This document shows, piece by piece, positions 1-64,000 of a DNA stretch of 64,000 nucleotides. Numbering within the stretch: the first letter of the stretch is position 1; each line of letters starts with the position of its first letter. The DNA is taken from the NCBI RefSeq assembly GCF_030680395.1, contig NZ_JAUXVR010000006.1, positions 62,001-126,000 on the forward strand, written 5' to 3'. Source of the DNA: Methylobacter sp. Its GTDB lineage: Bacteria > Pseudomonadota > Gammaproteobacteria > Methylococcales > Methylomonadaceae. Under the pieces are notes generated by a model. It had not been told where the DNA came from, did no database searches, and saw only the letters and a program-made list of their open reading frames with translations. A program made the position numbers and the translations under genes.

Positions 1-256
1 TAAATGCGGAAGGACAGTCGATCCAGACAGCCTCGTTTTCCATTTCAATCCGGTAGGCCGCATGTTCCAGTCCCAGTTTGGGCATTGAGACCAGTTGGCT
101 AACGCTGTCATTGATTTGAGTGGCGGTGACGCGATAAGCTTTTTCGGCTTCTTCCCAACTGAGAAATTTATCGCGATGGGCTCCGCAGAAGGGGCAGACA
201 TCGGGAGGATCGCCGATCATGTTATAACCGCAGGTTGTGCAGACCCATTGTTTCAT
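1..256 (-). CDS. Rubredoxin-like / metallo-beta-lactamase fold protein, N-terminal part
   Basis: The gene reads leftward out of the window, so only the first 85 codons are visible. Residues 1-30 form a rubredoxin-like metal ribbon with C6-x2-C9-G and C21-P-x-C24-G pairs. From about residue 58 the text (GLEHAAYRIEMENEAVWIDC) matches the first strands of a metallo-beta-lactamase fold hydrolase. The start is supported by AAGGGGGAG just upstream. The RibD-like gene lies 24 bp upstream on the same strand, so the two probably form one transcript. Fusion of a rubredoxin ribbon to this fold recalls redox or thiol hydrolase proteins, but the catalytic HxHxDH motif lies outside the window, so the activity is not known. 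Confidence 0.75.
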   Translation of the reverse strand, partial: MKQWVCTTCGYNMIGDPPDVCPFCGAHRDKFLSWEEAEKAYRVTATQINDSVSQLVSMPKLGLEHAAYRIEMENEAVWIDCPSAF

Positions 257-280
257 GTGCTCCCCCTTAAAAAATTAAAT

Positions 281-1120
281 TTAAGTGTTTATGTTACTGA
301 ATCGCTCCAAACCGAATTGCATGAAAAATTGGCCGGATCCGGGCGGCGAGTCCTGTTCGTAGTACAACGCTTCAAGTATCAGGTTACCTTCCGGTCCCAG
401 CATCGACCCGGTCAGCAAGGTACGGAAATCTTTGCCGCCTATTAACTGGTGAGTCATGCTCAGATATAACCTTGATAACTGCTTTTCCCTGATAACAGTG
501 TCCAGCATTTGCGGTCCCGCAACCAGATAAATGGCTTTATAACCCAGGCTGCTTAATTCATGAACCAACGGTGCGCCGCGAACCGTTTGACCGTCACCGG
601 TAAAAAGAAGGGAGTATCCCAAGTCTTGCCAGTATCGGATGCGGTCCGGATCGGCATTGCTTCCGGTAGCTATATAGACGGTTTGCGCATGCTCTTGAAT
701 ACTGTCATGAACCGGAAAATTCAGGCTGGCGCTGGCGATGATCACGGCAGGCTGAGGTTTTAAACCGTTGTTCCGGCGCCATTCAACAAGGGCTTCATCC
801 TTAACCTGCAATATGTTGCCCAGGCGTCCTTCAGCCAATGCCCGCATATAGCCGCCATGGGTAATAATGCAGTCTGCCTGCGCATGCAGTTCCATGAACA
901 GGCCAAAGTCGGAAGCTGTTGTTATATGTTTGGGAATAGATGTAGTGCCTTGAACAGTATCTTCAACGGCAATGCGCCCGTCCAGACTCGACAGGAAGTT
1001 GGCATAAACAAAGGGCGATTCGGCCCTACCCAATTTATGCAATTGATGGGCAAGATACAGGCCTTTAATGGAGACTTTTTCGCAGGGATCGGGATAAAAC
1101 CGTAATAGGTTCTTTTTCAT
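281..1120 (-). CDS. RibD C-terminal-domain reductase (pyrimidine reductase-like)
   Basis: This 279-residue protein carries the RibD C-terminal / dihydrofolate-reductase-like fold. The signature FVYANFLSSLDGRIAV lies at about residues 37-52, and a nucleotide-binding stretch with GG and AGP motifs lies near residues 170-205. RibD itself has an N-terminal deaminase domain, which is absent here, so this is a stand-alone reductase paralogue and not the full riboflavin enzyme. Such proteins use NAD(P)H to reduce pyrimidine- or pterin-like substrates; the exact substrate cannot be read from the sequence. It is followed after 24 bp by the rubredoxin/metallo-beta-lactamase gene, suggesting a small redox operon. 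Confidence 0.75.
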   Translation of the reverse strand: MKKNLLRFYPDPCEKVSIKGLYLAHQLHKLGRAESPFVYANFLSSLDGRIAVEDTVQGTTSIPKHITTASDFGLFMELHAQADCIITHGGYMRALAEGRLGNILQVKDEALVEWRRNNGLKPQPAVIIASASLNFPVHDSIQEHAQTVYIATGSNADPDRIRYWQDLGYSLLFTGDGQTVRGAPLVHELSSLGYKAIYLVAGPQMLDTVIREKQLSRLYLSMTHQLIGGKDFRTLLTGSMLGPEGNLILEALYYEQDSPPGSGQFFMQFGLERFSNINT

Positions 1121-1382
1121 AGAAATACCCTTCGCGCTTGAAAATTCGGTTTTAGTTCAGAGCAAAAACAGCTCCCGCCCAACTGCCGGATTTTGATATG
1201 TGATGAGTATATCAATCAGTTTGGAATAATTACCAGAAAATCCTGGCTAATTAGAGCGATTAATAACCGTTTGTCAAAGACGGATGGATTCCATCGCGTT
1301 AAATACCGATGCTGTGCAATAGCCAGGAAATTTTCACAACGAAGAAAACATAAAAACCTGATGTGCTTCTTGTGTAATAAAG

Positions 1383-1410
1383 AAAAGGGGAGGAATTATC
1401 CGCCCCTTTT
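1383..1410 (-). terminator. Rho-independent terminator of the SmbP-like gene
   Basis: An 11 bp stem with one mismatch (AAAAGGGG-x-GG arms) closes a 6 nt loop. On the minus strand it is followed by TTTTCTTTATT. It lies 27 bp past the stop codon of the SmbP-like gene. Confidence 0.75.
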
Positions 1411-1436
1411 CCCAGCGTTACGAAGCTGTATTGATA

Positions 1437-1772
1437 TTATTTGTTGCCGGCCTTAAGGTGCTCTACAGCGGCTTCAGCGTGTGTAGTCGCTTTGCCTGCA
1501 TGACCTAATGTACCGTGATCGATAGCTTCTTGCAGCTCTTTAGCACCGGCTTCTAAATGGTTTTTTGACACGCCCTTGGCTATTATGGAGGCTGACAGCG
1601 CATCTTCCAATGCCGCCTTTGCGTGTTCGACCAAAATCGGCGTATGCCCGGCTTTACCGTGAACAACCGCCGCATTGGCATGCTCCAATGCTGAAGCGGC
1701 ATTTTCTTCAGCGAAAACAGAAGTACTTAAAAGAAGTAATAAGCCTGCACATACGGATGCTAGTTTTTTCAT
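1437..1772 (-). CDS. SmbP-like small metal-binding protein, exported
   Basis: This 111-residue protein begins with a clear signal peptide (MKKLASVCAGLLLLLSTSVFA, cleavage probably after residue 21). The mature part is helical and full of Ala, Glu and regularly spaced His in repeats such as EHANAAVVHGKAGHT, VEHAKAALEDA and THAEAAVEHLKAG. This matches the small periplasmic metal-binding protein SmbP first described in Nitrosomonas, which binds Cu and other divalent metals. GAGGAGAG precedes the start codon and a terminator follows, so it is probably a single-gene transcript. Metal buffering in the periplasm is inferred from the family and the histidine pattern. Confidence 0.7.
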   Translation of the reverse strand: MKKLASVCAGLLLLLSTSVFAEENAASALEHANAAVVHGKAGHTPILVEHAKAALEDALSASIIAKGVSKNHLEAGAKELQEAIDHGTLGHAGKATTHAEAAVEHLKAGNK

Positions 1773-1990
1773 AATTCTCTCCTCATATCAATGTTTGTCT
1801 ATATTTTATTGTCGATACCGCGCTTTCAAAATTATTTATTTTTGTTTTAAAAAACGCTTATGGATCGACGCTTATATTTTTACCTCATGTAATTTATTTT
1901 GCAATACCCATAAATTTAATACAGGCAAATGCATTAAAAAACAGTTGAAATATCAACAAATACGACATTATGAAAAGATCTTCTTAAACA

Positions 1991-3211
1991 CTATGAATCG
2001 CTATTTTCCTTAGATTCAGCGCTATATTGCGCCAATAGAATGCCGGCAAAAAATGCGAGCAAGTTGCCTTCAGGAAAAGTTTTAAAATGGGAGTTAAATA
2101 AGCTGGAGGCACACACGGCGACTAGAAAACTCGCAGCGATTGCGCCATAGGGTCGATTGTTCAATCCCTGACGGATGGCAGTATAAATATAGGCCAAAAA
2201 TAACAACAATCCTATCAACCCATTTTCCAGCCAAACAAACAGATATTGATTGTGCGGGTCTGACGTGGAACTTCCACGCCAATCTGAATATTGCGCGGCT
2301 GCATAAGGGCCATAGGTGCTTTTAAACGATGAAGTGCCGTAACCCAACACAGGATGCTCTTTAATTAGCGAAAGTGTGTTTTTTGCAAAAATAACCCTTA
2401 CTCCTATAGAGGTCAGTTCTCCGCTGGTTTGATACGCGGCTTTTTCCGTTAATCCCATCTGTGTCCGTTGTTGTAAGGTCGATGAGCAGAGTATCGCCAC
2501 AAGCATTACGCTACCGGTAACGGCAATTATTGGCAGGAGCTTTTTATTCCCATAAACGCAGCTGGCTGCGAATACCACTGCAAATGGAAATGCCATGTAA
2601 CCACTGCGCGCCGGGCTGACAAAGAAAATATTTAATATAAATAAGGCAATGACACCATAAAGCAAGTATTTCTTTTTTACAGAAAGCTGCTGTTTTAATA
2701 AAAAAATACAACAGATAATCGCTGCAATAAAAGCCATGCTTTGCGAGGCATAATTGGTCATAAAAATACCGGGCTCTCGTCCCTGCCTTACCGTCAAATC
2801 AGCCAGCCATAGCGGTATTGCGACCAATCCGGCAATGGCCATGACAGCTAAATAACTACCAACAAACAAGCGCTTCCAATGGGTTTGATAAAACAAGCCT
2901 AGTAATACGAAGGTGAAAGCTAATTTTTTCCAGCTTGATAAAGTCTCAATTTTTTCTATCCAATTAGTATCTGCGTAGACAGTGCCTATTAATAACCACG
3001 CAAAAAACAACAACAACATTTTACCTGTGGGCTGTTCGGCGGATATTTTTAAACTACGGAATAGTTCTCCTGAAATTAACCAGGTCAATAACATGGCAAT
3101 GCTGGCAACGCTGGTTAAAGCCGTAGATATAGGCGAGGCTATGGCGGTGATAATGGCCAACCAGCGACAAAGAGTCAGCGATTTTTCGCTAATAACTGAA
3201 TAAGACAACAT
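1991..3211 (-). CDS. O-antigen ligase / polymerase family membrane protein
   Basis: This 406-residue protein is predominantly hydrophobic with about ten to twelve membrane segments. A large periplasmic loop at about residues 255-330 carries the Wzy_C-type features HPVLGYGTSSF and DPHNQYLFVWLENGLIG. RSGY near residue 204 is also typical. Members join O-antigen or other polysaccharide to lipid A core or polymerise repeat units in the periplasm. No other polysaccharide gene lies beside it, so ligase and polymerase cannot be separated. It ends 'SAESKENSDS'. The gene stands alone between smbP-like and purB genes. Confidence 0.8.
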   Translation of the reverse strand: MLSYSVISEKSLTLCRWLAIITAIASPISTALTSVASIAMLLTWLISGELFRSLKISAEQPTGKMLLLFFAWLLIGTVYADTNWIEKIETLSSWKKLAFTFVLLGLFYQTHWKRLFVGSYLAVMAIAGLVAIPLWLADLTVRQGREPGIFMTNYASQSMAFIAAIICCIFLLKQQLSVKKKYLLYGVIALFILNIFFVSPARSGYMAFPFAVVFAASCVYGNKKLLPIIAVTGSVMLVAILCSSTLQQRTQMGLTEKAAYQTSGELTSIGVRVIFAKNTLSLIKEHPVLGYGTSSFKSTYGPYAAAQYSDWRGSSTSDPHNQYLFVWLENGLIGLLLFLAYIYTAIRQGLNNRPYGAIAASFLVAVCASSLFNSHFKTFPEGNLLAFFAGILLAQYSAESKENSDS

Positions 3212-3365
3212 AACTAAACTCTACCGCCACAGTTAATAAATATACTTACGCTTGATATTTTCGCTGTTTTCAACGCTCTCTCCATGACATTTAACCTATT
3301 GATTTTACATAAATATATGACCAAGTGTTTTAAGCTATCTCATAATGATGATTCACAAAGGGGTC

Positions 3366-4760
<1,395 letters not shown>

Positions 4761-5852
4761 TTATTCGTTGGCTTTGGATTCAATAATCCCGCCACCCAGG
4801 CATATTTCACCGTCGTAAAAAACGACTGATTGTCCGGGTGTAATAGCCCTTTGCGGTTGATCGAAAACAGCTTTGCATCGGTCGTTACCTATGGGTTCCA
4901 AATAGCAAGGCTGATCTGCCTGACGATAGCGGGTTTTAGCGCTACATCGTATCGGCTTGGTCAACGGCCTGTTACTGCACCAATCGAGTTGGCTGGCTTC
5001 CAGTGTATTATGTAACATCAACGGATGATCGTGACCTTGGCCAACGACCAGAATGTTATTTTCCAAATCCTTTTCCAACACATACCACGGCTCATCCGGC
5101 GCATTTTTAACGCCTCCAATGCCCAAACCCTGACGCTGACCAAACGTGTAATACATCAAGCCGTGGTGTTTACCGATAGTTTGGCCTTCCGGAGTGCGCA
5201 TTTCGCCGGGTTGGGTGGGCAGATAGCGTTGCAGAAATTCAGTGAACTTGCGCTCGCCGATAAAACAGATGCCGGTGCTGTCTTTTTTACGGCTGTTGGC
5301 GAAACCGGCTTTATCCGCCATAGCCCGGATTTCCGGTTTATGCAAATGGCCTATCGGAAACAGAGTACGCGATAACTGTTTTTGTCCCAATGTGTAAAGA
5401 AAATAACTTTGTTCTTTATTAGGGTCTAAGCCTTTTAACAAAAAGTATTCGCCGTCTTTCTCGGCTACTTGAGCATAATGACCCGTGGCGATATATTCTG
5501 CCCCCAAATCTTCAATGGCATAATTCAGGAAAGCTTTGAATTTAACGTGTTTGTTGCACAAAATATCGGGATTAGGTGTGCGGCCTGCTTTAAATTCAGA
5601 CAGGAATACTTCAAATACTTCATCCCAGTATTCGGCGGCAAAATTTACGGTTTTTAATTCAATACCCAGTTTATCGCAAACCTGCTGGGCATCAGCGAGA
5701 TCTTCCATCGCCGTACAGTACTCGGTACCATCATCTTCTTCCCAGTTTTTCATAAACAAACCGGTAACTTGATGACCCTGCTCTAAAAGCAGCAAAGCGG
5801 TTACCGAAGAATCGACACCTCCGGACATGCCAACGACTACTTTTTTACTCAT
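4761..5852 (-). CDS. mnmA: tRNA-specific 2-thiouridylase MnmA
   Basis: This 363-residue enzyme adds sulfur to U34 of tRNA-Lys, -Glu and -Gln. The PP-loop GMSGGVDSS lies at the N-terminus. The catalytic cysteines are in [12 protein letters not shown] and [13 protein letters not shown] chose the ATG at 5852 ([12 protein letters not shown]) over a TTG two codons upstream. This start falls inside the last codons of the NUDIX gene, giving an 8 bp overlap and probable translational coupling. The gene is followed by purB after 30 bp. Confidence 0.96.
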
Positions 5853-6306
5853 GGTCAAGATCGATAAATGATTTAAGCAAGGATAAGGGGTAGCGTTGCC
5901 CGCTGAGATATTCGTCTACACTAATAAGTACTAATGGGCTACGCAAACGATGCCGCTCTGCTTCAATCTCATCGCGCGTTAACCAGTGAGCGGCGACGAT
6001 ACCGTCATCCAAGGGTTGCGTCGGATTATGCGAATGGCAGCGACCGGAAAAACAGACTCTGACAAAGCTGGGAAAGTCAGGATTTTTTCGCCAAAGCTGG
6101 ATGGAAACAATGTGCTCAGGCTCAAACTGCCAGGCGGTTTCTTCCAGTACTTCGCGCTTTACAGCGGCAATCAGATCCTCGCCTTCTTCAAGATGCCCGG
6201 CCGGCTGATTGAATTGAAGTCCATTGCAGGTTTCTTCTTCTACGAATAAAAACCGCTGATCCTGTTCAATAACTGCGGCAACTGTAACATGTGGTTTCCA
6301 AACCAT
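5845..6306 (-). CDS. NUDIX hydrolase, NudJ-like
   Basis: This 153-residue protein has an intact NUDIX box, [20 protein letters not shown], near residues 37-56, fitting Gx5Ex7REUxEExGU. The family hydrolyses nucleoside diphosphates linked to another group. Position directly upstream of and overlapping mnmA is the same as for E. coli nudJ, a phosphatase acting on thiamin pyrophosphate precursors and nucleoside tri/diphosphates. The substrate here is inferred only. It is the first gene of the NUDIX-mnmA-purB operon and is divergent from clpS. Confidence 0.88.
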
Positions 6307-6506
6307 TACTGAATTCCAACTGTAAAAGTTTAATATTTTACTAGATTTGGAGATATTATGCTGGTAAAAAAGACAAAGGGAGGAAGATACAAGGGGCTTG
6401 TTAAACTTTTATATAAATCCTGTTTATTTTGTTGTAAACATAAGAGTTGAAATTCACCAAGATTGGCACTATGTTAGAGGCTTAAATATTTTACTATTAC
6501 AATTTT

Positions 6507-6830
6507 ATGTCCGATTTTGATCCATTCAAAGATAGAGATGGCGGTTTGGCTACTCAGGAAGCCAAACCCAAACTGAAGAGACCGCCTTTATACAAGGTTA
6601 TCTTGTTAAATGATGATTTTACGCCCATGGATTTTGTAATTGAGATTTTGATGGATTTTTTTGCCATGTCTGAAGAAAAGGCGACTCAGGTGATGCTGCA
6701 AGTACATACCCAAGGGGTTGGCGTATGCGGGATGTACTCTAAAGATGTTGCTGAAACCAAAGTATATATAGTTAATGACTATTCACGAGAGCACCACCAT
6801 CCGTTGATGTGCTCGATGGAAGAAGTGTAG
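6507..6830 (+). CDS. clpS: ATP-dependent Clp protease adaptor ClpS
   Basis: This 107-residue adaptor delivers N-degron substrates to ClpAP. The core [20 protein letters not shown] with the NDD-TPMDFV substrate pocket and the final [19 protein letters not shown] are typical. It lies 12 bp ahead of clpA on the same strand, the standard arrangement. There is no strong Shine-Dalgarno before the ATG. The 200 bp upstream, shared with the divergent NUDIX gene, holds the promoter region. Confidence 0.96.
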
Positions 6831-6842
6831 GTTGGAGAGCTT

Positions 6843-9116
6843 ATGTTAAGTAAAGAACTTGAAATTACGTTAAATAATGCCTTTAAAAATGCGCATGATA
6901 AACGGCATGAATTTATCACGGTTGAGCATTTGCTACTGGCATTACTCGAAAATGCGTCTGCTCAGCCGATTTTGATAGCATGCGGTTGTGATATTAAGGC
7001 ACTGCGCGGCCAGTTGACGCAATTTATCGATGAAACCACATCACTAATTCCGATGGGCATCCAGCGGGAAACTCAACCTACATTGGGATTTCAGCGAGTG
7101 CTTCAACGCGCTGTTTTTCATGTACAGGCATCTGACAAGAAAGAAGTTTCCGGCGCCAATTTATTTGTAGCCTTATTCAGTGAACAGGATTCCCACGCGG
7201 TTTATCTGTTAAATAAGCAGGACATTTCAAGGCTGGATGTGGTCAATTACCTGGCTCACGGCATTTCAAAAATTGATCCTGAAAATGATTCGACAAATAG
7301 CCGGTCATCGGAATCAGGCAATCCTGACGCCGAAGCTTCGGGCAGTCCACTGGATAAATACACCACCAATCTCAATGAAGAAGCCTTGAAAGGTCGAATC
7401 GACCCGTTAATCGGCAGAGACATGGAGGTTGAGCGCACTATCCAGACGCTTTGCCGTCGTCGCAAAAACAATCCTTTACTGGTCGGTGAAGCGGGTGTTG
7501 GCAAAACGGCTATCGCAGAGGGCTTGGCGAAACGGATTGTTGAAGAGCAAGTGCCGGACGTTCTGATGAATAGCGTGATTTATTCGCTGGATTTGGGCGC
7601 ACTGGTTGCCGGCACGAAGTATCGGGGGGACTTTGAAAAGCGGCTTAAAGCGCTGTTAAATCAACTCAACAAGGAACCTGATTCGATCCTGTTTATTGAT
7701 GAAATTCACACCATTATCGGGGCTGGTTCAGCTTCCGGCGGAGTGATGGATGCGTCCAATTTGATTAAGCCGGCACTGGCTTCCGGGCAGTTACGCTGCA
7801 TAGGGTCTACCACCTATCAGGAATATCGCGGCGTCTTTGAAAAAGACCACGCCTTGGCGCGGAGATTTCAAAAAGTTGATGTACTTGAACCTTCCGTTGA
7901 AGACACTATCCTGATTCTAAAAGGGCTTAAATCACGTTTTGAAGAACATCATGATGTTAAATATTCCTCTGAGGCATTACGCGTGGCGGCGGAATTATCG
8001 GATCGCTATATTACCGACAGGCATTTGCCCGATAAAGCGATTGATGTTATCGATGAAGCAGGTGCAAAACAACGCATGACCGCTGAAGCGGATCGCAAAC
8101 AGCTGATTGATGTTGCCGAAATAGAAGAAATAGTCTCAAAAATAGCCAGAGTACCGGCAAAATCGGTATCTTCCAACGACGTCGAAAAGCTGGGCAATCT
8201 GGAAAAAAACCTGAAAATGCTGGTTTTTGGACAAGACGAAGCGATTTCGGCGCTGGCTTCAGCCATAAAATTGTCGCGTGCAGGCCTTAGGGATACGCAA
8301 AAAACCATTGGTTCTTTTCTTTTTGCAGGCCCTACCGGCGTAGGCAAAACCGAAGTGACGCGGCAATTGGCCAAGGTGTTGGGGGTTGAATTGATTCGCT
8401 TTGACATGTCCGAGTACATGGAACGGCACACCGTTTCCAGACTGATAGGCGCGCCTCCGGGCTATGTAGGTTTTGATCAGGGCGGTTTATTAACCGAACA
8501 GGTCACTAAACATCCCCATGCAGTATTGCTGCTGGACGAATTGGAAAAAGCCCATCCTGATGTATTTAACCTGTTATTGCAGGTCATGGATCACGGCTCA
8601 CTGACCGATAATAACGGCCGCAAGGCGGACTTCCGTAACATCATTCTGGTGATGACCACCAATGCAGGAGCGGAAGAAGGCAGCCGGGCCTCTATTGGCT
8701 TTACCCATCAGGATCATGCCACCGACAGCTTGAAAGTTATCGAAAAAGGCTTCTCTCCGGAATTTCGTAACCGTCTGGACGCCATCATTCAATTTAAGCC
8801 ATTGGATATTTCAATTGTCGGACACGTGGTTGATAAATTCATATTTGAATTGGAAGCCTTGCTGGCAGACAAACATGTAACGCTGGCATTGGATGCCGAT
8901 GCCCGGCTGTGGCTGGCTGAAAACGGCTGCGACCCAAAAATGGGAGCCAGACCGATGGCGCGACTCATTCAAGAGAAAATCAAAAAACCTCTGGCTAACG
9001 ACTTACTGTTTGGCGAATTGGCGCACGGCGGACATGTGCGAATTTACGTGAAGGACAATGAACTAAACTTCGCTATCGAAAGCACTGAGTTGATTGTTCC
9101 TGAAGCCAATTTTTAA
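6843..9116 (+). CDS. clpA: ATP-dependent Clp protease ATPase subunit ClpA
   Basis: This 757-residue AAA+ unfoldase feeds proteins into ClpP. It has an N-terminal Clp repeat domain (about 1-145), a first AAA module with Walker A GEAGVGKTAIAEGLA and Walker B ILFIDEIHTIIGAG, and a second module with GPTGVGKTEVTRQLA and LLLDELEKAHPDV. The ClpP-docking tripeptide appears as IGF in RASIGFTHQD, where E. coli ClpA has IGL. GAGAGC lies before the ATG, and the gene is coupled to clpS by a 12 bp gap. Confidence 0.97.
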   Translation: MLSKELEITLNNAFKNAHDKRHEFITVEHLLLALLENASAQPILIACGCDIKALRGQLTQFIDETTSLIPMGIQRETQPTLGFQRVLQRAVFHVQASDKKEVSGANLFVALFSEQDSHAVYLLNKQDISRLDVVNYLAHGISKIDPENDSTNSRSSESGNPDAEASGSPLDKYTTNLNEEALKGRIDPLIGRDMEVERTIQTLCRRRKNNPLLVGEAGVGKTAIAEGLAKRIVEEQVPDVLMNSVIYSLDLGALVAGTKYRGDFEKRLKALLNQLNKEPDSILFIDEIHTIIGAGSASGGVMDASNLIKPALASGQLRCIGSTTYQEYRGVFEKDHALARRFQKVDVLEPSVEDTILILKGLKSRFEEHHDVKYSSEALRVAAELSDRYITDRHLPDKAIDVIDEAGAKQRMTAEADRKQLIDVAEIEEIVSKIARVPAKSVSSNDVEKLGNLEKNLKMLVFGQDEAISALASAIKLSRAGLRDTQKTIGSFLFAGPTGVGKTEVTRQLAKVLGVELIRFDMSEYMERHTVSRLIGAPPGYVGFDQGGLLTEQVTKHPHAVLLLDELEKAHPDVFNLLLQVMDHGSLTDNNGRKADFRNIILVMTTNAGAEEGSRASIGFTHQDHATDSLKVIEKGFSPEFRNRLDAIIQFKPLDISIVGHVVDKFIFELEALLADKHVTLALDADARLWLAENGCDPKMGARPMARLIQEKIKKPLANDLLFGELAHGGHVRIYVKDNELNFAIESTELIVPEANF

Positions 9117-9182
9117 TTCGGCAGAGTGCAGTGACTGGTTTTTAATACGGCGTTCGAGCCGTACTAGCAATTCAAGGAACTT

Positions 9183-9212
9183 GCGTTAATCCTGTTGATA
9201 CAGGATTAACGC
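9183..9212. terminator. Hairpin between convergent clpA and infA
   Basis: A perfect 12 bp stem (GCGTTAATCCTG and its complement) closes a 6 nt loop. It covers the last codon and the stop codon of infA and lies 66 bp past the clpA stop. There is no strong T run on either strand, so terminator function is inferred from its place between convergent genes. Confidence 0.5.
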
Positions 9213-9424
9213 ATACGGAATGTGATACGACCTTTGGTTAAATCGTAAGGAGTCATTTCAACTTTAACACTGTCTCCGGTAAGAATACGGATGTAATGCT
9301 TGCGCATTTTTCCTGAGATATGTGCCGTCACAATATGACCATTTTCTAATTCGACGCGAAACATGGTATTAGGAAGAGTGTCAATCACCTTCCCTTCCAT
9401 TTCAATTTGATCTTCTTTAGCCAT
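9206..9424 (-). CDS. infA: Translation initiation factor IF-1
   Basis: This 72-residue OB-fold protein binds the ribosomal A site during initiation. Its sequence ([19 protein letters not shown] ... [13 protein letters not shown]) is nearly the family consensus and has the usual length. It is convergent with clpA, and infA near clpA is common in gammaproteobacteria. A 12 bp hairpin overlaps its stop codon. Confidence 0.98.
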
Positions 9425-9610
9425 TTATAATAATCCAGGTAATTAAAACGGTTAATAATAACATAATCGCGTTTTTAACAACAGAGGTGTGTAGGGGTCA
9501 TGGTACATTTGTTTTTTATAGGCCACCGCGCCTATATAAATTCCGGTAAAGGCCGTGAGCCTGAATGCAGGAGACAGGGCTACTTTAATGCCGAAGATAC
9601 TGAAACTTTC

Positions 9611-10147
9611 TCACGCATGCATGTCATCACCCAATTTAACATACTCACTTTCTGCAAAAATATCCGCATTATTCTCAACTCGGTCCAAATAAGTTTTACC
9701 TTCCAGATGATCAATTTCATGCTGAAAGATTCTCGCCACAAACCCGCTTAACTTTGATTCCACCAAACCACCTTGTTGATCGGTATAGCGAATCATTATT
9801 TCCTGATACCTCGGCACTAAAGCGCGTATCCCCGGAATACTCAAACAGCCTTCCCAGCCCTTTTCCTGAGTTTCCGACAAGACCTGAAAACAAGGATTAA
9901 TCATCACCGTCGGTTCCATCAGTGGCGCTGATGGGTAACGGGGCGTAGGCCGCGACGCAATAATGATAATCTGTTTCGATTCGCTGATCTGGGGCGCAGC
10001 AATACCAACGCCCGAAGTCATTGCCAGGGTGCTTTGCATGGCTTCGATTATTTGCCGAGTTTCAACATCGTGAACATCAGCAACGGCTTCGGCTTTTTGT
10101 CTGAGCACCTTGGCTCCTAGTTGAGCAATTTCACGCATCATAGTCAT
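9611..10147 (-). CDS. def: Peptide deformylase
   Basis: This 178-residue metalloenzyme removes the formyl group from nascent N-terminal methionine. All three motifs are present: GVGIAAPQI, EGCLSIPG (Cys metal ligand) and QHEIDHLEG (HExDH, two His ligands and the catalytic Glu). The ATG overlaps the ppk1 stop codon (ATGA), so translation is probably coupled to ppk1. The usual gammaproteobacterial def sits with fmt, which is absent here, so this may be a second deformylase paralogue. Confidence 0.93.
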   Translation of the reverse strand: MTMMREIAQLGAKVLRQKAEAVADVHDVETRQIIEAMQSTLAMTSGVGIAAPQISESKQIIIIASRPTPRYPSAPLMEPTVMINPCFQVLSETQEKGWEGCLSIPGIRALVPRYQEIMIRYTDQQGGLVESKLSGFVARIFQHEIDHLEGKTYLDRVENNADIFAESEYVKLGDDMHA

Positions 10148-12231
10148 TGTAATTCATGCATAAGCACAGTCTGAGCTTGAATCGGTTCCTCAGCTTCGGC
10201 TTTTTGCAACCGTTGATAACGGCCATCCGACTGCAAGAGCCAAGCCTGAGTATTGTCTTTTAAATACAAATTCAGATCCTGCAAGATCCGGTTTTGCAAT
10301 TTCTTGTTTTCAATCGGAAAACAGATTTCGACGCGCCGGAACATATTGCGATTCATTAAGTCTGCGCTGGACGCATAGACTTCCTTATCACCGCCATTTT
10401 CGAACGCATATACCCGAGCATGCTCCAAAAATCGTCCGATAATGGAACGCACTTCTATATTTTCAGATACGCCTGGAACCCCAGGCTTTAAACAGCATAC
10501 GCCCCGGACAATTAATTTAACTTCAACCCCAGCCTGTGACGCACGGTAAAGCGCCCGGATAGATTGCTCCTCAACAACAGCATTCACTTGGATGATGATT
10601 TTTGCCGGCTTGCCGTTTTTAGCATGGCGTATTTCGCGATCAATTTTCTCCATCAAGCCGCGATGCAAGGTAAACGGCGATTGCAGCAATTTGTTCAACT
10701 TGGTCACCTTGCCCAAACTGGTCAGCTGGGCAAATACGCGCCGAACATCTTCGCCTAATTCTTTATCACAGGAAAACAAACCGTAATCGGTGTAAATCTG
10801 CGCTGTTTTGGGATGATAGTTGCCGGTACCCAGATGCACATAATTACGCAATTCCTTACCTTCCCTTCTTAAAACCAGGCACATTTTGGCGTGGGTTTTA
10901 TAGCCTACTACGCCGTAAACCACATGCACTGCGGCTTCCTGTAATTTGGAGGCCAAATCGATATTAGCTTTTTCATCAAATCGCGCCCTTAACTCGATAA
11001 CCACCGTTACCACCTTGCCTGCTCTCGCCGCCTTGATTAAGGCGCCGACAATAGGCGAATCGGCTCCGGTACGATAGAGCGTTTGCTTGATAGCCAACAC
11101 ATCAGGAGAAACCGCCGCCTGACGAACAAACTCAACGACTGGTGAAAAAGATTCAAACGGATGATGCAGTAAAATATCGTGACGTCTAATCGCAGCAAAT
11201 ATGTCTTTGCTACGTTCCAATTGTTGTGGGACAACAGGCTTAAAAGAGGGAAACTTAAGATCCGGCCGACCGACCAGATCATTAATCTCCTGAATTCTGT
11301 TTAGATTGACCGGACCATCAACCAAAAACAAACGATCACGGCTCATTTCAAAGCGATCCAGTAAAAACGTGACTGTTTCATCCGGACATTTGGCGTCAAT
11401 CTCCAGACGAACTTCATCGCCGTAATTACGCATGGCCAGCTCGCCTTCCACAGCAAGCAACAAATCGTCAATAGCATCGTCATCGACAAAAAAATCGCTA
11501 TTCCGGGTGACCCTGAATTGATAGCAGCCTTTAACATGCATACCATTAAACAGCTGATCTACAAAAGCATGAATAATTGATGATAAAAACACGAAATCCG
11601 AGGCCCCGCTACCGGTTTCCTCAGCAGGTAATTGAATGATACGGGGCAACGCTCGGGGCGCTTGTAAAATGGCCCGGCCGCTATTTCTGCCGAAAGCATC
11701 TTTTCCGGTCAATGAAATAATAAAATTTAAACTCTTGTTGAGAATGCGCGGAAAAGGGTGCGCCGAATCCAGTCCAACCGGCGTTAAAATCGGCAACAGC
11801 TCATTGTTAAAATAAGCTTCCAACCATTTTAGCTGCGCTTCGGTCCATTCATTACGGCGAATAAAACGAATATTTTCCTCCGCCAGTTTTGGAATCAAAA
11901 TCTCGTTAAGGACTTTATATTGCTCATCAACCAGTTGATGAGCATGGACGGCAATCAGTTCCAGCTGCTCATTAGGCGTTAACCCATCGGGGCCGACGGC
12001 TTTTGGATCGATGGCCGCCATCTGGATAACACTGGCAACACGAACCTCGAAAAACTCGTCAAGATTGGAACAGGAAATGCACAAATAATTAAGCCTCTCA
12101 AGCAGCGGCACTTTCTCATCTTTCGCCTGCGCCAGAACCCGCTTGTTGAACTCCAACAGGCTCTGTTCACGATTAATATAAAGTTCCGGTTTTTGAAGAT
12201 CGATGATCTCTTCTGCTTCGTTTATGTCCAT
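10144..12231 (-). CDS. ppk1: Polyphosphate kinase 1
   Basis: This 695-residue enzyme makes polyphosphate from ATP reversibly. The N-terminal domain opens with the typical YINREQSLLEFNKRVLAQA. Catalytic-domain motifs include TLYRTGADSPIV, the phospho-histidine region GYKTHAKMCLVLRR, and VHLGTGNYHPKTAQIYTDYG. The C-terminal part has SADLMNRNMFRRVEICFP. It is followed by def with a 4 bp ATGA overlap. No ppx lies next to it. Confidence 0.97.
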   Translation of the reverse strand: MDINEAEEIIDLQKPELYINREQSLLEFNKRVLAQAKDEKVPLLERLNYLCISCSNLDEFFEVRVASVIQMAAIDPKAVGPDGLTPNEQLELIAVHAHQLVDEQYKVLNEILIPKLAEENIRFIRRNEWTEAQLKWLEAYFNNELLPILTPVGLDSAHPFPRILNKSLNFIISLTGKDAFGRNSGRAILQAPRALPRIIQLPAEETGSGASDFVFLSSIIHAFVDQLFNGMHVKGCYQFRVTRNSDFFVDDDAIDDLLLAVEGELAMRNYGDEVRLEIDAKCPDETVTFLLDRFEMSRDRLFLVDGPVNLNRIQEINDLVGRPDLKFPSFKPVVPQQLERSKDIFAAIRRHDILLHHPFESFSPVVEFVRQAAVSPDVLAIKQTLYRTGADSPIVGALIKAARAGKVVTVVIELRARFDEKANIDLASKLQEAAVHVVYGVVGYKTHAKMCLVLRREGKELRNYVHLGTGNYHPKTAQIYTDYGLFSCDKELGEDVRRVFAQLTSLGKVTKLNKLLQSPFTLHRGLMEKIDREIRHAKNGKPAKIIIQVNAVVEEQSIRALYRASQAGVEVKLIVRGVCCLKPGVPGVSENIEVRSIIGRFLEHARVYAFENGGDKEVYASSADLMNRNMFRRVEICFPIENKKLQNRILQDLNLYLKDNTQAWLLQSDGRYQRLQKAEAEEPIQAQTVLMHELQ

Positions 12232-12279
12232 GTTGTGCTCAGATTCAAAGTCAGTGGCTATTATGTTTGTTTGGATTCA

Positions 12280-13221
12280 TCAATCAAAACCTCTTTTTCC
12301 CTGCAAACCTCCGGTATGTACTGCAATAATACGCTCACCGGGCCTGAAGTAGTGTTTTTTGATTAAATCGTAGATGGCGTACATCATTTTGCCGGTATAG
12401 ACCGGTTCAAGAGGGATTGTGGTCTTTAATTCAAAGTCTTCAATAAATGCGTTTAATTCGGTATTAATTTTGGCGAAACCGCCAAAGTGGTAATCCAAGT
12501 TTATCTGCCAGTTATTACGGGATTGTGACAGCATGGCTTCAACCTCCGCCGTTAAGAAACCTGCATTTTTTAACGCCGCAAATCCCAGCACTGACACTTG
12601 CTCCGGCACTGCTTCAATAATACCCGCCAAAGTCGTCCCCGTTCCACAGGGTACGCAAAGCGTATCGTATGGGATTCCTGTTTCGACAACCAGTTCAGCT
12701 ACGCCTTTCAACGCCAATATCTGCGCCCCGCCTTCAGGCAACCAGTATTGCCCTGGCTTTAAGCCGGGCAAATATCGCAGGGGATCGTGTGTATGTCGCA
12801 AATCAGCCGGGAGCTGCGGCTCTTTATATTGCCTGAGCAACCTGTAATCGGCGCGGGATACAAATTCCAACTCCATCCCCCACTTTTTCATATCCCGCAA
12901 AGTTGGAGTCAATATTTCCGGTTGTTCGCCGCGAACAAAGCCGATGGTTTTCAATCCCAACACCTTACCTGTATAAGCCAAAGCATGCAAATGATTGGAA
13001 TAAGCACCACCCATGCTGATGAGGGTATCCGTGCCTAACGACAGTGCATGCTCGAGACTATATTTAAGTTTTCGCCATTTATTGCCGGAAATCACAGGAT
13101 GCAGCAAATCATCCCGTTTCATCCACAGTTCGATTTGGTATTGCGCAAGCAGCGGATCATCAATCTTTGTTAGAATCGACTGATTGAAGGTTTTTTCCAG
13201 CTTTATGAGTTCGAGGTGCAT
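12280..13221 (-). CDS. PLP-dependent D-cysteine desulfhydrase / ACC deaminase family protein
   Basis: This 313-residue tryptophan-synthase-beta fold enzyme has the Schiff-base lysine in SGNKWRKLKYSL, a phosphate-binding GGAYSNHLHALAY, and CGTGTTLAGI. The family contains D-cysteine desulfhydrases and 1-aminocyclopropane-1-carboxylate deaminases; in gammaproteobacteria the former is the commoner activity, and sequence alone does not decide. I chose the ATG at 13221 (MHLELIKLEKTF). A TTG at 13251 would add ten residues but would run into the divergent SRAP gene. The two divergent start codons are only 2 bp apart. Confidence 0.82.
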   Translation of the reverse strand: MHLELIKLEKTFNQSILTKIDDPLLAQYQIELWMKRDDLLHPVISGNKWRKLKYSLEHALSLGTDTLISMGGAYSNHLHALAYTGKVLGLKTIGFVRGEQPEILTPTLRDMKKWGMELEFVSRADYRLLRQYKEPQLPADLRHTHDPLRYLPGLKPGQYWLPEGGAQILALKGVAELVVETGIPYDTLCVPCGTGTTLAGIIEAVPEQVSVLGFAALKNAGFLTAEVEAMLSQSRNNWQINLDYHFGGFAKINTELNAFIEDFELKTTIPLEPVYTGKMMYAIYDLIKKHYFRPGERIIAVHTGGLQGKRGFD

Positions 13222-13223
13222 GT

Positions 13224-13877
13224 ATGTGCGGACGTTATAACTTAATCGCAACCGGGCAGCAGATTATGGATTATTTCAGATTGCTGAGTTTACCCGTACA
13301 TAATCCTGACTACAACATTCCGCCGGGACAAAAAATTCTCGCTATCGTGCAACTGGACGACGGCAGCAATAAAGCCGTTAATCTGCACTGGGGATTAATT
13401 CCATCTTGGTCGAAAGACCGTGCAATTTCCAGTCATTTGATCAACGCCAGGGCGGAAACCCTGACTGAAAAACCGTCGTTTAAAAAGGCTTACCAACATC
13501 GACGCTGCCTGATTCCTGCTACCGGTTTCTTTGAATGGCAATCCACCGAAACCGGTAAACAGCCCTACCATATACACAAACCGGATAACACTTTGTTCGC
13601 TTTTGGAGGTATTTGGGAACATTGGGAACATGATCAGGAAACGGTTTATTCATGCACTATCATTACCACCGCTGCCAACGACAAAATAGCGCCTATTCAC
13701 AACAGAATGCCTATGATTGTTACACCCGATGATTACAGTCGTTGGTTGGACAAGAAAACCGCAAGTGTCGAGATAACTGATTTTTTAGCCGTCGATGCCT
13801 ACCGGGACATGCAGGTTACCCCGATCAGTACGCGAGTCAACAATCCTCTGCATAATGATAAAAGCTGTTTAAGTTAG
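13224..13877 (+). CDS. yedK: SRAP family abasic-site DNA-protein crosslinker (YedK/HMCES type)
   Basis: This 217-residue protein starts MCGRY, so Cys2 becomes the N-terminal catalytic residue after Met removal. Further SRAP residues are NIPPGQ, RCLIPATGFFEW and the active-site His in HNRMPMIV. Family members crosslink to abasic sites in single-stranded DNA and protect them. GAGGTG seven bases upstream supports the start and lies inside the divergent PLP gene. Any promoter for this gene must therefore also lie inside that gene. Confidence 0.92.
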   Translation: MCGRYNLIATGQQIMDYFRLLSLPVHNPDYNIPPGQKILAIVQLDDGSNKAVNLHWGLIPSWSKDRAISSHLINARAETLTEKPSFKKAYQHRRCLIPATGFFEWQSTETGKQPYHIHKPDNTLFAFGGIWEHWEHDQETVYSCTIITTAANDKIAPIHNRMPMIVTPDDYSRWLDKKTASVEITDFLAVDAYRDMQVTPISTRVNNPLHNDKSCLS

Positions 13878-13969
13878 GTGAAAGAAAAGCATTGCCCATA
13901 ATCATTATTCTAAAACATAACATCATGATGGCATGAAGAATGAGCCAAGTAATAACTACGCGCCCTCCT

Positions 13970-14003
13970 CCTGCATTACCCTCGCGAATATAGGCAATGC
14001 AGG
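13970..14003. terminator. Hairpin between convergent yedK and glucan synthase genes
   Basis: Arms CCTGCATT and AATGCAGG are 18 bp apart, with further CC/GG pairing inside. The position between two convergent stop codons suggests a bidirectional terminator. The wording (CCTGCAT..ACC..GG..AATGCAGG) also resembles the core of the MITE-like element found elsewhere in the window, so it may be a relic of that family. Confidence 0.4.
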
Positions 14004-14032
14004 CGGCAAAAATTATCGGCGTTATTTACAGA

Positions 14033-16666
14033 CTAAGCCTTTTTCTTTTTAGACGTGGATTTAGCAACTGCTTCTTCGACAATCAACTCGGGATTATAGG
14101 ATTTATAGTCTGGCGCAATACTGATTAATAATGTCAGCAAAGCCGCAACATAAGGAACTGCTTGCACCGAAAGAATGGCTATCCATAGTTTGCCGCTAAA
14201 ATTGTCAAAATGCTCCAAAGAAGCCATCATCCCGATAGCCACACTCAATAATATCAACAATAACAGTTCCTGCCGGATGGTGACCAACCCAACGAATAAA
14301 GGGCTGTGCTTTTCAAACTTGGGGGTACGCATAAACGGTTTTCCCGAGGTAAACAACCCCTGCACAGTACCCTTGGCGACCGTATGAGTTAAAGCCAATC
14401 CTGACAGCGATGCACCCAATGATTGCCAGATGGAACACGGTACACGGGCCTGATATAACCATAAGCCACGGATAATTTTAAAACTGAATATTCCCACCGT
14501 CGGCAATAAAAAGGCATTGGCAGGAAGTTCACTGTGTATCGGATCGTACAGAATAACGGCAGTTAGGATCAAGCTGGTGATGGTAAATAGCAACGCCAGT
14601 GCATCCGAAAACCACGGCAGCCATCCGGCAATAAAATAATATTTCTGGGCGGGTGTCAGCGTAGGCTTTTTAGAGGGCAAAAAGCTGCGCCAATGTGCCT
14701 TGATAATTTGCATGGCACCATAAACCCAGCGATAGCGCTGAGTCATGTAGCCGGACATAGTGTCGGGCATAACGCCTTTTCCGAATGAATCCTTGACGTA
14801 AACCGAATCATAGCCTGCTTCATACAAACGCAGCCCTAACTCGCTGTCTTCACAAATACACCATTCCGACCATTTACCCACTTCCAGCAACGCAGACTTT
14901 CTGATCATGGTCATGGTGCCATGCTGGATAATGGCGTTGTATTCGTTTCTTTGCACCATGCCGATATTGAAAAAACCGGCATATTCCCAGTAACAAAAGG
15001 ACTTGAAAGCGCTTTGGTCGCGGTCGCGATAATCCTGAGGCGATTGTATAAAACCGACATTTTCATTGTCGAAATAAGGCACCATGCAGTTAAGCCAATC
15101 CGGCGACAAAATGTAATCGCTGTCGATAACAGCAATAATCTCGGCATCGGGAGCCGTTTGATCAAGGGCATGATTGATCGCGCCCGCTTTAAAACCCGGC
15201 CAGTTTTCCAGATGGAAGAATCTAAACTTTGGTCCCAGGCGTTCGCAATCCTCACGCACCGGCTCCCAAACAGCCGGATCTTTGGTGTTATTGTCCATTA
15301 CCAGCACTTCCAGATTTGGATAATCCACCTTGTCCAAAGCTTCCAGTGTCATGCGCACCATATCGGGGGGCTCATTATGGATCGGCAAATGCAAAGACAC
15401 TTTCGGATATTTAAAGTCCGGGGATGGCTTAAGCGGCTGAAAAGTCCTGGCCGTTTTTCGGTGCCAGATGACTTCGGCTATTTCCAGACTTTCTATTAAC
15501 AAGATGACTGCCGCCATGACCTGCATCAGAATAAGGATGCCCCAAAAGACCATGGTAAGGTTGGTTTGATATTGCTGGGCGCCAATCGACACAGACCAGA
15601 AAATCGTCGATGCCGCAAGATTGGCAATCAAACCGAAAAACAGTAAACCAGGTAACTTTAAGCTGCTGCGGGTAAATAAAAACAAACCCATTAAGACGAC
15701 ACTGAAAACGGCCGCGCCGGTTGCCCAATGCTCCCAGTTAGGCATAGCAATAACATCGCTATCCATTGGATATTTAGGTTGCCGATCCGCATTAAAAATC
15801 CCCCAATAAGCTCCGGCTGAACCTTCCAAAGACATTTTCCAGGGCTGGTCAAACGCCTCTACAATATAATAAGTGACTTTTTCCGCATCGGCCCGATTAA
15901 GGAATTCGCGCAGAAATTTCGCCTGATTGGATACCGATGCAGTCGCGTGTTTAAAAGGCTGACCGTCTGAAGGCCAGCCGACCTCGGTAATGACAATAGG
16001 TTTATTAGGATATGCTTGTTGTACGGCATGATAACGGTCAAAAACATAATCAACCGCATCTTCGGCTGCAATGCCTTCCCAATAAGGCAGAATATGCACG
16101 GCTATAAAATCGACTTCGCCAACAAGCTCAGGATGTTTAAGCCATATATCCCATGTTTCGGAGGTGCTCACCGGCCGCCATGTATTTCGCTTTACTTCCC
16201 GGATATATTCGATCAGTTGTTCTGCGGTCATATCGCCGCGGAGTAAAACCTCGTTGCCCACCATAACGCGAACGATGTTGGGATTATTCTGCCGATTGAC
16301 ATTAATTAAGGTTTCTATTTCTTGTCGATTCTTTTCAAGATTGCCATCAAGCCACGCACCCACTGTGGTATTCAAATTATGCTTGGCGGCCAATTCAGGA
16401 ACTTTATCGAGCCCTTTAAGTACACTATACGTACGAACGGCGTGAACTTTATTCTCAAGCAAGCTCAAGTCATGGTCAATATCGGCTTCGCTGGGAAAGG
16501 TATTGCTTTTTTGTGTGTCCTGCTTTCTCATGGGATCGAAGGTGACGCCCATAGTGGTTTTGGTCCAAGGCTGCAATTGCAAAGGATTGTTAACATAACT
16601 CCAAATACTGAAATTAATGAAGACGAGTAGAGCGAGTGCAACGATAGTAACTATCTTGGTTTTCAT
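14033..16666 (-). CDS. GH17-GT2 beta-glucan synthase (NdvB-like)
   Basis: This 877-residue protein starts with one membrane segment (about 7-25). A glycoside-hydrolase family 17 domain follows (about 35-305: GVTFDPMRKQ, VMVGNEVLLRGDMT, ITEVGWPSDGQP with catalytic Glu candidates). Then come a membrane bundle, a family 2 glycosyltransferase domain (about 415-650: VLVMDNNTKD, VIDSDYIL, CEDSELGLRL, and QRYRW of the QxxRW motif) and C-terminal membrane segments. This order matches NdvB of Pseudomonas and Bradyrhizobium, which make periplasmic beta-1,3 or beta-1,3/1,6 glucans. The tail is Lys-rich. Product type is inferred. No partner gene lies beside it. Confidence 0.85.
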   Translation of the reverse strand: MKTKIVTIVALALLVFINFSIWSYVNNPLQLQPWTKTTMGVTFDPMRKQDTQKSNTFPSEADIDHDLSLLENKVHAVRTYSVLKGLDKVPELAAKHNLNTTVGAWLDGNLEKNRQEIETLINVNRQNNPNIVRVMVGNEVLLRGDMTAEQLIEYIREVKRNTWRPVSTSETWDIWLKHPELVGEVDFIAVHILPYWEGIAAEDAVDYVFDRYHAVQQAYPNKPIVITEVGWPSDGQPFKHATASVSNQAKFLREFLNRADAEKVTYYIVEAFDQPWKMSLEGSAGAYWGIFNADRQPKYPMDSDVIAMPNWEHWATGAAVFSVVLMGLFLFTRSSLKLPGLLFFGLIANLAASTIFWSVSIGAQQYQTNLTMVFWGILILMQVMAAVILLIESLEIAEVIWHRKTARTFQPLKPSPDFKYPKVSLHLPIHNEPPDMVRMTLEALDKVDYPNLEVLVMDNNTKDPAVWEPVREDCERLGPKFRFFHLENWPGFKAGAINHALDQTAPDAEIIAVIDSDYILSPDWLNCMVPYFDNENVGFIQSPQDYRDRDQSAFKSFCYWEYAGFFNIGMVQRNEYNAIIQHGTMTMIRKSALLEVGKWSEWCICEDSELGLRLYEAGYDSVYVKDSFGKGVMPDTMSGYMTQRYRWVYGAMQIIKAHWRSFLPSKKPTLTPAQKYYFIAGWLPWFSDALALLFTITSLILTAVILYDPIHSELPANAFLLPTVGIFSFKIIRGLWLYQARVPCSIWQSLGASLSGLALTHTVAKGTVQGLFTSGKPFMRTPKFEKHSPLFVGLVTIRQELLLLILLSVAIGMMASLEHFDNFSGKLWIAILSVQAVPYVAALLTLLISIAPDYKSYNPELIVEEAVAKSTSKKKKA

Positions 16667-17058
16667 TTGGGTGCTCGGTTATTCCGCTGGACTAAGAAAA
16701 ATAATATTTGATTGAGGATTAAAAATTTGTACGGCTCATACTGCAAACTTCTGCTCACGTCCTTTTACCTACGATCCTGTAAGCAAGGCATTATATATCC
16801 AAAAAAATATCACTCTCACTTCGATAGCAAAGAGGAATTCATATTTTTCAGAATTAAGCAATAAGATGCAGACTTGGCGGATATTTTACACAGGTTCCAA
16901 AGCCAATAAGGATTTATTTACTTCTCAAGACCATTGAAAATCCAGCCTTATCTCGACCTTTAAACCCGACTGTTTGTTAAAGGCAATATTCAATATTAAA
17001 GAGCCTGAACTCCTTACCTACATCCATGTAAGTAACCTCGGATTAATACTTTTAAGCC
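16667..17058. other. Intergenic region, no gene seen
   Basis: This AT-rich spacer lies upstream of the glucan synthase gene and downstream of lpdA. It must hold the glucan synthase promoter. I see no open frame with a ribosome site, no RNA gene and no clear terminator for the pyruvate dehydrogenase operon. Confidence 0.5.
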
Positions 17059-18492
17059 TTATTTTTTAATATAAAGATCGGTAATCGAACCGGTGATCAT
17101 TTCGGCGGCGAAGGCGAAAGTCTCAGATAACATTGGATGTGGGTGGACAGTCAAACCGATATCTTCAGCATCGGCACCCATTTCCAGAGCCAGTACCGCT
17201 TCGGCAATTAATTCGCCGGCATTGGGACCGACCATGCCTGCGCCGAGAATTCTGCCGGTTTCCTTTTCACAGAGTATCTTTGTCAAGCCTTCCTTGCGCC
17301 CCAGACTTAATGAGCGTCCGCTGGCCGCCCAAGGAAAAGCGGCTTTGTCATAATCTATGCCCTGCTGTTTAGCCTGATTCTCAGTCAAACCCATCCAGGT
17401 TACTTCCGGATCGGTATAGGCAACAGATGGAATGGTTAAGGCATCGAAGCCCGCTTTTAAACCGGATGCAACTTCGGCGGCAACTTTACCTTCGTGAGAA
17501 GCCTTGTGAGCCAGCATGGGATTTCCGGCTATATCGCCAATGGCAAAAATATGCGGGATGTTGGTGCGCTGCTGCTTATCGACAGCAATAAAACCGAGTT
17601 CATCGACATTAACGCCTGCCAGTTCGGCACCGATCAATTTACCGTTAGGTTTACGTCCTACGGCTACCAACACCGCATCGAATATAGCCGAATCCGGCGC
17701 GCCTTTACCTTCAAAAGAAACGTTGAGACCGTCGTTGTGTTTTTCAATTGAGGTAACCCGAGTTTCCAGCCAAATGTTTTTATATTGCTTTTTAATACGC
17801 CGGTACAAAGGGGTAACCAAGTCGTTATCGCAGCCCGGAATGATTTGATCCATCAGTTCAACCACACTGATTTCCGACCCAAACGCATGGTAAACCGTGG
17901 CCATTTCCAAGCCTATAATGCCGCCACCGACTATCAACAGTTTTTTGGGGATTTCTGTTAACTCCAGCGCATCGGTCGAATCCCATAAACGCGGATCATC
18001 ATTTGGGAAAACAGGAATTTTAGTAGGATGCGATCCGGCAGCAATAATCGCCTGATCAAAACTGACGTTTTGTATACCTGTTTCGGTTTTCACCTCGACC
18101 ATGTGGTCCGTAGTAAATCGTCCCGTACCCTGAATCAAGGTTATTTTGCGCTGCTTTACCAAACGGGCAAGCCCATCAACCAGCGTATTGGTAACACTTT
18201 CTTTCCAGGCGCGAATCTTGCCTATATCAAGAGTCGGCTTGCCGTAATTGAGGCCGTGCTGTTCGAACTCATCGACTTCGTGAATGATCTGTGCAACATG
18301 CAGCAGAGCCTTGGACGGAATACAGCCGACATTAAGACACACTCCGCCAAGGCCCGGATAACGCTCGATCAACACCACTTGCTTGCCTAAATCGGCAGCG
18401 CGAAATGCCGCCGTATAACCGCCGGGACCGCCGCCCAATACCAGAACGTCTGCATGTGTCACAGACTCGTTAATCGCTGGATTAGCCTCCAT
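17059..18492 (-). CDS. lpdA: Dihydrolipoyl dehydrogenase (E3)
   Basis: This 477-residue flavoprotein reoxidises dihydrolipoamide for pyruvate dehydrogenase. It has the FAD-binding GGGPGGYTAAFRAADLG, redox-active disulfide in GGVCLNVGCIPSKALLH, NAD-binding GGGIIGLEMATVY and the C-terminal catalytic His in HPHPMLSE. There is no N-terminal lipoyl domain, unlike some relatives. It is the last gene of aceE-aceF-lpdA, 13 bp after aceF. Confidence 0.97.
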   Translation of the reverse strand: MEANPAINESVTHADVLVLGGGPGGYTAAFRAADLGKQVVLIERYPGLGGVCLNVGCIPSKALLHVAQIIHEVDEFEQHGLNYGKPTLDIGKIRAWKESVTNTLVDGLARLVKQRKITLIQGTGRFTTDHMVEVKTETGIQNVSFDQAIIAAGSHPTKIPVFPNDDPRLWDSTDALELTEIPKKLLIVGGGIIGLEMATVYHAFGSEISVVELMDQIIPGCDNDLVTPLYRRIKKQYKNIWLETRVTSIEKHNDGLNVSFEGKGAPDSAIFDAVLVAVGRKPNGKLIGAELAGVNVDELGFIAVDKQQRTNIPHIFAIGDIAGNPMLAHKASHEGKVAAEVASGLKAGFDALTIPSVAYTDPEVTWMGLTENQAKQQGIDYDKAAFPWAASGRSLSLGRKEGLTKILCEKETGRILGAGMVGPNAGELIAEAVLALEMGADAEDIGLTVHPHPMLSETFAFAAEMITGSITDLYIKK

Positions 18493-18505
18493 ATTATGCT
18501 CCTGA

Positions 18506-19789
18506 TTAAAGTAACAAGCGGCGAATATCGCCCAAATACTGTTTAATGGCGGCCATGAAGCGCGCGCCTTCTACACCGTCAATCACCCGATGGTCGTAAG
18601 TCAGATCGAGCGGCAGTATCAGGCGCGGCACAAACTCCTTGCCGTCCCATACCGGTTGCATTTTGGATCGGGTGACACCGAGTATAGCCACTTCGGGAGC
18701 GTTGACGATAGGCGTAAAAGCCGTGCCTCCGATACCGCCGAGACTGGAAATAGTGATGCATCCGCCTTGCATTTCAGCAGGCATCAACTTGCCCAGACGG
18801 GCTCTATTACTTGTTTCAGCCAGTTCGGCGGATAATTCGTTGATGCCTTTACGGTTGACATCGCGTAACACCGGCACCACTAAACCGTTGGGCGTATCGA
18901 CCGCGATACCGATATTAAAATACTTCTTTAATATCAGTTTTTCGCCATCGGAAGACAGTGACGCGTTAAATTGCGGAAACTGTTCCAGGGCGGCAACCAG
19001 CGCCTTGATAATAAATATCAAGCCGGTAATTTTAATGTCATCCTTGGATTTTTCGGCATTCAGCGCATTGCGGAATGCTTCCATTTCGGTAATATCCGCT
19101 TCGTCATGGTACGTCACCATCGGCAGATTCAGCCACACTCGACTCAAATTCTGCCCGGTCAGTCGCTTGATTTTGTTGAGTTTCTGCTCTTCTATCTCAC
19201 CGAATTTTGAAAAATCGACAGTCGGCATGGGCGGAATTCCTGCGCCGCTTTGCGCTACGCCTTCAACCATAACCTTCTTGACGAAGTTTTTCACATCGTC
19301 TTTTAAAATGCGTCCCTTGCGACCGCTGCCGGTTGTTATTTTGTGTATATCAACGCCCAGCTCTCGGGCAAAAAGCCGGACACCGGGTGCGGCGTGGGCC
19401 GCCCTTGCTGAACCGTTATCAGCCAAGATTTCCGGCAATGGTTCGGGTTTAACAACGGCCGACTCACTGGCGGACTCGACCTGTGCAGGTGCAGGCGCAA
19501 CTGCTTCCTGTACCGGCTGTTCCGGTTGTACGGCACTAGCCACTTCAGTATTTGCCAATACCGTCGCAATCAACGTCCCTTCAGAGACTTTATCGCCGGG
19601 CTTGATAAACAATTCCTGCACCGTACCCGCCGCGCTGGATGGTAAATCCATACTGGCTTTGTCGGTTTCAAGTACCGCCAGGGTTTGTTCCAGTTTCACC
19701 ACGTCGCCCGGTTTAACCAATACGTCGACTACATCAATATCCGCAACATTGCCGACATCAGGAACCTTAATTTCAATTAGAGCAGCCAT
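18506..19789 (-). CDS. aceF: Pyruvate dehydrogenase E2, dihydrolipoamide acetyltransferase
   Basis: This 427-residue protein has a single lipoyl domain at the N-terminus (ETDKASMDLPSS, lipoylated Lys). A Pro/Ala/Glu-rich linker follows (about 85-125), then an E3-binding domain (PGVRLFARELGVD ... GRILKDDV) and a catalytic domain ending in the HxxxDG motif YDHRVIDGVEGARF. E. coli AceF carries three lipoyl domains; one is common in other gammaproteobacteria. It sits 15 bp after aceE and before lpdA on the same strand. Confidence 0.96.
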   Translation of the reverse strand: MAALIEIKVPDVGNVADIDVVDVLVKPGDVVKLEQTLAVLETDKASMDLPSSAAGTVQELFIKPGDKVSEGTLIATVLANTEVASAVQPEQPVQEAVAPAPAQVESASESAVVKPEPLPEILADNGSARAAHAAPGVRLFARELGVDIHKITTGSGRKGRILKDDVKNFVKKVMVEGVAQSGAGIPPMPTVDFSKFGEIEEQKLNKIKRLTGQNLSRVWLNLPMVTYHDEADITEMEAFRNALNAEKSKDDIKITGLIFIIKALVAALEQFPQFNASLSSDGEKLILKKYFNIGIAVDTPNGLVVPVLRDVNRKGINELSAELAETSNRARLGKLMPAEMQGGCITISSLGGIGGTAFTPIVNAPEVAILGVTRSKMQPVWDGKEFVPRLILPLDLTYDHRVIDGVEGARFMAAIKQYLGDIRRLLL

Positions 19790-19804
19790 TTTTCAATTCC
19801 TTCC

Positions 19805-22483
19805 TTAAATTAGCCAGGGTGCTGTTACATCGGGGTTTATGCCGTATTTGGCAATAGCCACATCCACTTTGGCGGCATCGAACTGCCCCAAGTCTGCCAA
19901 GCTCTTTAGCGCTGCAATCGTGACATGGTAGCGGTCTACCTCAAAAAACCGGCGCAAATTTTCGCGCGTATCGGAACGGCCGAAACCATCGGTACCCAAC
20001 ACTGTATAAGGAGCGGAAATAAGACCGCGAATCTGTTCGGCAAAGGCGCGAGTATAATCGCTGGCGGCTATTACCGGACCTTGCGCATCGGCAAGACAGT
20101 GTGAGACATGCGATTTTTTAGGCGTTTCGGTGGGATGCAAACGATTCCAGCGCTCGCAGAATTGACCGTTTCTGGCCAGCTCGGTAAAGCTGGTGCAACT
20201 CCATAAATCGGCTTCCACGCCCCAGTCACTGCTCAGCAATTGGGCCGCTGCTTCGACTTCACGGAAAATCGTTCCTGAACCTAACAACTGGACGCGCGGC
20301 GCTTTCTTTTTAGCACCTTTCTTGAAGCTGTACATGCCTTTCAGTATGTCCAGCTCCACGCCTTTAGGCATCGCAGGATGGGCGTAGTTTTCGTTCATCA
20401 CCGTGATGTAATAGAAAACATCTTCCTGTTCGACATACATGCGCCGTAAACCGTCCTGAATAATCACCGCCAGTTCATAGGCATAAGTCGGATCATAGGA
20501 CACGCAGTTGGGTACGGTTGCCGACATCAAATGGCTGTGTCCGTCTTCATGTTGCAGACCTTCGCCGTTCAGCGTGGTTCTGCCCGCGGTGCCGCCCATT
20601 AAGAAGCCTCGGGTGCGTTGATCGGCGGCCGCCCAGATTAAATCGCCGACCCGCTGAAAACCGAACATCGAATAGTAAATAAAAAACGGAATCATCGGCA
20701 CGTTATGGGTTGAATACGAGGTACCCGCCGCAATCCAGTCGCACAAACCGCCCGCTTCGTTGATGCCTTCCTGCAATACCTGTCCGTGCTTGTCTTCCTT
20801 GTAGAACATCAACTGATCGGCATCTTGCGGGGTATACAACTGCCCAACCTGAGACCAGATGCCCAGTTGCCGGAACATGCCTTCCATACCGAATGTTCTG
20901 GATTCGTCGGGAACAATCGGTACGATGCGTTTACCGATATTATTGTCTTTAGTCAGAATGTTAAGCAGGCGTACAAAAGCCATGGTAGTGGAAGTTTCCC
21001 GACCTTCGCCGCTGGCTTCCAGTAACGGCTTGAAATCGCTCAATACCGGCACATCCAATGCATAAGATTTGGCCCTTCTGGCGGGCAAATGGCCGCCCAG
21101 TTCGCTACGGCGCTTCTTCATGTAAGCCAATTCTTTTGAGCCTTCAGGGAAGCTGAGGTAAGGCAGGTCATTCAGCTCTTCATCACTAACCGGCAACGCA
21201 TAACGGCTACGGAAGTTACTCAACGAACTGGGGCTCATTTTTTTCTGTTGATGAGAAATGTTCTGGGCTTCTCCAGAATCGCCCATGCCGTAACCTTTAA
21301 TAGTTTTAGCCAGAATGACGGTAGGTTGCCCTTGATGATTTACCGCCGCATGGAAAGCGGCAAATACTTTAACCGAATCATGTCCGCCGCGATTAAGTTC
21401 ATAGATGTCACGATCCGACCAGTCGGAAACCATGGCTTTTAATTCCGGGGTATTAAAGAAATGTTCACGCACATAAGCGCCGTTCTTAGCTTTAAACGTT
21501 TGATAATCGCCATCGACACAGGACATCATACGAGCCACCAGCAGCCCGTCTTTATCACGAGCCAACAATGCATCCCAACGCTGCCCCCAAACCAGCTTGA
21601 TCACATTCCAACCGGCTCCGCGAAATTCACTTTCCAGTTCCTGAATGATTTTGCCATTGCCGCGCACCGGTCCATCGAGACGTTGCAGATTGCAGTTGAT
21701 AACAAAAATAAGATTATCCAGCTTTTCCCGTCCGGCCATACCGATGGCGCCCAAAGATTCGGGCTCATCAGTTTCACCATCGCCAAGAAAGCTCCAGACT
21801 TTACGGTTTGAAGTATCGGCAAAACCGCGATCCTGTAAATAGCGCATAAAACGCGCCTGATAAATAGCCATAATCGGCCCAAGCCCCATAGAAACCGTCG
21901 GGAACTGCCAAAAATCCGGCATCAGCCAGGGATGAGGATAAGACGGCAAACCATTGCCGTTCACTTCCTGGCGAAAGTTATCCATCTGTTCCAGCGTCAA
22001 TCGTCCCAGCAAAAAAGCGCGGGCATAATCACCCGGCGTTAAGTGGCCTTGGGTATAAATCAGATCGCCGTCATGCTGATCGGAAGCCGCGCGCCAGAAA
22101 TGGTTATAACCCACATCATATAAAGTAGCCGCCGAAGCAAAACTGGCGATGTGCCCGCCGACGTTGGTGTGCTTATTCGCCCTTAACACCATCATCATCG
22201 CATTCCAGCGTACATAAGCGCGAATATTGTGTTCTATATCGATGTCACCGGGAAACTGCGCCTGTTGTTCAACGGGAATAGTATTGATATAGGCGGTATT
22301 GGCGCTGAAAGGGATGTCGAATCCCGCATGTCGGGTGACCTCAACCAACCGCTCAATCAGGAAGTGTACACGCTCGCTGCCGTCCTGTTCCAACACGGCT
22401 TGCAGCGCTTCAATCCACTCCCTGGTTTCTGCTGGATCGACGTCATTCTGTCCGGTGATTTTTGAGATTAAACTATTGGTCAT
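19805..22483 (-). CDS. aceE: Pyruvate dehydrogenase E1, homodimeric type
   Basis: This 892-residue thiamine-diphosphate enzyme decarboxylates pyruvate and transfers the acetyl unit to AceF lipoamide. The thiamine-binding motif runs from GDGETDEPES to VINCN. EDGHSHLMSATVPNC and GRSDTRENLRRFFEVDRYH are conserved E1 segments. It is the first gene of aceE-aceF-lpdA. The region upstream holds a degenerate copy of a MITE-like repeat. Confidence 0.97.
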   Translation of the reverse strand: MTNSLISKITGQNDVDPAETREWIEALQAVLEQDGSERVHFLIERLVEVTRHAGFDIPFSANTAYINTIPVEQQAQFPGDIDIEHNIRAYVRWNAMMMVLRANKHTNVGGHIASFASAATLYDVGYNHFWRAASDQHDGDLIYTQGHLTPGDYARAFLLGRLTLEQMDNFRQEVNGNGLPSYPHPWLMPDFWQFPTVSMGLGPIMAIYQARFMRYLQDRGFADTSNRKVWSFLGDGETDEPESLGAIGMAGREKLDNLIFVINCNLQRLDGPVRGNGKIIQELESEFRGAGWNVIKLVWGQRWDALLARDKDGLLVARMMSCVDGDYQTFKAKNGAYVREHFFNTPELKAMVSDWSDRDIYELNRGGHDSVKVFAAFHAAVNHQGQPTVILAKTIKGYGMGDSGEAQNISHQQKKMSPSSLSNFRSRYALPVSDEELNDLPYLSFPEGSKELAYMKKRRSELGGHLPARRAKSYALDVPVLSDFKPLLEASGEGRETSTTMAFVRLLNILTKDNNIGKRIVPIVPDESRTFGMEGMFRQLGIWSQVGQLYTPQDADQLMFYKEDKHGQVLQEGINEAGGLCDWIAAGTSYSTHNVPMIPFFIYYSMFGFQRVGDLIWAAADQRTRGFLMGGTAGRTTLNGEGLQHEDGHSHLMSATVPNCVSYDPTYAYELAVIIQDGLRRMYVEQEDVFYYITVMNENYAHPAMPKGVELDILKGMYSFKKGAKKKAPRVQLLGSGTIFREVEAAAQLLSSDWGVEADLWSCTSFTELARNGQFCERWNRLHPTETPKKSHVSHCLADAQGPVIAASDYTRAFAEQIRGLISAPYTVLGTDGFGRSDTRENLRRFFEVDRYHVTIAALKSLADLGQFDAAKVDVAIAKYGINPDVTAPWLI

Positions 22484-22913
22484 TGATTGATCCTGTTACG
22501 GCGGATATGCACAGATTAAAAATGTAGGTTGTACCCATAGGGCACAAGAGCGTAGCATCGGCAATTGCTTCATGTACCGCCTATGGGCGCTTTATCCTGC
22601 ATAACCCACATGGACGTGGGGAATGCAGGTATTGCAGGAGCAAATATATGTCCATGCAGTCGTAACCTGACATTTTACTGAAATAGTGAAAGCAAGGCCA
22701 GAAATGCTCTAATTATTGCGCATAGTATAAACAATGCCAGGGAGGCAATGCACCCGTTTTAGTCATCTTGCTGTTGAAAGCGGGATGACGAATTCGAGTT
22801 TTACTGATCGGATGTTTGTTTTTTTGCCGCTCGGCAGTTTATTATAGATAAAGCTGCCTCCAACCAGAGCAGACGGACTGTCATCCCCGATTCACTCACT
22901 TTACAGATAAAAT
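22484..22913. other. Divergent promoter region of aceE and uppP
   Basis: This 430 bp spacer lies between divergent aceE and uppP and must carry both promoters. It contains the degenerate MITE-like copy at 22558-22662. I see no gene, and no pdhR-type operator that I can defend. Confidence 0.5.
22558..22662 (+). repeat. MITE-like element, copy C (shortened)
   Basis: Begins TCGGCAATTGCTTCATG and ends TGTCCATGCAGTCG. The middle contains CCTGCATAACCCACA and GTGGGGAATGCAGG. It shares both ends and the central hairpin with copies at 44860-45006 (same orientation) and 55835-55980 (opposite orientation), but is about 40 bp shorter. It has no coding capacity. Confidence 0.65.
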
Positions 22914-23741
22914 ATGGATCTAATATTAACGCTTAAAACTATCATTCTTGGCATTGTTGAGGGCCTGACCGAATTTTTGCCGGTTTCCAGTACCGGGCAT
23001 TTGATCCTGGTTGGCGACTTGCTGAGTTTTAATGATGACAAGGGTAAGTTATTTGAAATTGTTATTCAGGTCGGCGCTATCATGGCAGTATGCTGGGAAT
23101 ACCGTACCAAAATCGCTACCGTTATCATGGGCCTGCCCAATCAGAAGTCGGCACAAAAATTCGCCTTTAACCTGATGATTGCCTTCATACCCTTAGCAAG
23201 CCTGGGCTTGCTGTTCGGCAAATACATCAAAGCCGTGTTATTCAAGCCTATTCCGGTGGCTCTTGCGTTTATCGTTGGCGCTTTCGTAATTATTTGGGCG
23301 GAAAAACGGGAACATAAAATCCGCATTCTTGAGGTCGAAGATTTAAGCCCGTTGGATGCGTTAAAACTGGGTATCGCACAAGCTTTCGCGTTGATTCCGG
23401 GAACTTCGCGTTCCGGCGCAACCATCATCGGCGGCTTGTTATTCGGGCTTTCGCGCAAGGCCGCAACTGAATTCTCTTTTTTTCTGGCGATTCCCACACT
23501 GATTGTCGCCAGTATTTATGATTTATATAAACACCGCGATTTATTAGACTTGGCAACCGATGCCCCCTATTTCGCCGCAGGACTGGTCGCCGCATTCATC
23601 AGCGCGCTGTTGGCAATCAAGGCGTTATTGCGTTATATCAGTCATCATGATTTCATTATTTTTGCATGGTACCGGATAGTCTTTGGCTTACTTGTTATTG
23701 CCACGTCATACAGCGGTCTGGTGCAATGGACAGTCGATTAA
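22914..23741 (+). CDS. uppP: Undecaprenyl-diphosphatase UppP/BacA
   Basis: This 275-residue integral membrane enzyme dephosphorylates undecaprenyl diphosphate so the lipid carrier can be reused for peptidoglycan and polysaccharide synthesis. Motifs are [20 protein letters not shown] (Glu-rich motif 1) and [13 protein letters not shown]. About eight membrane segments are visible. It is monocistronic and followed after about 100 bp by a strong bidirectional terminator. Confidence 0.95.
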
Positions 23742-23842
23742 TATCGGCTATTTAAAAAAGGCATGACTTCTTACTAAGCCCGACTGGCGTATTCGACAAG
23801 CCGATTACAACTCAAACACTCCTTTGCCTTAGTCTGAACAAT

Positions 23843-23874
23843 AAAAAACCTTATATTTGCATATAAGGTTTTTT
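23843..23874. terminator. Bidirectional terminator after uppP
   Basis: A perfect 14 bp stem (AAAAAACCTTATAT and complement) with a TTGC loop gives a run of T on both strands. It terminates uppP rightward and hypA-side transcription leftward. It is probably also the original terminator of a former tRNA-Asn gene, because the same layout stands beside the intact tRNA-Asn at 31 kb. Confidence 0.88.
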
Positions 23875-23880
23875 ATTGAC

Positions 23881-23914
23881 TTGCTTCCCCGGACGGGTCC
23901 GAATGATTAACAGT
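23881..23914 (-). pseudogene. tRNA-Asn remnant
   Basis: The reverse complement gives ACTGTTAATCAT (anticodon loop with GTT) joined directly to TCGGACCCGTCCGGGG, the T arm and acceptor 3' side. About 12 bp between them and the whole 5' half of the tRNA are missing, and the CCA end reads GCA. It cannot fold as a tRNA. It is a decayed partial copy of the tRNA-Asn at 31033-31108. Confidence 0.7.
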
Positions 23915-24028
23915 AAAACGAATTGCCGCCGGTGGACTACAAGATGGCGTTAAGATCTGCGCCCGGAAAGATATTGACACCCCACATGGATCAATAAAAC
24001 CTGTAAGAGTGTTTCGTTTCGCACGAAA

Positions 24029-24370
24029 TCAGATAACAATTAAATCCTTAATCTTCATTTCTGAACCCTGAATGACTTTAACAAAAGGACTGCCGCAATA
24101 AACACAAGTATCGTATAACGTTTTCATTTCTGATTGCTGTTGGCATTGCTGACAAATCCCGAGCCCATTAAGTTCGGAAATAATCAACTCGGCATTTTCC
24201 GCCAACGAATCTTTCATGACGACATCAAAACAGAAACGTAATGCGTCCGGCTCAACATTGGAAAACCTGCCTATTTCCAAGGTTACTTTGGTTACCCTAC
24301 TGAATCGTTGGCTCAGTGCATTTTTTTCGAGAATTTCCCGCACACTCTCAAGTAGCGATAATTCATGCAT
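24029..24370 (-). CDS. hypA: Hydrogenase nickel-insertion protein HypA
   Basis: This 113-residue metallochaperone delivers Ni to the [NiFe] large subunit together with HypB. The N-terminal MHE (Ni ligand His2) is intact. The zinc ribbon has two CxxC pairs (CQQC and CVYC) near residues 73 and 90. It is the last gene of the hydrogenase block, 255 bp after the Rieske-GGDEF-EAL gene and in the same direction. hypB, C, D, E and F are not in the window and would have to be elsewhere for maturation. Confidence 0.9.
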   Translation of the reverse strand: MHELSLLESVREILEKNALSQRFSRVTKVTLEIGRFSNVEPDALRFCFDVVMKDSLAENAELIISELNGLGICQQCQQQSEMKTLYDTCVYCGSPFVKVIQGSEMKIKDLIVI

Positions 24371-24625
24371 GACTATCCCTGCCCGCCACTTTTCGAATTA
24401 TTATCCACATGAGTGGGACAAGGTTATTAATGGTGATTTTTTTCAAGGGTATTATTTCCCGTCCGGCCTGGTCGCGTTTTCCCGTCAACAGGAAAGTAAC
24501 CTCCCGCCCTTGCTTGTCAACAGCACGATAGGGATAAATCACAGTTTCACATCAGCCATTCAAAGCAAAGCAGCGAACCGGTTCCAGCCTTCTGCACTTA
24601 ATGCGCCAGAACTCCATTCTTTGAT

Positions 24626-27250
24626 TCATCCAACAACGCCATGATCAATCCAGCGCCTCTGAAATTCATCTGCAGGCACCGGCGGCGAGAGATAATATCC
24701 CTGAATCTCATCGCAACCGTAAGACTGTAATAGCGTCAACTGGGATTCGGTTTCTACGCCTTCGGCGACAACTTTCATATTCAAAACTTGCCCCAAGGAT
24801 ACGATGGTCTTGATAAATGCCGCCTCGTTCGAGGCGGGGTCATCGGTATAAGCCTGAACGAACGATTTGTCTATTTTAAGCGTCTGGATGGGTAATGTTT
24901 GCAAATAGGATAAAGATGAATAGCCGGTACCGAAGTCGTCCATCGCGACGTGGATACCGCGCGACCGGATTTGATGCAATCGTTCGGTCGCTTTTACGAT
25001 GTCGAGCATGACCAGACCTTCGGTCACTTCCAACTCAATCCATTCGGGCTTGGTGCCGGTTTCGGTCAGAATAAGGTCGAGAACAACAATAAAATCATCT
25101 GCCAGAAGTTGCAGCGGCGAGAGATTAATGGCGACTCTAAAATCTGCCAGTTGATTGACCCAGGCCTTGGCTTGCAAACACGCTGTCTTCAGTATCCATT
25201 TTCCTAACGGAATGATTAAAGCCGTTTCCTCGGCGATAGAGATGAAGCGGTCCGGAGGTATAATTCCGAAACCGGGGCGCTTCCAGCGGATCAGCGCTTC
25301 GGCACCGGTTATCCGGCTTAAATGGCTGTCGGCTTTGGGCTGGTAATAAAGCTGGAACTCTTCCTGTTCTATGGCCAATCGCAATGCGTTTTCCAGTGAT
25401 AGTCTCTGATGTGCCGCCTCGTTCATGCCAGCTTCATAGTACTGAAACAGGCCTCGGCCTTTTGCTTTGGAGGCATACATGGCAGTATCCGCATGCTTGG
25501 TCAGAGTATAGAAATCATTGCCGTCATCGGGAAAGATGGCGATACCGATGCTGACGCCAACGAAAACCGTGTGGTCTTTAATTTGCACCGGTTTTGTCAT
25601 GACATCAATCAGTTTTCGGGCAAGCTCGGTGGCATCGGTAATGCCGGTTAAACCGGGCAGGATGATGGTAAACTCGTCTCCGCCCATTCGGGCAACGGTG
25701 TCCGTTTTTCGTAAGCAGTTTTGAATACGCGTTGCGATGCTTTGCAATAAACAGTCGCCAGCCCAATGGCCGAGCGTATCGTTGACATTCTTGAAATGAT
25801 CCAGATCAAGAAAAAACAAGGCGAGACGGGTATTATTACGTTCTGCCAGACAGATTTCGTGCTCAAACCGATCCTTGAACAGAGACCGGTTGGGAAGACT
25901 GGTGAGTACATCGTAGTACGCCAGCTGTTTGAGTTCCCGTTCCGTTTGTTTCTGGTGGCTGATGTCCGTGGAGATCGCCACATAATGAGTTAACCGGCCC
26001 CGTTTGTCAGTGACGGCGTTGATGCTAAGCAACATCGGGCAGAATTCGCCATTTTTTCGGCGATCCCATATTTCCCCTTTCCAGCTCCCCTCATTTAACA
26101 GCGATTGCCATAGGTGTTTGTAAAACAGCTTATCGTGCAGTTTTGATTTCAATATCCGGGGGTTTCGGCCAAGCACTTCGGAACGCTCATAGCCGGTAAT
26201 TGCGCAGAAGGCTGCATTAACCTCCATGATGATGCCCTGCGGATCGGTGATAAAAATTGCCTCGGTACTATTTTCAAAAACTTTGGTACTCAGTTGCAGC
26301 TGAGTTTCCCTGTTTTTCAATTCGGTGACATTCAAGGCCGTCACAACTGCCCCTTCCAGTTTTCCCTGCTCCGAATGCAGCAAACTGCTCTTCAACCAAT
26401 AGATGGATTTTATGTTGTCCCTGTTTTTGCCCAAGAGCTCATGCTCCCCGGTATAATGTCCGTTAAGCCGGATGGTTTCCAGCAGCACGGATCGGATAGG
26501 CCAGGGCAAACCCGGCAATTGCGCCGCAAGATACTGTTGTTCGAGAGCCGTCAGCAAGTCGTCGATGCAGGTTCCCAGTAATTCAGCATCGGTAAGCTCA
26601 AGTTCGCGCTCCACCGCCGTATTCAGCTGGAGAATTCGGCCTTCCGTATCAATGACGATCAGGAGATCGTCAATAGTATCCATAACGCGGTCAACAAAAC
26701 GGCTAAAGGTCTGCTGCTGAAGCACCTTTTCTTTGAGCTTTATCTTTTGCTGTTCCGATTCGCTGAGCATGACATCCATACTTTGGGTGATGACGCGAAT
26801 TTTCTTTTCCTGTTTTTGATTGGCCAGTCGTAGCTTATCGATCTCATCCCGCAGTTGAAGCACTGTTTCGGAACCCTCGCTGCCGGAAATAATTTCAGGC
26901 CGATTCCCGGCTGCTCCAAACAGGTTGGTTTCATTGAGGGATACCAAAAATTGACCGTCGCGTTCTTTGACGTGGAATTCGGAACCTTTTAAATCGATGC
27001 GTCGACTGTGCGCCGGACAAACAAGGATATTTTCATTGAGCAGCGGACAATGCGTCAGATCGCAACCCTCATGAGGACAGAGAGCCGGGACAGCCTGAAA
27101 TTCACCCTGAATGTTAAAAATCAGAATATCGATAGCATGATGCTCGCCGGGTAAGCGTAAGCGGCCTTTCCAGCGCGGCGGAGTAGCCAAGTCGAAAAAT
27201 GTTACCGATTCGACGATGGCATCGCGAAGATTTTGACTTTGACCGATCAT
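24626..27250 (-). CDS. Rieske-PAS-PAS-GGDEF-EAL c-di-GMP enzyme of the hydrogenase operon
   Basis: This 874-residue cytosolic protein starts with a Rieske [2Fe-2S] domain (about 15-105). Its ligands C58-x-H60 and C78-x2-H81 are spaced by 17 residues, as in Rieske proteins. A coiled coil follows (about 128-180), then PAS 1 (about 187-310), PAS 2 (about 322-433), a GGDEF domain with intact GGDEF and an RKTD inhibitory I-site, and an EAL domain with AEALIRW, MDDFGTGYSSLSYL, LKIDKSFV and AEGVET. No membrane segment is seen. Both c-di-GMP synthesis and breakdown look possible; which dominates is unknown. Its start overlaps the maturation-protease stop (ATGA), coupling it to the hydrogenase subunits. 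The likely role, as inference, is to take electrons from the hydrogenase into the Rieske cluster and set c-di-GMP accordingly. Confidence 0.9.
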   Translation of the reverse strand: MIGQSQNLRDAIVESVTFFDLATPPRWKGRLRLPGEHHAIDILIFNIQGEFQAVPALCPHEGCDLTHCPLLNENILVCPAHSRRIDLKGSEFHVKERDGQFLVSLNETNLFGAAGNRPEIISGSEGSETVLQLRDEIDKLRLANQKQEKKIRVITQSMDVMLSESEQQKIKLKEKVLQQQTFSRFVDRVMDTIDDLLIVIDTEGRILQLNTAVERELELTDAELLGTCIDDLLTALEQQYLAAQLPGLPWPIRSVLLETIRLNGHYTGEHELLGKNRDNIKSIYWLKSSLLHSEQGKLEGAVVTALNVTELKNRETQLQLSTKVFENSTEAIFITDPQGIIMEVNAAFCAITGYERSEVLGRNPRILKSKLHDKLFYKHLWQSLLNEGSWKGEIWDRRKNGEFCPMLLSINAVTDKRGRLTHYVAISTDISHQKQTERELKQLAYYDVLTSLPNRSLFKDRFEHEICLAERNNTRLALFFLDLDHFKNVNDTLGHWAGDCLLQSIATRIQNCLRKTDTVARMGGDEFTIILPGLTGITDATELARKLIDVMTKPVQIKDHTVFVGVSIGIAIFPDDGNDFYTLTKHADTAMYASKAKGRGLFQYYEAGMNEAAHQRLSLENALRLAIEQEEFQLYYQPKADSHLSRITGAEALIRWKRPGFGIIPPDRFISIAEETALIIPLGKWILKTACLQAKAWVNQLADFRVAINLSPLQLLADDFIVVLDLILTETGTKPEWIELEVTEGLVMLDIVKATERLHQIRSRGIHVAMDDFGTGYSSLSYLQTLPIQTLKIDKSFVQAYTDDPASNEAAFIKTIVSLGQVLNMKVVAEGVETESQLTLLQSYGCDEIQGYYLSPPVPADEFQRRWIDHGVVG

Positions 27251-27699
27251 TCCGACAAAAGACCTCGTATCAATTGGACGGTTTTGGCTACAGCCTGTTC
27301 GGTTTTATCGGACAGGCCGGGAGAAAAGAGTTTGAGGGCGGCTATTTCGACACCCACGATCAGAATATCCGGTAGTGGTTCCCTGATGACTTTAAGTGCC
27401 TCCAGCAAATACGGAATTCCCAAGCCGTGGCCGGTGAGCTGCTCAGGCCTGTCGGCCAAGTCTTCCGGCCTTAGCAGGCAGACCTCGCCGACATTCCCGA
27501 AATTGGCCAAGGCATCGACCAAAATCGCCTGACTGCAATCCTCAAGAAATCGGAGTGCATTGAGTCCGGCGATGCCCGCATTGAACACTTCGACATCTTC
27601 CGGCCACGTCAACCGGCGAAGCTCTGCGTAAATGCGGGTCCCGAAGCCGTCATCCCCGTGCAGTTCATTACCAAAACAAACGATGTGGCGTGTACCCAT
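27247..27699 (-). CDS. [NiFe] hydrogenase maturation protease (peptidase M52)
   Basis: This 150-residue protein belongs to the HyaD/HybD/HoxW/HupD family, which clips the C-terminal peptide of the hydrogenase large subunit once nickel is in place. It starts MGTRHIVCFGNELHGDDGFG, with the family's GN-x-(L)-x-GDDGFG and acidic Ni-sensing residues. The gene is 3 bp after the large subunit and overlaps the next gene by 4 bp. Its presence agrees with the cleavable 12-residue tail on the large subunit. Confidence 0.93.
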   Translation of the reverse strand: MGTRHIVCFGNELHGDDGFGTRIYAELRRLTWPEDVEVFNAGIAGLNALRFLEDCSQAILVDALANFGNVGEVCLLRPEDLADRPEQLTGHGLGIPYLLEALKVIREPLPDILIVGVEIAALKLFSPGLSDKTEQAVAKTVQLIRGLLSE

Positions 27700-27702
27700 A
27701 GC

Positions 27703-29241
27703 TTAGGGCCATACGGTGATGCGTTTGCCGGTGTCGAGTAGATGCACGGTACAAACCAGACAGGGATCATGGGAGCGGATAATATGGCCGATTTCCACCG
27801 GGTCGTCCGGATCCTCGACAGTCAAGCCAATCAAACTGCTTTCCCAATGCCCGTGTCGGCCTTCGCTGTCTTTGGGCGATGCATTCCATGCGGTTGGCGT
27901 AACAACTTGATAGCGACTGATAACACCGTCGGTGATTTGCACCCAATGACCCAATGCGCCACGCGCCGCCGTTACCAGCCCAAAGCCTTCTCCATCGGGG
28001 ATTTCTTTCTCGTCGGGAGAGATCATATGCGGCTCGTTAGGCTGTGCGGCCAGTTCGTGCAGCGTTTCCCGCATTTTATGCAATAACCGGGCGGTGCGAT
28101 GTAAGCGCGCGAACTGGCGCAGCCAGGCATTGCCCCCCTCCGCCTGATATAACGAGCGGATCAGCGGCTCGCCGTCGATTAGCGCATCTGCCAGCGGGCC
28201 GGTTTGCACGACCTTGTTCTGATAGCGGGGCGCTTTGCACCAAGTATAGCGATCTGAATGGGGTTGGTAATCAGGGATGGTTTGTCCCTGAAACGGATGG
28301 CGTCCGCCCTGATATGGCTGGAACCATGAATAGCGTACATGCTCGGTGATTTCGGCTTGTTCGAAAGGCTCGATGTCGCCAGTATCGCCATTAAGGAAAC
28401 CAGCCCTGAACAAATGCTTGCGATGCGGAGGAAAAGTCCCGGCATCGTCCGGGTCGTCATAAGCGCCATAGCTGATCATATGCGGAGTGCCGAATCCTAC
28501 GTGTTGCAGGCCTATGTCGCGGCTCATCAGCGTAAACAGTCCGATGGCGCTGTCGGCATGAGCATCCTTCGCCGTCAGCCAGGTAAAGAATTCGTCGGCG
28601 GATTGCATCGCCAGCCAGGCATCCAGATCTGTTCCGATAATGGTCTGTTCAAACCATCGGGTCAACTTGTTGAGGATGGACAAGCTGTCGATAATATGAC
28701 GACTATTCGCAGGAGTAGTCACTCCGCCCGGCAACATATAAGACGAGTGCGGCCACTGGCCGCCAAACAGGGCGATAATTTCGACGACATGGCGTGAATG
28801 TTCAAGAGCGCCGCGATGAACCCAGCCCTTAAACGGCAGGAAAGCAGTCCGCGCTTTTTCATAAAACGGCCGATGAATATATTTGGAATGGCAAAAATCG
28901 GCAGTGAAAAACATAAAAGATTGCCGCAGATCGCTTTGCACCGTCTCGGCCATCAAACACAGATTGCGGATGCGAATGGCCGTTGGCGGCACGGGGATTT
29001 GCCCGATATGTTCCAGTGCAAGCACCGCGGCATTTAATTGCGCGGTGCCGCAAATCCCGCAGATACGAGGCGTGATCACCAGCGAGTCCTTGGGCTTACG
29101 GCTCACGAGGATTTGTTCGAACCCCCTATAGAGGGAGCCGATACAACGGGCATCGACGATTTTGTTGTCTTCCAGTTCCAATTGGAAATCGAGATCGCCC
29201 TCGACCCGGTTAAGGTCGATTTGAATGGTTCTTCTGGTCAT
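27703..29241 (-). CDS. [NiFe] hydrogenase large subunit, group-2-like
   Basis: This 512-residue protein carries the Ni-Fe active site. The N-terminal pair is C61 and C64 in PRICGICGTAQL, and the C-terminal pair C494 and C497 in HDPCLVCTVH. Twelve residues (LLDTGKRITVWP) follow His500, forming the peptide removed on maturation. The His usually found after the first CxxC motif in group 1 enzymes is Gln68 here, which I recall also from group 2 sensory and uptake enzymes. There is no export signal. It starts 2 bp after the small-subunit stop and is followed by its protease after 3 bp. H2 oxidation in the cytosol is inferred. Confidence 0.93.
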   Translation of the reverse strand: MTRRTIQIDLNRVEGDLDFQLELEDNKIVDARCIGSLYRGFEQILVSRKPKDSLVITPRICGICGTAQLNAAVLALEHIGQIPVPPTAIRIRNLCLMAETVQSDLRQSFMFFTADFCHSKYIHRPFYEKARTAFLPFKGWVHRGALEHSRHVVEIIALFGGQWPHSSYMLPGGVTTPANSRHIIDSLSILNKLTRWFEQTIIGTDLDAWLAMQSADEFFTWLTAKDAHADSAIGLFTLMSRDIGLQHVGFGTPHMISYGAYDDPDDAGTFPPHRKHLFRAGFLNGDTGDIEPFEQAEITEHVRYSWFQPYQGGRHPFQGQTIPDYQPHSDRYTWCKAPRYQNKVVQTGPLADALIDGEPLIRSLYQAEGGNAWLRQFARLHRTARLLHKMRETLHELAAQPNEPHMISPDEKEIPDGEGFGLVTAARGALGHWVQITDGVISRYQVVTPTAWNASPKDSEGRHGHWESSLIGLTVEDPDDPVEIGHIIRSHDPCLVCTVHLLDTGKRITVWP

Positions 29242-29243
29242 GG

Positions 29244-30185
29244 TTAAGGATCCATCGTCTTGTTCAGCACCCGGTCGGGAGCCGCATCGTGGGCCAGACT
29301 TTTATAAGCCATGTAATTGGCCCGTTCTACGCCCAGAGGCAGGTTTACCGGAATGGTGCCGATTTTTTCGGTGAGGAACAGATCCTGATCCAGAGGAAAG
29401 TCGGGGGACGTGCAGCCGAAACACGGCACCCCTGCCCTGGTCTTGCTGCTGCGGCCATTCCAGAGCTCGGTATTGCAAATGGCCATCGTGACCGGCCCTT
29501 GGCAACCCAGGTTAAAGAACATGCAGGCCTTATCGCCGAACTCGGTGTCTTCCACGTCGTACTCATGATATTCGTTGCGGGTGCAGCCTTGATGCACGGT
29601 GCTATTAAAAAAGGCCTTGGGACGGTTAAGATGATCGAGTTCCAGTGGAAGCCCTGAAGCCAGCATGGCCAAGGTTTTGGTCATCGCATTGGGGTGAGCG
29701 GGGCAACCCGAGATATTGATGACCGGCCGGCCTTTGCGAGATCGCCATTCGATCGGTAATAATCCGCCCGGAGATTGTTTATCGAACTGCAAGCCGAGAC
29801 AGTCGGTCGGATTAGGCGGCGCGGCATGGACACCGCCGTATGATGCACAAGTACCCAGAGCGACTACATATCCGGCTTTTTCGACCAGCTCACTGACCAG
29901 ACTCATTTTGGAACGCCCCCGATACGGATCGTACATGCCTGAGCCATTGGGCCCGGTAATGATGCTGCCTTCAATGCATAAAATGTCGAGGGCTTGTTGA
30001 TCCGCGATGATCGCCTCGATCAACGTATCCAGCTTGCTCGTCGGTTCTATGGAAAGGGACGGTTGCCAGAGCATCTCGATGCTGTATTCATCAATGAGTT
30101 CTTCCAGTGATGGACTGTCCGCGCATAGAATCGACATGGTGTCGCCGCCGCAGGAACCGGTTTGCAGCCAAAGTAGTGTCGTCAT
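29244..30185 (-). CDS. [NiFe] hydrogenase small subunit, cytosolic group-2 type
   Basis: This 313-residue Fe-S subunit starts MTTLLWLQTGSCGGDTMSIL. I chose the ATG at 30185 because GAGG lies five bases upstream and the protein then begins exactly at the family N-terminus. There is no twin-arginine signal, so the enzyme stays in the cytosol as in group 2 hydrogenases. The proximal-cluster region has C12-GGD in place of CxxC, matching the CSGNTMS form of cyanobacterial HupS and HupU/HoxB. Distal-cluster ligands lie in HQGCTRNEY and CMFFNLGCQG, and medial-cluster ligands in C-NTELW and PCFGCTSPDF. It is the first gene of the operon. Confidence 0.92.
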   Translation of the reverse strand: MTTLLWLQTGSCGGDTMSILCADSPSLEELIDEYSIEMLWQPSLSIEPTSKLDTLIEAIIADQQALDILCIEGSIITGPNGSGMYDPYRGRSKMSLVSELVEKAGYVVALGTCASYGGVHAAPPNPTDCLGLQFDKQSPGGLLPIEWRSRKGRPVINISGCPAHPNAMTKTLAMLASGLPLELDHLNRPKAFFNSTVHQGCTRNEYHEYDVEDTEFGDKACMFFNLGCQGPVTMAICNTELWNGRSSKTRAGVPCFGCTSPDFPLDQDLFLTEKIGTIPVNLPLGVERANYMAYKSLAHDAAPDRVLNKTMDP

Positions 30186-30665
30186 AAAAACCTCAGTGAT
30201 GTATCGTAGCTCATGAGGATGTTGTTGAATAAATGCGTATTCTCTTAAATGAAAGCTATCACTTAACCGGTGCATGTTGCTACCGGTGAAAGCATTAAAA
30301 TAATAAATAATTCAAAAACATACACATAAACTATTGGAATCAATTTGCGAGAAAAGCATATTACTGATTGATTCCCCGATAAATCAAACAGTCAAAAGCA
30401 GCCACCCTGATGTTACCACCCTGTCCGGGCGTAAAAGCAGGACGCTATGTTACCCCCTATCTCTTCAGTTGTCGTCAAATTCGCTTGTTGAGTCAGAGCG
30501 GTTCCATAACACTATTTATAATATTATTAGAGATGAGGTAGTGCTATCGGGCGATGGATGAGCGCTGAATAGGCCCCCATAAGTGCGAGCCAGTCATGCT
30601 GAAACGCAAGAGCAAAGCTGAGCTACCGGAAAAAGTAGAGAAACGTGGCTTGTTAAAAAAAGCAT

Positions 30666-30875
30666 AAAGGCAACTGCTGGGATAATGGTGTCTCAGAAAT
30701 CTTCTTTCATATGCTGAAAACAGAATAGGTTCATCATCAGCGCTATCAAACCAGAGCCAAGGCTAAACAGGATCTATTTGAGTAGTTCGAGGTGTTTTAT
30801 AATCGTGAGCCGTTTCATTCCGCCAATACCTATTTGTCGTCAGTGGACTACGAAATGCAGCTAAAATCCGCCTAA
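30666..30875 (+). pseudogene. IS3-family transposase (OrfB) C-terminal relic
   Basis: One frame reads KGNCWDNGVSEIFFHMLKTE, stop, VHHQRYQTRAKAKQDLFE, stop, FEVFYNREPFHSANTYLSSV and on to a final TAA. This is the end of the DDE integrase core of IS150/IS2-like OrfB proteins, including the catalytic Glu region (SEIFF). Two in-frame TAG codons (30726 and 30783) and the absence of the first two thirds of the gene show that it is dead. Confidence 0.85.
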
Positions 30876-30990
30876 CTTGAAGTGTTAACACATCATAAGC
30901 GCGCATTTTGTCGATACAATACTTAAGAGTAATTTTGAGAATGGCTTTTGGAGTAGACCGTTTGAAAGTGACCACTGAAAAACAGCATGC

Positions 30991-31078
30991 ATAAAAAAAG
31001 CCCTACATTTACATGTAAGGCTTTTATTTACTTGGCTCCCCCGGACGGGCTCGAACCGCCGACCTAATGATTAACAGT
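30991..31078 (-). repeat. Right copy of the tRNA-Asn flank repeat
   Basis: Covers the tRNA-Asn terminator hairpin and the 3' half of the intact tRNA-Asn through the anticodon. It is a direct repeat of 23841-23914. Confidence 0.7.
30996..31025 (-). terminator. Terminator of the tRNA-Arg/tRNA-Asn transcript
   Basis: A 13 bp stem with one mismatch and a GTAA loop (minus strand) is followed by a run of seven T. It lies 8 bp past the CCA end of tRNA-Asn. Confidence 0.85.
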
Positions 31079-31108
31079 CATCCGCTCTACCGACTGAGCT
31101 ACAGGGGA
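31033..31108 (-). tRNA. tRNA-Asn (GTT)
   Basis: This 76 nt cloverleaf has encoded CCA. The acceptor pairs TCCCCTG with CGGGGGA. The D arm is GCTCAGTCGGTAGAGC, the anticodon loop CTGTTAA has anticodon GTT, and the T loop is GTTCGAGCC. It lies 17 bp after tRNA-Arg. Confidence 0.95.
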
Positions 31109-31125
31109 ATAATCTTTGTTCAGTA

Positions 31126-31202
31126 TGGTGCGCCTGGAGAGATTCGAACTCCCGACCGCTCGGTTCGTAGCCGAGTACTCTATCCAGCTGAGCTACAGGC
31201 GC
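31126..31202 (-). tRNA. tRNA-Arg (ACG)
   Basis: This 77 nt cloverleaf has encoded CCA. The acceptor pairs GCGCCTG with CAGGCGC, the D arm is AGCTCAGCTGGATAGAGT, the anticodon loop CTACGAA has anticodon ACG, and the T loop is GTTCGAATC. It is the first of the two-tRNA transcript. Confidence 0.95.
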
Positions 31203-31727
31203 CGTACTGAGACGCTTATTATGCTTTTTACTCCCCATCCTGTCAACTGTAAATTTACTCAATTTCTAAATATTTGGATGAAAGGATATTTTGGCTATTC
31301 GTTTTTGCGTTCAGCACTCAATAGGAGCCCCAAAGTCTTTAGAAAAGGCTTAAATATTGAAAACTTCTCAGAACGGTATTGAGTCATGCTTCCGGTGCGA
31401 ATTGGCAGTTTCGGAAGAATCGGACATGAAGAATCAGGCTTGATAGTTTTGTTAAGCCGGCGTTAACGACGTATCTGAATAGCATACAACGAGGGTGCCG
31501 CTTATTTTGGTAGCTCTTTCAGTGCTGGCGATAACTGCCCTTACCGTAAGCCATCATTGCTACTCAAACATAGCGAGATGGCATAATTAACTGATTTTTA
31601 ATAAACAATTTCGATATTACAGAAAAAAAGAATTTTTCCTATAGCGAATAATGCTGCGCGAATGAATAATGGTCTGTTTTTTCGTACCATCAGCCCGATG
31701 TTGCAGTGATCCGAGTTTTCAAAACCT
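31203..31727. other. Intergenic region, no gene seen
   Basis: A 525 bp AT-rich spacer lies between the divergent tRNA-Arg and histidine kinase genes. It carries the two promoters. I see no open frame with a ribosome site and no repeat that I can name. Confidence 0.5.
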
Positions 31728-33074
31728 ATGAGTCTGCGTTACCAAATCAACATACGAATTTTGATCTCTTCCCTATGTGCCCTGATGCTGGGCGGATCGA
31801 TAGCCATCTGGCAGGCACGCGATGCGGTAAATAAAGAAGTCGAGTCATCCATCAATCTGGCTGTACAGTTAATAACATTCGGTTTTTCACAAGCCTCACA
31901 AACTCCGTTTAATGAAACCGATTGGTTGCCGAAGTTTAATTCACTGAATCAAACCCGACATTTAAGTATTCAACTCAAAGAACCCTCAGGGCAAATAATT
32001 AGTTTTGCCCACAAAAATCAACAAACCAATAATGACGAAAAACCGCCGCAATGGTTTATTAATCGGGTTGCAGTTCACTATCCCAAAGTTGAACATCAAA
32101 TCACCAGCTTCAACGGCGAACAAATCACCCTGATTATTCAGGCCAACCCACTAGATGAAATCACTGAAGTCTGGCAAGAGAGCATTGCCTTTTTTAGCTC
32201 GCTTTTTATGTTGACACTATTTACATTTTTGGCTGTCAATCTGGCTTTTAACAAAGCGCTTAAATCCATTGCCGTCATTGTTAACGCGCTAAAAGTCATT
32301 GAAACCGGACGGTATCAGCAAAAGCTACCCAACTTTTCCATTCAGGAATATGACAATATCGCCAAAGCCATCAACCATATGACCGGTGAACTCGATAAAA
32401 GCCAACAGGAAAACCGGGCACTAACCCAGCACACCCTGGAAATACAGGAAGACGAACGACAACGACTCTCGCAGGAATTGCATGATGAACTGGGGCAATC
32501 GCTGACCGCAATTAAAGTCATGGCAGTAACTGCCGGGCGTTCCCAAGCGGGAGCTGTGGGAACGAGGGCGGATATTAAACAAGCGACCGACTCCATTATT
32601 AATGTCTGTGACCACTTAATGACCGTAGTGCGTTCCATGATGCATCAACTGCACCCCTTGGTATTAACCGAACTCGGACTGAAAGCAACCATGGAGGACC
32701 TGCTAAACCACTGGTCGATCAGAAACCCGGAGTTAAAGCTCACCATCACCTGCCCTGACGAAGTCGACTATCTGGAGCAAAAAATCACCATTCAAATATT
32801 TAGAGTCGTGCAGGAATGCTTAACCAATATTGTTCGTCATGCACAAGCGAAACAAGCCGCCATCAGCCTGGAAATCGAGCATCAGGCCAAAACAGGAACA
32901 GCGTTACGCCTACAGGTAACCGACGACGGACAAGGTTGCGCTGTCGACAAAATCAAAACCGGTTTTGGATTATTGGGTATGAGAGAACGAATCAACAGTT
33001 TGGGCGGCGAACTCATTATACAGACCCGGCCGCACCAGGGCATGAGCATCATTGCGACTATTCCACTGCCATGA
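31728..33074 (+). CDS. Sensor histidine kinase, HisKA_3 type with LapD/MoxY-like N-terminus
   Basis: This 448-residue protein has a first membrane segment (about 9-27) and a periplasmic domain (about 30-145) whose opening (GGSIAIWQARDAVNKEVESS) resembles the LapD/MoxY N-terminal family. A second membrane segment follows (about 150-172), then a HAMP linker, the phospho-acceptor RQRLSQELHDELGQSLTAIK and a HATPase domain ending GFGLLGMRERINSLGGEL. Its stop overlaps the start of the LuxR-type regulator (ATGA). MoxY is a kinase tied to methanol-dehydrogenase control in methylotrophs; whether this one has that role cannot be told from the window. Confidence 0.88.
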   Translation: MSLRYQINIRILISSLCALMLGGSIAIWQARDAVNKEVESSINLAVQLITFGFSQASQTPFNETDWLPKFNSLNQTRHLSIQLKEPSGQIISFAHKNQQTNNDEKPPQWFINRVAVHYPKVEHQITSFNGEQITLIIQANPLDEITEVWQESIAFFSSLFMLTLFTFLAVNLAFNKALKSIAVIVNALKVIETGRYQQKLPNFSIQEYDNIAKAINHMTGELDKSQQENRALTQHTLEIQEDERQRLSQELHDELGQSLTAIKVMAVTAGRSQAGAVGTRADIKQATDSIINVCDHLMTVVRSMMHQLHPLVLTELGLKATMEDLLNHWSIRNPELKLTITCPDEVDYLEQKITIQIFRVVQECLTNIVRHAQAKQAAISLEIEHQAKTGTALRLQVTDDGQGCAVDKIKTGFGLLGMRERINSLGGELIIQTRPHQGMSIIATIPLP

Positions 33075-33715
33075 AAGACAAGATAAAAGTCATTCTGGTT
33101 GACGACCATGCCGTAGTGCGCGCCGGTTTCCGGATGCTGCTATCGACCGAAGCCGATATTGACGTCATCGCCGAAGCCGAACGGGGCGAAGCGGCCTGCC
33201 AGCTGTACCTGGAACAACAACCGGATGTGATGGTGCTGGACTTATCCATGCCCGGCATCGGCGGACTGGAAAGCATACGCCGCATTTGCAACCGCGACAG
33301 TAACGCCAAGATACTGGTATTTAGCGTTCATGATGAAATGGTTTATGTCGATAGAGCCATGAATGCCGGCGCAAAAGGCTATATCACCAAAAACAGCGCT
33401 CCCGGCATTCTGGTAACAGCGATACAGAAAATAGCCGGGGGTGAGATTTATATCGAACAGGGCTTGATGAAAAACATGCCCCTGCAAAATAGCGAGACCG
33501 ACTACCAAACCATTGTCGATACCCTGTCCCCCAGAGAGTTTGACGTATTCCTGCTGCTGGCAAAAGGTTTAACCGCCCATAAAATCGCCGACGAACTTTG
33601 TCTGGGCTATAAAACCGTCGCCAACTACGGCACGCAAATAAGAAGCAAACTTAAAGTCTCAACTGTCGCCGAGCTGGCACATATTGCGATAGTTCTGGGA
33701 ATAATGAAGAATTGA
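33071..33715 (+). CDS. LuxR/NarL-family response regulator
   Basis: This 214-residue protein has a receiver domain (acidic pair in LVDDHAVVRAG, phospho-acceptor Asp in VLDLSMPGIGG, Lys in AKGYITKNS). A C-terminal LuxR helix-turn-helix follows (LSPREFDVFLLLAKGLTAHK ... KTVANYGTQIRSKL). The ATG at 33071 lies in the kinase stop codon; a longer upstream extension in this frame is the kinase gene read out of phase and is not used. It is the partner of the preceding kinase. Confidence 0.93.
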   Translation: MKDKIKVILVDDHAVVRAGFRMLLSTEADIDVIAEAERGEAACQLYLEQQPDVMVLDLSMPGIGGLESIRRICNRDSNAKILVFSVHDEMVYVDRAMNAGAKGYITKNSAPGILVTAIQKIAGGEIYIEQGLMKNMPLQNSETDYQTIVDTLSPREFDVFLLLAKGLTAHKIADELCLGYKTVANYGTQIRSKLKVSTVAELAHIAIVLGIMKN

Positions 33716-33798
33716 GCAATTAGGTAGATAGGCATCGCGTTATGCGGCTGCCGCCCAAAACCTAACTATTGCGACCGAAGGGCTTCATCAAATATCCC

Positions 33799-34320
33799 TT
33801 AATGCCAACCGCCGTATTGCGTGGTCGGATCACCCCGCCAGCCGGTTGTGGTCTTGTTGGCATCGGGCGTGTGTATGGTGTCTGCCGCCGCGCGGGTCAT
33901 ATTGGCATGCGTATAACCGCCCATCGCTTTTGCAGCTCTAGCTATCGACGTCGTTGATGGATTAATCTCATATTTCGTAATCGTGTCATGAATGACTGCG
34001 GTGACTAATTTCTCCGTGCCCGACTCGGAAGCAAAGGTCAACAGAATGGGTAAAATGGTATTGGCTGGAACTTCGACGCTGTAATGGCCGCTGTCTACAG
34101 TCGCACGGGTAATTAAACGACCGCTTTCATCGCTCACTTCCACCGTGCCGGTTTTAATCACGCCTTTGTCATTGCTGACCACGCCTTCCAAAACAGTCGC
34201 TTGGGCATATTTTTTTACCGCGGTTTGGCTCGCTTTTGCCGTTTTTTTCTCTTGCTCGCAACCGGTAATTGCAAAACTGCTCAAGGCCAGCATTGCCGTA
34301 AATAAAATTGTGCGCTTCAT
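33799..34320 (-). CDS. Putative lipoprotein of unknown function
   Basis: This 173-residue protein has a lipoprotein signal (MKRTILFTAMLALSSFAITG then Cys21, lipobox ITGC). The middle part (GTVEVSDESGRLITRATVDS) reads like a small beta-rich carboxypeptidase-regulatory-like fold. The tail is rich in Thr, Asp and Gly (TTTGWRGDPTTQYGGWH). A perfect AGGAGG precedes the start. It is convergent with the regulator gene. I do not recognise a function. Confidence 0.75.
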   Translation of the reverse strand: MKRTILFTAMLALSSFAITGCEQEKKTAKASQTAVKKYAQATVLEGVVSNDKGVIKTGTVEVSDESGRLITRATVDSGHYSVEVPANTILPILLTFASESGTEKLVTAVIHDTITKYEINPSTTSIARAAKAMGGYTHANMTRAAADTIHTPDANKTTTGWRGDPTTQYGGWH

Positions 34321-34454
34321 AAATCCTCCTACTAATTCATAGTGTTGTCGCTACAAAGTATACTGGATTATGGCGCTCAAGCCATCCTTGGTAAAACGAA
34401 CATCTTGGCATGACATCTACCGATAGCCCTACTTAAGGTTTGATGTTTGCCTGA

Positions 34455-34488
34455 AATCCGAGCCTTGCTTTAATGTAAGACCCGGATT
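34455..34488 (-). terminator. Possible terminator after the 98-residue protein gene
   Basis: Twelve-base arms (AATCCGGGTCTT and AAGGCTCGGATT, two non-Watson-Crick pairs) close a 10 nt loop. It lies 10 bp past the stop codon of the 34498-34794 gene. The T tail is short (TTT). Confidence 0.45.
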
Positions 34489-34497
34489 CTTATGGAT

Positions 34498-34794
34498 TCA
34501 AACGGGCTTCCAATTTCTTGCCTGGAAACCAGCCGGAACTGATACTTCAGGCAGAGTCAGACGCCGTACTTTAGCTATGGACAAGTGATTGCTATTAATA
34601 GAAGGAGCATTGCCGGCTGCAAATAGCGACTCACCGCTATTTGTATCGATGGTCTTGCCTTTGATTGAGTGGTAGTAGTTAGACAGTTCCGTATAAAAAT
34701 AATCACTCTCACCGTAACCCTCTGGAAATAGTGGGCAGGTGGCCTCATGCCATGATGCGTAGAATTCTTTTTGGATAAAATTGAGTAGATTCAT
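34498..34794 (-). CDS. Small protein of unknown function
   Basis: The 98-residue product begins MNLLNFIQKEFYASWHEATC and ends VPAGFQARNWKPV. It has one Cys, many aromatic residues in the first half and no signal peptide or membrane segment. AGGAGA seven bases before the ATG and a hairpin past the stop make it a likely real gene. I do not recognise the family. The gene stands alone, with almost 500 bp free upstream. Confidence 0.55.
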   Translation of the reverse strand: MNLLNFIQKEFYASWHEATCPLFPEGYGESDYFYTELSNYYHSIKGKTIDTNSGESLFAAGNAPSINSNHLSIAKVRRLTLPEVSVPAGFQARNWKPV

Positions 34795-35282
34795 TTTTTA
34801 TTCTCCTGGAGAAACCATGTAAAAAAACGTAAATTTTCGTTTAAACGGTGTTTTTGGTTTTCAGATACAGATTAAAACTTATCTATATAACAACGGCATG
34901 AATATTTGTTGACGATTTCATGACAACGTAAGACACTTCTAAAAAATAGCCGATTCGGGTCGCATTTATATTCATAAACCGCTGAATCTCATACTGCCGC
35001 GATTCATTTTAGGAATGCCTGTTGTATTTAAAGCAAATATTGCGCCCAAATAACCAATAAAATAATTTTTAATATTTATACAATAATTACAATTGGTTAC
35101 AGTATTCGCTATTGAGTCAAGCTTGTTTGATTACCTACATTCGACCCATACAAGCAATTCATTCTTGTGCATGCACTCTTTACCTTGCACCAACAAGACT
35201 CTTTTGTTAGTTTTCTATTGCCATTAACAATACGATAAAGTTTCGTTAATGCGCTTGTGAGATTGAGATTATCGATCCTTCC
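34795..35282. other. Intergenic region, no gene seen
   Basis: This 488 bp AT-rich spacer holds the promoter of the 98-residue gene and the end of the chemoreceptor gene. No open frame with support, no RNA and no clear repeat is visible. Confidence 0.5.
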
Positions 35283-37673
35283 TTAAAACTCCTTCCAGTT
35301 ACCGGCTTCAGTGGTTAGCAATGGACTCTTGTTATATTTGCTTGTAGGTATTGTCGAACCAGGGACAGAATGGCAAGTGCTGACTGAGCTGTCATCCACC
35401 TTAAAACTGCTCACTGTGACCACCAGGTTTTGCACCTGCTCTTCCAGCGATTCCGCCGCTGCCGCGGCTTGCTCTACTAACGCGGCATTTTGCTGGGTTA
35501 CATCGTCCATTTGAGCGATAGCTTGATTAACCTGTTCTATGCCGGAACTTTGTTCAGAGGAGGCGGCGGTGATTTCGGCCATCATATCGGTAACGCCGCG
35601 GATGGAGGCGACAATTTCTTCCATCGTCAGCCCTGCCTGAGTTACCAGCTTACTGCCGTCTGAAACCTTATCTACCGAATCGCTAATCAGGTCTTTAATT
35701 TCTCCGGCAGCCGTTGCCGCGCGTTGCGCAAGGTTGCGCACCTCTACGGCCACCACGGCAAAGCCACGGCCTTGCTCTCCGGCGCGGGCGGCTTCTACCG
35801 CAGCGTTAAGAGCAAGTATATTGGTCTGGAAAGCGATGTCGTCAATCACCGAGATAATGTCCCCGATTTTTCTTGACGATTTGTTGATATCATCCATGGT
35901 CATCACGACCTGCCCAACTACCTCAACGCCTCTGCCCGCGATGTTGGATGCATCAACGGCGAGCTGGTTGGCCTGTTGGGCGTTTTTGGCATTATGCTGC
36001 ACGGCGGAAGTCAGCTCTTCCATGCTGGCGGCGGTTTGTTCCAGGCTGGCGGCCTGCTGTTCGGTGCGGTGTGACAGGTCATTATTGCCTGAAGCGATTT
36101 CTTTAGTTCCGATGTTAATGCCGTCAATGGCATCCTTGATTTGGCTGATAATAGCTTTAAGTTTTTCTACCGTGGTATTGGAGTCATCCTTGAGTTGCCC
36201 AAAGATGCCGGAATAGTCATTGCTGATGGTTTCCGTGAGGTCGCCACGGGACAATGCATTGAGCACGCGCACGACTTCATTGAGGCTGGTTTCGCTGATT
36301 TGCATAAGCTGGTTGATATCGACTCCCAGGTGACGCAAAAAACCTTCCTTGCCTTCCAGATCGAAACGCATACTGAAGTCGCCTCCGGCAGCGGCTTCCA
36401 CAATGATGGCGACTTCATTCTCAGCCATTACCTCGTCGGTGCGATCGTGCCATTCGGCCACGGTACCCAATCGTTGGCCTTGCTCATTAATTACCGGACT
36501 GGCGATCACTATCATCGAGCGGCTACCCACCATCATGGCGGCCTCATAGCTGCCGGTTAAAGAGGTGAGCATTTTTGCCTGATGCGATGGGTTTTCATGA
36601 AAATCATCCATGTTGGCGCCGATCAGGTTATTAATCGAGCGTATTGACAATTGGCGGCCGATTTCCATTTCGGCCTTGTCGAGTATATTGATCACTTCCT
36701 GATTAGCGTAAATGATATTGCGGTCATTATCGGCAATCATGACGCCGGTGCTGACATTGTCCAGCGCAATCTTGACGCGCAGGGTTTCGTCAGCCGCTTT
36801 GCGTTCTGCCGTTATGCGTTCCAGTAATTGTTGTTGCATATGCTTCATGCCATATAACAAACTGCTGGTATCGTTCTCATTAACCTGAATACTCCGAGTC
36901 AAATTACCTTCGGCGATTTCCATGGCAATCCCTTTCGCAAAGAAAGGATCAATGCCCAACCGCTTGTCTAGATAGCGTGTTAAGTAGACGGCAATGCCTA
37001 GCCCCAGACTGATGCCGATCGAAGATATGGACAGCATGATCATTGACGCACGCTTGGTTGATTCGGTGATGGCATGGGCGTTATTTTTTGCGTCGTTCAC
37101 CCCCTGGTTTTTAATCCGATTCAGTTGTGTCCGTAAGTTTTTCGCCAATTTATTGAAATCTTTCATGACCAGATTGCCGGCCTCGACGCCCTCGGCAGCA
37201 TAAACCGTAGTCATGCGCTTGCCTTCGCTGTAATACCAGTCAAAGCCGGTTTCAAGCGCTGTCAATTCTGTCATTTTTACTACCGACGAAGCGACGTTAT
37301 CCAGCGTTGCAACGCGGCCGTTCTTAATAGCCGCTAATTCTGTGGTGATTTTTGCCGCGTCTTCCCCGGCCAGGCGCTCGCGGAACTGTGCGATGCCGTG
37401 TTTAAAGTCTTCGGCAGCCCGCTCCGCATCCTGAAAGCTGTCAGGATCCCGGCTGATTGAAGCTTGAGTAAGAAGTTGCTGTACTTGTACGGTGTAAACC
37501 GCCATTCGCTCTGCCAGCAGCGCATTGGGCAGGAAAGTATCATCCACTTTCGCCACGTCGCGCTGAGTCTGAGAAAAATTAACCAAACCTATCGCAACAA
37601 TGCCTGTCATCAAACTGATGACGGCGAGAAAACCGAACATTATGCGGGCTTTGAAGCTTATATAACCAAACAT
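35283..37673 (-). CDS. Methyl-accepting chemotaxis protein with PAS domain
   Basis: This 796-residue receptor has a first membrane segment (about 10-30), a helical periplasmic sensor (about 35-205) and a second membrane segment (about 208-230). A HAMP domain, a PAS domain (about 300-410: [20 protein letters not shown]), a second HAMP-like stretch and a signalling domain with the hairpin tip [20 protein letters not shown] follow. The C-terminus ends NWKEF, matching the xWxxF pentapeptide that tethers CheR/CheB, as in E. coli Tar and Tsr (NWETF). No che gene lies in the window. The ligand is unknown; the PAS domain may sense redox or a cofactor. Confidence 0.93.
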
Positions 37674-37758
37674 TTTAAGAGCCTTTTTAGATATTACTTA
37701 CCGGTTTCCACGCTGTTCTGTGGAAATAAGAAGAAATGGGGTATCTGCCTGTTAACGG

Positions 37759-39555
37759 TTAATTAACCGCGTGCAGCTTTGCGACTGATCTATAAGTAAA
37801 AGGTTGAAGGTTTTCCTGACTTTTTGCCGCTATTCGATGGTTAATAAACAAACTGTTGCCTTCAGTCTTTTTGGCCTGCTTTTTTGCTTCGGATGCTAAA
37901 TCGGCTATATCGACATGCGATTGACACTGACTGGTTGAAACCGCGTCTACCAAACCGACTGACAGACTTATCAAAGGAAAAAAACATGTTTCTCCCGCTC
38001 TGTTTTCAGTATGAATACCGCCTGTTTTTATATCTTCATCTTTGTAATAGCCTGGAACGGCTTTTTTAAAGTCGCTCAAAATATTTTCACAGCACTTCAA
38101 CCAGTCATTGCCGGTAAAAATCACTATAAAATCATCTCCGCCGATGTGACCAACCAGACCGCTCTCTACGGGAATGTGCTGAGTCAGTGTATTGGCAACT
38201 GCTTTAATAATATCGTCGCCCGCACTGTAACCATAAACGTCATTAAAAGGTTTGAAGTGATCCAGATCGAAATAGCCGAAACTGAAAGCTGCTTTGGCTG
38301 CCAATAATTGGTCGATCTGATCATTGATCGGAACACTACCCGGCAACAGGGTAAGAGGATTAGCGTGTTTGGCATTGTGAATTTGCTGACGGGTGATTTC
38401 TTCGAGCAATTTCAGTATCGTTCCTATACCTGTATATTCCCCGTCATTGGTAATAATAAAAGCCTGATCATTTCGCATGGTCGATGTCAGCTGCTTGCTG
38501 ACTAATTCTATCGCTGTGTTTTGATCAAAACTTAACGGCGTTTTGTCTACGAACATTTTTATAGGTTTCTTTCCATATAACTCAATACCATAGCGACTTG
38601 AAAACAGCTTGAATAGAAAGTGGTCGCGAAAAACAATCCCTGAAGCCACATTGTTATCAACCAAAGGCAAAATGGTTAAGTCACTGTCATGATGGAACAA
38701 ATTCATGACGTCGCTGATAGCGGTCTCTGATGAAACAGGGCTTATAAATTTAACGATATGAGCTGCTTTCGTCGCGTTAAATTGATTGGGTTGAGTGCTG
38801 AAAATAAATAATGACTTATCGACTGTCTCTAAAGGAATAGCCGTTGGCCGGGCAAAGTAATAGCCTTGCGCATGAGTAATGCCAAGTTGCTCCACGGCTT
38901 TAAATTCATCTTCTGTTTCGATGCCTTCCGCTATAACATTGCAATTGAGTGAGCTTGCAATATTTTGAATGGAGCGAACAAAATTAAGTTTGATGGGGTC
39001 GTTATGGATGCCTTGTATAAAATGCATGTCTATTTTTACGTATTCAGGCTGCAATTCCGACCAGAGCCTTAATCCTGAATAGCCTGCACCCAGGTCATCA
39101 ATTGCTATTTCAAACCCCATCTTTCTGTAGTGAATGATCGCTTCGCGCATTAATTGAAAATCATCAGTGGGTTGATGTTCTGTTAACTCGATAACGACAG
39201 AACGGGGGTCAACACCAAATTGATCCAGAAGCTTAAGCGTTTCTCCTTTTTTAAAGTCCGGTTGCAACAGTACCGAAGGACTTACGTTAATAAACAGCTT
39301 CTCTTTAACATTCAGGCTCGCGTAGCGTTTTATAGTGATTTCCCGACAGATGTATTCGAGTTTTGTGCTTAACTCAAAACGCTCAGCCGTATCGAACAAA
39401 TTGAACGGACTGTGCAGCGGACTATCGGATGGTCCGCGAATTAAGGCTTCGTAGCCCATTATTTGCTTTTTATATAAAGAAACAATCGGCTGAAAATGGG
39501 GCGTTAATTGCTTGCCATTGAGAATTCTTGTTAGTTCATCGTATAAGATTGACAT
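37759..39555 (-). CDS. EAL-CBS-GGDEF c-di-GMP protein
   Basis: This 598-residue cytosolic protein has an EAL domain first (about 1-250: YEALIRG, ELTEHQ, DDLGAGYSGLRLW, YVKIDMHF, AEGIETEDE). A pair of CBS domains follows (about 265-395), then a GGDEF domain with GHIGGDDFIVIF near residue 490. The EAL catalytic residues look intact; the GGDEF motif is GGDDF, which can still be active, and I see no RxxD I-site. CBS pairs usually bind adenine nucleotides, so energy status may tune c-di-GMP turnover. It lies 85 bp upstream of the chemoreceptor gene in the same direction, and the two may be co-transcribed. Confidence 0.88.
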   Translation of the reverse strand: MSILYDELTRILNGKQLTPHFQPIVSLYKKQIMGYEALIRGPSDSPLHSPFNLFDTAERFELSTKLEYICREITIKRYASLNVKEKLFINVSPSVLLQPDFKKGETLKLLDQFGVDPRSVVIELTEHQPTDDFQLMREAIIHYRKMGFEIAIDDLGAGYSGLRLWSELQPEYVKIDMHFIQGIHNDPIKLNFVRSIQNIASSLNCNVIAEGIETEDEFKAVEQLGITHAQGYYFARPTAIPLETVDKSLFIFSTQPNQFNATKAAHIVKFISPVSSETAISDVMNLFHHDSDLTILPLVDNNVASGIVFRDHFLFKLFSSRYGIELYGKKPIKMFVDKTPLSFDQNTAIELVSKQLTSTMRNDQAFIITNDGEYTGIGTILKLLEEITRQQIHNAKHANPLTLLPGSVPINDQIDQLLAAKAAFSFGYFDLDHFKPFNDVYGYSAGDDIIKAVANTLTQHIPVESGLVGHIGGDDFIVIFTGNDWLKCCENILSDFKKAVPGYYKDEDIKTGGIHTENRAGETCFFPLISLSVGLVDAVSTSQCQSHVDIADLASEAKKQAKKTEGNSLFINHRIAAKSQENLQPFTYRSVAKLHAVN

Positions 39556-40019
39556 GTAATATTCCGACTACCCGTATAAGTATTCCGACCAGAATATGAC
39601 AATCTTGTTACAGCAATGTGACAGGTTTATTATGGTAATGTGACAGCCAGGACGCGCCGGCACTGCGTTGGACTATCGACTGATACTTAAGCCCGGTAAC
39701 TGATCGCCAGTGTCTCCGCGCTGTTTACGGGCTTTTTGAATTGGGGCGCAACATGATATAAGGCAAGAATCGGGGAAGGTCTGTCCACTTTTGATGCTGC
39801 TTGTTTTGGACCATCGATTTAAGGCGTAAAACCACAAAGACACTAATAATTGCAAAGCTCGGAACATAATGAAAAATTCAGGTAAAGGCTTTGCGTTCTT
39901 CGTATCTTCGTGGTTTTAGTTGATGCGCGAGTGGGTATCAACTTCACTTGTACCCCATAATATTCGCGCTATTTAACAACTGCAGCTATTCAGAATTTTT
40001 TTTCTCCTAACTCCGATCA
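39556..40019. other. Intergenic region, no gene seen
   Basis: A 464 bp spacer lies upstream of the EAL-CBS-GGDEF gene. It has phrases such as TTCTTCGTATCTTCGTGG that resemble the TTCGTG-rich text near 56.2 kb. No supported open frame is present. Confidence 0.45.
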
Positions 40020-40748
40020 TTAGATTTCTCCTTCCCGTGAAGTTTCCATTTCCAGGTTTGCGAACTCATGCTGTTCCAGCCTGCCATCTTTTCCGGCATC
40101 GATCTTGTCAAAGACTCGCAGCAATTCAGGGAAATTTTGCAATTCATCTTTAGTCACATAATGATCGCCATTGACATCAATTTCAGTAAATGAGGGAATC
40201 GTTGGCGAAGGAAATTCCCCAGTCCCTGTTTCAGGTCTTTGTACAGGAAGTTTATGTTCACTTGCTGCTGAATCTTCAGTCTTCGGTGCGTTGGATTGCT
40301 CAGTACTTTGGCCGGCAGGGGCTTGGCTAGCCTCCCCGCCCTTTTCGCCTGGGCTTGTTGTGGCTTGTTCAGCTTTTTTTGCTTCAGTCTCACTCGCCCC
40401 TGACGATTGCTTAGGGGCTTGGCTAGCCTCTCCACCCTTTTCGCTTGGGCTTGTTGTGGCTTGTTCAGCTTTTTTTACTTCAGTCTCACTCGCCCCTGAC
40501 GATTGCTTAGGGGTTTGGCTACCGGTTCCCGTCGCACTTGACGGGCCTTGATAAGGAACATATCGATAATACAAATCGGCATCTTCAGTTCCGGCCCTTA
40601 CCGATTTAGATGCAAAACCAAGGCTGATACTTATAATAACCAGCCAAAGGGGTAAACTGAAAATTTTAAAAAAATTTAAGTTTGTCTGATCTAACGGGTT
40701 AACTTTTATGACGTCAGATATTTCATAAATGTTTTTTTTGATTTTCAT
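40020..40748 (-). CDS. EF-hand protein with tandem Ser/Glu/Lys-rich repeats
   Basis: This 242-residue protein starts MKIKKNIYEISDVIK, with one membrane segment at about 28-46 (FSLPLWLVIISISLGFA) that may be an uncleaved anchor or a late signal. A low-complexity region with two nearly identical 32-residue repeats (QSSGASETE-KKAEQATTSP) covers about residues 80-143. The C-terminal part has two EF hands: DVNGDHYVTKDE, a canonical calcium loop, and DAGKDGRLEQHE. The start has AAGGA upstream. Calcium binding outside the cytosol is inferred. No partner gene is evident. Confidence 0.75.
   Translation of the reverse strand: MKIKKNIYEISDVIKVNPLDQTNLNFFKIFSLPLWLVIISISLGFASKSVRAGTEDADLYYRYVPYQGPSSATGTGSQTPKQSSGASETEVKKAEQATTSPSEKGGEASQAPKQSSGASETEAKKAEQATTSPGEKGGEASQAPAGQSTEQSNAPKTEDSAASEHKLPVQRPETGTGEFPSPTIPSFTEIDVNGDHYVTKDELQNFPELLRVFDKIDAGKDGRLEQHEFANLEMETSREGEI
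40318..40509 (-). repeat. Two 96 bp tandem repeats inside the EF-hand protein gene
   Basis: Units 40318-40413 and 40414-40509 each begin GGGGCTTGGCTAGCC on the plus strand and differ at only a few bases. A third, partial unit begins at 40510 (GGGGTTTGG). The period is an exact multiple of three, so the frame is kept. Confidence 0.9.
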
Positions 40749-41126
40749 AATGGTTTCCTTATATTTGGATGGTTATAAAGATCAGCTTTATTGTGAAAAT
40801 AGTTCAGCGCTAATATCTGGTTGCTTGACTGCCTATTTAATGTAATTAAACGTCCATAGTTTGCGGATGTTAATGATGGCATGCGATTATCGATAAGATA
40901 GAAAACGACATCGTGGCCACGTTCAACTGAGTTCGACTTAAGCACGAATCCAGAAAATAGCGGATTCAAGCTGGACTAATAATATAGAGGAAAAGTGTTT
41001 TAAGTCGGTGCGGTACCACACAATCGCTGGAATACTGCGCGCCAACCAACCCACACTGCCGATGATACATGGCTCGTACAACGGGCCAGGCTCTGGTTGA
41101 CATCAACAGCCCGCCGCAGTTAACTT
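40749..41126. other. Intergenic region, no convincing gene
   Basis: A 378 bp spacer. A 74-codon frame at 40745-40969 overlaps the start of the EF-hand gene, has no ribosome site and resembles nothing I know. I treat it as chance. Confidence 0.45.
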
Positions 41127-41648
41127 TCAACCATTCTTTTTTTCTACCTTTTGATGATGTTTTTTCTCGTTTTCAACGACGCTTATCTGTCCATCGCTTT
41201 CCATGAAGGCCTCTTTCACTTTTGAAATATCGGAGATTCCTTGTTTACGCAGTTGCCCTATCAAATCCTCGTCGGTTATTAATTCCTTTCTCATGTTTCT
41301 GCGCAATAACTGACCGTTTTTTATCAGAAGAAGCGGCGGCGATTCAATAAGACGCTGGAATCCAGGAGATTTATAACTCAACCAATCAAGCGCGAAATCC
41401 CAAAAAATAATCGTAGCGACCAGCGCTATGCCATTGGGAAGAGACTTGTAATCTCCAGCCATGCCATTCTGTGAAGCATCGGCAAGAAGAGTGATCAGAA
41501 GCAAATCGCTTATCCCGAGTGTTCCGGACTGTCGTTTAAGAATGATACGTAACAGAATGAAGAGCGAAAGATACATTATCGATCCGCGTAATACGATCTC
41601 GATTAAAGGAATATCAGGTAAAAAAATAGCTTTCCAATCAATATTCAT
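41127..41648 (-). CDS. YetF/DUF421 family membrane protein
   Basis: This 173-residue protein has three membrane segments in the first half (about 14-35, 45-60, 70-90). A soluble tail carries the DUF421 features SPPLLLIKNGQLLRRNMRKE and ITDEDLIGQLRKQGISDIS. The family (YetF, YdfS) is widespread and of uncertain function, with a role in spore or envelope stability reported for Bacillus members. The C-terminus is Lys/Glu/His-rich. The gene has no close neighbour. Confidence 0.85.
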   Translation of the reverse strand: MNIDWKAIFLPDIPLIEIVLRGSIMYLSLFILLRIILKRQSGTLGISDLLLITLLADASQNGMAGDYKSLPNGIALVATIIFWDFALDWLSYKSPGFQRLIESPPLLLIKNGQLLRRNMRKELITDEDLIGQLRKQGISDISKVKEAFMESDGQISVVENEKKHHQKVEKKNG

Positions 41649-42092
41649 AAAGCACCTCCTTTAAGATGATCTATATGATGCCCCTTATCTCTTGCATAAA
41701 AAATCCCATCCTAAACGCAAGACATTGCCTCATTCAATTAAGCGCAGCTGCCAAACTGAATGCCGGGACTTACTATTTCCTTCTGACTGCTGAGCTATAG
41801 CCAACGGCAGATTATGTTCGATTGATCCATTATTGCCGAGATAACAAAAGGCCGGCTATGTTTTTATGCTGCATCATATCCGCTCTTTGATTATTGATTA
41901 GGCTATAGCCGGTTTTTACGGAAATTCATGATTAACTCCGATAAACCCAGAGTCAACCGACAAGCTATTTGATAGAAGATGCGACATTCCGGAGCAGGAG
42001 AGTTTGGCAACCTTTTTTGATTGTGCTTAAATGACGCCAAAACAAAGAACGACTAGATTTGAAAATTCACTACATAACTTATAAGGATAAAT
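41649..42092. other. Divergent intergenic region, no gene seen
   Basis: A 444 bp spacer separates the YetF-like gene from the divergent 150-residue protein gene and must hold both promoters. I see no open frame, RNA gene or strong hairpin. Confidence 0.45.
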
Positions 42093-42545
42093 ATGAGCTT
42101 CAAAACCGGTTTAATAAAAATGGCAATAAAATGCACACCCAATTTTATGGTTATATGGGTGGCGAATATAGTGCTGAAGGGCATTGCAGAATTAAAGGAT
42201 TTTAGTTTTGACCTAGAACCGCGAACAGCATACGTTCAAATTCAGCTTGTCGGTGAAGTTGAGACGATTGATGTCTGGGTGGAGGATTTTGCCATCATTA
42301 ACAATGACGGAGCCTACCAATTAATCATTCAGAAAGCGGAATCGAACCGGATATGGTTGAGCAATATACTGGCCCGTATCACTGGAAAGGCCTGGAGCAT
42401 TCCTGAAATACCTCAATTAGCGCCCCATCTTGAGCTTATCTCCGAACTGTTCAAAGCCGAAAGCCAGGAACAGGCGACTCCTGAACAGGAAGTACCTAAA
42501 CTGGAAGCTCCCAAACAAGAAGATACGGAACACGAAGAAAATTAA
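42093..42545 (+). CDS. Protein of unknown function with acidic tail
   Basis: The 150-residue product starts MSFKTGLIKMAIKCTPNFMV. It has a weakly hydrophobic first helix, a middle part of alternating strands (TAYVQIQLVGEVETIDVWVE), and a tail rich in Glu, Pro, Lys and Gln with repeats like PEQEVPKLEAPKQE (from about 125). AAGGATAAAT precedes the ATG, supporting a real gene. I do not recognise the family. It is convergent with the acetyltransferase gene. Confidence 0.6.
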   Translation: MSFKTGLIKMAIKCTPNFMVIWVANIVLKGIAELKDFSFDLEPRTAYVQIQLVGEVETIDVWVEDFAIINNDGAYQLIIQKAESNRIWLSNILARITGKAWSIPEIPQLAPHLELISELFKAESQEQATPEQEVPKLEAPKQEDTEHEEN

Positions 42546-42625
42546 GGCTTCCAGTTCCACGATTTCCGGGCTACTCGCTGAATATAAAGGGCATTTACGT
42601 AATGCCCAAGCCCAACGAATTCCGA

Positions 42626-43477
42626 TCATCCAAGCTCAAAAGTGGTCACGCCGAATAGCCGGTTTATCGGCAAATCGGGGCTTTGCCCTGTATACATGCG
42701 AGCCGTCTCGAACGAGACAGTCATATTATGCCGATTGACCAAATCGACTGCTGCCGCATTCACTGCCGGTATATCCAGAAAAACAGGCGCACCTTCCAGA
42801 GCATGTGAGTTTAAAGCCAGGAAAAGCTGTTCAGCATACTCCGGGCTGTCTGCAAACAACGGCCCCACCTTGTATCCGGAGCGGCAGACGCGCAGAACCC
42901 CATAACCGGCCAGCTTGTTGTTGCGCAAAATGCCTAATGCCGTACTTTGCGGCTGATTGATCCAGCACCTCAAGAACTCCCTGCGATTGTCAGGAAAAAA
43001 AGGCTGGTCGTATGCGCAAATATCATCAAATGCCAGCATGGGCAACGGTACGATGCCGGAATCAGCCGGATAATGCCCGCCGCCGACCCCCTGATACCGG
43101 ACATTGCTATAGGCTAACGTAAACCCCGACTTCTTGTAATTATCCTGTTGGGCGACTACACCATCAAGACCGATGGTGCGACCGCTAAGTAATGCCATCG
43201 CGGCATTCCATATCTGAATACCGTAGCCCTTGCCGCGATACTCCGGCTTAACCATGTAAAACCCGAGAAAGCCAAACGAATTGCCGTATTTCACGACTGA
43301 AATCGTTGCAATGGGCTCATCGCCAAGCAACCCGACAAGAAAACCGTTTGGATCGGCAGCGTAAAAGCAATCCGTATCGTACAACCCAGGATTCCAGCCT
43401 TCTTCGGCTGCCCAGTCGATCGCGATATTGACTTCTTGCCGGGTCATCGTTCTTATTGTGTAGCCACTTTTTTGCAT
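42626..43477 (-). CDS. GNAT family N-acetyltransferase
   Basis: This 283-residue protein has an N-terminal GNAT domain (about 6-130). The acetyl-CoA loop PEYRGKGYGIQIWNAAM fits the Q/RxxGxG/A motif. A second domain (about 150-280) is of the type found in two-domain YitH-like acetyltransferases. AAGGA precedes the start. The acceptor substrate cannot be predicted. It stands alone, convergent with the 150-residue protein gene. Confidence 0.85.
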   Translation of the reverse strand: MQKSGYTIRTMTRQEVNIAIDWAAEEGWNPGLYDTDCFYAADPNGFLVGLLGDEPIATISVVKYGNSFGFLGFYMVKPEYRGKGYGIQIWNAAMALLSGRTIGLDGVVAQQDNYKKSGFTLAYSNVRYQGVGGGHYPADSGIVPLPMLAFDDICAYDQPFFPDNRREFLRCWINQPQSTALGILRNNKLAGYGVLRVCRSGYKVGPLFADSPEYAEQLFLALNSHALEGAPVFLDIPAVNAAAVDLVNRHNMTVSFETARMYTGQSPDLPINRLFGVTTFELG

Positions 43478-43607
43478 GATTTTCCTTGCTCGCTGTGATC
43501 GCCACTGTAAAAAATATTATTCCCCAGGAACGCAACACAGCCGGAAATTCGACATGGTTCAGCCCATTCAATCGAGTACTCAGTCAATTCTATTTTGACG
43601 GGTAAAA

Positions 43608-43652
43608 GTAAATCCGTTCGTACTGAGCCTGTCGAAGGATGAGCGGATTTAC
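43608..43652. repeat. REP-like inverted repeat
   Basis: Arms GTAAATCCG and CGGATTTAC enclose TTCGTACTGAGCCTGTCGAA. This wording (CTGAGC-TGTCGAA) is a common extragenic palindromic sequence in many proteobacteria. It lies in the 297 bp spacer between the acetyltransferase and NlpE-like genes. Confidence 0.6.
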
Positions 43653-43774
43653 GCTGAGCTAAACAAGTTTTACACGACATAACAAGACTGACTGCGCACC
43701 AGCTTTAATGGAACAAATCCGAATGCATGATAGTAGGTGATGCATGGAAACGAGAAAACCGGAGCATATCAATC

Positions 43775-44308
43775 CTAGTGAATATGTACCTCACGTGACT
43801 TTACCGTATCGCTTCTGCGTAAAGTATAGCTATCTGCGTCGCCCGCGATCCTAGATCCATCACTGTTAAGCTGAATGAGCGTCCCTTCATCCTCAATATA
43901 ATATTGCCGTGTGGTGGGTTCGTTACGCGGTGTTAAAATAACGATATGCTTTTCATCATTCCAGCCGTATTTTCCTTTTTCATAAAACTCCTTTGAAGAT
44001 TCTTTTGCCGGCTGAGTCACCAACAGATAATTGTTGTTTTGTTTTAAAGACAGCGTCGCTTTAATCCCATTGCAATCGTTGCAAGGGAGATAACCGTAAA
44101 AAACACCATGAAACTCCAGAGCCTTATCTACGGGGGTTAGATGGGCTGCGTGATCTGTTTTTTGCCGATTGCTCATCACACGCGCTCTAAGCAATTTTTC
44201 TTGAGCTGCTTGGTCTGTTTCTGCGATTGCAGGGTGTAAAGCCAACAGCAGAATGCTGAAAAAAATCAAAGTCAGATTTTGTTTTAATTGTTTTTTTAAT
44301 GTTTGCAT
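43775..44308 (-). CDS. NlpE-like N-terminal-domain protein, exported
   Basis: This 177-residue protein has a signal peptide (hydrophobic core LTLIFFSILLLALHPAIA, cleavage near residue 30) without a lipobox. An NlpE N-terminal domain follows: GVFYGYLPCNDCNGIKATL with its CxxC pair, then YEKGKYGW and TRQYYIEDEGTLIQLNSDG. E. coli NlpE is a lipoprotein linked to copper resistance and envelope stress; this protein lacks the lipid anchor and the C-terminal domain. GAGG precedes the start. Function in metal or envelope sensing is inferred. Confidence 0.8.
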   Translation of the reverse strand: MQTLKKQLKQNLTLIFFSILLLALHPAIAETDQAAQEKLLRARVMSNRQKTDHAAHLTPVDKALEFHGVFYGYLPCNDCNGIKATLSLKQNNNYLLVTQPAKESSKEFYEKGKYGWNDEKHIVILTPRNEPTTRQYYIEDEGTLIQLNSDGSRIAGDADSYTLRRSDTVKSREVHIH

Positions 44309-44416
44309 ATAAATACCTCTTTTTTAATGCGTAATTCACGTTCAATGTTTGCCGAACGACCTGAACGGTCACGAAAATGCATAATACAAGACTTGGTGCT
44401 TTTTGGCGCGAAAAAA

Positions 44417-44435
44417 GGCGCGATGCGCCCTCTAC
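44417..44435 (-). repeat. REP element with GTAG head
   Basis: The minus strand reads GTAGAGGGCGCATCGCGCC. It has a GTAG tetranucleotide and then an imperfect palindrome, just past the end of the first RAYT gene. Confidence 0.75.
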
Positions 44436-44447
44436 CCGACTTGTCAA

Positions 44448-45189
44448 TCATTCCGAAACAGTGGATAAATCAGCAATATTGCCGCACCAATCGTCCGGCA
44501 GAATGCCATCGGCAACATAGCGATGAAAAGTTGAATGCGGCCAATCGCCAACCCGTTGCACATAGCCATGTTTGAGCGGGTTCACATGAATATAGTCAAT
44601 ATGTTGGGCATAATCTCGTTCGGTAACAATGGTATGTTCCCAATAACGGCGTTGCCACAAATCCGTCTGGAACGAATTTGGATGCGTAGCACCCGCAGGG
44701 CAGCTGCCATGGATGGCGGCTGTCAAATGCCCCGTTCGGCGCGCCGTTGCCGTGTCGCCGACAGGCGTTCGATGGGCGGTAAACCTTTGGAGAAAAGTAA
44801 TTTAATCAGACGCCAACGCATCGGAAAATCATCCGTATCTGGAGGCAATGTCCAGATGCTCGGCAACTGCTAAGTTACATGGATGTAATGAATGCAGAAA
44901 ATGCAGGAGCATTTTTCTGCCCTGCGTTGCTCTACCTCCTGCATAACCCACAGGGATGTGGGGAATGCAGAGAAATGACGGGATCATTTCCTGTCCATGC
45001 AGTCGAATGCATGTGATCGGGCAACACCACCCAGGCATCAATATGGAATGGATGCAAGCGGCGCATCCGGCGTACCGAGTCGCGCAGTAAGTCAATATGA
45101 TCGGTTAGTAAGGTACGTTGCCGTTCCAACAGGCTAACGGTGAAAAAATAACAACCGCCCGCCACAAAGTTGCGTCGATAGTTGGGCAT
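44448..45189 (-). pseudogene. REP-associated tyrosine transposase (RAYT), disrupted
   Basis: The N-terminal part (MPNYRRNFVAGGCYFFTVSL ... DAWVVLPDHMH) ends at the HUH motif, where the MITE-like element 44860-45006 is inserted. The reading resumes with IWTLPPDTDDFPMRWRLIKL and RRAERGI. It then meets a second unexplained insert of about 66 bp before WQRRYWEHTI, YIHVNPLKHGY (the nucleophile-helix region) and the end. Without the inserts the protein would be about 170 residues and similar to the intact RAYT at 45287. RAYTs mobilise REP sequences. Confidence 0.85.
44860..45006 (+). mobile_element. MITE-like element, copy A, inserted in a RAYT gene
   Basis: A 147 bp non-coding element begins TCGGCAACTGCTAAGTTACA and ends TGTCCATGCAGTCGA. 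Nested palindromes inside include TTACATGGATGTAA, TGCAGGAGCA.. and CCCACAGGGATGTGGGG. GCAT stands on both sides, a possible 4 bp target duplication. Copy B at 55835-55980 is almost identical in reverse orientation, and copy C at 22558-22662 is shorter. Interruption of an otherwise recognisable gene shows that it has moved. Confidence 0.8.
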
Positions 45190-45232
45190 ACCCGCTCCGC
45201 ATCAGCATGATAAAAAGGTAAATCGTAGCATG

Positions 45233-45261
45233 GTAGGGCGGTTTCGCTTCAGCAAACCGCC
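45233..45261 (+). repeat. REP element with GTAG head
   Basis: GTAG is followed by GGCGGTTT-CGCTTCAGC-AAACCGCC, an 8 bp perfect stem. It lies between the two RAYT genes. Confidence 0.75.
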
Positions 45262-45286
45262 AATCAACGCACAACGCCGATGACAG

Positions 45287-45871
45287 TCAGTCGAAGTTGC
45301 GGTGGATTGCCTCGCGGCGAATCCACCCTACAAATATCCACCTTACAGCGTTAGCGCGAATCCGCCTTACAGCGTTATACACGCCACGTTTTACCCAGCG
45401 GTGGAAAGTCGAATAGGGCCAATAGCGAGGACTTTCTACCAAGCCATGTTTTACAGGATTGTAATGGATGTAATCAAAATGCCGTTGGTAGTCTGTTTCA
45501 TCGCGCAAGGTATGTTCTGTATAGTAACGTTGCCAGACACCTCGCCGACGATGGGCAATGCGGGATGACGAGCGGGATTGTTCCGCGCCGCCCAGCGTGA
45601 GCCAGGATTGAGTGAAATGTTTTTTAATCGCGCCCCAGCGCTTTGGATAAGCGGCGTCACCGGGCGGCAATGTCCAGATGGCGTGCATGTGGTCATGCAG
45701 CATCACCATCGCATCCACCTGAAACGGCGGCCAACGTTGAAAGCAGTCCTGAAAAGCCGCGCGTAATAAATCCCTGGCAAGATCGTTCCCCAAAATCTTT
45801 GCCCGCCGTTCAGTCACCACAGTGAAGAAATAAGAGCCGCCAGGAACAAAACACCGCCGGTAATTCGACAT
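45287..45871 (-). CDS. REP-associated tyrosine transposase (RAYT), apparently intact
   Basis: This 194-residue Y1 transposase starts MSNYRRCFVPGGSYFFTVVT. It has the HUH motif in MLHDHMHAIWTLPPGD and the catalytic-Tyr region HFDYIHYNPVKHGLVE. From about residue 165 the reading runs through REP-like repeats, so the tail (NAVRRIRANAVRWIFVGWIR) is encoded by repeat DNA and the original stop seems lost. Domain length otherwise matches RAYTs (about 160). RAYTs cut and join single-stranded REP DNA. It lies beside a second, broken RAYT and several GTAG-headed REPs. Confidence 0.88.
   Translation of the reverse strand: MSNYRRCFVPGGSYFFTVVTERRAKILGNDLARDLLRAAFQDCFQRWPPFQVDAMVMLHDHMHAIWTLPPGDAAYPKRWGAIKKHFTQSWLTLGGAEQSRSSSRIAHRRRGVWQRYYTEHTLRDETDYQRHFDYIHYNPVKHGLVESPRYWPYSTFHRWVKRGVYNAVRRIRANAVRWIFVGWIRREAIHRNFD
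45301..45331 (-). repeat. REP element inside the 3' end of the RAYT gene
   Basis: The minus strand reads GTAGG then GTGGATTCGCC-x-CGAGGCAATCCACC, a palindrome with a GTAG head. Degenerate copies follow toward 45375 (GTAAGGTGGAT and GTAAGGCGGATTCGC). All are translated as part of the RAYT tail. Confidence 0.7.
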
Positions 45872-45931
45872 AATTCAGCCCACCCAATGTAGTTTTAGAC
45901 AAACCCAAATACAGGATAATCGAGACATCTG

Positions 45932-46067
45932 TAGGGGGCGCATCGCGCCCCATTTACAAATAACAAAATGCCCCGGTTATTTTAATCATTTCAACGGACA
46001 AGCCATTTTGGAAATCAAAATCCCCAGTGCGATTGGGCTCCGAAATGGGGCGCGATGCGCCCCCTAC
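45932..46067. repeat. REPIN: two inverted GTAG-headed REPs
   Basis: A REP at 45932-45952 (GTAGGGGGCGCATCGCGCCC) and its inverse at 46047-46067 face each other across about 95 bp. This is the arrangement of a REP doublet forming a hairpin, a typical RAYT substrate. It lies between the intact RAYT and sdhE. Confidence 0.8.
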
Positions 46068-46108
46068 CCGGCTTAGATCGCAGTCAAGTAGGATGCTCCA
46101 TGTCCATC

Positions 46109-46339
46109 TTACTTAGTTATTCTATTAACAAAACTTTCCATTTCTTTCGCTTCCAACTTCCAATTCCCCATCAAAATCGCGATCAACATATCATCCTCCA
46201 TCCCCAACAACTCAACAAACAACTCCCTCTCCCCTTGATCCGCCACCAAATACCCCGTTTCCAAATACCGGTTCAACAGAAAATCCAGCTCCTTAGTCCC
46301 CCGCCGACATTGCCACTTTAATCGAGCCAGCTCGTCCAT
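46109..46339 (-). CDS. sdhE: Succinate dehydrogenase assembly factor SdhE
   Basis: This 76-residue protein promotes covalent FAD attachment to SdhA. It has the family features [20 protein letters not shown] (RRG motif) and ELFVELLGMEDDML. I chose the ATG at 46339, which overlaps the sdhB stop by one base (TGATG). The in-frame sequence upstream is sdhB read out of phase. It is the last gene of sdhC-D-A-B-E. Confidence 0.93.
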   Translation of the reverse strand: MDELARLKWQCRRGTKELDFLLNRYLETGYLVADQGERELFVELLGMEDDMLIAILMGNWKLEAKEMESFVNRITK

Positions 46340-47124
46340 CAGCCCAACTTTCTCTGAACCAACAGTTTCTTGGTTTCGGCAATCGCCTTGGCCGGATTCA
46401 AGCCCTTGGGACAGGTATCGGTACAATTCATAATCGTATGGCAACGGTACAATTTAAACGGGTCTTCCAGTTCGTCCAGCCTCTCGCCGGTGTTTTCATC
46501 GCGGCTGTCGACCAGCCAGCGGTAAGCTTGCAGCAAGACCGCAGGACCCAGGTAACGCTCGCTGTTCCACCAATAACTGGGACAACTGGTTGAGCAACAG
46601 GCGCACAGAATACAGTCGTATAATCCATCCAGTTTTTCCCGGTCTTCCTTGCTTTGCAGACGTTCGACGTCGGCAGGCGGCGGGGTTTGGGTTTCTATCC
46701 ACGGCTTGATCGAGGCGTATTGAGCAAAGAAATGGGTCATATCCGCCACCAGATCCTTAACAACCGACATGTGCGGCAACGGATAAATTTTGATGGTGCC
46801 GGTATAAGAGTCGATGGCTTTGGTGCAGGCCAGCGAGTTTTTACCGTTGATGGTCATCGCGCAGGAGCCGCACACCCCTTCGCGGCAAGAACGCCGGAAG
46901 GTTAAGCTGCTGTCGATTTCGTTTTTGATTTTCAGGATAGCGTCCAGCACCATCGGGCCGCAACTGTCCATATCCAACTCAAACGTATCGATGCGCGGGA
47001 TTTCTGAGGAGGAGGGGTCCCAACGATACACTTCAAACCGGCGGATGTTTTTTGCGCTGACAGGCGCTTTAAAGGTTTTTCCTTCGATTAAAACCGAGTT
47101 TTTCGGCAGGGTAAATTCAGCCAT
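46339..47124 (-). CDS. sdhB: Succinate dehydrogenase iron-sulfur subunit
   Basis: This 261-residue subunit carries [2Fe-2S] ligands in [21 protein letters not shown] (split 20+1, about residues 80-100), [4Fe-4S] ligands in [12 protein letters not shown] and [3Fe-4S] ligands in [14 protein letters not shown]. It passes electrons from SdhA FADH2 to quinone at SdhCD. Its start shares one base with the sdhA stop (TAATG) and its stop shares one base with sdhE. Confidence 0.96.
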
Positions 47125-48908
47125 TAGTACACCCTCTCTTTTGGTGGAATTACGTCAACATCGTCGGTTAATGTATACATGTGTACCGGCCTGTAATCGA
47201 TTTTAACCTGATCGTCGATTAACCAGGTCAGGGTGTGCTTCAGCCAGTTTTCGTCGTCGCGCTTCGGGTAATCTTCCCGTGCATGGCCGCCTCGGCTCTC
47301 GGTTCGGTTGCCTGCCGCGTTGATCGCCACGGTGGCTTGGCTGAGCAGGTTATCCAGCTCCAGCGTTTCGACCAGATCGGTATTCCAGATCAACGATTTA
47401 TCGGACACTTTGACGTCGGCAAAGGTTTTTCTGACGTCCGCCATTGCGTTGACGCCTTCGGTCAGCGTGGCGCCGGTTCTGAACACCGCCGCTTTGGCTT
47501 GCATGACTTTTTGCATGTCCAAGCGAATATCGGCGGTACTACGGCTGCCGTTGGCATTGCGGATTTTATCGAAACGGGCGATGGCTTTGTCGCAAGCAGT
47601 GCTCGCCAGCGGTTTTTGCTTTGATCCCGGTTTGATCAGTTCTGCACAGCGTATCGCGGCGGAACGACCGAACACCACCAGATCGAGCAGCGAGTTTGAG
47701 CCCAAGCGGTTCGCGCCATGCACGGAAACGCAGGCCGCCTCGCCAATCGCCATCAAGCCCGGCACTACGCTATCGGGATCGTCGCCCTTCAAGGTCACAA
47801 CTTCGGCTTTGTAATTGGTCGGAATGCCGCCCATGTTGTAATGCACGGTTGGCAGCACCGGAATCGGTTGTTTGGTCACATCGACATTGGCAAAAATCCG
47901 CGAGGTTTCGGAAATCCCCGGCAAGCGTTCGTGAATAATGGCAGGATCAAGATGCTCGATATGCAAATAGAGGTGATCTTTCAGCGGGCCTACACCGCGG
48001 CCTTCGTGAATTTCAATGGTCATTGCGCGACTGACCACATCGCGTGAAGCTAAGTCTTTGGCGGATGGCGCATAGCGTTCCATGAAACGCTCGCCTTGCG
48101 AGTTGGTCAGATAACCGCCCTCGCCTCTTACGCCTTCGGTGATCAAGCAACCTGCGCCGTAAATGCCGGTCGGGTGAAACTGGATGAACTCCATATCCTG
48201 CAACGGCAAACCGGCGCGTAATACCATCGCGTTGCCGTCGCCGGTCACGGTATGCGCCGAGGTGCAGGAAAAAAACGTGCGCCCGTAGCCGCCGGTCGCC
48301 AATACGGTCATTTGGGATTTAAATAAATGCAGGGAGCCGTCATCCAGACACCAGGCTAACACCCCGCGACATTCGCCGTCCTCCATAATCAAATCCAGCG
48401 CGATGTATTCAACGAAGAATTCGGCTTTATGTTTTAGCGACTGCTGATACAAGGTATGCAAAATGGCGTGACCGGTTTTGTCGGCCGCCGCGCAAGTGCG
48501 TTGCGCTTGGCCTTTGCCGAAATGTGTGGTCATGCCGCCGAACGCGCGCTGATAGATTTTGCCGTCGGCGGTACGTGAAAACGGCACACCGTAATGTTCC
48601 AACTCGATCACGGCGGGGATGGCTTCGCGGCACATGTATTCAATCGCATCCTGATCGCCCAGCCAATCGGAGCCTTTGACCGTATCGTACATGTGAAAAC
48701 GCCAGTCGTCTTCGCCCATATTGCCCAGCGCCGCGCTGATACCGCCTTGAGCTGCGACAGTATGGCTGCGGGTTGGAAAGACCTTGGTGATACAGGCGGT
48801 TTTAAGGCCTTTTTCCGCCATCCCCAAGGTAGCGCGCAACCCTGCGCCGCCCGCGCCTACTACAACCACATCGTAAGCATGTTCAATAATTTTATAGTCT
48901 GCGGACAT
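47124..48908 (-). CDS. sdhA: Succinate dehydrogenase flavoprotein subunit
   Basis: This 594-residue subunit oxidises succinate to fumarate. It has [18 protein letters not shown] for FAD, the FAD-linking His in [17 protein letters not shown], and active-site segments [20 protein letters not shown] and [20 protein letters not shown]. Length is normal. The gene starts 3 bp after sdhD. Confidence 0.97.
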
Positions 48909-48911
48909 GAA

Positions 48912-49292
48912 TCACCCTATCGATACAATGCGAAACACGGCCAGCAAAGCCGCAATCGCCAAAAACAAAAAAAACAGATTTACGGCCCAGATTGAGATGA
49001 TTTTGGGGCCTTCGGCGGCGACATAATCTTCAATTACTACCTGCAAACCCAACGCGGCGTGGTAGAAAGCGGCGATGATCCACACCACGATGCAGATACT
49101 ATTAATCGGCGATGTCAGCCAATCTAAGGTTTGTTGATAGGGAGCCGTCAAGCTCAGCCCCAGAAATTTGATCAGCCAAAAAGACAACGGAATCAGCGCT
49201 ACGGCAGTGACGCGCTGCATCCACCAGTGACCGGTTCCGCTTTTTGCAGAACCCAAGCCCTTAGCCCTGGATAAAGGCGTTCTATAATCCAT
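48912..49292 (-). CDS. sdhD: Succinate dehydrogenase membrane anchor SdhD
   Basis: This 126-residue anchor has three membrane segments and the opening MDYRTPLSRAKGLGSAKSGT typical of this type. The His in FYHAALGLQVVIEDY is the probable heme-region residue. I chose the ATG at 49292, with GGGGG upstream, in preference to one at 49307. It overlaps the end of sdhC by 11 bp. Confidence 0.92.
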   Translation of the reverse strand: MDYRTPLSRAKGLGSAKSGTGHWWMQRVTAVALIPLSFWLIKFLGLSLTAPYQQTLDWLTSPINSICIVVWIIAAFYHAALGLQVVIEDYVAAEGPKIISIWAVNLFFLFLAIAALLAVFRIVSIG

Positions 49293-49671
49293 AATACCCC
49301 CACACAAAAGTCATCAAAGTCAGTGTCAGTGAAGCGACCAGTTCAATCATCGCGTATCGGTTTAGCGTTTCAAGTTCAAAGCTGTTGCCTGCATCCCAAA
49401 TCAAATGCCGAACGCCATGGCACAAATGGAAAAACAGCGCGTAAACAAAGCCCCAGCACACCAGTTTGAGCAGCCACAGATTCATGACTTCCTGCATTGC
49501 GGCGTACGAATCCGCACCGCCTGCCAGCGCCGAGATAACATAAACAAATAAGATCAAACCGGCTGTGAGCATAACGCCGGTCATGCGGTGAGTGATGGAA
49601 ATAATGCCTGTTAAAGGCAATCTGTAGACTTGCAGATGCGGGGATGTGGGTCTGTTAGTATTTATCGCCAT
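49282..49671 (-). CDS. sdhC: Succinate dehydrogenase cytochrome b556 subunit SdhC
   Basis: This 129-residue anchor has three membrane segments. The motifs RPTSPHLQVYRLPLTGIISI and SITHRMTGVML are conserved for SdhC, and the heme ligand His is in HLCHGVRHLIWD. It is the first gene of sdhCDAB-sdhE; the 280 bp upstream holds its promoter. Confidence 0.94.
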   Translation of the reverse strand: MAINTNRPTSPHLQVYRLPLTGIISITHRMTGVMLTAGLILFVYVISALAGGADSYAAMQEVMNLWLLKLVCWGFVYALFFHLCHGVRHLIWDAGNSFELETLNRYAMIELVASLTLTLMTFVWGYYGL

Positions 49672-49953
49672 AGTGTTATCCGGTTGTTGTGTTTACCCAA
49701 TGATCTTCCAAATCAAAAATCGATGCAATAACCGTAGCGCTGAGGAGACTCCAGCTCTTGTTTTAGCCTTCTTTGCCCGTTGCGGCAACGAAGGCTATTA
49801 AACTACATTACTACGTGCATCAGCTGGATTATGTTGTACCACATATTGCAAATGCCCGCTAAGGTAAAAACCGGGATTTATAGCCGGTGAATTCAACCTG
49901 TAAATCTGAAAAATATTGCTAATACCCCTCAAAATACACAATGCGATAAAAAA

Positions 49954-52900
49954 TCACTCTTCTTTATTAATCAAAAAATAAACCACCGGAATCACCAGCA
50001 ATGAAAACAAGGTCGAAGCAAAAATGCCGAAGATAAAGCTCCACGCCAGCCCTGAAAAGATCGGGTCCAGGATAATCACAAACGCGCCGAACATGGCCGC
50101 TCCGGCAGTCAGAAATATCGGCCGCAAACGAATCGCACCGGCTTCAATCAGGGCTTCTGCAAGCGACATATCGGCACGGGCGCGGATGCGTTCGATAAAA
50201 TCGATCAGGATAATCGAGTTGCGTACTACGATACCCGCCAAGGCGATCATGCCGATCATTGCCGTGGCGGTGAAATAGATCGGGTTCGGGTAGCCTGCAA
50301 CAGGCGCAGCAAACAGATTAAGCACCCAAAAGCCCGGCATGATGCCGATGACGGTCAGCGGGATGGCGATCATCATCACCAACGGCACGCTCAATGATCC
50401 GGTTTGACCGACCAGCAGCACATAGATCATCACCAACGCGGCCGCAAAGGCCAAGCCAAGGTCGCGAAATACATCGACGGTGATTTTCCATTCGCCCTCT
50501 CCCGCTAACTCGGCGCTATAACCTTCCGGCAAGGGGCGCTCGGCCAGCACCTCATTCAGATCGAAAACCGCTTCTACCGGGCTTCGCCCGGCCATTCCGG
50601 CAACAACATAATTTACCCGTTGCAGGTTCTTGTGAAAAATAGGCTGGTCTTCGGTTTCTATATTCGCGCTGCCTATTTCACTTAACGGTATCAGATCACC
50701 CTGCCCGGTTTTAACCCGCAACGCCAATAAATCGGCAACGGACGAGCGTAGCGCGCGCGGCAGTTGCAGGGTGATTTCCAGCGGTTGGCGTTCACTGTCG
50801 ATATGAACAATGCCGACCGTCTGGCCTGCGGCGGCAATGCGCAGTGTTTCTGCAACTTGCGCGACACTGATGCCGGACAAGGCGGCTTTCTCCCGATCCA
50901 GATGAAAATGCACCTTGTCATGTTGCGCTTCGGAATAATCGTCGACATCGACCACGCCTTCGGTTTTTTCCATATCGGCCCGGACGCGTTTGGATACGGC
51001 GACCAAACTGTCAATGCCGGCTTCAGGCGGCCCATAAACTTCAGCAACCAGATCGGAAAGCACCGGCGGCCCCGGCGGAATCTCCACAATTTTAAGGTTT
51101 GCGCCGTATTGCTTACCGAGCCGTTCTATTTCGGGCCGGATACGCAGAGCGATTTCGTGCGATTGCTGCTCACGCCGGTCTTTGGCTAATAGATTGATTC
51201 TGACTTCACCGACATAGCCGCCGCTACGCAAATAATAATGCCGAACCATACCGTTAAAATCCATCGGCGCGGCCAAACCGGTATAGGTTTGATAATCGGT
51301 GACTTCGTTGACGGTGGCAAGATAGCTGCCCAAGGCGTGCGCGACTTCATCGGTTTGCTCAAGCGTCGAGCCGCGCGGCATATCGATCATGATTTGCAGT
51401 TCGTTTTTATTGTCGAACGGCAATAACTTGAGCGGAACGGCGCGGGTAACAGCCAGCAGGGTCGAGCCGACAAAGGCTATCAGTACGATCAGCAAGAATA
51501 ACTTGGCGCGTCCCGAAGTCGCCAGCAAAGGCCCGAGCGCCGCGCGATAAGTCCGATAGATAAAAGTCTGTTTAAGCTCTAACGGCGCTTCGTCGCTGTG
51601 GTTGTGATATTCGCTTTGCAGCAGTTTGAAACTCGCCCAAGGCGTCACGGTAAAGGCAACGATCAGGGAAACAATCATCGCTATCGGCACGTTAAAAGCC
51701 ATCGGCGCCATGTACGGCCCCATCATGCCGGTAATAAAAAACATCGGCAGAAATGACACTATGACAGTAAAAGTAGCCAGAATGGTTGGCGGCCTGACTT
51801 CATCGACCGCGGTCAACAGTGCTTGAAGCGGCGATTCCTTGCGTAATTTATAGTGCCTGTGGATGTTTTCGACATCGACGATCGGGTCGTCGACCAGCAG
51901 ACCCAGCGACAGAATCAACGCAAACAGGGTGACCCGGTTGATGGTGTAGCCGGAGATATAATCCAGCAACAAGGTCAGCGCCAGGGTCATCGGCACCGCG
52001 ATCGACACGATAAACGACTCTTTCAGCCCCAGCGAAAATGCCAGCAGCACCACGATAATCACGATCGCAAAACTCAAATGCTTAACCAGTTCGTTGACTT
52101 TGTGGTTGGCGGTTTCGCCGTAATCGCGGCTGATGCTCAGCAAAACATCCTCGGGGATCAAGGTGCCGTGCAGTTTTTCTGCGGTGGCGATAACCGCTTC
52201 GGCGACATTCACCGCATTGCTGCCTTTACGCTTGGCGACGGCAAGGGTGACCATCTGCCGCTCCTGCCCGACTTGCGGCTTGTTGCCGGTGGCGTGGCCT
52301 ATCGTCGGCATCTCATCAACCGCAGGGCCGAAGCCGATGCGGGTGTAATGATCGACATCGGCCGGGCCGTCTTCAATGCGCGCCACATCGCGCAGGTAAA
52401 CAGGCCGCCCTGCAACGCTTTTAATGACGGTCGCGCCGACTTCGTCCGACGACTCAAAATGCGGCCCGGCTTCCAGCAGGATTTCACGGTTGCCGCGTTC
52501 AATATTGCCGACTTGCAGATTGACGTTGGCATTAGCCAGCGCCTGGGTAATTTCAAGCAAGGTTACGCCGTGCGCAGCCAGTGCGGCCGGATTCGCATAG
52601 ATAGAAACCCGCCGCTGTTCGCCGCCGACAACCCAGCTTTTACCGACATCGCCGACACTTCTCAGCGAGATAATCAGCTCGTCGGCGATACGACGCAAGG
52701 CCATCGAATCGTACAATTCATTCTGCGCGGACAGCGTCAGCAACACGATGGGCACGTTATCGATTTCAACCGGCGACACTTTCCAGTGCGTTACGCCCGG
52801 CGGAATCAGGTTCTGGTTGGACATCAGCCTGTCCCAGGTCTTGACCAGGCTGTCCTCAAAATCCTGGCCGACGAAATAACGCACGGTAACAAGCGCCGCA

Positions 52901-53199
52901 CCGGGTTTGGAGACGGAATATACATATTCGACGCCTTCAAGCTGTTTGAGCAAAACTTCCAGCGGCGTGGCGACCAGTTTTTCGACTTCTTCGCTGGAAG
53001 CGCCCGGATATTCAACCAGCACGTCCATCACCGGCACGACGATCTGCGGGTCTTCTTCGCGGGGCGTCAGGATCAGCGCCGCCGCTCCCGCCAACAGCGA
53101 AATGATCAGGAACAGGATGGACAGTTGGGAGGTGGTAAAGATTTCGACAATTTTGGTCGTCAATCCACGCTTGGGGCTTTGGTTTTGCAGGTCGTCCAT
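49954..53199 (-). CDS. RND efflux transporter, inner-membrane permease
   Basis: This 1081-residue protein is of AcrB/HAE1 type: twelve membrane segments and two large periplasmic loops. The proton-relay Asp pair is in GLLVDDPIVDVENIH, and GRSPVEAVFDLNEVL is typical of the second loop. Metal-type (CusA) markers are not evident, so a drug or organic solute is more likely. The start shares one base with the stop of the adaptor gene (TAATG). It is the last gene of tolC-MFP-RND. Confidence 0.92.
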   Translation of the reverse strand: MDDLQNQSPKRGLTTKIVEIFTTSQLSILFLIISLLAGAAALILTPREEDPQIVVPVMDVLVEYPGASSEEVEKLVATPLEVLLKQLEGVEYVYSVSKPGAALVTVRYFVGQDFEDSLVKTWDRLMSNQNLIPPGVTHWKVSPVEIDNVPIVLLTLSAQNELYDSMALRRIADELIISLRSVGDVGKSWVVGGEQRRVSIYANPAALAAHGVTLLEITQALANANVNLQVGNIERGNREILLEAGPHFESSDEVGATVIKSVAGRPVYLRDVARIEDGPADVDHYTRIGFGPAVDEMPTIGHATGNKPQVGQERQMVTLAVAKRKGSNAVNVAEAVIATAEKLHGTLIPEDVLLSISRDYGETANHKVNELVKHLSFAIVIIVVLLAFSLGLKESFIVSIAVPMTLALTLLLDYISGYTINRVTLFALILSLGLLVDDPIVDVENIHRHYKLRKESPLQALLTAVDEVRPPTILATFTVIVSFLPMFFITGMMGPYMAPMAFNVPIAMIVSLIVAFTVTPWASFKLLQSEYHNHSDEAPLELKQTFIYRTYRAALGPLLATSGRAKLFLLIVLIAFVGSTLLAVTRAVPLKLLPFDNKNELQIMIDMPRGSTLEQTDEVAHALGSYLATVNEVTDYQTYTGLAAPMDFNGMVRHYYLRSGGYVGEVRINLLAKDRREQQSHEIALRIRPEIERLGKQYGANLKIVEIPPGPPVLSDLVAEVYGPPEAGIDSLVAVSKRVRADMEKTEGVVDVDDYSEAQHDKVHFHLDREKAALSGISVAQVAETLRIAAAGQTVGIVHIDSERQPLEITLQLPRALRSSVADLLALRVKTGQGDLIPLSEIGSANIETEDQPIFHKNLQRVNYVVAGMAGRSPVEAVFDLNEVLAERPLPEGYSAELAGEGEWKITVDVFRDLGLAFAAALVMIYVLLVGQTGSLSVPLVMMIAIPLTVIGIMPGFWVLNLFAAPVAGYPNPIYFTATAMIGMIALAGIVVRNSIILIDFIERIRARADMSLAEALIEAGAIRLRPIFLTAGAAMFGAFVIILDPIFSGLAWSFIFGIFASTLFSLLVIPVVYFLINKEE

Positions 53200-54284
53200 T
53201 ATTGTGCCTGCTGCGGATGGATTAGGACGGTTTCACCGGCATGCAGACCGGAAATAACCTCAATCCGGTCGCCAAAGGTTTTGCCGGTTCTGATATGGCG
53301 CATCAGCTGTCGGCCTTCCGATAATACCTTGACCACTTCCAGTTGACCGATATGTTGCACGGCACTGGCGGGAATCAATAAGGCTTCGTGTTGACCGCAC
53401 GCTTGTTCCAGCCAGCCGAAATATCCCGGTTGCAAGCCAGTCATTGCAGGCAGTGCGATTTTAATCAGCTGGGTGCGGGTTTGCGGGTCGACTTCGGGAC
53501 TGACCTCGTCAATTTGCGCGCTGGTTGTCAGGCCCAGGCTGTCGATGCGCACTTTAACATCCATGCCGACGCTGTAACGTCCGGCGCAGGTGCTCGGCAC
53601 ATCGGCTTCAAGCCTTAAGCCTTGCGGCGTTTGTAAAGTCACCACGGGTACGCCGGGCAATCCCATATCGCCGGGTTCTTTAAGACGCTTCACAACAATA
53701 CCGTCAAAAGGCGCAAGTAACACCGTATCGGCCAAATGCGATCTGATTTCAGCGACAGAGCTTGCGGCCTGATTGACACCGGCTTGCACCTCTTTTGCCC
53801 TGGCGACTACGGCATCAAAATTTTCCCGGGTCGCAGCTTCTTTGCTGTACAAGCTGCGGGTGCGCTGTTCATCTGCTTTGGCGCGGCTTGCCTGGGCATT
53901 GGCTCCGGCAAGCGCTGCCAGTGCTGCATTTTCCTGAGCCTTAACATCGCGTTCATCGAGTCGGGCGATGACGTCGCCTTTTTTGACTTTGTCGCCTGCA
54001 TTGACCTTGATCTCGATAATCCGAGCTGTCATTTTGGGGGCTATATTGGCAACGGTTCTTGATCTTACCGTGCCCGGCCATGCCAGAATATCGTCCACCT
54101 GCTTTTTTTCGACAACAGCCGTGTCACTTTTCTGCGTGTTTGAAGCGCTAGCCAACGGACTTGATCCGGGCGGCACTTTGCTGACAAAACTGCCCTGCAT
54201 ATAAAGCATTAGCAGAATCAAGGCTAAAACGGCTACGGAAATAGTAACAATTTTGTTGATATTTTTGGGTTCGGTTTGAGACAT
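53199..54284 (-). CDS. RND efflux periplasmic adaptor (MFP)
   Basis: This 361-residue membrane-fusion protein has an N-terminal membrane anchor (about 12-30: VTISVAVLALILLMLYM), a lipoyl/barrel-sandwich domain split around a helical hairpin (AGDKVKKGDVIARLDERDVK ... APFDGIVVKRLKEPGD) and beta-barrel domains. It joins the RND pump to the outer-membrane channel. The gene lies 83 bp after the channel gene, with a hairpin between them, and overlaps the pump gene by one base. Confidence 0.93.
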   Translation of the reverse strand: MSQTEPKNINKIVTISVAVLALILLMLYMQGSFVSKVPPGSSPLASASNTQKSDTAVVEKKQVDDILAWPGTVRSRTVANIAPKMTARIIEIKVNAGDKVKKGDVIARLDERDVKAQENAALAALAGANAQASRAKADEQRTRSLYSKEAATRENFDAVVARAKEVQAGVNQAASSVAEIRSHLADTVLLAPFDGIVVKRLKEPGDMGLPGVPVVTLQTPQGLRLEADVPSTCAGRYSVGMDVKVRIDSLGLTTSAQIDEVSPEVDPQTRTQLIKIALPAMTGLQPGYFGWLEQACGQHEALLIPASAVQHIGQLEVVKVLSEGRQLMRHIRTGKTFGDRIEVISGLHAGETVLIHPQQAQ

Positions 54285-54335
54285 AAGGTTTCCTTTGTCT
54301 TAAAAAACATTTGTCCACGAAAGACACGAAAAATT

Positions 54336-54365
54336 ATCGTTCCCACGCTCCGGCGTGGGAGCGAT
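54336..54365. repeat. REP-like hairpin between tolC-like and MFP genes
   Basis: ATCGTTCCCACGC, loop TCCG, then GCGTGGGAGCGAT give a 13 bp stem with one mismatch. This wording (GTTCCCACGC..GCGTGGGA) is a common intergenic palindrome in gammaproteobacteria. Located inside the operon, it may modulate mRNA stability or partly terminate. Confidence 0.7.
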
Positions 54366-54367
54366 AG

Positions 54368-55774
54368 TTATTTCCAATCGCCGACTGCTTTTTTCAATGC
54401 AGCTTCAGCGCTCAAGGCATCGTAATGCGCTGCAATCGTGTTGGAGTGGGCTTTATTCCTGGCAACCTCCGATTCGATATAACGGGTAACCGTGACTGTT
54501 TCAGCCCGTCTTTCCTCATTAACCAGTCTTAACGCTTCGTCGGCAGCTCGCACCGATGCTTCGGTAACGCGCATGCGCGCCAAGGCTTCTTCCAGTTTCA
54601 GGAACGCAATTTTGACTTCCTGCTCGATGGCCAGTTTGGTTTTGCGTTCCGTTTCCCGTGCTTCGGCGGCTTTTCGCTCCGCAGCGCTGACGCGATTTTT
54701 GGTTTCCAGCCCGGAAAATAAATCCATTTCGACGCTGACTCCAGCGGTGACGTTATCTTTGCTACCCGAAAATCCGGGGGATTGGCTGTTTTGACCGTAA
54801 CTGACATAAGCATCCGCTTTAGGCAAATAAGCGCCCTGCTCGCTTTTGATCCGGCGCTGGCTGATGTCCACCTGATTGGCGGCCGCTTTAACTTCCGGAC
54901 GTTGCGTCATCGCAAGTTCAAGCAAGTCATTAAACGATGTCGTCAACTTGGGTTCGGGCAGCGTCGAAGACGTCGATGCGACAGTAAACGCTTGCTCCGC
55001 AGATAGACCCAGCAAGGTAGCGATGCCGGTTTTAGCCAGCTCGATGCCGTTGGCGGCCCTGATTTGGGCTTCCTGGGCTTCAGCCGCTTTCACTTCCAGC
55101 GATAAAACATCGGATTTAAGGACGGTTCCGGCCTCATACCGCAGTTTCGTTTGCTTTAACTCGCTGGCAATTGCCGAAATGGAATCTTGCGCAACTTTAT
55201 GCGCTTCCTGCGCGGCCAAATACGCATAATAGGAAGCAGTTACAGCTTCAATCAACGCATTACGCACTGACGAGCGTTCAAATTCAGCCGCGCTTATGCC
55301 CAACTCCGCCGCTTTGCTGTTTTGGTAATCCTGACCGCCACGAAACAAAGACAGTTTTCCTATGATTTCGGGGCGAAAGTTTTGTCGATAACCGGGATTG
55401 TTAATGTTATTGATCGAGTTGGCATTAAAATCCCGTTGCGCCACAATCATCGAAAAGACTTGCGCAGGATTGTTGGAATGATCGTAGCCGACCTTGGCGG
55501 TGACTTGCGGATAAAACGCAGACAGTGCCACGCCTAACTGGGCTTCGGCTTGGCTGATGCGTTCCGTGGCGATTTGCAGATCGGGATTGTTGCTTAATGC
55601 GTAATCAATAGCCTGATCCAACGTAAAAGACTGGCTGGTCGATTTTTCCGGGGCCGTTTTTTCGGCAGGATTTTTGGAAACATGATCCGCTACGGCTGGC
55701 AAGTTCGATAGTATGAATATCGGTAATAGACTTAATGCCAGTTTGTTTTTTATTGTTTTAAGCATCATCTTCAC
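54368..55774 (-). CDS. TolC-family outer-membrane efflux channel
   Basis: This 468-residue protein has a signal peptide (KLALSLLPIFILSNLPAVA, cleavage near residue 29) and the two OEP repeats typical of TolC channels: SFTLDQAIDYALSNNPDLQ at about 50 and LELAMTQRPEVKAAANQ at about 290. Long alpha-helical stretches follow. No lipobox is seen. It is the first gene of the efflux operon. Copy B of the MITE-like element lies 60 bp upstream of its start, within its probable promoter region. Confidence 0.9.
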   Translation of the reverse strand: MKMMLKTIKNKLALSLLPIFILSNLPAVADHVSKNPAEKTAPEKSTSQSFTLDQAIDYALSNNPDLQIATERISQAEAQLGVALSAFYPQVTAKVGYDHSNNPAQVFSMIVAQRDFNANSINNINNPGYRQNFRPEIIGKLSLFRGGQDYQNSKAAELGISAAEFERSSVRNALIEAVTASYYAYLAAQEAHKVAQDSISAIASELKQTKLRYEAGTVLKSDVLSLEVKAAEAQEAQIRAANGIELAKTGIATLLGLSAEQAFTVASTSSTLPEPKLTTSFNDLLELAMTQRPEVKAAANQVDISQRRIKSEQGAYLPKADAYVSYGQNSQSPGFSGSKDNVTAGVSVEMDLFSGLETKNRVSAAERKAAEARETERKTKLAIEQEVKIAFLKLEEALARMRVTEASVRAADEALRLVNEERRAETVTVTRYIESEVARNKAHSNTIAAHYDALSAEAALKKAVGDWK

Positions 55775-55834
55775 GTACCTGTGTCAGGTTTAACAATACC
55801 CATTTAAAATTTATATTCACCACGAAAGCATGAA

Positions 55835-55980
55835 CGCCTGCACGGACAGGAAATGATCCAGTCATTTCTCTGCATTCCCCACATCCCTGTGGGTTATGCA
55901 GGAGGTAGAGCAACTCAGGGCAGAAAAATGCTCCTGCATTTTCTGCATTCATTACATCCATGTAACTTAGCAGTTGCCGA
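55835..55980 (-). mobile_element. MITE-like element, copy B
   Basis: A 146 bp element nearly identical to copy A (44860-45006) but in reverse orientation. It begins ACGCCTGCACGGACAGGAAA and ends CTTAGCAGTTGCCGA. It lies in the 449 bp spacer upstream of the tolC-like gene, beside a second unrelated palindrome (56062-56124). Confidence 0.8.
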
Positions 55981-56061
55981 GAGCACGACGGATTATGCTT
56001 TTCGGCTTCCGATCTTAAGGCAGAACAAGTTACTAAGGCATACACATTAATTTAAGCAATT

Positions 56062-56124
56062 ACCATGAAGAGCATGAAGGACATGAAGAGTTAAATCCTT
56101 CATGTCCTTCATGCTCTTCATGGT
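56062..56124. repeat. Perfect 27 bp inverted repeat
   Basis: Arms 56062-56088 and 56098-56124 are perfectly complementary and enclose a 9 nt loop. Each arm is itself made of short ATGAAGG/ATGAAGA repeats (ACCATGAAGAGCATGAAGG). It may end transcripts from both sides, as it lies between the tolC-like gene start and the DUF2892 gene end, but neither side has a good T run. Confidence 0.8.
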
Positions 56125-56223
56125 TTAAAAATAAAACTTGCGGAGTATTTTTCATAGTCATTCCTAACCCGCTTTTTCTTCGTGTCCTTCGTGCCTTCGT
56201 GGTGAAAATATAACTCTAAACAA

Positions 56224-56424
56224 TCAGAATGCACTACCCGGCTTAACGCCCAACTTTTTAAGTATGATGGCCATCGGGCAAAACCCCGTAAATGCCGATT
56301 GCAATAAATTGGCGCCGACAAAAGCAGTGAACCATAGCCACAACTCGGAATGGTAATGCGCCAGCAACAAGCTGATCAGGATAAAACTGCCGGCAACGGC
56401 AAAAACGACGCGATCAATAGTCAT
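56224..56424 (-). CDS. DUF2892 small membrane protein
   Basis: This 66-residue protein has two membrane segments (about 6-24 and 30-46) and the family ending [20 protein letters not shown], with the conserved FCP. DUF2892 is also found as the membrane half of the rhodanese YgaP and often near sulfur genes. Its ATG is one base after the stop of the SQR-like gene, so the two are coupled. A role in sulfide or sulfane-sulfur handling is inferred from context. Confidence 0.85.
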
Positions 56425-56425
56425 C

Positions 56426-57706
56426 TTACTTTCCTTTTAACCGGACTACGCCTATTAATTTGAGCATCATCCTTTCGTAAAAAGGTTCACTGATGCCTTT
56501 TCTGATTTTACGCATGAAATATTTCTCGAAACCGATTTTAGCCAGATGCACCCATTTACCTTCCGCTGACCAAGTCACATTGCGCGGCGGAATTTGCGGC
56601 TTGGCCAGAAAAGCTACCCCGGAATCGCCAAAATCGGCCAAACATAAAGCATTCAACGTTGCTCTGTGGGTCGGTTCCTTGCCGGCCAATTCGTCGGCAA
56701 TATTATGCGCGGCCGCAGTGACCATTGACTCGATCATATAGCCGGTTTTTGGCGCGCCGACCGGCACCGGCGTCGGCTCAATGGGCGGAATGGCAATGCA
56801 GACGCCGACCGAATAGATATTTTTAAAAGTACGATTGCGCTGATGCTCGTCCACCAAAACAAAGCCGCGCGGGTTAACCAGACCTTCAACGCCGACATTA
56901 CGCACTGCGTCAACGCCGGTAAACGCGGGTAGCATCATTGAGTGTTTAAACGGCAGCTCATGTTTCTTCTTGTCCTTGCCGTCATCATCGACTTCCGTGA
57001 CAAACATCATACCGGGTTCGATTTTGTCGACCTTGGCATTGGTTATCCATTTGATGGTCTTGTCGCGCAAGGCGCTTTCCAGCATACCTTTGGTATCGCC
57101 GACACCGCCTAAACCCAAGTGACCGATATAAGGTTCTGCGGTCACGAAAGTCATCGGTACTTTGTCGCGAATTTTTCTTTTGCGCAATTCGGTTTCAAGA
57201 ATCATTAAATATTCATACGCAGGACCATAACAGGACGCCCCCTGAACCGCACCGATAATAATGGGGCCGGGATCTTCCATAAACTTGTCCCAATCTTTTA
57301 CAGCAACCTCGGCATGATCGACATGACAGACTGATGAGGTATAACCCTCAGGCCCCAAACCGGGAACTTCATCAAAGGCCAGACGCGGCCCTGTAGCAAT
57401 AATCAAAAAATCGTAAGCAACGGCTGAACCGTCATCCAGTTGAACCTGATTATTGACCGGATCGACTTTTGCTGCGGCTTTTTGAATAAATTCGATGCCT
57501 TTCTTTTTAAAAACCGGGGCTAATTCAATTTTCAACTCTTCAGGTGTTCGCCATTTCGGCGGAACCCAGGGATTTGACGGAACAAAATGAAAAGTCGGGC
57601 TGTCGGAAATCACGATGACATCATGATTTTTGCCTACCGTTTCTTTCATTTCATACGCCATTGGTACGCCGCCAATGCCTGCGCCTAGAATTACAATACG
57701 AGCCAT
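56426..57706 (-). CDS. Sulfide:quinone oxidoreductase-like flavoprotein
   Basis: This 426-residue protein of the NADH dehydrogenase/SQR superfamily has the FAD-binding [39 protein letters not shown], and Cys residues in [21 protein letters not shown] and [10 protein letters not shown] that could serve as the redox cysteines of SQR. The C-terminal part ([20 protein letters not shown]) is amphipathic, as in membrane-bound SQR. SQRs pass electrons from sulfide to quinone. It is followed by a coupled DUF2892 gene and is divergent from cydAB. Confidence 0.85.
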
Positions 57707-58063
57707 GATACTTTCCTCATTAAGTAGTTATTATTACGTGCCTTGCATTTTTCAATTGACCCAAGGTCAATTGAAAATCCCGTTAAAGTGAACCGACACC
57801 AACACTGAGCAGTAAAAAGTCCCCGTAACCGATCAGACAAAAGTATCGAAAGCTTAAAAATAAATTTGTATATTAGAGAATATTAATAGACAGTAACACA
57901 ATTCTATCTTAGCATCCAAGTCTAATTGTTAGAGTAAAACTCGGGCAAGAGTTGTTTTTTAAAATATTATTGGTTTAAATGCAAGAGACATTGATATACG
58001 TTATATCCAATGTCATTTATCTCAAGTTCTGATCCACAGGACGGCAACCCTTAGGTAAAATTT
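57707..58063. other. Shared promoter region of SQR-like gene and cydAB
   Basis: A 357 bp AT-rich divergent spacer. It holds an imperfect palindrome 50 bp before cydA and must contain both promoters. No open frame is supported. Confidence 0.6.
57987..58014. promoter_or_regulatory. Candidate operator upstream of cydA
   Basis: GACATTGATATA and TATATCCAATGTC form an imperfect inverted repeat around CGT, centred about 63 bp before the cydA start. It is not an FNR box (spacing does not fit TTGAT-N4-ATCAA). The regulator is unknown. Confidence 0.4.
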
Positions 58064-59626
58064 ATGATTTCAGAGGCTGTGGTTGATTTATCGCGCTGGC
58101 AGTTTGCAGCAACTTCTCTATACCATTTTCTGTTTGTCCCGTTGACATTAGGATTGTCGTTTTTACTGGCGATTATGGAATCGACCTATGTCATGACCGG
58201 CAAGGAAATTTACAAGGATATGACCCAGTTCTGGGGGAAATTATTCGGGATTAATTTCGCACTGGGCGTGACGACCGGCCTGACCATGGAATTTCAATTC
58301 GGCATGAACTGGTCGTATTTCTCGCATTATGTCGGCGATATTTTCGGTGCGCCGCTTGCTATCGAAGGCTTGATGGCGTTTTTCCTGGAATCCACCTTTG
58401 TCGGCCTGTTCTTTTTCGGCTGGGATAAGTTAGGCAAAGGCCAGCATTTGCTGGTGACCTGGCTGGTTGCTTTAGGCAGCAACTTATCTGCATTATGGAT
58501 TCTGGTCGCCAACGGCTGGATGCAATATCCGACTGGAGCGGATTTTAATTATGAAACCATGCGCATGGAGATTACCAGCTTTGGCGATCTGTTATTTAAT
58601 CCGGCCGCTCAGGTTAAATTTGTCCATACCGTTGCCGCCGGCTACACCACGGCTTCTGTTTTCGTGCTGGGTATCAGTGCCTATTACATGCTTAAAGGCC
58701 GTGATGCGGCCTTTGCGCAACGCTCTTATACCATCGCCGCAGGCTTTGGACTGGCTGCCATCCTGTCGGTCATTGTGTTGGGCGATGAAAGCGGCTATAC
58801 CGATGGCGAAGTACAAAAAACCAAACTGGCCGCTATTGAAGCCGAATGGCACACCGAAGCGCCACCCGCAGCATTTACTCTGATCGGCATTCCTGATCAG
58901 GAAGCTATGGAAACGCATTACGCCATAAAAATCCCCTGGGTATTGGGTTTGATCGGTACGCGTTCTATCGATGAGCCGATTACCGGTTTATCGGAGATTC
59001 TGGAAAAAAACCGTTTGCGCATTCGTGACGGCATGAAGGCCTATTCGCTGTTGCAAACATTAAGAGCGGGCAGCAAGGACCCCATTGTCCGTGCCGAGTT
59101 TGACCATTACAAACAGGACCTGGGTTATGGTCTGCTGCTCAAACGCTATACCGAAAACGTAGTCGACGCGACCGATCAACAAATAGAATTGGCAGCTCAA
59201 TATTCAATACCCAGAGTTGTGCCTCTGTTTTGGACTTTCCGCATCATGGTGGCGTGCGGCTTTATTATGCTGGCGATATTTATTTTTGCGGTGATAGCCA
59301 GCTCAATTCGCAAATGCAGACAAACATGGTTGTTACGAGCAAGTCTTTATATGATGCCTTTACCCTGGATTGCCTCTGAATTGGGTTGGTTTGTGGCCGA
59401 GTTCGGTCGTCAGCCGTGGACTATTGCGGAGATTTTACCGACATTCTTAAGCACATCATCCCTGACCGAACTGGATATCTACCTGAGTTTGGCAGGCTAC
59501 ATCGGTTTATATACGGTATTTTTGATCATCGAAATGTTCTTGATGCTCAAGTTCATCAAGTTAGGTCCCAGCAGCCTGCACAAAGGCCGTTACCATTTTG
59601 AAATCGCCACAGGAGCATCACTATGA
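58064..59626 (+). CDS. cydA: Cytochrome bd ubiquinol oxidase subunit I
   Basis: This 520-residue quinol oxidase subunit holds all three hemes. The heme ligand His is in [16 protein letters not shown], and [13 protein letters not shown] is the conserved GRQPW motif. The length is that of the long Q-loop form, as in E. coli (522). It oxidises quinol and reduces O2 with high affinity. Its stop overlaps the cydB start (ATGA). Confidence 0.96.
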
Positions 59627-60762
59627 TTTTCGATTATGAAACCATGCGCTTGATCTGGTGGGGCCTTTTAGGCGCTTTATTGATCGGCTTTGCCATTACC
59701 GACGGCTTTGATATGGGGGTAGCCATTCTTTTACCCTTTTTAGGCAAAAACGATACCGAACGTCGCGTTATTATTAATTCCATAGGCTCGGTCTGGGAAG
59801 GCAACCAGGTTTGGTTTATAACCGCGGGCGGCGCGTTGTTTGCGGCGTGGCCTGTCGCCTATGCCGTGGCCTTTTCAGGGTTTTATTTTGCGTTGTTGCT
59901 AACCTTGTTTGCGTTATTTTTGCGACCGATCGGCTTTGATTACCGCAGCAAATTACCCAGCCAAAAATGGCGCAACAACTGGGATATTGCATTATTTACA
60001 GGCGGCTTTGTACCGGCATTAATTTTCGGCGTGGCATTCGGCAATTTACTACAGGGCGTACCGTTCCATTTTGACAACGATATGCGTATTTTTTATACCG
60101 GTTCATTCTGGGCATTATTAAACCCTTTTGCCTTGGCGGCAGGACTGCTTAGCTTATCGATGCTGATTATGCACGGAGCGGTGTATTTGCAGCTCAAGAC
60201 TGAGGGCGACATTAACCGGCGTTGTAAAAAAGTGGTCACTGTTTCAGCAATAACGGCTCTAGCCATTTTTGCAGTGGCGGGCATCTGGGTTGCTAACATT
60301 GATGGTTACCAGATCACCACTGAAGTTCTCCCTAACGCGCCGTCCAACCCGTTAGCAAAAATAGTGTCTAAAGCACCGGGATTATGGCTGGATAACTATG
60401 CGCATTATCCTGTGTTATGGGCTATTCCTGCCCTGGCGTTTGTTGCCGGCGCGATAACCATCGTACTGTCAAAAATTGAACGTCCGGGTCTGGCCTTTAT
60501 CACCAGCTCATTAACATTGACTTCAATTATTTTAACTGCGGGCGTGTCGATGTTCCCTTTCCTGATGCCGTCAAGCTCGGCTGTAAATAGCTCTTTGACG
60601 GTGTGGGATGCCAGTTCCAGTCTGACCACTTTAAAAATCATGCTCTGGGCTACGGTGATTTTTTTACCTATCGTCCTTGTTTACACCACGTGGGTATTTC
60701 GTATATTGCGCGGCAAGGTAACGTCGGAACATATTCATCAGAACGATCATACGGTTTTTTAG
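59623..60762 (+). CDS. cydB: Cytochrome bd ubiquinol oxidase subunit II
   Basis: This 379-residue subunit has nine or so membrane segments. It starts [20 protein letters not shown] and contains [19 protein letters not shown] and [23 protein letters not shown] (read as two segments), as in CydB. It supports assembly and the quinol site of the bd oxidase. The start overlaps the cydA stop, and the CydX-GGDEF gene follows after 9 bp. Confidence 0.96.
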
Positions 60763-60771
60763 GAGATTATT

Positions 60772-61344
60772 ATGTGGTATTTCACTTGGATACTTGGATT
60801 ATTACTGGCCTGCTCATTAGGCATTATCAACGTGCTGCGGCTGGAGGCTCAGGAAACATGGGATAAAGAACATATTCCCTTAGATCCGCTAACCCAGCTA
60901 ATGACCAGAGACACGATGCTCGGCCGGTTAAAAGAAAAAATCGAGAACTCCAAACGCAACGGCTTTCCTTTTTCTATTCTTTTTATCAGTTTAAAGGATT
61001 TTAAAGCCAAAAATAATTTACCCGCTTTTGAAATGGACGCCGTATTACGTAGCGTGGCCGATTGTTTTCAAGACGACATCAGGGCTGGCGTTGATATTGC
61101 GGCAAGAATGGGTGAACAGGATTTTCTTATTGCGATGCCGGGTTCTCCATTGAAAAAAGCCGAGCAAATCGCGGCGCAGATTAAACAAGAAATTTTAGAG
61201 CGCGTTAAAGTGCCAGACCTGATTATTGAAGTGGCTACAGGGGTTGCGGAATATTCCACGCCCACTGTTCCTGAAGAATTTTCCGCTACAACAAACGAAG
61301 TGGATGAATTAATCAGAGTTGCAACAGCAAAGAGCGGCCTATAA
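60772..61344 (+). CDS. CydX fused to a degenerate GGDEF domain
   Basis: The 190-residue product starts MWYFTWILGLLLACSLGIIN, almost identical to E. coli CydX (MWYFAWILGTLLACSFGVIT), the small third subunit of cytochrome bd. CydX normally ends at about 37 residues. Here residues 38-190 continue as a GGDEF-type fold: DPLTQLMTRDTMLGRLKEKI, FISLKDFKAKNN, ARMGEQDFLIAMPG and VATGVAEYSTP. The signature is GEQDF (114-118), the metal-binding Asp pair of DxDxFK is S73/K75, and no RxxD I-site fits (R104-D108 is one residue too long). Cyclase activity is therefore unlikely; GTP, c-di-GMP or protein binding is possible. AGGAG precedes the ATG. Confidence 0.9.
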   Translation: MWYFTWILGLLLACSLGIINVLRLEAQETWDKEHIPLDPLTQLMTRDTMLGRLKEKIENSKRNGFPFSILFISLKDFKAKNNLPAFEMDAVLRSVADCFQDDIRAGVDIAARMGEQDFLIAMPGSPLKKAEQIAAQIKQEILERVKVPDLIIEVATGVAEYSTPTVPEEFSATTNEVDELIRVATAKSGL

Positions 61345-61869
61345 ATTCCTGTTTTTTTGCATCGCATATAGACTCAACACAACCGCGTATTACGGCTTTT
61401 TCACCCCTCCCGAGAGGGCTGGGGTGAAGGCTTTCAAAAATGCAAGAGGACTGCCGGATACGCCGTATCTATCGATAGCTTGCCACCCATCCATAAAGAA
61501 CCATTCGACCGCATCCTTGTTACGTAAGCGACTGTTGGGAGAATAACCTTACTAACAGTGGGTGCTTTGGTGGCAAAGTATCCGGGACCGGTGCGGCAAG
61601 TTTAATCTAAACGGATAGGCATTCTTACATATTGTGTACTTAATTCTATATAGGTATCGTTAATTTACGGCCGGGGAAATAGATTAGCAATGCCCCCTTT
61701 ACCTGTTGAATTTTGACCGGGAGTAAGCCTTGAGAAGCTCAGTACTTATTAGCGTTCCGAACCCATGACACGGGTCGAACCGATTCCGGCATAGCTTGAT
61801 CTAAACAGTCGAATTTCACAAAGCATCAACCTTACTGCCACTCAACTATGCATTTTTAAAGGATCAGCC
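61345..61869. other. Intergenic region with a REP-like hairpin
   Basis: At 61400-61428, TTCACCCC and GGGGTGAA enclose TCCCGAGAGGGCT. This is a common extragenic palindrome and may terminate the cyd transcript. The other 400 bp show no supported gene. The DUF3597 promoter must lie at the right end. Confidence 0.5.
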
Positions 61870-62244
61870 ATGAGTCTGTTTAATTCCATTCTTGAAAAAC
61901 TGGGCATTCGTAGTGCTGACGCTGCGAAAGCACCTGATGCAGGTCAACCAGCAACTGCTTCTGCCCCTGCTGCCGGAATTGCTGCGGTCGATGTCGTAGC
62001 CAAATTGGAAGGATTAGCCGCTTCCCATGCGGAAAAACTTAACTGGAAAGTTTCGATTGTCGATTTGTTAAAATTATTAGGGCTTGACAGCAGTTTAACC
62101 GCACGCAAAGAACTTGCGGCAGAATTGGGTTGTCCTGTGCAAGCAATGGCCGACTCATCCCAAATGAATATATGGCTGCATAAAACCGTCTTGCAAAAAC
62201 TCGCACAGAACGGCGGTAATATCCCACCGGAGTTGTTGAACTAA
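61870..62244 (+). CDS. DUF3597 family protein
   Basis: This 124-residue protein starts MSLFNSILEKLGI, followed by an Ala/Pro-rich linker (about 16-40). The DUF3597 core reads VDVVAKLEGLAASHAEKLNW, VDLLKLLGLDSSLTARKELA and MNIWLHKTVLQKLAQNGGNI. Function of the family is unknown; members often accompany YidB/LysM proteins, as here, 83 bp upstream. No signal peptide is present. AGGA lies before the start. Confidence 0.85.
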   Translation: MSLFNSILEKLGIRSADAAKAPDAGQPATASAPAAGIAAVDVVAKLEGLAASHAEKLNWKVSIVDLLKLLGLDSSLTARKELAAELGCPVQAMADSSQMNIWLHKTVLQKLAQNGGNIPPELLN

Positions 62245-62327
62245 ACAGCTAAATTCGGGAACTTTATTCATTCCGGAACCGCACTGCTACGAGTTATCTT
62301 GTTCGAATTTCATTAGGAGAAAACCTT

Positions 62328-63044
62328 ATGAGCTTTTTTACAGATATTGTTAAATCCGTCATCGGAGCCAATGATTCTTCAGCACAAACTGAAAACAAAA
62401 CCCAAAATTTATTGAACGGCGCGTTGGGAATGCTGGAGAAAATGGGTGGCGTAGACGGGTTGGTTAAAAAATTTCAACAATCAGGCATGGGGGATGTTGC
62501 CTCGTCATGGGTTGGAACTGGAGAAAACAAAAGCATACAGCCCGATCAACTGGCCAATGTACTGGGCAAAGACCAGGTTGCTGAGCTTGCTCAACAGGCA
62601 GGCATCCCTGAATCTCAAGGCGCATCAGTGCTCTCACAAGTTTTACCCGCCATGGTCGACAAACTGACGCCGGAAGGAAAGGCGCCCGAATCAAGCAATC
62701 TCGCAACATGGGGCAAAGTGCTTCTGGGTGCAGCGGGGGCAGCGGGGGCAGCGGTTGTAGGGAAAGCGGCGGCTTCTTATTTCGGCAATAAAGAAGATGA
62801 GGAGCAATCGCCCATTTCCGGGCAACAAGCAACAAACGCAAGCGCCGCTGTTGCTGAGACAGGAATGGGATCGGCCGCTACGTCTGTTCGAACCTACACC
62901 GTATCCAGTGGCGATACGCTTTCTAAAATTGCCAAACAGTTCTACAGCGACGCCAATCAATGGCCACGTATTTTTGATGCGAATCGGGATATTTTAAACA
63001 ACCCGGATCGCATATCTCCGGGCCAACATTTACGTATCCCTTAA
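62328..63044 (+). CDS. YidB-type (DUF937) protein with C-terminal LysM
   Basis: The 238-residue product has a YidB-like domain (about 1-125: SFFTDIVKSVIGAN, GALGMLEKMGGVDGLVKKFQ, LGKDQVAELAQQAGIPESQG). A hydrophobic Ala/Gly segment follows (about 130-150, GAAGAAGAAVVGKAAASYFG), then a linker and a C-terminal LysM (about 186-236: TYTVSSGDTLSKIAKQFYSD). LysM binds peptidoglycan or GlcNAc polymers. Without a classical signal peptide its location is uncertain; the same puzzle applies to E. coli YgaU. AGGAGA precedes the ATG. Confidence 0.85.
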   Translation: MSFFTDIVKSVIGANDSSAQTENKTQNLLNGALGMLEKMGGVDGLVKKFQQSGMGDVASSWVGTGENKSIQPDQLANVLGKDQVAELAQQAGIPESQGASVLSQVLPAMVDKLTPEGKAPESSNLATWGKVLLGAAGAAGAAVVGKAAASYFGNKEDEEQSPISGQQATNASAAVAETGMGSAATSVRTYTVSSGDTLSKIAKQFYSDANQWPRIFDANRDILNNPDRISPGQHLRIP

Positions 63045-63094
63045 AATCAGGCGCACTTAAAGCCGTTCCAGAATTAAAACAGGGCGTTTGTTAA

Positions 63095-63286
63095 GCTAAA
63101 ACCAAGTGGGAAGGCGATGAAGAAAAAAGCCCTGTTGCAGGTCAAACAAAAGCCGACGCTTTCTGTGAGTGCATGTGGAATGAAACCCCGGAAGATTTCG
63201 ATGGCGATTTAGCTAAATTTTCTGAATCAAAAAAAGGCGCAAAATCAAACAAGGTTTGTGAAAAATACTCAAACTGGCACGATTAA
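63095..63286 (+). pseudogene. 5'-truncated fragment of a Cys-containing protein
   Basis: An open frame of 63 codons with no plausible start, bounded upstream by TAA, reads KADAFCECMWNETPEDFDGD and ends KSNKVCEKYSNWHD. The three Cys and acidic composition look like real coding sequence and not a shadow of another gene. It is probably the 3' part of a decayed gene. I do not recognise the family. Confidence 0.4.
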
Positions 63287-63436
63287 ATTGGTCCGTTGAA
63301 TGATGCTTGCGATCGAGCATCTCGTAGGGTGCAATAGCCGATTTATCGCATATTGCGCCCTATAATAATATCGCCATCCGACCACACGCTTACTTGACCG
63401 TAAGACTATCAGAGGTGTTTTGGCTCTACACGCCAT

Positions 63437-64000
63437 TCACCAGCGTCGTTCTTCCCGTAACAGATCGATCAATTCGGTCTTGCACAAAGGACGGCTGACA
63501 TAATAGCCCTGAGCCAGATCACCGCCATGGGTGCGCAGGAATTCAAGTTGCTCTTTAGTTTCTACGCCTTCAGCGACGACTTCGAGTCCGAGTTTTTTGC
63601 CTAGCGTAATGCTGGCCTCGACGATGGCCGCGTCATTAGTATCGTTGGTCATGTCGCGTATAAAACTCTGATCTATCTTAAGCGCATCCAACGGGAAGCG
63701 CTTAAGATAAGATAACGATGAATAGCCGGTACCGAAATCGTCGATAGCAATACGAACGCCCAGAGCCCGCAGTTTCTTAAGCGTCTCGGTTGCCGCTGCC
63801 GGATCCTGCATAACGATATTCTCGGTCATTTCCAGCTCTAGCGAATTCGGGGGCATGTTTTCCCGCTTCATAATACAGCTTACCTTGTGCAGCAATTCCG
63901 GGTCGTTGAACTGGGAAGCCGATACATTGACAGAAATACGCATGTTATGAAGCCCCATTTCCCTGAATTCGGCACAGGCCTGACTCAACACCCACTCGCC
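63437..64000 (-). CDS. EAL-domain c-di-GMP phosphodiesterase, C-terminal part
   Basis: The 188 visible codons continue past the right edge. They form most of an EAL domain: EWVLSQACAEF, ISVNVSASQF, ELEMTENIVM, IAIDDFGTGYSSLSYLKRF, LKIDQSFIRDM, VVAEGVETKEQL and AQGYYVSRPL. All visible metal and catalytic residues of the domain are intact. The EAL motif itself and any upstream domains, probably GGDEF and PAS, lie outside the window. Hydrolysis of c-di-GMP is inferred. Confidence 0.92.
   Translation of the reverse strand, partial: GEWVLSQACAEFREMGLHNMRISVNVSASQFNDPELLHKVSCIMKRENMPPNSLELEMTENIVMQDPAAATETLKKLRALGVRIAIDDFGTGYSSLSYLKRFPLDALKIDQSFIRDMTNDTNDAAIVEASITLGKKLGLEVVAEGVETKEQLEFLRTHGGDLAQGYYVSRPLCKTELIDLLREERRW

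Follow-up and report, generated by a model that had tools for sequence, protein, structure and literature searches.

A Methylobacter operon that joins a group 2c-type [NiFe] hydrogenase to a Rieske-headed GGDEF-EAL protein: a probable H2 sensor with c-di-GMP output

A 64,000-nucleotide stretch of Methylobacter DNA (the window) contains a run of four co-directional genes encoding a [NiFe] hydrogenase, its maturation protease and a protein in which a Rieske head is joined through a coiled coil to two PAS domains and a GGDEF-EAL tandem. The probable explanation for the whole is a cytosolic H2 sensor of the group 2c kind with a dedicated coil-PAS1/GGDEF-EAL partner, in which the Rieske domain would handle electrons. 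Among relatives, the common module is coil-PAS1, and the Rieske domain is an optional part. The closest named relatives are from Methylobacter. The features are as follows:

29244..30185, minus strand: [NiFe] hydrogenase small subunit, 313 aa (ORF; Pfam Oxidored_q6 and NiFe_hyd_SSU_C)
27703..29241, minus strand: [NiFe] hydrogenase large subunit, 512 aa (ORF; Pfam NiFeSe_Hases)
27247..27699, minus strand: hydrogenase maturation protease, HycI family, 150 aa (ORF; Pfam HycI)
24626..27250, minus strand: Rieske-coiled coil-PAS1-PAS2-GGDEF-EAL protein, 874 aa (ORF; Pfam Rieske, PAS twice, GGDEF and EAL)
26921..27250, minus strand: Rieske head, aa 1-110, ligands C58, H60, C78 and H81
26675..26878, minus strand: long single helix, aa 125-192, predicted in the model and taken as a coiled coil
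26291..26674, minus strand: PAS1, aa 193-320
25931..26290, minus strand: PAS2, aa 321-440 (Pfam)
25454..25921, minus strand: GGDEF domain, aa 444-599, with GGDEF at 523-527 and I-site R514/D517
24680..25390, minus strand: EAL domain, aa 621-857, with E651, N709, E741, D771, D772, K792, E830 and Q850 all present
24029..24370, minus strand: hypA nickel-insertion gene

The ORF coordinates bear out the earlier note's description of tight packing, with gaps of 2 and 3 bp followed by a 4-bp overlap. The small-subunit ORF called by the program spans 29244-30275 on the minus strand; its start is most likely 30185, where an ATG is preceded by GAGG, in agreement with the earlier note.

The small subunit has no N-terminal Tat signal in its sequence. 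Its proximal-cluster motif is CGGD, with Asp in place of the fourth Cys, and the distal H-x2-C-x-R is retained. The large subunit carries the motifs RICGICGTAQ and DPCLVCTVH and a C-terminal extension of 12 aa. Its gas-channel pair, Ile63/Phe111, matches that of H2 sensors, as does Gln68. The pair is found in all 16 clade A and all 23 2b-type large subunits, whereas Leu111 occupies the second position in 5 of 5 Huc-type ones; Gln68 is present in 13 of the 16 clade A rows. Phe111 is not universal, as 54 other sensor-clade rows include 11 with Met and one with Tyr. The combination of sensor-type gas-channel residues with an Asp for one proximal-cluster Cys is new here.

The hydrogenase is probably of the group 2c kind; the tree that covers it was built from fetched rows. 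HydDB labels this group "diguanylate cyclase-linked, putative" and, as that label expects, a diguanylate cyclase/phosphodiesterase gene adjoins the hydrogenase genes. The L2 motif, SHDPCLVCTVH, differs from the 2c consensus given in a passage of PMC4853749 (SFDxCLVCTVH) by a single His for Phe, a change shared by the Thiomargarita enzyme described there. In the same source, the best match behind the 2c call for the Thiomargarita enzyme is HupSL of Methylobacter tundripaludum, which agrees with the earlier guess of 2c for this operon. For hydrogenases of this kind, an H2-to-c-di-GMP link has already been proposed in print. The known group 2c enzymes likewise adjoin a GGDEF/EAL protein, but no Rieske head is described on this partner in passages of PMC5037454 and PMC4853749. 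A Rieske-headed partner is also not described in passages of PMC12727194, PMC12319191 and PMC5665086, and none was found in titles and abstract openings of the open-licence PMC literature searched. The clade also holds histidine-kinase-linked and protease-kinase-fused members, making the "diguanylate cyclase-linked" label too narrow if all are 2c.

The group 2b systems include RH, which works with HoxJ, and HupUV, which works with HupT. They share with the window the Ile/Phe gas-channel pair, Gln68 and a matching PAS in the partner. Here, 2b-type large subunits stop at CTVH (0-aa extension in 23 of 23), whereas the window has the 12-aa extension and a protease gene; 2b-type small subunits keep CxxC (22 of 22 read), whereas the window has CGGD; and the 2b output is a kinase, whereas the matching PAS of the window feeds GGDEF-EAL. 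The extension and the output type rule out a plain RH (2b). Run on six of the 23 2b-type loci (L065, L067 and L146-L149), the Rieske profile found nothing. The Huc enzymes of group 2a include the closest solved structures (7uus and 7uur, from Mycobacterium), and they also have a C-terminal extension and a Rieske-type partner gene. Huc-type rows have CxxN and Leu111 where the window has CGGD and Phe111. According to a passage of PMC6883350, the Rieske domain of HucE is C-terminal; it follows a NifU domain, whereas the window's partner lacks NifU and has its Rieske domain N-terminal to coil-PAS. Compared profile against profile, the Rieske domains of HucE and of the window match with 77% probability, and HucE-type ORFs adjoin two of the five Huc-type loci (L063 and L196). 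A plain Huc (2a) is ruled out by the tree branch, by CGGD instead of CxxN and by the partner without NifU. The actinobacterial-type hydrogenase of Ralstonia (5aa5) likewise has Asp where the fourth Cys of the proximal cluster would be; we take it to be a group 1h uptake enzyme, not a sensor, and without such a partner, and this occurrence of the Asp weighs against the sensor explanation.

In the partner protein, the Rieske domain scores 30.7 bits in Pfam (cut-off 20.3), GGDEF 172 bits and EAL 231 bits. The Rieske ligands are where the earlier note had placed them and are invariant across a 21-row alignment, A4, which omits L107 and L088, both with lost ligands. The best fold matches of the Rieske model are Rieske ferredoxins (probability 1.00, TM about 0.5, none at E ≤0.001). 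The CxH/CxxH ligands and the modeled fold fit a Rieske domain, which would be expected to bind a [2Fe-2S] cluster. In a single pairwise comparison, with M. tundripaludum, dN/dS is far under 1 for each part compared and is highest, at 0.27, for the Rieske domain.

Fifteen of the 15 I-site, GGDEF and EAL positions checked are intact, as had been claimed, and their presence predicts that both output domains are catalytically competent. All 15 residues are kept in 41 of 46 GGDEF-EAL proteins, and one of the other five ends at a contig edge. In the relatives L046 and L047 the leading Gly of the GGDEF motif is gone but EAL is retained; L087 shows the reverse, with EAL residues lost and GGDEF retained. 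The closest NCBIfam models are phosphodiesterases, every one below its cut-off; together with these mixed losses, this leaves the choice between cyclase and phosphodiesterase undecided. Fold matches of PAS1 are mixed and comprise haem (FixL), FAD (NifL and MmoS) and LOV domains alike, so they do not decide its cofactor, and no PAS1 residue proving one was found. PAS1 resembles the PAS of histidine kinases encoded next to group 2b-type hydrogenases. That the best distant matches of coil-PAS1 appear to be these kinases is new here.

Within the genus, the hydrogenase and its partner co-occur. The hydrogenase profile and the Rieske-coil-PAS1 profile match in the identical 10 of 23 Methylobacter genomes, with the two matches separated by 464-486 bp in each. 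This co-occurrence, at less than 500 bp, is new here; random sets of 10 would overlap in this way once in 1,144,066, which rules out chance neighbours. As 9 of the 23 genomes are less than 90% complete, some absences may be gaps. Thus, the Rieske-coil-PAS1 matches of the genus adjoin a hydrogenase in 10 of 10 cases. Seen from the partner's side, this goes against the condition that the earlier note had set for refutation, namely that Rieske-GGDEF-EAL homologues mostly lie away from hydrogenases. The pairing of a group 2 hydrogenase of the sensory type with a c-di-GMP enzyme, and with a Rieske head linked to them, is supported. In clade A, Rieske-coil-PAS1 lies behind the small subunit, large subunit and protease in 18 of 18 fetched loci, all found through the hydrogenase, so that this count is not a test of linkage from the partner's side. 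Rieske and large-subunit distances correlate in a Mantel test in which shared species history is still included (r 0.90 for 21 loci and 0.80 for 14 thinned ones; 0 of 5000 permutations reach either). Searches of 369 genomes of the class gave one profile match starting in the Rieske part (best ≤6 matches per genome) and one Rieske-only match in an open frame of more than 600 aa (among matches listed, E ≤3.1e-6, best ≤12 per genome), each being the window's. The best 13 matches to coil-PAS1 in these genomes all fall within the 26 that bear the hydrogenase, 11 of them within 10 kb of it. Across the class as a whole, a hydrogenase is found at 10 kb or less from only 17 of the 46 coil-PAS1 profile rows (best ≤6 matches per genome). 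The weaker matches that were fetched are mostly histidine kinases with a PAS domain, next to large subunits whose very last residues are DPCMVCTVH, as in the 2b form.

Coil-PAS1 is present in 77 of 82 sensor-clade loci and is joined either to GGDEF-EAL or to histidine kinases, which is new here. Partner output could be typed as one or the other in 70 of the 82; the remaining 12 are untyped. Also new is that Rieske heads are found with both outputs and are missing or broken in several lineages; the ligands are intact in 25 of the 27 Rieske-bearing loci examined, with L088 and L107 degenerate. At 38 of the 82 loci, hydrogenase, coil-PAS1 and output (23 GGDEF-EAL and 15 histidine kinase) occur without a Rieske domain. 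The earlier suggestion of the Rieske domain as general electron entry is not borne out in that form; with so many close relatives lacking it, and two having it degenerate, it is not essential for coupling in the family. The tree, which is of the "quick" kind, requires a minimum of 3 switches of output and 6 changes in Rieske state (59 and 60 of 93 rows scored). Because the early-branching pair L125/L129 has a Rieske domain, an ancient origin followed by several losses is favoured over repeated gain, although L129 sits on a long branch. In the early-branching L123 (Acidobacteriota), hydrogenase and protease are present, but the 2.9 kb for which the contig continues downstream contains no match to coil-PAS.

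In the explanation that we consider probable, the hydrogenase would bind H2 and oxidise it slowly. Coil-PAS1, in complex with it, would read the redox or conformational state of the small-subunit clusters, by analogy with the histidine-kinase PAS that reads the regulatory hydrogenase (group 2b). The response to H2 would be a rise or fall in c-di-GMP through turnover by the GGDEF-EAL tandem. The Rieske [2Fe-2S] cluster, carried on the coil in this lineage, would most likely accept or buffer electrons leaving the hydrogenase, and could set a threshold or steer electrons to PAS1; alternatively, it may make the switch responsive to an oxidised cytoplasm as well. More tentatively, hydrogenase, protease, optional Rieske and coil-PAS may form a portable H2-input cassette, in which H2 electrons would pass via the Rieske domain, as a redox gate, into a PAS switch with c-di-GMP enzymes or phosphorelays as outputs.

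Direct contact between the hydrogenase and coil-PAS1 could by itself pass the signal, with the Rieske domain an independent redox/O2 sensor or structural cap that modulates output without hydrogenase electrons. The Rieske-free loci, a dN/dS higher in the Rieske domain than in any other part compared, and the two cases of ligand loss all point this way; still, we regard it as rather unlikely, since ligands are otherwise retained, L085 has an intact Rieske as a separate gene within the operon, as for a soluble carrier, and H2 consumption requires HucE, which is Huc's Rieske-type partner and for which the authors leave a maturation role possible (PMC6883350).

A true uptake hydrogenase is improbable; in that case the Rieske domain would send electrons on to respiration, the role proposed for HucE, and the GGDEF-EAL protein would be a regulator with an incidental docking domain. 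The extension and dedicated protease, which catalytic enzymes have and 2b enzymes do not, leave room for slow catalytic uptake, and the nearest structures and the Rieske of HucE also lean towards Huc. Against this, the branch is separate from the Huc-type rows (SH-aLRT 100), NifU is missing, the typed partners are all GGDEF-EAL or histidine kinase, and Phe111 and Gln68 are of the sensor type. Least probable is an operon kept by inheritance whose sensor is silent, either because expression is too weak for any effect or because another ligand, bound by PAS2, gives the signal. The 13 genus genomes without a match, some incomplete, and the partner gene broken into two frames in one relative (L033/L070) would suit it, but the low dN/dS of each part compared and the usual retention of the 15 output residues argue against it.

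A passage of the RH paper (PMC5665086) refers to a yet unknown cytoplasmic electron acceptor for the sensory hydrogenase. In the present family, systems that have a Rieske head can be set beside matched ones that lack it, with two outputs and one PAS module in common; relay of electrons can thus be distinguished from conformational coupling within it. If the sensor explanation is true, whether methane-oxidising bacteria are attached or motile would be directed by H2, produced by nitrogenase or coming from sediments, and H2 biosensors could use the input module as an off-the-shelf component. If the cassette reading is true, a second-messenger enzyme would be under direct control of H2 electrons.

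No c-di-GMP riboswitch was found near the operon, as Rfam at gathering score gave two tRNAs only in the whole window. The hypA gene, 255 bp downstream of the partner gene on the same strand, probably serves hydrogenase maturation; this gene and the CGGD of the small subunit, in place of CxxC, are both additions to the earlier note.

The operon under study comprises four minus-strand genes that the ORF calls place 2 and 3 bp apart, with one 4-bp overlap. Their products are, in order, a hydrogenase small subunit, a large subunit, a maturation protease and a Rieske-PAS-PAS-GGDEF-EAL protein of 874 aa. This gene order, spacing and domain content had been claimed in the earlier note and are borne out, as are the residues it named: the Rieske ligands in the alignment, and the I-site, GGDEF and EAL positions by inspection. 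The gene hypA lies 255 bp downstream, and the following features are found on the other side of the operon:

31728-33715, plus strand: two-component pair, a histidine kinase with a LapD/MoxY-type N-terminal domain and a LuxR-type response regulator, divergent
31036-31108 and 31129-31202, minus strand: a pair of tRNA genes, upstream of the hydrogenase genes

The genome is 4.36 Mb and its nearest named relatives are Methylobacter, with a large subunit 96% identical to that of M. tundripaludum SV96. It also carries HypD and a full-length NifH-family gene, and nitrogenase may supply H2 here. In addition, there is a HoxFUYH-like hydrogenase cluster on contig C13 (L200:7417-12519; family matches below the NCBIfam cut-offs), which may be a source of H2 or may itself be regulated.

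Linkage of the hydrogenase and its Rieske partner was assessed at two levels. Within the genus, the same 10 of 23 genomes match the profiles of both the hydrogenase and Rieske-coil-PAS1, with the matches 464-486 bp apart; as the two profile searches are independent, this co-occurrence is the test of linkage. Within the order, a search of 201 genomes for the large subunit at E 1e-30 gave 51 match rows from 46 genomes, and 37 stretches were fetched. Since they were found by way of the hydrogenase, these loci show what follows it and not where else the partner occurs. All 18 of the closest (L033-L050) have the small subunit, large subunit, protease and Rieske-coil-PAS1-PAS2-GGDEF-EAL gene in this order, the last being in two frames in one of them, L033. 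This Methylobacter MAG gene (L033:4307-6921 / L070:10855-13469) is split into two overlapping frames by a frameshift or an assembly error. At L046 and L047, GGDEF reads SGDEF and the EAL residues examined are kept, which suggests a phosphodiesterase as the predicted output. In each of the next 12 loci (L051-L061 and L068; identity 57-64%), the large subunit and protease are accompanied by a PAS1-PAS2-GGDEF-EAL gene, and no Rieske domain was found in any of these 12; L068, cut at a contig end, shows no small subunit.

The wider family is modular. A scan of named genomes, from which the best 80 of 508 relatives were kept (more exist), contributed to a tally of 82 sensor-clade loci besides the window, with duplicates removed by hand; coil-PAS1 is matched in 77 of the 82. 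Clade A, the closest relatives, accounts for 21 loci, all with a fused Rieske domain and 20 with GGDEF-EAL in the same frame. In the 61 loci outside clade A, the output is GGDEF-EAL without Rieske (23), GGDEF-EAL with Rieske (2), histidine kinase with Rieske (9) or histidine kinase without Rieske (15); a separate Rieske gene lies between protease and sensor in two (L085 and L088), and L113 has a Rieske domain and an untyped output. A further nine are untyped: six stop at a contig end (L084, L112, L116, L121, L124 and L127), two have broken frames (L098 and L145), and L123, an Acidobacteriota MAG, gave no coil-PAS match in the 2.9 kb of contig behind the protease and is a basal exception within the clade. 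Hydrogenase and protease are present there (L123:129-2999), with a short small subunit that reads CNGE. Of the 27 Rieske-bearing loci listed, 25 retain all the Rieske ligands, the exceptions being L088 and L107:

L085 (SAR324 bacterium), 3819-4157: separate gene for a 112-aa Rieske protein, flanked by the protease and PAS-histidine kinase genes, ligands intact
L088 (Sedimenticola), 3648-4007: separate Rieske gene, one ligand His replaced by Tyr, apparently decaying
L107, 11971-14058: Rieske domain with the second CxxH lost, apparently decaying

Nine loci (L095, L101, L103, L105, L110, L120, L127, L130 and L143) encode the protease and PAS sensor as one fused protein; such fusions, in Thiorhodococcus, Azonexaceae and others, carry a histidine kinase where typed, and some also have receiver and Hpt domains. 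In Sedimenticola hydrogenitrophicus (L087:7984-10620), GGDEF is kept and the EAL catalytic residues are lost.

Signalling from H2 to c-di-GMP by the operon, as the earlier note had it, is likely. Its reading of the Rieske domain as the electron entry point is plausible, but does not hold as a general rule, because close relatives lack the domain and entry by this route cannot be general in the family. The link between hydrogenase and c-di-GMP is itself already known as a proposal. In the excerpts of the literature that bear on it, group 2c is described as diguanylate cyclase-linked with its role undetermined (PMC5037454), the best match of a 2c call is M. tundripaludum HupSL (PMC4853749), and a neighbourhood study of [NiFe] hydrogenases lists both an EAL/GGDEF/PAS cluster and a NifU/Rieske cluster, the excerpt making no mention of their fusion (PMC12727194). 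No description of a Rieske-headed hydrogenase partner was found in the open-licence PMC papers searched. The additions here are the Rieske head, a PAS domain common to 2b kinases, and swapped outputs.

The type of hydrogenase was addressed with a tree of 93 rows, made by a quick method. The window falls within a 65-row clade (SH-aLRT 100), apart from the Huc-type (5 rows) and 2b-type (14 rows) enzymes; the deep branching order is unsure because long branches meet at the base. Ile63 is present in all 111 group 2 rows compared, and both group 1 rows have Val. At position 111, Phe occupies 16/16 clade A, 23/23 2b-type and 42/54 other sensor-clade rows (the remaining 12 being 11 Met and 1 Tyr), Leu occupies 5/5 Huc-type and 2/2 group 1 rows, and a sister group has 2 Phe and 11 Met. 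The Ile63/Phe111 pair narrows the gas channel in the regulatory hydrogenase. At position 68, taken by motif placement as the Gln site of H2 sensors, Gln occurs in 13/16 clade A, 23/23 2b-type and 1/54 other sensor-clade rows. Such sensors are described as having a narrow gas channel and Gln in place of a conserved His (PMC5665086). The sister group itself (L131-L142 and L062) comprises sulfate reducers, Myxococcota, Planctomycetota and others; a coil-PAS partner was not found in 12 of these 13 loci, several of which are truncated at a contig end.

In the small subunit, CxxD is present in 31/31 clade A loci (some from the same genome twice). In the 62 of the other sensor-clade bucket, the fourth residue of the proximal motif is Asp in 38 and Glu in 14, and 10 are unmatched by the pattern; nine of the ten are CGGD or CGGE by eye and the tenth, L069, is a misplaced group 1 enzyme. 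The same place is Cys in 22/22 2b-type and Asn in 5/5 Huc-type rows, and the Ralstonia actinobacterial-type enzyme resembles the window in having Asp. The C-terminal extension of the large subunit is 12 aa in the window, absent from 2b-type (23/23) and 16 aa in Huc-type (5/5) enzymes.

The origin of PAS1 was approached with a 25-row Rieske-coil-PAS1 profile run against 369 genomes of the class, scoring up to 6 candidates per genome; the large-subunit profile matches 26 of the same genomes. All 13 of the best matches are in those 26, 11 of them within 10 kb of the hydrogenase. Over all 46 match rows only 17 are that close, so the low-scoring matches probably represent ordinary PAS domains. The window's match is the only one to begin within the Rieske part; all others in the class begin at profile position 93 or later. 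Among 20 stretches fetched, L194 belongs to the sensor clade and has GGDEF-EAL, and L195 and L196 are Huc-type; in the other 17, the large subunits all end at DPCMVCTVH, the group 2b form. A same-strand PAS histidine kinase lies within 9 kb in 14 of the 17 (448-490 aa, with one frame of 619), in L199 the profile match lies on the opposite strand at a distance of 11 kb, and no match to this profile was found in L197 and L198. PAS1 is taken as homologous to the PAS domain that reads the 2b-form sensors, in kinases that go by the names HupT/HoxJ.

The best solved sequence matches of the Rieske head are toluene-4-monooxygenase ferredoxins (E 1.9e-6), and the best fold matches of its predicted model are Rieske ferredoxins, with moderate scores; the HucE Rieske domain aligns with it at 77% probability. 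Rieske-head and large-subunit distances correlate (r 0.90 for 21 loci and 0.80 for 14, the shared ancestry of the genomes still being included), as expected if the two travel together. In one pairwise comparison, the Rieske dN/dS of 0.27 is the highest of the parts, still well below 1, and that of GGDEF and the large subunit is 0.06. A Rieske-only profile, with up to 12 candidates scored per genome, hit 233 of the 369 class genomes and, among the matches listed, a frame of more than 600 aa occurs in the window only.
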